From a virus: a stretch of 22,087 nucleotides of DNA. Within the stretch, counting starts at the first letter, position 1. Every line of letters begins with the position of its first letter. Below the pieces are notes generated by a model. That model saw only the letters and a list, made by a program, of their open reading frames with translations, had not been told where the DNA came from and ran no database searches. The translations under genes were made by a program, and so were the position numbers. Shown here one piece after another: positions 1-22,087 of the stretch. The stretch lies in the IMG/VR virus record IMGVR_UViG_3300030380_002799, positions 1 to 22,087 of that record. One strand, given 5' to 3'.

Positions 1-62
1 GGAACCGAATTGCGGCATAAACTTTTTAAAACTTTACATATAAGATAAATCCCATTATTACT

Positions 63-91
63 GGGGCGGGGCAATCCCGCCCCTTTTTTTT
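63..91 (+). terminator. Rho-independent terminator, part of a repeated terminator-RBS cassette
   Basis: A perfect 8-bp GC stem (GGGGCGGG at 63-70, CCCGCCCC at 76-83) with loop GCAAT is followed by eight T (84-91). It probably ends transcription from a gene left of the window. The ribosome site of the next gene (GAGG, 94-97) begins two bases after the T-tract, so the terminator lies in the leader of that gene. Nearly the same arrangement recurs at 894-936. Confidence 0.9.
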
Positions 92-105
92 ATGAGGTAT
101 AAAAA

Positions 106-510
106 ATGAATAATTTAAAAAGCAATACAGAACATCTGGAAGCACTGGCGAAAGATTTTAAAGAGACACATCCAAGCACTTCAAGGGATCTGGAATATGC
201 CGCCGCGGATATAAAACTTTTAAAGGACCAAGTTTTTGAATATCGCACTTTTCAAGAAAAGTTGAACGAACGGGAAAAAAACCTTTCTCAATCTTTATTC
301 GAATATTTAAAGCCACAAATTAAAAGTTTTATTACGCACGAGATAGAAATGTGCATTGATGAAAACCAAACTATTGAAGGCTTGGTAAGCGACGTTGACA
401 CATTGCGGGACAACCTCGACAGTTTCGAGATTGATGAGGACACAATAAAAGACGCCGTAAAGGATCTGTTTAATTATGGCGGCGTGTCAGTAAGCTTGGA
501 GGTCAACTAG
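106..510 (+). CDS. Unknown 134-residue acidic helical protein
   Basis: I do not recognise this protein. It is hydrophilic, rich in Glu, Asp and Lys, with long predicted helical stretches (about residues 8-75) and no Cys pair, signal peptide or membrane segment. The C-terminal part is acidic (residues about 84-115) before a short Gly/Val-rich end. The start is supported by GAGG at 94-97, eight bases upstream. The gene begins directly after a terminator and abuts the next gene with no gap, so the two are probably translated together. By position it belongs to a set of small accessory genes before the packaging module. Confidence 0.75.
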   Translation: MNNLKSNTEHLEALAKDFKETHPSTSRDLEYAAADIKLLKDQVFEYRTFQEKLNEREKNLSQSLFEYLKPQIKSFITHEIEMCIDENQTIEGLVSDVDTLRDNLDSFEIDEDTIKDAVKDLFNYGGVSVSLEVN

Positions 511-708
511 ATGAGAACTTTTGACCAATGGCTACAATTAACCGACGACGCATTGGAGCGCGTTTACTGGGCAAGAGAAAAGGGGATAATGTCAAACGAC
601 GAAACCCCCCAGAAGGTTCTAGAGCGCGTCCAAGAACTAGAGGTGATTGAATACTGCACCGTTAACGGCGGCGTATTATTTGATATAGATGATCTGGAGG
701 TTCTTTAA
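511..708 (+). CDS. Unknown 65-residue acidic protein
   Basis: A short acidic protein that I cannot assign. It begins MRTFDQWL and contains several Trp/Tyr residues and one Cys near residue 49, with no membrane segment. AGGAG-like purines (TTGGAGGTC, about 496-504) at the end of the previous gene give a good ribosome site. The ATG follows the previous TAG directly and the TAA is directly followed by the ATG of the next gene, so 106-873 reads as a three-gene string without gaps. Coding is supported by this packing rather than by similarity. Confidence 0.7.
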   Translation: MRTFDQWLQLTDDALERVYWAREKGIMSNDETPQKVLERVQELEVIEYCTVNGGVLFDIDDLEVL

Positions 709-873
709 ATGGCGGTTTTATTAAACTGGGTCAAAAAACTAGGGCAATGGCATTTATCCGGCGGCAATGGTCAAACACTTTGCGGGCGGCCTATGTTGGG
801 TAATAATTACGCAAACTATATCCCAGAAAGCGAGCGCACCAAGTGCCCCGATTGCTTTAAATTTGACGAATAA
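709..873 (+). CDS. Small putative zinc-binding protein, 54 residues
   Basis: The reading frame encodes 54 residues. A segment TLCGR (Cys25) is followed about 25 residues later by KCPDCF (Cys47 and Cys50). The CPxC knuckle plus a lone upstream Cys, with His15 in QWHLSG, is the usual look of a small zinc ribbon or treble-clef protein; the fourth ligand is not certain. GGAGG (about 696-700) in the end of the previous gene serves as ribosome site and the ATG directly follows the TAA. Its function is unknown; small Cys-rich proteins of this type in phages often bind nucleic acid or host proteins, but nothing here shows a target. Confidence 0.7.
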   Translation: MAVLLNWVKKLGQWHLSGGNGQTLCGRPMLGNNYANYIPESERTKCPDCFKFDE

Positions 874-893
874 GCGATATTATGCGATTAATC

Positions 894-920
894 GGGGCGG
901 GGTATTTCCGCCCCTTTTTT
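894..920 (+). terminator. Rho-independent terminator, second copy of the cassette
   Basis: GGGGCGG (894-900) pairs with CCGCCCC (908-914) around loop GGTATTT, followed by TTTTTT (915-920). It lies 20 bases after the stop of the zinc-knuckle gene and directly before the ribosome site (GAGG, 923-926) and ATG (934) of the next gene. Stem, T-tract and ATGAGGT motif closely match those at 63-108. Confidence 0.88.
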
Positions 921-933
921 ATGAGGTTTAAAA

Positions 934-1107
934 ATGACTGATGACGAAATTGAAAAACTTTTAAAAGAGTTGAAAGACTGGAACGCAGAACTTGAGGCGC
1001 AAAATTTGGAAGCGCGGAAGGTTTTAAATAAAATTGATAGCGAAATGAAAGCCGAATTTCCAAACGGTTTTAAAGCAAAAGAACTTTTCCCGGAAATATA
1101 TAAATAA
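934..1107 (+). CDS. Unknown 57-residue helical protein
   Basis: A small hydrophilic protein beginning MTDDEIEKLLKELKDW, almost entirely helix-forming (Glu, Lys and Leu with heptad-like spacing over residues 4-40), so a short coiled coil is likely. I recognise no family. The ATG is seven bases after GAGG (923-926), within the repeated terminator-RBS cassette. A terminator follows 22 bases after the stop, making this a single-gene unit between two terminators. A longer reading frame on the opposite strand (857-1063) is judged spurious because it would run through the terminator stem. Confidence 0.68.
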   Translation: MTDDEIEKLLKELKDWNAELEAQNLEARKVLNKIDSEMKAEFPNGFKAKELFPEIYK

Positions 1108-1129
1108 AACTTTTATATCTGTTTTATGG

Positions 1130-1158
1130 CCCCCAGTTTAATTACTGGGGGTTTTTTT
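1130..1158 (+). terminator. Rho-independent terminator closing the small-gene region
   Basis: CCCCCAG (1130-1136) pairs perfectly with CTGGGGG (1145-1151) around loop TTTAATTA, followed by seven T (1152-1158). It closes the block of small genes; no gene starts directly after it. Confidence 0.9.
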
Positions 1159-1296
1159 ATTTCTTTTTAAAACTTGCCGCCTCCCCTCCCTCGATCATGA
1201 TTAAAAACGTATGGCCCGAGATCCGCGGACACTGGGCCGGTTTTCTGGGCCGTCGGTTCTTTGGTCCAGATCCGCGGCCGGTGCTCCAGATCCAAC

Positions 1297-1330
1297 GCCG
1301 GAAAAATAAAACCGGCACCGGCAGCCGGTG
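1297..1330. repeat. Overlapping GC-rich inverted repeats
   Basis: GCCGG (1297-1301) can pair with CCGGC (1312-1316) around an A-rich 10-base loop. Overlapping it, CACCGGC (1316-1322) and GCCGGTG (1324-1330) form a perfect inverted repeat around a single base. The two hairpins share the base at 1316, so only one would form in full at a time. Confidence 0.65.
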
Positions 1331-1419
1331 GAAATTTGACGCCGGATCTCGGTCCGCGAACCGTTTATTTTTTGCCGGGTCCCTTCCGATATCGGGTCAA
1401 AAACCGTTGAAAATTTGCC

Positions 1420-1435
1420 AAAAATCGCGATTTTT
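1420..1435. repeat. Perfect 16-bp palindrome
   Basis: AAAAATCGCGATTTTT is a perfect palindrome lying 45 bases upstream of the -35 box of the terminase promoter. Its position and symmetry would suit a dimeric regulator or a packaging protein, but nothing else supports a particular binder. Confidence 0.6.
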
Positions 1436-1480
1436 CGCCCAGGTGGTGCGGCGCGGGCAGCGTAGGCAAGGACCATGTTT

Positions 1481-1509
1481 TTGACAAATAATGAAATACA
1501 AAATAGAAT
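1481..1509 (+). promoter_or_regulatory. Near-consensus sigma-70 promoter before the terminase gene
   Basis: TTGACA (1481-1486, 6 of 6 matches) and TAGAAT (1504-1509, 5 of 6) are separated by exactly 17 bases of AT-rich DNA. Transcription would start near 1516, about 35 bases before the terminase ATG. It is the best promoter in the window and probably drives the packaging and head genes using the host RNA polymerase. Confidence 0.85.
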
Positions 1510-1551
1510 CGGTTTTGCGCTTAGTTGCATAAAATCGCATAGGGTCCCCCG

Positions 1552-3009
1552 ATGAATCAGACCATAGGTTCGGTAGAAGATAAGATGATGAAACTTCAGT
1601 TGCGTTTGGCGCAATTGGAGAAAAACGAATTAGCGCAAAATAATTTTTTATATTTTGTACATTCTATGTGGCCTGAGTTTATCTCTGGCAGGCACCATAA
1701 AATCATTGCCGAGAAGCTCCAGAGAGTCGCGAGCGGCGAGCTAAAGCGCTTGATTATCAACATGGCCCCACGGCACACGAAGAGTGAGTTTGCGTCCTTT
1801 TTATTTCCGGCTTGGATGATGGGACAGAACCCGAATATGAAGATTATTCAGGCGACGCACACGACGGAGCTTGCTGTAAATTTTGGACGTAAGACGAAGA
1901 ACTTGATTGACAGTGATGAGTACAAGGAGATCTTTCCGGAGGTTAAGCTTGCGGCGGATAGTAAGGCTTCTGGTAGGTGGGACACGAGCCGTGGTGGGAT
2001 GTATTATGCTGTTGGTGTGGGGTCGAACTTAGCGGGTCGTGGTGGTGATTTAGTTATTATTGATGATCCGCATTCGGAGCAGACTGCGATGAGCAGTAGT
2101 GGGTTTGATGATGCGTGGGATTGGTATACTGGGGGTCCCCGACAACGTCTTCAGCCGGGAGGTAGTATAGTTTTGGTACAGACGCGTTGGTCGGAGAAGG
2201 ACATGACGGGTCAGTTATTGAGGGCGATGGCTAAAGATCCCTTAGCGGATCAGTGGGAGGTTGTGGAGTTACCGGCGATATTTGAGGATGACACGCCGTG
2301 TTGGCCGGAGTTTTGGAGTATTGAGGATTTGACCGCGGTTCGCGCATCAATTCCGGCGAGCAAGTGGAACGCGCAGTATCAGCAGAATCCTACGGGTGAG
2401 GAGAATGCGATTATTCCACGGGATTGGTGGAAGGTTTGGGAGGGTGAGAAGATCCCGCAGTTACAGTATGTGATACAGAGTTTGGACACGGCGTTTACGA
2501 AGAGGGAGCGTTCTGATTTTAGTGCGATAACGACGTGGGGTGTTTTTTTTCCGGAGGAGGGTGGTCCGCCTAATTTAATCCTTTTAGATGCCAAGAAAGG
2601 GCGTTATGATTTCCCTGAGTTAAAGGCACTTGCGTTTGAAGAGTATCAGTATTGGGAGCCGGACACGGTAATTATTGAGGCGAAAGCGAGCGGACTGCCT
2701 TTAACTCACGAGATGCGGCAGACGGGAATTCCTGTTGTAAATTTCACTCCGAGCAAGGGTAACGACAAGATGACGAGGGTACATTCGGTAAGTCCTTTGT
2801 TTGAGGCGGGCATGGTTTGGGCACCTGACGAGCCTTGGGCGGAGGAGTTAATTGAGGAGGTTGCGGCTTTTCCGGAGGGAGAGTATGACGATTTAGTAGA
2901 TAGCATGACACAGGCATTAATGCGGTATCGTCAGGGTAATTTTGTACAACTACCAACAGATGATTGGCAAGATGATGAAAAGTCTGCTACAGTGAGGGCA
3001 TATTACTAG
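1552..3009 (+). CDS. terL: Terminase large subunit (packaging ATPase and nuclease)
   Basis: This is the motor protein that pumps DNA into the prohead and cuts it. The N-terminal ATPase domain shows a Walker A-type loop APRHTKSE (residues 72-79), Walker B LVIIDDPH (167-174) and a coupling-type segment LVQTRWSEKDMTG (208-220). The C-terminal RuvC-like nuclease has acidic positions Asp312 (SLDTAF), Glu376 (IIEAKASG) and Asp446/447/450 (YDDLVDS). The length of 485 residues is normal; the C-terminal half resembles the family I remember as TIGR01630. The chosen ATG has AGGG at 1541-1544 seven bases upstream; a Met at residue 12 is an alternative. It is the first gene after a strong promoter. No small terminase gene is recognisable beside it. 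Confidence 0.97.
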   Translation: MNQTIGSVEDKMMKLQLRLAQLEKNELAQNNFLYFVHSMWPEFISGRHHKIIAEKLQRVASGELKRLIINMAPRHTKSEFASFLFPAWMMGQNPNMKIIQATHTTELAVNFGRKTKNLIDSDEYKEIFPEVKLAADSKASGRWDTSRGGMYYAVGVGSNLAGRGGDLVIIDDPHSEQTAMSSSGFDDAWDWYTGGPRQRLQPGGSIVLVQTRWSEKDMTGQLLRAMAKDPLADQWEVVELPAIFEDDTPCWPEFWSIEDLTAVRASIPASKWNAQYQQNPTGEENAIIPRDWWKVWEGEKIPQLQYVIQSLDTAFTKRERSDFSAITTWGVFFPEEGGPPNLILLDAKKGRYDFPELKALAFEEYQYWEPDTVIIEAKASGLPLTHEMRQTGIPVVNFTPSKGNDKMTRVHSVSPLFEAGMVWAPDEPWAEELIEEVAAFPEGEYDDLVDSMTQALMRYRQGNFVQLPTDDWQDDEKSATVRAYY

Positions 3010-3018
3010 GAGAGTTCT

Positions 3019-5427
3019 ATGGCGAGAGCACCTATCGGCGGACTAATGGACACGAATGTTCCATCTCAATTGGATGAGGATGATCTGTCTGCAGAGTTAG
3101 AATTAGAGATACCTGATTCTAGAGAGACTCCTTTGATGCTTGAGGGCGAAGAGGAGATAGAGATTGTAACCGAGGACGACGGAAGTGTCCTTGTGGATTT
3201 TGATCCTACGGAAGACAAAGAGGACATGGGTTTTGGCGAGAATCTTGCTGAGAACATGGATGACCGTGAGTTGGGGGCGATTTCTTCTGAATTGATGGGC
3301 GAGTTTGATGCAAACAAGGCCAGTCGTCAGGAGTGGGAAGACGCTTACACGGATGGTTTGGAGCTTCTTGGATTTAATTATGAGGAACGGACGGAGCCGT
3401 TTCGCGGTGCTTCTGGGGTGACTCACCCGTTACTTGCGGAAGCTGCGACTCAGTTTCAGGCGCAGGCGTTTAATGAACTTTTACCTTCGTCGGGTCCCGT
3501 CCGTACAGCAATTATGGGTGATGAGACGCGGGAGAAACAGGAACAGGCTTCCCGCGTTCGAAACTTTATGAACTATTACATCACGACTGTAATGGAAGAT
3601 TACACGCCTGACATGGATCAGATGTTGTTTTATTTACCTTTGGCGGGCAGTACGTTTAAGAAGGTGTATTACGATGAGGTTTTGGGTCGTGCGGTCAGTA
3701 AGTTTGTGCCTGCGGAGCAATTGGTAGTTCCTTACGAGACCTCTGATTTAGAGACATGTTCTAACATAGCGCATGTTATTCGTATGAATTTGAATGATTT
3801 GCGTAAGCAGCAATTAGCGGGGATATATCGTGATATTCCTATTATACCGCAACAGGGTGATTCTGACGAGGTACAGGGTGAATTGAACCGGATTACTGGT
3901 TTTGAACCCGGAAACGTGGATTATGACTGTACTTTACTGGAGTTTCATGCGGATTTAGATTTAGATGGTTTTGAGGATGTGGACGAAGATGGGGAGCCTA
4001 CGGGTATAAAGGTTCCTTACATTGTGACGGTTTCGCAAGATAATGGGCAAGTTTTGTCTATTCGTCGTAATTATCGTGAGGATGATGAGTTAAAGCGCAA
4101 GATACAATATTTTGTGCATTACAAGTTTTTACCGGGCTTTGGTTTTTATGGTCTTGGTTTGATACACACGATTGGCGGTCTCTCCCGAACCGCCACAGCG
4201 GCACTGCGACAGTTGATCGATGCAGGTACATTGTCAAATCTTCCTGCGGGTTTTAAGGCGCGTGGTTTGAGGATTCGTGACGATGATGATCCTTTGCAGC
4301 CGGGCGAGTTTAGGGACGTTGACGCGCCCGGTGGGGCTATCAGAGATAGTCTTATGCCGCTGCCCTTTAAGGGTCCCGATCAGACGTTGTTTAATTTATT
4401 GGGTTTTGTTGTACAAGCGGGTCAGAGGTTCGCGACTATTACTGATATGAAGGTTGGTGACGGCAATCAGAACGCGGCTGTCGGCACAACTTTGGCAATG
4501 TTGGAACAGGGCACACGGGTAATGAGCGCTGTACATAAGCGCTTACATTATGCGATGCGGATGGAGTTTAAGATACTTTCTCGTGTTATGAGTGAGTTTT
4601 TGCCTCAAGAGTACCCATATTCTGTGGAAAATGGGGATCAGGCGATAATGGCGTCTGATTTTGATGATCGTGTAGATGTGGTTCCTGTTAGTAATCCGAA
4701 TACGTTTAGTCAGGCGCAGCGTATAGCGTTGGCACAGACTAAGATGCAGTTGGCGGGTGCGGCTCCTGAGTTGCATAATATGCATGAAGTGTATCGTGAT
4801 ATGTATGAGGCGATTGGTGTAACGGATGTGGATCGTTTGATGAAGAAGGTTCCGGACGAAGAACCGGTGCCCACGGACCCCGCGTCAGAAAACATCAATG
4901 CTATGGATATGATAGAGTTGAACGCGTTTCAGGGTCAGGATCATCAGGCTCACATTATGGCGCATTTAGTTTTTGCATCTAGTCCTATGATTGGTGGGAT
5001 GCCTCCGGTTGCAATGTCTATACAAAAGCATGTTATGGAGCATGTAAGATTGCAGGCCGAAGAACAGGCTATGGCTCAGATGGCGCAAGCCGGACCTGTA
5101 CCTGCGGAGCAACAAGAGATGCAGATGCAGGCGATGATTGCACAGGGTATTGCGGCGGGTATGCAGCAATTGAAGCAGCTAAGTGCACAAGTATCTGGTC
5201 AGGGACCCGATCCTCTGGTAAAGTTAAAAGAACAGGAGTTGCAGATCAAGGCGCAGTCCGAACAGGCGGATGCACAACTGGATCAAGCAAAATTGCAGCT
5301 TGACGCGCAGAATCAACAGATGCGGGCCGAACAGTTTGATAAGAGGCTCGCGAGTCAGGAAGCGCAGACGGCGGCACGAATTGATAGCGCAATGCAGCGC
5401 GAACTAATGAAGCAAAGGGGTCAGTAA
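3019..5427 (+). CDS. Portal protein, P22 type
   Basis: The protein forms the dodecameric portal through which DNA enters and leaves the head. At 802 residues it is in the size range of the P22-type portal (P22 gp1 has 725). After an acidic, probably disordered start (residues 1-95) comes the typical segment SRQEWEDAYTDGLELLGF, then EPFRGASGVTHPLLAEAATQF (about 131-150). A Gln/Ala/Met-rich coiled-coil end (about 680-800) corresponds in position to the C-terminal barrel. AGGAG at 3007-3011 gives the ribosome site. It follows the terminase by nine bases, the standard order, and supports a short-tailed particle. Confidence 0.95.
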   Translation: MARAPIGGLMDTNVPSQLDEDDLSAELELEIPDSRETPLMLEGEEEIEIVTEDDGSVLVDFDPTEDKEDMGFGENLAENMDDRELGAISSELMGEFDANKASRQEWEDAYTDGLELLGFNYEERTEPFRGASGVTHPLLAEAATQFQAQAFNELLPSSGPVRTAIMGDETREKQEQASRVRNFMNYYITTVMEDYTPDMDQMLFYLPLAGSTFKKVYYDEVLGRAVSKFVPAEQLVVPYETSDLETCSNIAHVIRMNLNDLRKQQLAGIYRDIPIIPQQGDSDEVQGELNRITGFEPGNVDYDCTLLEFHADLDLDGFEDVDEDGEPTGIKVPYIVTVSQDNGQVLSIRRNYREDDELKRKIQYFVHYKFLPGFGFYGLGLIHTIGGLSRTATAALRQLIDAGTLSNLPAGFKARGLRIRDDDDPLQPGEFRDVDAPGGAIRDSLMPLPFKGPDQTLFNLLGFVVQAGQRFATITDMKVGDGNQNAAVGTTLAMLEQGTRVMSAVHKRLHYAMRMEFKILSRVMSEFLPQEYPYSVENGDQAIMASDFDDRVDVVPVSNPNTFSQAQRIALAQTKMQLAGAAPELHNMHEVYRDMYEAIGVTDVDRLMKKVPDEEPVPTDPASENINAMDMIELNAFQGQDHQAHIMAHLVFASSPMIGGMPPVAMSIQKHVMEHVRLQAEEQAMAQMAQAGPVPAEQQEMQMQAMIAQGIAAGMQQLKQLSAQVSGQGPDPLVKLKEQELQIKAQSEQADAQLDQAKLQLDAQNQQMRAEQFDKRLASQEAQTAARIDSAMQRELMKQRGQ

Positions 5428-5630
5428 TGGCAAGTGTAAAGATTGTAACGAATACACCAAAAGCGGCTCAAACGCCGCAAAATTATGCTGATATTAAGGA
5501 TCAGGGTAGAATACCTTATTGCAAGTTGGAGGAAATACCGACTCCTAATATTGCAAAGGCTAAGGTCACAACAGGAAAGAAGCGTGGAATGGGGGCTGCA
5601 CTACGCGGCGCACGGTTCACTAACGCCTAA
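5427..5630 (+). CDS. Small basic protein following the portal, unknown function
   Basis: A 67-residue basic protein that starts inside the portal stop codon (TAATG), so translation is coupled. The C-terminus KKRGMGAALRGARFTNA is a Gly/Arg-rich tail I associate with small proteins next to portal genes in marine phages. It has one Cys, no membrane segment and no recognised domain. The position suggests a head or neck accessory role, but this is inference from neighbours only. Confidence 0.75.
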   Translation: MASVKIVTNTPKAAQTPQNYADIKDQGRIPYCKLEEIPTPNIAKAKVTTGKKRGMGAALRGARFTNA

Positions 5631-6026
5631 ATGTCTGACAAGCTGCCCAAAGTAAGCATTGCTGTAGTTGGGGTTGTGATAGCCCAGATTGGCGGTTTCA
5701 TTTGGTGGACCGCCCAACAGGCTAGTACTATATCTAACTTGGAGGAGACGGTGAGTATTCTTACCGTTGAGAACAACGCTACGGACAGAACTAATTTAAT
5801 AAGAGATGTTGAGCAAAACAAAGAAAACATCGAAGAGTTGATTGATATTCTTGCCGAATTTTATGAAGACATGGAAGACGGGGATAACGAAATTTGGGCA
5901 GATATTGATATGATGAATGAAGATATGGGTGGCATGGCTAGCCATATGATGGAGATTATAAAGTTACAATCTAGAGTGGGAATACTGGAGAAAACCGTTG
6001 AGTTTACACGAAATGACGGAATGTAG
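5631..6026 (+). CDS. Membrane-anchored coiled-coil protein, possible inner-membrane spanin-like protein
   Basis: One N-terminal membrane segment (about residues 8-28, VSIAVVGVVIAQIGGFIWW) follows a short positive start, so the rest probably lies in the periplasm. Residues 33-85 look like a coiled coil (NLEETVSILTVEN and following), and the region 80-110 is acidic and Met-rich. This topology, and its place a few genes before the holin and endolysin, would fit an inner-membrane spanin or another lysis accessory. I see no outer-membrane lipoprotein partner, so the role is open. The ATG directly follows the previous stop, and the GTG alternative downstream has no support. Confidence 0.75.
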   Translation: MSDKLPKVSIAVVGVVIAQIGGFIWWTAQQASTISNLEETVSILTVENNATDRTNLIRDVEQNKENIEELIDILAEFYEDMEDGDNEIWADIDMMNEDMGGMASHMMEIIKLQSRVGILEKTVEFTRNDGM

Positions 6027-6028
6027 AG

Positions 6029-6484
6029 ATGGACCCATTAACAATTTTAGCCGGGCTGAAAACTGGATTAGCCGCCGGTAAGTCTGTAGCAGGTCTCAGT
6101 AAGCAAATTGGTCAATTTTTTGACGCTACGGACGCAGCTAAGAAACAATTACAAAAAAAAGGTGTTTCAGGAAAAAGCGTAAATGCTACGGCATTAGACC
6201 GTTTTGCCAAACTACGTCAGGCGGCGGAGGCTGAAGAAGAATTAAAAAAATTTATTTGTGAGCAATTAGGCCCAAGTCATTGGAATACGCTTTTAAAAAT
6301 ACGCAGAGAAGTGCTTGCAGAAAAAAGAGAGGCGGAGGCGCAAGCCCGAAGGGACGCTATACAGAGACAAGAACTTGCTATAACTGTAGTGGGTATAGTT
6401 GTTTTGTTAATTTTTACATTTGTGGGTGCCACCGGATATCTTCATTATATGGGTTGGTTGGACGTGAGGGATTACTTTAGATGA
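6029..6484 (+). CDS. Unknown protein with C-terminal membrane anchor
   Basis: The N-terminal 35 residues (MDPLTILAGLKTGLAAGKSVAGL) are mildly hydrophobic and amphipathic. A charged helical region (about 36-112, with an AEAEEELKKF stretch) follows, then one clear membrane segment (about 116-140) and a short C-terminal tail. Similar 'MDPLTxLAxxKxG' proteins are common in marine phages, to my recollection, with no known function. AGAG (6025-6028) is the only purine-rich stretch before the ATG, so coupling to the upstream gene is likely. It lies in the run of membrane proteins leading to the holin and may be a lysis or membrane accessory. Confidence 0.75.
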   Translation: MDPLTILAGLKTGLAAGKSVAGLSKQIGQFFDATDAAKKQLQKKGVSGKSVNATALDRFAKLRQAAEAEEELKKFICEQLGPSHWNTLLKIRREVLAEKREAEAQARRDAIQRQELAITVVGIVVLLIFTFVGATGYLHYMGWLDVRDYFR

Positions 6485-6651
6485 CATATGTTTTAATTTT
6501 TCTACACTTTATAAATACAGATCATTTGCAGTATTATCAGATTGGGACTTATTCGGATGAGGAACAATGCCTAGCACAGGCCGAAAAGGCAAAAATAATG
6601 GTGACGCACAACTCGATGAAGGTAGCGTGTCTGGAGGTTTCAAGCCTGTAA
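6481..6651 (+). CDS. Small putative exported or membrane protein, 56 residues
   Basis: The frame starts MTYVLIFLHF, a short hydrophobic stretch, and continues with a hydrophilic part that carries two Cys (residues 30 and 50). The ATG overlaps the previous stop (ATGA, 6481-6484), the usual coupling in this genome. The two Cys about 20 residues apart in a protein with a hydrophobic N-terminus suggest a secreted disulfide-bonded peptide, but the hydrophobic run is short and no lipobox precedes Cys30. Its last 85 bases are shared with the next gene in another frame, so at least one of the two could be spurious; the start overlap favours this one. Confidence 0.55.
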   Translation: MTYVLIFLHFINTDHLQYYQIGTYSDEEQCLAQAEKAKIMVTHNSMKVACLEVSSL

Positions 6652-6788
6652 TAGTAGAAAAAGGTAAAAAGTTTGCAGCGTATGATATAAATGGTAGACT
6701 AATAATATTGGGATATAATAAGCGAATAGTACAGGAGTATGCAGATGCCCAAAGCAAAATACGATTTGAACGACAACGGGAAAATTGA
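6567..6788 (+). CDS. Unknown 73-residue basic protein overlapping both neighbours
   Basis: The ATG has a good ribosome site (GAGG five bases or so upstream, GAGGAACAATG). The product has a Gly-rich basic start, then a compact part GGFKPVIVEKGKKFAAYDIN followed by GRLIILGYNKRIVQEYADAQ, which reads like a small beta-beta-alpha fold. The first 85 bases overlap the 6481-6651 gene and the last 44 the EF-hand gene. A GTG at 6627, after AAGG, would give a 53-residue version covering just the compact part and shrink the first overlap to 25 bases; that start is a real alternative. Family not recognised. Confidence 0.55.
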   Translation: MPSTGRKGKNNGDAQLDEGSVSGGFKPVIVEKGKKFAAYDINGRLIILGYNKRIVQEYADAQSKIRFERQREN

Positions 6789-7050
6789 TCCAGAAGAGCG
6801 TGAAATTATGCTTGAGGACCGTCGTAGAATTATGATGGACGCAGATGCCAAGCGTGATGCACAGAGACGTATGGCTTGGTTTAGTCTTACAGGTATGCTT
6901 TTATTCCCATTTGGCGTTGTTTTTACAGAGTGGATGCAATTACCACAAGCATCTGAAATGCTATCTAGCATGAGTAACATATACTACGTCAGCATTGCTG
7001 CCATAGTTGCAGCTTATTACGGATTTACGAACATGGGTAAGGGACAATGA
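6745..7050 (+). CDS. Two-TM membrane protein with an N-terminal EF-hand calcium loop
   Basis: The first 20 residues contain a textbook EF-hand loop, D7-L-N9-D-N11-G-K-I14-D15-P-E-E18, with acidic or Asn ligands at loop positions 1, 3, 5, 9 and 12, Gly at 6 and Ile at 8. A charged, Arg-rich helix follows (about 19-42), then two membrane segments (about 43-61 and 79-95) and a short tail. Size and topology resemble a class II-like holin or antiholin with a cytosolic sensor-like head. The ATG at 6745 is chosen because AGGAG (6733-6737) is seven bases upstream; the ATG at 6739 would be one base from it. Calcium binding is inferred from the motif only. Confidence 0.8.
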   Translation: MPKAKYDLNDNGKIDPEEREIMLEDRRRIMMDADAKRDAQRRMAWFSLTGMLLFPFGVVFTEWMQLPQASEMLSSMSNIYYVSIAAIVAAYYGFTNMGKGQ

Positions 7051-7163
7051 CAAAACTAACTAAGGCAAAGAAAAAAAGCGTTAAAAAAGTTATAAAGGGT
7101 TTAAACAAGGCTTCTAAACTACACGCCGGTCAAGCAAAAAAACTTAAAAAGGTTTTAAAGTAA
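7047..7163 (+). CDS. Tiny Lys-rich peptide, 38 residues
   Basis: The peptide has 15 Lys in 38 residues and a C-terminal half ASKLHAGQAKKLKKVLK that would form an amphipathic basic helix. It starts inside the stop of the EF-hand gene (ATGA) and ends inside the start of the holin gene (TAATG), so it is held in frame order by coupling on both sides, which supports translation. Function unknown: binding to membranes or nucleic acid are both plausible for such a helix. Its place directly before the holin suggests a link to lysis, but this is positional inference. Confidence 0.7.
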   Translation: MTKLTKAKKKSVKKVIKGLNKASKLHAGQAKKLKKVLK

Positions 7164-7546
7164 TGATTGGACAGTTATTAGGCCCTGTTGCAGGTTTAGC
7201 TAGTAGTTGGCTCGATGCCAAGACTACCAAGCAGGCGGCTGAAGCAAAGCTAAAGCTTACTGAAGCCGAAGCAAAAGCAAAGATACTTTTGTCAGAAAAA
7301 ACAAGCGTTGCCGATTGGGAGCGCATAATGGCAGAAAATTCTAAAAGTTCATGGAAAGACGAATTTTTTGTAATTGTTCTAAGTATTCCATTAATTTTGG
7401 CGTTCATACCGGGTGCCGAAGGTATTGTAGACAGGGGTTTTGAACAGCTTCATAAAGCACCGGACTGGTATTTTTACAGTTTGGGCATTGCAATTTCGGC
7501 CTCTTTCGGTGTCAAAGGGTATAAACAATTTACTAGGAGAAAGTAA
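7163..7546 (+). CDS. Holin, gene-transfer-agent three-TM type
   Basis: Holins make the membrane lesions that time lysis and release the endolysin. The 127-residue protein has a hydrophobic start (MIGQLLGPVAGLASSWLD), a Lys/Ala/Glu-rich helix (about 20-50), the segment DWERIMAENSKSSWKDEFF (51-69), a membrane segment (about 69-84) and another (about 102-117), ending in a basic tail. This order matches the family I remember as GTA_holin_3TM (PF11351), common in alphaproteobacterial phages and gene-transfer agents. The start overlaps the stop of the basic peptide and the stop overlaps the endolysin start, giving the classic holin-endolysin pair. Confidence 0.82.
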   Translation: MIGQLLGPVAGLASSWLDAKTTKQAAEAKLKLTEAEAKAKILLSEKTSVADWERIMAENSKSSWKDEFFVIVLSIPLILAFIPGAEGIVDRGFEQLHKAPDWYFYSLGIAISASFGVKGYKQFTRRK

Positions 7547-8022
7547 TGAGTGGATTTAAATTAAGTAGACGTAGCCTTGACAGGCTAGAAGGAATTGATG
7601 ACGGGCTACAAGCCGTTATTAAGATGGCTATTACGCTTACAAAAACCGATTTCGGAGTTGTGCAGGGTATGAGAACCATCGAACAGCAAAAAGAGTTGGT
7701 GGCCTCCGGTGCATCCCAAACGCTAAAATCAAAACACCTTGAAGGTAAGGCTTTCGACATTATGGCCTTTGTGAACGGCCGGGCAAGTTGGGAGTTGAAT
7801 TTGTACGATGATTTGGCTGACGCGATAAAAGAAGCAGCTATTAATCTTAACGTGCCTATATGTTGGGGTGCCGCTTGGGGTACGCCAGAAATGCCTTATC
7901 CTATGGACATTCGTAAGTGGGAGGGGACTATGGAAGAGGCTATGAATGCATATATAGACCTAAGACGATCTCAAGGTCGTCGTCCTTTCATTGACGGCCC
8001 CCATTTTGAGTTAATTGACTAG
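7546..8022 (+). CDS. Endolysin, M15-family L-alanyl-D-glutamate endopeptidase
   Basis: The enzyme cuts the peptide stems of peptidoglycan, between L-Ala and D-Glu by comparison with phage T5 endolysin. The metal-binding signature is clear: SKHLEGKAFDI with His64 and Asp71, and a C-terminal DGPHFEL with His153; these are the three zinc ligands of the M15 fold. The region VVQGMRTIEQQKEL (38-51) and WGAAWGTP (near 107) are also typical. The length of 158 residues fits a catalytic domain alone without a wall-binding domain, usual for phages of Gram-negative hosts. AGGAG at 7534-7538 is the ribosome site and the start overlaps the holin stop. There is no signal peptide, so it needs the holin. Confidence 0.94.
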   Translation: MSGFKLSRRSLDRLEGIDDGLQAVIKMAITLTKTDFGVVQGMRTIEQQKELVASGASQTLKSKHLEGKAFDIMAFVNGRASWELNLYDDLADAIKEAAINLNVPICWGAAWGTPEMPYPMDIRKWEGTMEEAMNAYIDLRRSQGRRPFIDGPHFELID

Positions 8023-8028
8023 AACTTC

Positions 8029-8057
8029 TTGCATATCTTCTTAAATTTTCCTATAAA
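8029..8057 (+). promoter_or_regulatory. Possible sigma-70 promoter overlapping a terminator stem
   Basis: TTGCAT (8029-8034) and TATAAA (8052-8057) are separated by 17 bases. The -10 box forms part of the 5' arm of the hairpin at 8049-8075. It could restart transcription for the co-chaperonin and head genes, but in AT-rich DNA such a match can arise by chance. Confidence 0.4.
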
Positions 8058-8081
8058 AAGTTAGACTTTATAGGATTTTTT
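8049..8081 (+). terminator. AT-rich rho-independent terminator after the endolysin
   Basis: TCCTATAAA (8049-8057) pairs perfectly with TTTATAGGA (8067-8075) around a nine-base loop, followed by TTTTTT (8076-8081). The stem has 9 bp but only three G-C pairs, so termination is probably partial. It lies 27 bases after the endolysin stop and just before the next gene. Confidence 0.65.
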
Positions 8082-8086
8082 AAGAA

Positions 8087-8284
8087 ATGAACGAGATTTT
8101 TGTTGCGGAAGCTGTTTTTCGCATTATAAAAGAGCGTAGACAGAGCATTGTTGACCTAATGATGTACGGCAATGTGAAGTCTATGGAGCAATATCGTGAG
8201 CTTATGGGCAATATGGACGCCCTCAATCATGTGGAACAGGAACTCAAGAGCCTGCTAGATAAACAGGAGCAAAGTGTTGACTAA
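8087..8284 (+). CDS. Unknown 65-residue helical protein before the co-chaperonin
   Basis: A small helical protein with a RIIKERRQSIVDLMMYG segment and a C-terminal helix ALNHVEQELKSLLDK. No Cys, membrane segment or known motif is visible, though small 'MEQYRELMG' proteins of this kind sit in head modules of marine phages as I recall. The ribosome site is poor (only AAGAA before the ATG), so expression may rely on the nearby promoter-like sequence. It overlaps the start of the co-chaperonin gene by 11 bases. A role in head assembly is only suggested by position. Confidence 0.7.
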   Translation: MNEIFVAEAVFRIIKERRQSIVDLMMYGNVKSMEQYRELMGNMDALNHVEQELKSLLDKQEQSVD

Positions 8285-8714
8285 AGTTGACCTCGCAAGC
8301 GTCAAAGACGCAGTAAAAAATCTTTCGGAAGCGTATGAAGCTCCAAAAGTATTAAACCCAGACGCAATTGATGGTTCATTGTTGGACCGAATGCCAAGTC
8401 CTACGGGGTGGCGCATACTCATTTTGCCTTACAGAGGTAAAGGTAAGACGGAATCTGGAATATATTTGCCCGATCAAGTTGTGGAAGAGAATAAAGTCTC
8501 TACTCAAGTAGGTTATGTTTTAAAAGTCGGTGCACTGGCGTATCAGGATAAAGAAAAGTTTCCTGACGGGCCGTGGTGTGCAGAGAAAGATTGGGTGATG
8601 TTCGCCCGATACTCCGGTTCTCGCTTCAATATTGACGGCGGAGAGGTAAGAATTCTCAATGATGATGAAATTCTTGCAAAAATTAACAATCCAGAAGACA
8701 TTTTACACTATTAA
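8274..8714 (+). CDS. GroES-like co-chaperonin
   Basis: The core PTGWRILILPYRGKGKTESG followed by IYLPDQVVEE matches the start of Cpn10/GroES, where a beta-barrel is followed by the mobile loop that docks on GroEL. The later parts VGYVLKVGALAYQD, WCAEKDWVMFARYSG and the C-terminal VRILNDDEILAKI are also typical. At 146 residues it is longer than host GroES (about 97), as phage versions such as T4 gp31 often are, with a 38-residue N-terminal extension. Such proteins let host GroEL fold the major capsid protein. The start is not ATG: GTG at 8274 is four bases after AGGAG (8265-8269), TTG at 8277 seven bases after it, so either may be used. Confidence 0.9.
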   Translation: MLTKVDLASVKDAVKNLSEAYEAPKVLNPDAIDGSLLDRMPSPTGWRILILPYRGKGKTESGIYLPDQVVEENKVSTQVGYVLKVGALAYQDKEKFPDGPWCAEKDWVMFARYSGSRFNIDGGEVRILNDDEILAKINNPEDILHY

Positions 8715-8723
8715 GAGGCAAAA

Positions 8724-9596
8724 ATGGCAGAAGAACAGCAAGTAGAACTAGATTTAGACGGTGCAGAAGAAACCGTCATTGATACAGAGGCGGAGGATAC
8801 TCCGCAAGAGCCGGAACCGGCCCCCTCGGTAGAGGTTTCGTCTGATACAGGCGAAGATGAATTCCAAAAAGCTGAAAATAACACGCAAAAGCGTATTGAT
8901 CGTCTTACAAAAAAGATGAGAGAGGCTCAAAGGCGTGAGGAAGAGGCTCTCAGGTACGCTAAGAGCGTTCAGGAGGAGGCTGAAGGGCTTAAAAAGCGTA
9001 TGGATAGCTTAGACACTCATTACGTCAATGAGTACGAGTCTAGGGTGACCACACAGATGACCCAAGCTGAGACTGACTTGGCTCGTGCTATGGAACTTGG
9101 CGATACGCAGGCTGCGGTTGAGGCAAATAAGAAGATTGCTTCACTTTCAATTGAAAATGACCGGCTTGCTCAAGCAAAAATACAACAAGAACAACGGTCA
9201 CAGGTTGTGGAGCAACCGCAACAGGTGCAACAACAGCCACAACAAATGCGTCGTCCTGATCCAAAAGCAGAGGATTGGGCACAAAGAAATGATTGGTTTG
9301 GACAAGATGAGGCCATGACATTTGCAGCATTTGGGATACATAAACGACTTGTCGAAAATGAAGGGTTTGACCCGAACACAGATGAGTACTATACTGAACT
9401 TGATCGACGCATTAATGAAAAGTTTAATGTGCCTGTCAAAACCACCGGCAAACGCCCCGCTCAGACGGTTGCAGGTGTCTCAAGATCTTCTGGGCGCAGC
9501 AGTGGGAAAAAGGTTAGACTCACCCCTAGCCAAGTCGCAATAGCGAAAAAATTGGGTGTGCCGCTTGAAGCATACGCGAAACACGTTAAGGAGTAA
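8724..9596 (+). CDS. Head scaffolding protein
   Basis: The protein guides procapsid assembly and is removed later. The signs are an acidic N-terminus (residues 1-45), a long charged coiled coil (about 50-155), a Gln-rich linker (about 155-175) and a basic helical C-terminus, KKVRLTPSQVAIAKKLGVPL (about 263-282), which in scaffolds usually contacts the coat protein. There is no enzymatic motif. At 290 residues it is close to typical scaffold sizes. AGAGG at 8714-8718 is five bases before the ATG. It follows the co-chaperonin and precedes the capsid gene by two genes, the expected neighbourhood. No protease is seen in the window, so it may be recycled rather than cleaved. Confidence 0.8.
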   Translation: MAEEQQVELDLDGAEETVIDTEAEDTPQEPEPAPSVEVSSDTGEDEFQKAENNTQKRIDRLTKKMREAQRREEEALRYAKSVQEEAEGLKKRMDSLDTHYVNEYESRVTTQMTQAETDLARAMELGDTQAAVEANKKIASLSIENDRLAQAKIQQEQRSQVVEQPQQVQQQPQQMRRPDPKAEDWAQRNDWFGQDEAMTFAAFGIHKRLVENEGFDPNTDEYYTELDRRINEKFNVPVKTTGKRPAQTVAGVSRSSGRSSGKKVRLTPSQVAIAKKLGVPLEAYAKHVKE

Positions 9597-9601
9597 GCAA
9601 C

Positions 9602-10069
9602 ATGACAGATACAGTAAAGCGAACTTCTCGTGCAAATGAAACGAGAGAGAAGACGGCGCAGCGTAGGCCGTGGTCTCCTCCTACAATGTTAGATGCACCA
9701 CCTGCACCGGATGGTTTTAAGCATCGTTGGATTCGCGCAGAAACGCGTGGGTTTGATGATACGAAGAACATCAGCGCAAAAATGCGTGAAGGTTGGGAAT
9801 TAGTTCGTAAGGACGAGTTTCCTGACTTTGAGGCCCCGGTAGTTGATTCAGGAAGATATTCAGGTGTTTTTGGCGTTGGTGGCTTAGTTTTGGCCCGAAT
9901 ACCAGAAGAAACCGCAAATGAACGCAACGCGTACTATCAAGCGCGTAATGCGGATCAGGTAGAAGCGATTGATTCTGAGTTGATGGCACAGAACCAACAT
10001 TCAACCATGACGATCTCTAAACCAGACCGTCAATCTCGTGTAACCTTCGGTGGCCCTCGACGAAGTTAG
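9602..10069 (+). CDS. Structural-module protein of unknown role between scaffold and capsid
   Basis: A 155-residue basic, proline-containing protein: a probably disordered start (SRANETREKTAQRRPWSPP), then a compact part with HRWIRAETRGFDD, AKMREGWELVRKDEFPDF and GVGGLVLARIPEE, then an alpha-helical region rich in Asn/Gln. I recall similar proteins between scaffold and capsid genes of marine podovirus-like contigs, without a known function. AAGGAG (9588-9593) lies eight bases before the ATG. Position argues for a head assembly or minor virion protein. A reverse-strand frame of 113 codons over the same DNA is judged a shadow. Confidence 0.75.
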   Translation: MTDTVKRTSRANETREKTAQRRPWSPPTMLDAPPAPDGFKHRWIRAETRGFDDTKNISAKMREGWELVRKDEFPDFEAPVVDSGRYSGVFGVGGLVLARIPEETANERNAYYQARNADQVEAIDSELMAQNQHSTMTISKPDRQSRVTFGGPRRS

Positions 10070-10096
10070 GGGTCGCCCTGATAAGGAGAATATTAA

Positions 10097-10744
10097 ATGG
10101 CAAATCAAGATACTGCCTTTGGTCTTCGTCCTATTGGGCTTAACGGCGCAGGCGCAAATACCACTGGTGTAACTCAGTATGAGATTGCATCAAACAATAC
10201 GAATGCTATCTTCCAGTATTCGCCAGTGATTCCACTGGCTGCCGGTGTGATAGATATTGTTGGCAATGCCAACGGTGGTACTGTTCCCGCTCTTGGAGTC
10301 CTTATGGGCGTAGAATATGTCGATAGTTCTAGCAAGAAACCAGTTTTCAAGAACTTTTGGCCCGGTTCAAACAACGTTAGCGTTGATACGAACCATCCAG
10401 TGAAAGCCTTCGTGGCGGACAATCCGAACCAATTGTTTATGGTTGCAGCGGACGGATCTTCTACAGACCGTGCAACTGCTCTGTCAAACGTTTTTGCAAA
10501 CGTCTCACTGGCGACTGCAACAAGTGGTTCAACAAGCACTGGTCGTTCTACTGCAGAGATGGACATCTCTACTGTTGCAACGACAGCGACACTATTCATG
10601 CGTGTAGTCGGCCTAACAGGCGATGAAGCGAATTTGGATTTTGACGCCGCAGGTGTTAACTATGTTGTTCGTTTTAACTTTCATCACAACGCGCCTGTGG
10701 CAGCCTCGGCTTCACAGACAACGTCGTTGTCAACTGGCATATAA
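10097..10744 (+). CDS. Putative capsid-associated structural protein
   Basis: A 215-residue protein rich in Ala, Thr, Ser, Asn and Val, lacking Cys and membrane segments, with the beta-strand composition of virion proteins. It starts MANQDTAFGLRPIGLNGAG, a start I associate with head-module proteins of marine phages next to the capsid gene. AAGGAG (10083-10088), eight bases upstream, predicts high expression, and it is only 13 bases before the capsid gene. A head decoration or minor capsid role is likely but not shown by any motif. The opposite-strand frame of 141 codons over 10174-10599 is a shadow. Confidence 0.8.
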   Translation: MANQDTAFGLRPIGLNGAGANTTGVTQYEIASNNTNAIFQYSPVIPLAAGVIDIVGNANGGTVPALGVLMGVEYVDSSSKKPVFKNFWPGSNNVSVDTNHPVKAFVADNPNQLFMVAADGSSTDRATALSNVFANVSLATATSGSTSTGRSTAEMDISTVATTATLFMRVVGLTGDEANLDFDAAGVNYVVRFNFHHNAPVAASASQTTSLSTGI

Positions 10745-10757
10745 GGAGGGCTGAAAT

Positions 10758-11666
10758 ATGGCTATTTCTCGCGCACAATTAGCGAAAGAGTTAGAACCCG
10801 GCCTTAACGCCTTGTTCGGACTTGAGTATGATCGTTATGAAAACGAACATGCCGAAATCTTTGAAGAAGAATCTTCGGATCGTGCATTCGAAGAGGAAGT
10901 AATGCTAGGTGGTTTTTCCACAGCACCGGTTAAAGGAGAGGGCGCAGCCATCAACTTTGACGATGCACAGGAAACATACACTGCACGTTACACCCATGAG
11001 ACAATTGCTCTTGCGTTTTCAATTACGGAAGAGGCAGTTGAGGACAATCTTTATGATCGTCTCGCATCTCGTTACACAAAAGCTCTGGCTCGCTCAATGG
11101 CGCAGACAAAGCAAATCAAAGCTGCATCTATCTTGAACAACGCGTTCAATACTGGTGCAAATGCGATTGGTGACGGTGCGGCTCTGTGTTCTAATGCACA
11201 CCCATCATTGTCGGGTAACCAACGTAACCTATTGTCAACAGCGGCAGATCTCAATGAAACTTCTCTTGAGCAGATGTTGATTGACATTGCAGGTTTCACC
11301 GATGAGCGTGGTCTCAAAATTGCTGTACGCGGTATGAAACTCATTATTCCAAAAGAACTGCAGTTTATTGCAGAGCGTGTAATGAATTCAAACCTTCGTG
11401 TAGGAACTGCGGACAATGACGCAAACGCAATGAAAAACATGGGTATGCTTCCAGAAGGAGCGGTCGTAAACCACTTCTTAACAGATACTGATGCATTTTT
11501 CATTAAGACTGACGCACCAAACGGTTTTAAATACTTCAACCGTGCGCCAATCAAAACCGCAATGGAAGGTGACTTCGACACAGGAAACATGCGATTCAAG
11601 GCACGAGAGCGTTATAGCTTTGGTGTTTCTGACTGGCGTTGTGTTTTTGGTACACCCGGAGCATAA
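10758..11666 (+). CDS. Major capsid protein
   Basis: The 302-residue protein has the features of phage major coat proteins. It starts AISRAQLAKELEPGLNALFG, followed by a charged EEESSDRAFEEE segment (an extended-arm-like region), then SITEEAVEDNLYDRLASRYT and LARSMAQTKQIKAASILNNAF, a spine helix-like stretch. KLIIPKELQFIAERVMNSN and ARERYSFGVSDWRCVFGTPG are typical of the C-terminal axial part. An HK97-like fold is inferred from the family, not proven. AAGGAGG (10743-10749), a near-perfect ribosome site, lies eight bases upstream, as expected for the most abundant virion protein. A terminator follows 55 bases after the stop. Confidence 0.92.
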   Translation: MAISRAQLAKELEPGLNALFGLEYDRYENEHAEIFEEESSDRAFEEEVMLGGFSTAPVKGEGAAINFDDAQETYTARYTHETIALAFSITEEAVEDNLYDRLASRYTKALARSMAQTKQIKAASILNNAFNTGANAIGDGAALCSNAHPSLSGNQRNLLSTAADLNETSLEQMLIDIAGFTDERGLKIAVRGMKLIIPKELQFIAERVMNSNLRVGTADNDANAMKNMGMLPEGAVVNHFLTDTDAFFIKTDAPNGFKYFNRAPIKTAMEGDFDTGNMRFKARERYSFGVSDWRCVFGTPGA

Positions 11667-11670
11667 ACTG

Positions 11671-11679
11671 TGCTATAAT
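11671..11679 (+). promoter_or_regulatory. Extended -10 promoter just after the capsid gene
   Basis: TGCTATAAT is an exact extended -10 (TGnTATAAT) five bases after the capsid stop. No -35 box lies at the right distance (11651-11656 reads TACACC). Transcription would start near 11686 and meet the terminator at 11722, giving a short RNA, or read through to the downstream structural genes. Confidence 0.55.
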
Positions 11680-11711
11680 GAGGAAGATCAATTCATATTG
11701 ATTTTTTCCTC
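11680..11711 (+). other. Long imperfect hairpin between promoter and terminator
   Basis: GAGGAAG (11680-11686) pairs with the run ending TTTCCTC (11705-11711, one G-T pair), and ATCAAT (11687-11692) with ATTGAT (11697-11702) around loop TCAT; a two-T bulge separates the parts. The 13-bp stem could be an RNase III site or a stabilising 3' structure of the capsid mRNA. Confidence 0.6.
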
Positions 11712-11721
11712 CCAGTTGATT

Positions 11722-11753
11722 GGGGCAACATTTGTTGCCCCTTTCTTTTTTTT
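11722..11753 (+). terminator. Strong rho-independent terminator after the capsid gene
   Basis: GGGGCAAC (11722-11729) pairs perfectly with GTTGCCCC (11734-11741) around ATTT, followed by a T-tract broken by one C (11742-11753). A terminator after the capsid gene, leaving downstream tail genes less expressed, parallels the T-phi terminator after gene 10 of T7. Confidence 0.9.
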
Positions 11754-11783
11754 CTTTTTTATGTATAGTAAAATTATCCCTGA

Positions 11784-11802
11784 CAGTTGCATTGGGCAAC
11801 TG
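11784..11802 (+). repeat. Hairpin before the post-capsid gene, resembling the terminator arm
   Basis: CAGTTGC (11784-11790) pairs with GCAACTG (11796-11802) around ATTGG. No T-tract follows, so it is not a terminator. The sequence is nearly the same as 11714-11729 (CAGTTGATTGGGGCAAC), one base moved, suggesting a local duplication. Confidence 0.55.
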
Positions 11803-11827
11803 ACTTAACCCAAGACAGGAGTATAGC

Positions 11828-12289
11828 ATGGGTACAACAACTTTTTCAGGTCCGATTAAAGCGGGCACAATTAAAAATACTACAGGAACATCTTTAGGTA
11901 CTGACATTGCAAATGTTGGTCAGGTTGTGATGTCTCAGACTTTTGCGGCTGATTTATCAGGTGGTGCATTAGCTGCGTCCGTTACGGACGTGGTCATTCC
12001 TGCAAATTCACAAATCATTGATTGTGTACTTGACGTAATTACAGCGGCAAGCGGAGCAACAAACATAAGCGTAGGTGACACCGTTGGTGGTGCAGCAACA
12101 CTTGTCAACACATTTGCAATTGGAACCACTGCAGGCCGTAAGTATCCGACCACACAATCTGGTGGTGCTTTGGCTTGGGAAGACACCGGAAGTGCTGATA
12201 TTCGTCTGACAGTAACAAACTCTGCCGCAACATCTGCAGGCGAAATTCGTGTTACTATTCTATATGCTCAAAACAACAATCTTGCTTAA
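11828..12289 (+). CDS. Beta-rich virion-type protein, possible head decoration protein
   Basis: A 153-residue protein rich in Thr, Ala, Gly, Ser and Val. The start TTTFSGPIKAGTIKNTTGTS resembles N-termini of marine phage virion proteins I have seen. The central part QTFAADLSGGALAASVTDVVIP and SVGDTVGGAATLVNTF looks like alternating beta strands, without Cys clusters or membrane segments (one Cys near residue 66). AGGAG (11817-11821) lies six bases before the ATG. It is the first gene after the post-capsid terminator and forms a pair with the next beta-rich protein. A decoration or head-fibre role is inferred from position and composition. Confidence 0.72.
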   Translation: MGTTTFSGPIKAGTIKNTTGTSLGTDIANVGQVVMSQTFAADLSGGALAASVTDVVIPANSQIIDCVLDVITAASGATNISVGDTVGGAATLVNTFAIGTTAGRKYPTTQSGGALAWEDTGSADIRLTVTNSAATSAGEIRVTILYAQNNNLA

Positions 12290-12301
12290 TAAGGGGTTGT
12301 A

Positions 12302-12580
12302 ATGGCTAATTCAGATGTAAGAGCAAAACGTCTGACCGGAACTGGGGCGGCCTCTGTAGGCCGTGCCAGATTGCGTCAGATTCAGGTTTTGACTAATTCT
12401 TCAGGTGCAGGTCGCTTAACGATTACAGATGGGAATGGTGGAAGCACTGTTTTGGATCTTGATTTTAAAGCGTCAGATTCTCACTCTGTAAATATACCAG
12501 ACGAAGGTATCTTGTGCACTAGTGACGTTCATGTAAGCGTTGCCACCAATGTAACTGCTTTAACGATTTTCTTTAGTTAG
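12302..12580 (+). CDS. Small beta-rich virion-type protein, 92 residues
   Basis: Unknown family. The sequence alternates short strands (ARLRQIQVLTNSSGAGRLTI and DVHVSVATNVTALTIFFS) with Gly/Asp turns, suggesting a single beta-sandwich domain of the kind found in decoration and neck proteins. One Cys sits near residue 73. AAGGGG (12291-12296) is five bases before the ATG. It follows the possible decoration protein by 12 bases and probably shares its transcript. Similar composition recurs at 18123-18452, but I see no clear sequence match between them. Confidence 0.7.
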   Translation: MANSDVRAKRLTGTGAASVGRARLRQIQVLTNSSGAGRLTITDGNGGSTVLDLDFKASDSHSVNIPDEGILCTSDVHVSVATNVTALTIFFS

Positions 12581-12588
12581 GTATTGTT

Positions 12589-12909
12589 ATGGCTTCAAAG
12601 GTTAAAACGAAGTCGTCAAAGAATAAAAAGCGCAAAAGCGATAATATGCCGAAGCGCAATAAAAAGAATTTTCGCCCCACAGAAAAAGGGGCGGGGATGA
12701 CTGCGGCGGGCGTAAAAGCTTACAGAAAGAAAAATCCCGGTTCAAAACTTCAAACCGCAGTTACAGGTAAAGTGAAGAAGGGGAGTAAAGATGCAAAACG
12801 TAGAAAATCGTTTTGTGCCCGTTCTGCAGGCCAAATGAAGAAGTTTCCAAAGGCCGCAAAGAACCCTAACTCTCGTTTGAGACAGGCAAGAAAAAGGTGG
12901 AAATGCTAA
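12589..12909 (+). CDS. Very basic DUF6321-like protein
   Basis: I count 27 Lys and 11 Arg in 106 residues (36%). The first 28 residues are Lys-rich and disordered-looking; then PTEKGAGMTAAGVKAYRKKN, PGSKLQTAVTGKVKKGSKDA, RRKSFCARSAGQMKKFP and a final RQARKRWKC. This conserved body I know from many marine viruses and, from memory, is catalogued as DUF6321; its function is unknown. Two Cys (residues 76 and 106) are fixed in the motifs. Nucleic-acid binding or neutralising packaged DNA are plausible. AGGT before the ATG is a weak site; Met20 is an alternative start that would remove the Lys-rich leader. Confidence 0.8.
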   Translation: MASKVKTKSSKNKKRKSDNMPKRNKKNFRPTEKGAGMTAAGVKAYRKKNPGSKLQTAVTGKVKKGSKDAKRRKSFCARSAGQMKKFPKAAKNPNSRLRQARKRWKC

Positions 12910-13139
12910 TGCCCGGAATGAAAAAAATGAAAACTCCGAGAGGATTGTCTTATTTTAGAAAAGGTGGAGAAGCCTCAAAAAAAAGTAAAGGAAGTAAAAT
13001 TTGTCCTGAAGGAAAAGCTTGGGCAAAACGAACTTTTGATACTTATCCTTCTGCGTATGCAAACTTAGCAGCGTCTAAATATTGTAAAGATCCGAACTAC
13101 GCCAAAAAATCAAAAGGCGGTAAACGAAAGGGTAGGTAA
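12909..13139 (+). CDS. Small basic Cys-containing protein of marine-phage type
   Basis: The core ICPEGKAWAKRTFDTYPSAY and the following ANLAASKYCKDPNYAKKSK form a compact motif with two Cys and several aromatic residues, flanked by Lys/Gly-rich tails; I remember this motif from marine phages as an unassigned family. I chose the ATG at 12909, which overlaps the previous stop (TAATG) and lies about eight bases after AGGTGG. A GTG at 12897 or an ATG at 12903 in the same frame would add four or two residues. The end overlaps the next start in the same way. Function unknown; its charge and neighbours suggest binding to DNA. Confidence 0.75.
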   Translation: MPGMKKMKTPRGLSYFRKGGEASKKSKGSKICPEGKAWAKRTFDTYPSAYANLAASKYCKDPNYAKKSKGGKRKGR

Positions 13140-13516
13140 TGGGAGAACTTAAAGAATGGTTAAAACAGGATTGGGTAAGGATTGGCTCTGATGGTGAAAT
13201 CAAAGGTAAATGCGGTACTTCAAAAGATAAAAAAAATCCTGATAGGTGTCTTCCTAGGTCAAAAGCAAACAGCCTCTCAAAAAGCGAAAGAGCGTCCACA
13301 GCCCGAAAAAAGAAAAAAGAAGGTGCAAGAGGCAAACAAGTTGTCAAAAACACAAAAGCGGCAGAAGTTAAATTTGCAGCGTTCGGTGGAGAAATCGTCA
13401 GCACCAAAGCGAAGAGGAAGACCCCCAAAGCAAAAAACGGCAAAATAGTGGCTAGAGGGTGTGGGAAGGTAATGGCAAATAGGCGTAAATATACGTCTGG
13501 ATCGGTTTCTTCATAA
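13139..13516 (+). CDS. Basic protein with DUF5872-like N-terminal part
   Basis: The first 60 residues, with LKEWLKQDWVRIGSDGEIKG, KCGTSKDKKNPDRCLPRSKA and a following SLSKSERASTARKKKKEGA, match a short domain I recall as DUF5872, also seen in large eukaryotic DNA viruses. Cys25 and Cys38 may pair. A Lys-rich linker follows, and the end GKIVARGCGKVMANRRKYT is another tail often found on small marine-phage proteins. The gene overlaps both neighbours by one base. A second open frame (13182-13448) within it is probably a shadow. Function unknown; by charge and company it could bind nucleic acid. Confidence 0.78.
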   Translation: MGELKEWLKQDWVRIGSDGEIKGKCGTSKDKKNPDRCLPRSKANSLSKSERASTARKKKKEGARGKQVVKNTKAAEVKFAAFGGEIVSTKAKRKTPKAKNGKIVARGCGKVMANRRKYTSGSVSS

Positions 13517-14106
13517 TGCGACTTGAGTTTCTAGAACCAACCTTGGAAAGAAATATTGTAAAAGAACTTTTACAATGGTCCAAAACAGTTTTGGAAGAAA
13601 AAAACCCTTCTTTTAATGATATGCCCGCTTGTCCTTTTGCACAAAAAGCGTGGCAAGACGGCAAAGTTTCAATTATTTTTAAATACGAAAACTCATTTCA
13701 ATGTTTGTATTCATTGGTAAGTGCTTTTGACGACAACTTTGAAGTAGCTATAATTATAGATTTAGATTTTGAAAAAGATCCTGAATCCTTCCATGATTAT
13801 TTGCATGAGATGAACAAAGCTATTTCTCAAGGCATGTTTATTGATAAAGATATTTGGTTAATGGGTTTTCACCCAGATGACGACGGTAATGAATTCGTAG
13901 CAGACGTGGCCTCAGATTTTGAAGCGCTTGTGGACAAAGAGTATGCAATGATCTTTGTTCAAAGATTATCAAAATTGCAAGAAAGCGCAGACAAACTAGC
14001 AAAAAGAGGTTATTATAAGATTTATGAGCGAGATTATAACGCTCGTGAATTATTCGACCATAGATCAAACTTGTACAGGAGACTTAAAAATGGCAATGAG
14101 ACCTAG
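13516..14106 (+). CDS. Unknown 196-residue protein with a CPFA motif
   Basis: I cannot assign a function. The notable motif is MPACPFAQKAWQDGKVSIIF (residues 36-55), reminiscent of the CPFA segment of DUF1415-type bacterial proteins; it is followed by alternating strands and helices (LYSLVSAFDDNFEVAIIIDL). FHPDDDGNEFV and a charged helical C-terminus complete a globular protein. Unlike its very basic neighbours it is acidic, looks like a soluble enzyme or metal protein rather than a structural one, and is out of place in a structural block. Start is inside the previous stop (TAATG); no separate ribosome site is seen. Its end overlaps the next gene by 17 bases. Confidence 0.75.
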   Translation: MRLEFLEPTLERNIVKELLQWSKTVLEEKNPSFNDMPACPFAQKAWQDGKVSIIFKYENSFQCLYSLVSAFDDNFEVAIIIDLDFEKDPESFHDYLHEMNKAISQGMFIDKDIWLMGFHPDDDGNEFVADVASDFEALVDKEYAMIFVQRLSKLQESADKLAKRGYYKIYERDYNARELFDHRSNLYRRLKNGNET

Positions 14107-14221
14107 AAAAAAAATGACAAAAACAAAGAAAATGCGTGGCGGTGGCATGGTTAAGAAAATGCGTGGCGGTGGCATGGTTAAGAAAATGCGCGGCGGCGGC
14201 ATGGTTAAGAAGAAGAAATAA
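14090..14221 (+). CDS. MRGGGMVKK tandem-repeat basic protein, 43 residues
   Basis: After MAMRPRKKMTKT the protein is three perfect copies of KKMRGGGMV followed by KKKK. Every residue of the repeat is Lys, Arg, Gly, Met or Val, so it is strongly basic and probably unfolded alone. AGGAG (14077-14081), eight bases upstream, identifies this ATG rather than an upstream in-frame one at 14024. I have seen MRGGG repeats in many marine phage proteins; none has an established function to my knowledge. It overlaps the previous gene by 17 bases and precedes the head-completion gene by three. DNA or lipid contact is a guess based on charge. Confidence 0.72.
   Translation: MAMRPRKKMTKTKKMRGGGMVKKMRGGGMVKKMRGGGMVKKKK
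14126..14206 (+). repeat. Three tandem 27-bp coding repeats
   Basis: Units at 14126-14152, 14153-14179 and 14180-14206 each encode KKMRGGGMV. The first two are identical in DNA; the third differs at two silent third positions (CGC for CGT, GGC for GGT). Near identity suggests recent slippage or unequal recombination. Confidence 0.9.
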
Positions 14222-14224
14222 GAT

Positions 14225-15229
14225 ATGCCAAACTATACAGACCTTACTGTCACTGTTAAATCAACAAGCGACGGAAACAAATATTATATTAATAATATGC
14301 GTCAAATGCCTTTAGCGTTGACAGAGGGGTCTGTGTATCGTTTTGATTTATCTGATTCAACTCTTTCCACGCATGGGTTTAGGTTCTCCGAAACTAGGGA
14401 CGGAACGCACAACTCAGGGTCCGCATATACCACGGGCGTCACTGTTAATGGTACGGCCGGAGAATCAGGAGCTTACATTGAGATCAATGTTGCAGATAAT
14501 GCTCCGAATTTGTTTTATTATTGTATCAACCACTCTGGAATGGGCGGTACAGTTGAAACCGTTGGCGGGTCGAGTTTTTCTCAATTTGCTTTAAACGTTG
14601 CAGATTATGTGGAAGAGGCGTTTGAACGATGTGGACTTGAGGTTCGCACCGGTTATGACCTGAAAACAGCCAAACGCTCTTTAAATTTAATGTTAGCAGA
14701 GTGGGCTAATAGAGGGTTGAACCAATGGACTATTAAAGAAAGAACTTTGGAACTTACACAGGGCACCGGCAATTACGCAATAGCCCCAGACACAATTGAT
14801 ATTCTTTCTGTTGTTGTGCGAAGAGATGGGACCGATTTTTCTTTAGATAGGCTAAGTAGAGATGAGTATCTTAACATTCCTGAGAAAACTACTCAAAGCA
14901 GACCAAACCAATTTTTCTTAGACAGGCAGGTTGCGCCTGTTTTAAAACTGTGGCCGGTTCCTGAGAATGCTACAGATGTTGTTTATTATAATGCGTTAAC
15001 AAGAATGGATGATGCTGTTACTCAGGATGGAACTTTAGATGTTCCTTTTAGATTTTATCCGTGTTTAGCGGCGGGTCTTGCATATTATATTTCTCTTAAG
15101 AGAGCGCCAAATAGAACACAGCTTTTAAAAAGTGTTTATGAAGAAGAGTTTGAAAGAGCTATGACAGAGGATAGGGACAGGGCAAGTTTCAACGTTGTCC
15201 CTAAATATGAATACTATAGGGTCGGTTGA
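14225..15229 (+). CDS. Head-completion protein (P22 gp4-like) with N-terminal cupredoxin-like domain
   Basis: Two domains are joined. Residues 5-112 form a beta-rich domain with His50 (STHGFRFS) and a terminal YYCINHSGMGG giving Cys100, His103 and Met106. This is the type-1 copper ligand set with Cys-x2-His-x2-Met spacing. Residues about 118-334 match gp4-like head-completion/neck proteins: NVADYVEEAFERCGLEVRTG, TAKRSLNLMLAEWANRGLNQ and the end EEEFERAMTEDRDRASF. The second part seals the portal and joins the tail; the first would project from the neck. The normal gp4-like start would fall near residue 118, so the first part is an added module. The ribosome site is weak. The end overlaps the next gene (TGATG). 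Confidence 0.85.
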   Translation: MPNYTDLTVTVKSTSDGNKYYINNMRQMPLALTEGSVYRFDLSDSTLSTHGFRFSETRDGTHNSGSAYTTGVTVNGTAGESGAYIEINVADNAPNLFYYCINHSGMGGTVETVGGSSFSQFALNVADYVEEAFERCGLEVRTGYDLKTAKRSLNLMLAEWANRGLNQWTIKERTLELTQGTGNYAIAPDTIDILSVVVRRDGTDFSLDRLSRDEYLNIPEKTTQSRPNQFFLDRQVAPVLKLWPVPENATDVVYYNALTRMDDAVTQDGTLDVPFRFYPCLAAGLAYYISLKRAPNRTQLLKSVYEEEFERAMTEDRDRASFNVVPKYEYYRVG

Positions 15230-16038
15230 TGGCAAGATTCGCTACAGGAAAACACGCTTACGGTATTTCTGATCGAAGTGGTCAGAGGTATCTCTATCGT
15301 GAAATGAAGCGAGAATGGAATGGTCTTTTAGTTGGACCAGATGAATATGAGCGAAAACACCCTCAATTAGGTCCTTTTAAAAAAGTGGATGACCCTCAAG
15401 CGTTGAAGGATGCGAGGCCGGAGCCGAATTTGACTCAAGAAAGGGCTGTTCAACATGGATTTAACCCTGTTGGTTTTGCAGGCATATCTGGGTTGTCTCC
15501 AGACAATTTACTCGCTCCTTCGTGCGTTGTAGGGACCGTAACGCCTCCCGGTCAAGGCTCTGATAGCGCAACAGATACCATAGTCATGGCGGCGGGTAGT
15601 TTTACTTTAACAGGTCAAGACGTGAGTTTGACCGCTTCTAGCACAACTTTAGTCTGTGATGTTGGTAGCTTTACCTTAACGGGTCAAACTGCTACTTTTG
15701 GTTCTTTTGAAACTCTCACAGTAACCGTACAAAGCACGGGATACGGCAATAAGTATTATATAGGTGGATCTCAAACTCCAACACTTACCTTAAATGAAGG
15801 AAACACTTATCGTCTTGACCAGAGCGATTCAAGTAACGGCGGTCACCCTATAAGATTTAGCACCACTTCTGATGGAACACATGGTGGAGGTTCTGAGTAT
15901 ACTACAGGGGTAACAACTGCAGGTACTCCCGGTAGCTCTGGTGCTTACACACAGATAGTCGTAGCTGTAGGCGCACCTACGTTGTATTACTATTGTTCCA
16001 ATCATAGTGGAATGGGAGGCCAAGCGAACACACCATGA
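15229..16038 (+). CDS. Structural protein with C-terminal cupredoxin-like domain
   Basis: The N-terminus (ARFATGKHAYGISDRSGQRY, then a Trp/Pro-rich part to about residue 70) is a small domain I recall from neck or tail modules of marine phages. The middle (about 115-160) has two GSFTLTGQ repeats, a beta-strand spacer. The C-terminus (about 162-268) is a second copy of the domain in the preceding protein, with His206, Cys256, His259 and Met262 (YYYCSNHSGMGG). By hand about 64 of 106 positions are identical between copies, without gaps. The ATG at 15229 overlaps the preceding stop; a TTG one codon earlier is less likely. A short surface-exposed virion or tail protein is inferred. Confidence 0.82.
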   Translation: MARFATGKHAYGISDRSGQRYLYREMKREWNGLLVGPDEYERKHPQLGPFKKVDDPQALKDARPEPNLTQERAVQHGFNPVGFAGISGLSPDNLLAPSCVVGTVTPPGQGSDSATDTIVMAAGSFTLTGQDVSLTASSTTLVCDVGSFTLTGQTATFGSFETLTVTVQSTGYGNKYYIGGSQTPTLTLNEGNTYRLDQSDSSNGGHPIRFSTTSDGTHGGGSEYTTGVTTAGTPGSSGAYTQIVVAVGAPTLYYYCSNHSGMGGQANTP

Positions 16039-16682
16039 GTTTTACATATGATTCATTAACACAAGCAATAAAGGACTATACGGAAAACACCGAAACGTCC
16101 TTTGTTGCTAATATAGACACTTTTATTAAGGCTTCTGAAGAGAGAATATTAAAAACAGTACAGCTTGATCTTTTTAAAAAGAACGTAGCCGGATCGATGA
16201 CGGCTTCAAATAAATATTTGGCAAAACCTTCTGATTTTTTAGCTCCTTTTTCTTTATCTCTTAAAACCGGTGGATCTGTTAGATTTATTGAATTTAAAGA
16301 CGTTAGTTTTGTTCAAACGTTTAGTCCGGATGAGAGCCTTACAGGCACTCCGGAATATTATTCGGTTTTTGATATAGATAATTTTATTCTTGGTCCTACT
16401 CCAAACGAAAATTTAACCGTTGAAATCCATTATTTTTATCGTCCGGCAAGTCTTACTGCCGGAGCAGGATCGGGCACAACGTGGTTAAGTGAAAATGCAG
16501 AACTGACTCTTTTGTACGGTAGTCTTATCGAAGCTTACATTTTTATGAAAGGGGAGTCAGATATTCTTCAAATGTATGATAAACGTTTTCAAGAAAGTTT
16601 AGTTGGTTTAAAATTATTTGGAGAATCCAAAGAAAACACTCAAGATTATCGTGTTGGTCGCGTTAATCTACCAAAACAGTAA
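16035..16682 (+). CDS. Head-tail adaptor-like structural protein
   Basis: At 215 residues, the protein starts with a helical part (TYDSLTQAIKDYTENTETSF, IDTFIKASEERILKTVQLDL). A beta-rich middle (IEFKDVSFVQTF, PEYYSVFDIDNFILGPTP) and an end with ELTLLYGSLIEAYIFMKGES follow. This layout is that of small adaptor proteins linking the portal to the tail, like those of SU10-type podoviruses and other marine phages; the match is from memory and the exact family name uncertain. It overlaps the previous stop (ATGA) and follows the gp4-like gene closely, as expected of neck genes. Confidence 0.72.
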   Translation: MSFTYDSLTQAIKDYTENTETSFVANIDTFIKASEERILKTVQLDLFKKNVAGSMTASNKYLAKPSDFLAPFSLSLKTGGSVRFIEFKDVSFVQTFSPDESLTGTPEYYSVFDIDNFILGPTPNENLTVEIHYFYRPASLTAGAGSGTTWLSENAELTLLYGSLIEAYIFMKGESDILQMYDKRFQESLVGLKLFGESKENTQDYRVGRVNLPKQ

Positions 16683-16691
16683 GGCAGCATA

Positions 16692-17129
16692 ATGGCTATT
16701 ACACAAACGACATGTACTTCATTTAAGGTTGAGCTTTTTAAAGGAGAGCATGACTTTGATTCACACACTTTTAAAATTGCTCTTTATACAAGTTCAGCAA
16801 CATTGGGTGCAACTACTACTGCTTACAGTTCTAGCAACGAAATTACAAATACATCAGGCAGCGCTTACAGTGCGACCGGGAAATCTCTCACTCTTGCAAG
16901 CACGTTTCCAAAGGCTTCTGGAACAACCGCCCTTGTTGATTTCGACAACGTAGAATGGGCAAATGCAACTTTCACTGCACGAGGTGCTTTGATCTATAAT
17001 GACACACACTCTTCCAAAGCAGCCGTTGCTGTGTTAGACTTTGGGGGTGACAGGTCTGCTTCAAACAGCACCTTTGAAATACAATTTCCAATAGCGGATG
17101 CTTCGTCTGCTATCCTAAGGATAACATAG
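16692..17129 (+). CDS. Beta-rich structural protein, unknown role
   Basis: A 145-residue protein with strand-rich motifs: SFKVELFKGEHDFDSHTFKI, ALYTSSATLGATTTAYSSSN, and TFTARGALIYNDTHSSKAAV followed by AVLDFGGDRSASNSTF. I recognise the overall pattern ('FKIALYTSxATLxxxTTAY', 'ARGALIYN', 'VAVLDFGG') from tail or baseplate-region proteins of many phages, without known function. AAGG (16681-16684) lies seven bases before the ATG. It is probably related in fold to the next gene, which shares the 'LAVALSNTAP' type of start and similar length. Confidence 0.75.
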   Translation: MAITQTTCTSFKVELFKGEHDFDSHTFKIALYTSSATLGATTTAYSSSNEITNTSGSAYSATGKSLTLASTFPKASGTTALVDFDNVEWANATFTARGALIYNDTHSSKAAVAVLDFGGDRSASNSTFEIQFPIADASSAILRIT

Positions 17130-17139
17130 GAGATAAAAA

Positions 17140-17574
17140 ATGGCATCCTTTACTAAAGTAAATGACTTTGTTGAAAACGCAGTTGAAGCTATGAACTTAG
17201 GGACAGATACCCTCGCAGTTGCTTTGTCAAATACTGCACCCGGTTCTGAATCAAGCAATCCAACGGGAGATTCTAACGGTATATTGGCTAATGTAACGCA
17301 AATCAGTTACACAAACTGCTCTTCAAGAACCTTAACTACAAGTTCTTCTTCACAAACAGGAGGAACTTACAAGCTTGTTGTGGCTGATTTGACGCTAACC
17401 GCTTCAGGCACGGTTGGTCCATTTAGGTATATATACTTGTACGACGACACGGTTACTTCCCCCGCCGACCCTTTAATTGGTTTGTATGATTATGGGGCTA
17501 GCGTGACATTAAACAATGGAGACACTTTTACATTAGATTTCAGCCCTTCAAACGGTGTAATTCAACTAGCGTAA
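17140..17574 (+). CDS. Beta-rich structural protein, related in layout to its neighbour
   Basis: A 144-residue protein. The opening ASFTKVNDFVENAVEAMNLG with DTLAVALSNTAPG is a motif I know from marine phage tail-region proteins. The middle is Ser/Thr-rich (YTNCSSRTLTTSSSSQTGGT) and the C-terminal part (FRYIYLYDDT, LIGLYDYGASVTLNNGDTFT) is beta. AGGAG (17128-17132) is seven bases before the ATG. The same size, position and fold-like pattern as the upstream protein suggest an old duplication, but identity is low by eye. Role is unknown; a tail or fibre-base protein is likely from context. Confidence 0.73.
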   Translation: MASFTKVNDFVENAVEAMNLGTDTLAVALSNTAPGSESSNPTGDSNGILANVTQISYTNCSSRTLTTSSSSQTGGTYKLVVADLTLTASGTVGPFRYIYLYDDTVTSPADPLIGLYDYGASVTLNNGDTFTLDFSPSNGVIQLA

Positions 17575-17583
17575 GGTAAGAAC

Positions 17584-18108
17584 ATGGCAAAGCTCTTCAA
17601 CAGGGCAAAGATGGGAACCAGTACAACGGGTACTGGAACCGTTACTTTAGGCAGCGCCTCTTCAGGCTTTCAATCTTTTGAAGATGCGGGTGTAAGTAAT
17701 AGTGATGTCATTCAGTATGTCATTGAGGACGGTTCTAACTTTGAAATAGGAACAGGTACATACACTAGTTCTGGCACTACTTTAACTAGGGCAGCGGTGA
17801 CAGAAAGTTCTAATTCGGACAGTGCTATTAATTTATCGGGCAGTGCGGTAGTTTTTATAAGTGCGGTTGCTGATGATCTTAATCGTTTACAGAACGCAGG
17901 TTCGACCAAAGTAGCAGCTACTTCTTCTGGTGCTACCATTACAGGCGACCTTGCGCTTACCGGAACGATGAGCAGCGGTGCTTTATCTTCTTCAGTAACG
18001 GGCGCAACTCAAGCCGCAGGAACAACCAACACGACTATTGCTACGACTGCATTTGCTGCAACAGAAGCTGCTAATCAAGCAGTGGCTATGGCAATCGCTC
18101 TAGGTTAG
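17584..18108 (+). CDS. Tail-fibre-associated protein
   Basis: The 174-residue protein has two parts. The first (about 1-105) includes [40 protein letters not shown] and [20 protein letters not shown], a fibre-associated domain often found at the N-terminus of larger phage tail fibres, here standing almost alone. The second (about 106-174) holds [20 protein letters not shown] and ends [20 protein letters not shown], a phrase often seen in fibre repeats. The short length suggests a fibre adaptor or truncated fibre that carries no receptor tip. It starts nine bases after the previous gene and opens the fibre region. Confidence 0.78.
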
Positions 18109-18122
18109 ATAGGAAGTAACAA

Positions 18123-18452
18123 ATGGCAAACGCATTTAAATTAGTAACAGACACAGGAGTAGGCACTTCGGCGGCTACCATACACACTGGCGCTTCTTCG
18201 ACAGAAACTACGATTATAGGTCTCAGCATATCTAATATCGTAACTTCTCAAATAGAGGTGGACGTTCAGATCGAGAATAATGACGGTGATAATATATACC
18301 TTATTAAAGCGGCTCCTGTACCTGTAGGTTCTAGTTTAGTTGTTGTAGGTGGTGAACAAAAGGTTGTTCTTAACGCAAGTGATGTTTTAAAAGTTACAAG
18401 TAATACGGCTTCCAGTGCTGACGTTGCACTGTCTATTTTAGAGGTTACTTAA
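18123..18452 (+). CDS. Small beta-rich structural protein in the fibre region
   Basis: A 109-residue protein with a strong alternation of Val/Ile/Thr: GASSTETTIIGLSISNIVTS, QIEVDVQIENNDGDNIYLIK, PVPVGSSLVVVGGEQKVVLN and DVLKVTSNTASSADVALSIL. This looks like one beta-sandwich (jelly-roll-like) and I recall similar small proteins near fibre genes in marine phages. AGGAAG at 18112-18117 serves as ribosome site. It overlaps the start of the first large fibre gene by one base (TAATG), so it may be a fibre-base or decoration protein made together with the fibre. No enzymatic motif. Confidence 0.74.
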   Translation: MANAFKLVTDTGVGTSAATIHTGASSTETTIIGLSISNIVTSQIEVDVQIENNDGDNIYLIKAAPVPVGSSLVVVGGEQKVVLNASDVLKVTSNTASSADVALSILEVT

Positions 18453-19963
18453 TGGCGTACTTAGGGGCAGGCATTACAAGATTTAATACGGCAGATGATC
18501 TGACTGTAACGGGCGATGCCCAGATTGATACAAATACACTTGTAGTCGATAGCACAAACAATCGCGTGGGTATACTTAATGCAAGCCCCGCCACGGCTTT
18601 AGATGTTACTGGCACTCTTACGGCAGATGATATTGTTTTATCTGGTGGAATGTCAAAAACAGGTGACTTAACTTTTGATATATCTGGGGATATTAATCTA
18701 GACGCGGATGGTGGAGATATAAACTTTCTGGATGGTGGCACTCTTTATGGATTTATGGCTAAGTCTAACAATGATTTATTGTTGGGTAATGGCATTCAAG
18801 ATGGTGATGTTTTAATAAGAGGCAATGATGGTGGCTCGAATATAACTGCATTGTCATTTGATATGAGTGCAGCAGGTGCAGCTACGTTTAATTCTGACGT
18901 TGGCGTAGGAATGACACCTGACAGTGCTGTAAGGCTAAGTGTATCTGGTGCAGTTGGCTCAACAAATGGTTCTAACTCTGCTCCAACCCACACTTTTTAT
19001 GGAGACCCAGATACAGGCATGTATAGGTCAGGAGCTAATGCTTTATCTTTTGCTACTGGTGGAAGCCACCGCATGACCATAAATAGCTCTGGTCAGGTTG
19101 GAATTGGAGATGCGCCATCCCAGAAGCTCCATGTTACTGGTGGTGGGTCTAGTCCACAGTTGCGGCTTACAGGCTCAAGTGGTAATATAGATTTTTATTC
19201 GTATACTGATGGTGCTTTATATATTAATAATGCTGCCGGAACCACTTTAGGTTTACTGGCAAATAGAGATGCTTATTTCAATAGAAATGTTGGAATAGGA
19301 GATAGCTCCCCTTCATCTCAATACGAGAAAAACTTACAAATTCATACTACCTCTAATACTGCAGGAGCATCGCTACACATAACAGATGGAACATCAGGAA
19401 ATACTAATTCTGATGGATTTCACTTAGTACTTGCTACCGGCACACCTTATCTTTGGAACCGTGAAAATACTTCTTTAGTGTTTGGTACTAACAACACAGA
19501 ACGTATGCGTATTCTTGCAGGGGGTGGTCTAACCTTTAACGGAGACACCGCAGCCGCCAATGCTTTAGACGATTACGAAGAAGGCACATGGGTTCCCTTT
19601 TTAGGTCGTTGGTCTGGTGGTGCTATAACTGCATCATATTCATCCCATGGTAGGTACACTAAGATTGGTAGAATGGTAACGGTAGCTTTTGATGTAAACG
19701 TAAGTTCTATTTCTTCCCAAGGATCAAGCATAGCCTATATAGGTGGCCTACCATTTAATAATAATGCATCATATAATTATTATTTTGCAGGAACTTTTGG
19801 TATTCGTACTTGCATTCCTGAAGCTACAGTCGCAACTTCATGTATTAAACACGCAACAAACAATTCTCTTATAATTAGGCAATTTAATGATTTTGATGAA
19901 AATGTAGATGATAATTGGCAAGCAGGAACTATGAGAGGTTCAATAACATATGAAGTCGCTTAA
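18452..19963 (+). CDS. Tail fibre protein with DDYEEGTW-type C-terminal domain
   Basis: The 503-residue protein is a fibre. After a short anchor (AYLGAGITRFNTADDLTVTG) comes a shaft with repeated fibre phrases: DSTNNRVGILNASPATALDV, APTHTFYGDPDTGMYRSGAN, and SGQVGIG and KLHVTGG elements. The end begins with DDYEEGTWVPFLGRWSGGAI (residue 373 on) and continues to 503, a beta-rich, aromatic tip I know as a common terminal module of marine phage fibres; it probably bears host recognition. It does not end in an S74 chaperone, unlike the second fibre. The start overlaps the upstream stop. A 21-base identity with the second fibre gene lies at 18600-18620. Confidence 0.88.
   Translation: MAYLGAGITRFNTADDLTVTGDAQIDTNTLVVDSTNNRVGILNASPATALDVTGTLTADDIVLSGGMSKTGDLTFDISGDINLDADGGDINFLDGGTLYGFMAKSNNDLLLGNGIQDGDVLIRGNDGGSNITALSFDMSAAGAATFNSDVGVGMTPDSAVRLSVSGAVGSTNGSNSAPTHTFYGDPDTGMYRSGANALSFATGGSHRMTINSSGQVGIGDAPSQKLHVTGGGSSPQLRLTGSSGNIDFYSYTDGALYINNAAGTTLGLLANRDAYFNRNVGIGDSSPSSQYEKNLQIHTTSNTAGASLHITDGTSGNTNSDGFHLVLATGTPYLWNRENTSLVFGTNNTERMRILAGGGLTFNGDTAAANALDDYEEGTWVPFLGRWSGGAITASYSSHGRYTKIGRMVTVAFDVNVSSISSQGSSIAYIGGLPFNNNASYNYYFAGTFGIRTCIPEATVATSCIKHATNNSLIIRQFNDFDENVDDNWQAGTMRGSITYEVA
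18600..18620 (+). repeat. 21-bp identity shared by the two fibre genes
   Basis: Positions 18600-18620 and 20898-20918 are identical over 21 bases (core AGATGTTACTGGCACTCTTA) and encode DVTGTL in both fibres. The match is at DNA level, not just protein, so recent exchange or common origin is likely; it may serve as a site for fibre recombination. Confidence 0.75.
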
Positions 19964-20014
19964 CACCCTAGTCGGAGATTGGGTAGTCAGTCCATAGCCA
20001 AAAGGAAATAAACA

Positions 20015-20293
20015 ATGGCACTAACAGAAGAAACAGAATACGATTGTGAGATCAGGGGTCCACATAAAAATGTGCAAGTCCGAAAATCAACAATCATTAA
20101 AAAAGACGACGTAGAAATAAGTCGCACTTACCACAGGCACGTTTTAGTCTGTCGTACAAAGACAGACGACACATGGGGTGATACAGACATCAGCGGTGAA
20201 GACGCATCAATACAAGCTGTATGTAACGCAGTCTGGACAGACGATGTTAAGTCTGCATATGAAAAAGAAATGGACGCACAGGAGCTACCGTAA
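20015..20293 (+). CDS. Unknown 92-residue protein between the two fibre genes
   Basis: The protein starts ALTEETEYDCEIRGPHKNVQ and continues with VRKSTIIKKDDVEISRTYHR, CRTKTDDTWGDTDISGEDAS and NAVWTDDVKSAYEKEMDAQE. I recall this family ('AxTKETExDxIxVxGxYKxVQVRxAT') from many marine phage fibre regions, unassigned. Predicted beta strands followed by a C-terminal helix suggest a small globular protein, with Cys near residues 10, 46 and 70. AAGGAAAT upstream is the ribosome site. Its position between fibres makes a fibre chaperone, adaptor or connector plausible, but nothing demonstrates this. Confidence 0.75.
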   Translation: MALTEETEYDCEIRGPHKNVQVRKSTIIKKDDVEISRTYHRHVLVCRTKTDDTWGDTDISGEDASIQAVCNAVWTDDVKSAYEKEMDAQELP

Positions 20294-20296
20294 TAG

Positions 20297-22087
20297 ATGG
20301 CATATCTAGGCAGAACACCGTCACAGGCTGTACGCAGTCGGTATTATTTTACAGCTTCGGGAGGAGAGACCTCTCTCAGTGGTAATGACAGTAGTGGTAA
20401 TACACTTACCTTTACTGATGGTAATTATGTCGATGTCAACTTAAACGGTGCTACGTTAGTTGCAGGTTCCGACTACAATACAACAACTGCAAACACCATT
20501 GGGGGGTTAGCGGCTTTAGCAGCTAGTGATGTTGTTGAGATAGTAGTTTACGATACATTCAGTGTGTTTGGTGGTAATGTTCTGGGTGATTTTACAATCA
20601 GTAATGGCACACTTACGGCTCAGGCCGTGTCTGTCTCTTCATTATCTACTACAGGCAATATAACTTTTGGAGACAACGATAAAGCCATATTTGGAGCAGG
20701 GTCAGATCTAAGCATATACCATGATGGCAGTCGCAGCATCATACAAGACAGTGGGACGGGCAACCTAAGAATACAAGCTAATAATCTTGAGCTTAACAAT
20801 GCTGATAACAGTGAGAACTATTTGTTTGCAGCAAATAATGGCGCAGTAACTCTTTACTACGACAACTCAGCCAAACTCGCCACCACCTCTACTGGTGTAG
20901 ATGTTACTGGCACTCTTATAGCAACTAAATTAGCAAGTGATAATGGTGTATTAGAGCTAGATGATAATGGAAGTCATAACGGAATTATAAATTCCCCTGC
21001 TTCAATGCGTATAAACATTGACAGTGATAACAGTACAACAGGTGAATATTTTTCTGTTGGTCACAATCAAACGGCTATAGATAACAATAATATTTTATTT
21101 AAGGTTCAAGATGACGGCAAGGTTGGAATTGGAAATACTAGCCCTCCTGAATTTTTAACAATAGGTGATGCTACGACTGACGGTGCAAGTAGAATACAGT
21201 TTTTTTCTACTACAAATGGGGTAAACACTATTCACTTTGGAGATGGTGCTAGTGCGGCTGCTTATAGAGGATACATACAATACGCTCATTCCAATGACAG
21301 TTTGGTTTTTGGCACAAGTGCGGCAGATAGGGTTACAATTGATAGCTCTGGTCGTGTTGGAATTGGCATAACTCCTGCTGCTGTTTCTGATAGTACTGGT
21401 ACGGATAGTTTACAGTTAGGTGGTTCTTTTCTAGTCCACTTTGATGAAGATGGCGCAGGAACAACATCCCTGAGTAACAATTTATACTGGAATGGAAGTG
21501 CTAATAAGGCATTGTTTACTGGAGCTACAAGCCAATACTATCAAGATGGCGGTACACATGTTTGGAGAAATAGTGGAAGTACAAGTGCAGGAAGCACTGC
21601 TACTATTTCAGAACGTATGCGCATCGATAGCTCAGGTAACTTTCTTGTGGGTAAAACCTCTACTAGTATTGTAAACGCAGGGTCAGCGTTATTTGCTGAC
21701 GGAAGAGCAAATCATGCTAGTACTGCTGGTCCTCCATTAGCGGTTGCTCGCCCATCAGGAGATGGTGATTTAATAAATGGGTACCTTAACACAAGTTTAA
21801 ATCTACGTTTAGGTTCTTTAAGCGATGGGTCTGCTTACTTTAGTGGAAGCAACAATAACTTTGGTGGATTAAGATTAAATCATACTCCAAGGTCAATTAC
21901 TCCCTGTGAATATACAGGAGCAAACTACGACAACAGCGTGGACTTGGGCCAAAGCTCAGTAAGATATGACGATATCTACGCAACCAACGGAACCATTCAA
22001 ACCTCTGACGCTAACGAAAAGCAAGACATCGAAGCTCTATCTGATGCTGAGAAACGAGTAGCTACAGCCGCCAAAGGTTTAATTAAG
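20297..22087 (+). CDS. Tail fibre protein with S74 intramolecular chaperone, partial
   Basis: The frame is open for 597 codons to the window edge, so the 3' end is missing. The anchor (YLGRTPSQAVRSRYYFTASG, residues 3-22, and SLSGNDSSGNTLTFTDGNYV with the following IGGLAALAASDVVEIVVYDT) is the N-terminal fibre domain of many marine phages. The shaft has repeated phrases: YHDGS, DVTGT, RVGIG and ERMRIDSSG. At the end TSDANEKQDIEALSDAEKRV starts a Peptidase_S74-type chaperone, with the Ser570-Asp571 cleavage site and Lys575 five residues on, as in endosialidase chaperones (S911/K916). Such domains trimerise the fibre and cut themselves off. It follows the preceding stop by three bases; the ribosome site is weak. 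Confidence 0.88.
   Translation, partial: MAYLGRTPSQAVRSRYYFTASGGETSLSGNDSSGNTLTFTDGNYVDVNLNGATLVAGSDYNTTTANTIGGLAALAASDVVEIVVYDTFSVFGGNVLGDFTISNGTLTAQAVSVSSLSTTGNITFGDNDKAIFGAGSDLSIYHDGSRSIIQDSGTGNLRIQANNLELNNADNSENYLFAANNGAVTLYYDNSAKLATTSTGVDVTGTLIATKLASDNGVLELDDNGSHNGIINSPASMRINIDSDNSTTGEYFSVGHNQTAIDNNNILFKVQDDGKVGIGNTSPPEFLTIGDATTDGASRIQFFSTTNGVNTIHFGDGASAAAYRGYIQYAHSNDSLVFGTSAADRVTIDSSGRVGIGITPAAVSDSTGTDSLQLGGSFLVHFDEDGAGTTSLSNNLYWNGSANKALFTGATSQYYQDGGTHVWRNSGSTSAGSTATISERMRIDSSGNFLVGKTSTSIVNAGSALFADGRANHASTAGPPLAVARPSGDGDLINGYLNTSLNLRLGSLSDGSAYFSGSNNNFGGLRLNHTPRSITPCEYTGANYDNSVDLGQSSVRYDDIYATNGTIQTSDANEKQDIEALSDAEKRVATAAKGLIK

Follow-up and report, generated by a model that had tools for sequence, protein, structure and literature searches.

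What are two copies of a domain that resembles a blue-copper protein doing in the structural genes of a marine phage, and does the resemblance extend to a working metal site? The question is raised by P1 and P2, neighbouring open reading frames in a linear virus record (IMGVR_UViG_3300030380_002799) of 22,087 nucleotides. This whole stretch, hereafter the window, also encodes a portal, a major head protein and two SU10-adaptor-family proteins. A sequence-only reading had proposed that both proteins carry a cupredoxin-like domain with a complete set of type-1 copper ligands, one upstream His and a terminal Cys-x2-His-x2-Met, and that one copy is joined to the neck protein and so expected on the particle surface.

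Two related domains in neighbouring genes

That observation is correct. The best local alignment of the two proteins joins residues 3-112 of P1 to residues 159-268 of P2 without a gap, with 64 identities and a score of 324, whereas 500 shuffles of domain 1 scored at most 77. His50/206, Cys100/256, His103/259 and Met106/262 are in register, as is a further pair, His62/218. Two details need correction: the identities number 64 of 110 columns rather than 64 of 106, and the offset from the first His to the Cys is 50 positions, so that 49 rather than 50 residues lie between them. The features of the locus are collected in Table 1.

Table 1. Features of the window around P1 and P2, with the evidence for each.
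Position	Strand	Feature	Evidence
7546-8022		Possible M15 peptidase, likely endolysin	PF13539, E 0.00014, below cut-off
14024-14221		Small basic protein with repeats of MRGGGMVKK, directly before P1	Similar repeat proteins lie at this place in relatives
14225-15229	+	P1, 334 aa: SU10-type adaptor protein with N-terminal cupredoxin-like domain	Open frame; PF24175
14237-14560	+	Cupredoxin-like domain 1, P1 residues 5-112	AlphaFold2 pLDDT 90.3, pTM 0.86; Foldseek best PDB hits CueO and cupredoxin-fused nitrite reductase
14372-14374	+	His50, predicted first ligand	Just before strand 52-55; His in 57 of 58 viral and 83 of 83 genome-contig domains
14522-14542	+	Cys100-x2-His103-x2-Met106, predicted ligand loop between the last two strands	Invariant in covered rows; Cys100 is the last residue of strand 96-100, next strand 107-113
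14657-15184	+	Adaptor domain, P1 residues 145-320	PF24175 (SU10_adaptor), E 1.7e-16, 61.7 bits against a cut-off of 27
15229-16038	+	P2, 269 aa, ATG at 15229: small N-terminal domain, long flexible linker, C-terminal cupredoxin-like domain	phrog_28581 on residues 1-122, E 3e-18; AlphaFold2 block at about residues 11-40 pLDDT 86-88, linker below 50
15229-15414		N-terminal domain of P2, looks like a degenerate ribbon	Locus L089 (5533-5787) has Cys-x2-Cys twice where the window has none
15706-16032	+	Cupredoxin-like domain 2, P2 residues 160-268	Same strand order as domain 1 in the AlphaFold2 model of P2, block pLDDT 54-86; 64/110 identity to domain 1
15844-15846	+	His206, predicted ligand	Aligned to His50
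15994-16014	+	Cys256-x2-His259-x2-Met262, predicted ligand loop	Aligned to Cys100/His103/Met106
16035-16682	+	P3: second SU10_adaptor-family protein, no cupredoxin-like domain	PF24175, E 3.4e-18
16692-17574		Two neighbouring genes	Both match phrog_644

The assignment of P1 as a neck protein is supported by its match to the curated SU10 adaptor family and by the recurrence of the same fusion, a cupredoxin-like domain followed by an adaptor, in locus L044 and in phage 023Pt_psg01 (locus L085). Pfam gave no hit to the adaptor part of these two, which was judged by sequence similarity to P1. In phage SU10 the adaptor, gp11, is a dodecamer between portal and nozzle and docks the long tail fibres (PMC9509320), but lacks the extra N-terminal domain of P1. 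Twelve copies per particle is therefore an inference for P1, whose own oligomeric state was not examined. Six PHROG families of marine phage tail-fibre, baseplate-wedge and virion proteins (30742, 693, 27200, 6005, 677 and 708) contain homologous stretches of 70-110 residues and are catalogued as structural proteins with no cupredoxin or metal assignment.

Predicted fold and distant relatives

The sequence-only reading had stated that its proposal would fail if the predicted fold were not a Greek-key beta-sandwich, and the prediction came out in its favour. Domain 1, modelled by AlphaFold2 with 47 aligned sequences, is a beta-sandwich of nine strands, and the placing of His50, Cys100, His103 and Met106 relative to these strands is that of type-1 copper ligands in cupredoxins. 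The spacing Cys-x2-His-x2-Met is also that of amicyanin. A Foldseek search of the PDB places CueO first (E 3.6e-4), followed by the cupredoxin-fused nitrite reductase of Hyphomicrobium (7e-4), and also returns rusticyanin with a TM-score of up to 0.60. These scores are modest (0.50-0.60 by query length), and antibody V domains follow at E near 4e-3 to 1e-2, so the call rests on rank plus ligand placing. The distances between the ligand side chains, which had likewise been named in advance as a possible refutation, were not measured. Among predicted viral proteins 69 match at E below 0.001, led by cyanophage S-TIM5 and including proteins named 'beta-sandwich protein' of Marseillevirus- and Pithovirus-named records. 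Cultured carriers of the domain include S-TIM5 and the pelagiphages HTVC028P and EXVC032P Baldr. The model of P2 is poor overall (pLDDT 58.5, pTM 0.38) and was not used for a fold search, although its C-terminal strands repeat the order of domain 1.

Direct sequence searches of Pfam, NCBIfam and the PDB did not assign the domain. Only 2 of 47 family members match PF00127 (Copper-bind; plastocyanin, pseudoazurin, azurin), at best with E 0.021, and domain 1 of the window does not match at all. Both window domains are below the PF00127 cut-off, and a cyanophage relative reaches 19.8 of the 21.2 bits required. Neither domain 1 nor the 47-member alignment matches the amicyanin model TIGR02657. The search of solved structures by sequence gave only antibody V regions, which I read as convergent on account of a Tyr-Tyr-Cys strand end. 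Phage Ig-like domains are optional, mobile beta-sandwich modules on surface proteins and have no metal site; for these, only chance-level Pfam matches and the antibody hits in sequence and fold searches were obtained, which settles a kinship neither way, and the sequence relation itself was not tested.

Profile-profile comparison, by contrast, does link the family to copper proteins. Against four Flavobacteriaceae sequences that pass the PF00127 cut-off the family scores a probability of 96.5 (E 7.5e-10), with His, Cys, His and Met aligned. Direct hhalign comparison with five pseudoazurins was weak (8.8%, without the His pair), and a bridge set of phage copies and those bacterial sequences was needed. 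The family matches the bridge set at 99.5 (E 5e-23) and the bridge set matches pseudoazurins at 91.8 (E 7e-7), with Cys and His in register, although the bridge set contains the PF00127 members themselves.

Conservation and exchange of the domain

Conservation of the ligands among homologues was the remaining condition on which the proposal had been staked, and they are conserved. In 54 distinct domains of a first viral scan the four residues never vary, and in a wider set they are present in all 57 covered viral rows and all 83 genome-contig rows, apart from one copy that lost the whole site. The genome-contig scan used the Cys-His-Met motif, so these counts are biased for those three residues but not for His50. 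Two samples are cleaner. Loci fetched with the N-terminus of P2, and thus not chosen for the motif, hold 25 complete A-type and 13 B-type copies, all with Cys-x2-His-x2-Met, and the three copies flagged as lacking it run off contig ends. Sixteen annotated phage records searched whole hold 31 distinct copies, of which 23 keep both the His and the Cys-His-Met motif, 7 lost both and 1 kept the His only (Fisher p = 3e-6). Two of the 23, the cyanophage copies L450 and L458, have Cys-x2-His-x3-Met, one residue longer in the ligand loop. Several copies are orthologues, so the true evidence is weaker than this p suggests. Keeping or losing the residues together is what a shared metal site predicts.

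Comparison with close relatives shows that the domain is exchanged. Between the window and the close relative L003, domain 1 (14225-14560 against L003:3001-3336) has synonymous divergence near saturation (pS 0.73) with pN 0.026, whereas the adaptor part of the same gene has pS 0.20. In DNA, domain 1 is about 72-92% identical to L003 and the adaptor part about 92-98%, while the region upstream of P1 is unrelated, suggesting a probable recombination boundary inside P1. Domain 1 thus has a different history from the rest of P1, as after recombination, and its protein sequence is held by selection. In L003 and in L002, a relative 98.8% identical to the window over P1, P2 ends in FDEG without a cupredoxin-like domain and is followed by a separate gene of 216-217 codons, whose C-terminal 104 residues are a divergent cupredoxin-like domain; in L002 the contig ends inside that gene, before the domain. 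This gene (L003:4488-5138 and loci L178-L257) has a T4 gp9/10-like N-terminus (PF07880, E 1.3e-6) and is nearly invariant in protein, with pS 0.70 and pN 0.031 over the last 104 residues across 55 distinct DNA versions.

The domain is also optional. Of 101 P2 genes in loci selected by P2, 17 carry the fused copy, 13 have the separate gene, 71 have no copy fused or within 900 bases downstream, and none has both. The absence of both is not significant (p = 0.12), and although 0 of 183 P2 genes overall had both, those loci were partly chosen for these features, so I do not claim mutual exclusion.

Outside phages, the genome-contig scan returned phage-like loci in metagenome bins but also clear chromosomal genes of marine bacteria. 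These comprise SAR86 and related gammaproteobacterial proteins with lipoprotein-like starts, large proteins in Bacteroidetes bins, and Cellvibrionales proteins with signal-peptide-like starts and two or three tandem copies. The lipoprotein-like signals end in ACGGGG, and all signals were called by eye. In two Cellvibrionales genomes a DsbD-family gene lies directly before the tandem gene (L147:3224-5446 and L160:3142-5394; Pfam was run on L160 only, and L147 was assigned by similarity). Bacterial carriers at L160:5563-6660 and L134:5887-6411 match PF25489, an At5g54830-like domain, only weakly (E 0.0005 and 0.04, below cut-off).

What the proposed metal site might do

Taken together, these results support the sequence-only interpretation. 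The homology, the predicted fold, the conservation and joint loss of the ligands, the fusion to the adaptor and the exchange of modules come directly from the computations, whereas copper binding, surface exposure and a part in adsorption are inferred from them. With moderate confidence, I propose that P1 and P2 each carry a cupredoxin-like domain with a complete type-1 copper ligand set, belonging to a large marine family that phages use as an optional, swappable module on neck, tail-fibre and baseplate proteins and that marine bacteria use in lipoproteins and secreted proteins. That the site binds copper is more likely than not, although copper content, colour and redox activity were not measured. 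It is likely that the domains stand on the outside of the neck, probably in 12 copies if P1 forms a dodecamer like the SU10 adaptor. That the module helps the particle bind the host surface, the metal keeping the ligand loop folded or contributing to the contact, is only a tentative suggestion without direct evidence. In this view the seven or eight of 31 copies in annotated cyanophages that keep the fold but not the site show that the scaffold can be used without metal, so the metal may serve stability or a particular contact and not every carrier.

Two alternatives are unlikely but deserve attention. First, the sandwich may be a metal-free structural or adhesive building block, like phage Ig-like domains, with the four residues inherited without function, as the sequence-only reading itself allowed. 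The site-dead copies in cyanophage structural proteins, the dispensability of the domain and its presence in many unrelated structural proteins favour this. However, the ligands are kept or lost together, are among the few invariant columns in domains of about 40-60% identity, and lie in a sequence that is held while synonymous sites are near saturation. Such structural leftovers thus describe a minority of copies in other phages but fit the two window copies poorly. Second, the site may bind zinc, iron or Cu(I) only, as a structural clamp without type-1 chemistry. Ligand type alone does not fix the metal, and iron in phage tail fibres through His-x-His sites is documented for T4 (as cited in PMC11705849), but Cys, two His and Met at cupredoxin positions on a cupredoxin-like fold is the classic copper set, and the profile links run to copper proteins.

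Less likely still is a metal decoy, in which copper-loaded domains would attract the particle to host metal-uptake receptors, a copper version of the Ferrojan Horse idea. A surface position is likely and the iron version has been proposed for marine phages (PMC11705849), but no receptor or host is known here, a buried four-ligand site would be a poor donor, and none of my results speaks for it. A redox role, with electrons passing to or from the host envelope, for instance to act on disulfides, is the least likely, since the window holds no redox partner and the DsbD-family gene beside the tandem copies in two neighbouring Cellvibrionales genomes is a thin basis that says nothing about phages.

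The fold and site are of a kind already known from the small blue copper proteins, and what is new is their use as a swappable virion module, fused to virion proteins rather than serving as a free electron carrier. Searches for cupredoxin or plastocyanin-like domains in phages found no earlier description of the family in the papers covered, which excluded most subscription journals. The boldest reading is that many ocean phages build particles with working type-1 copper centres on neck and tail, a copper-bearing class of virion that draws on a domain shared with secreted proteins of marine bacteria and uses the metal in adsorption or in redox contact with the host envelope. This is possible, but less likely than not. 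If copper is bound, a common type of marine virus particle is a metalloprotein assembly, which bears on how phages recognise bacteria and on how trace metals are held in seawater viruses. It would also give a function to sequence stretches now filed only as tail fibre or virion structural protein in cyanophages and pelagiphages.
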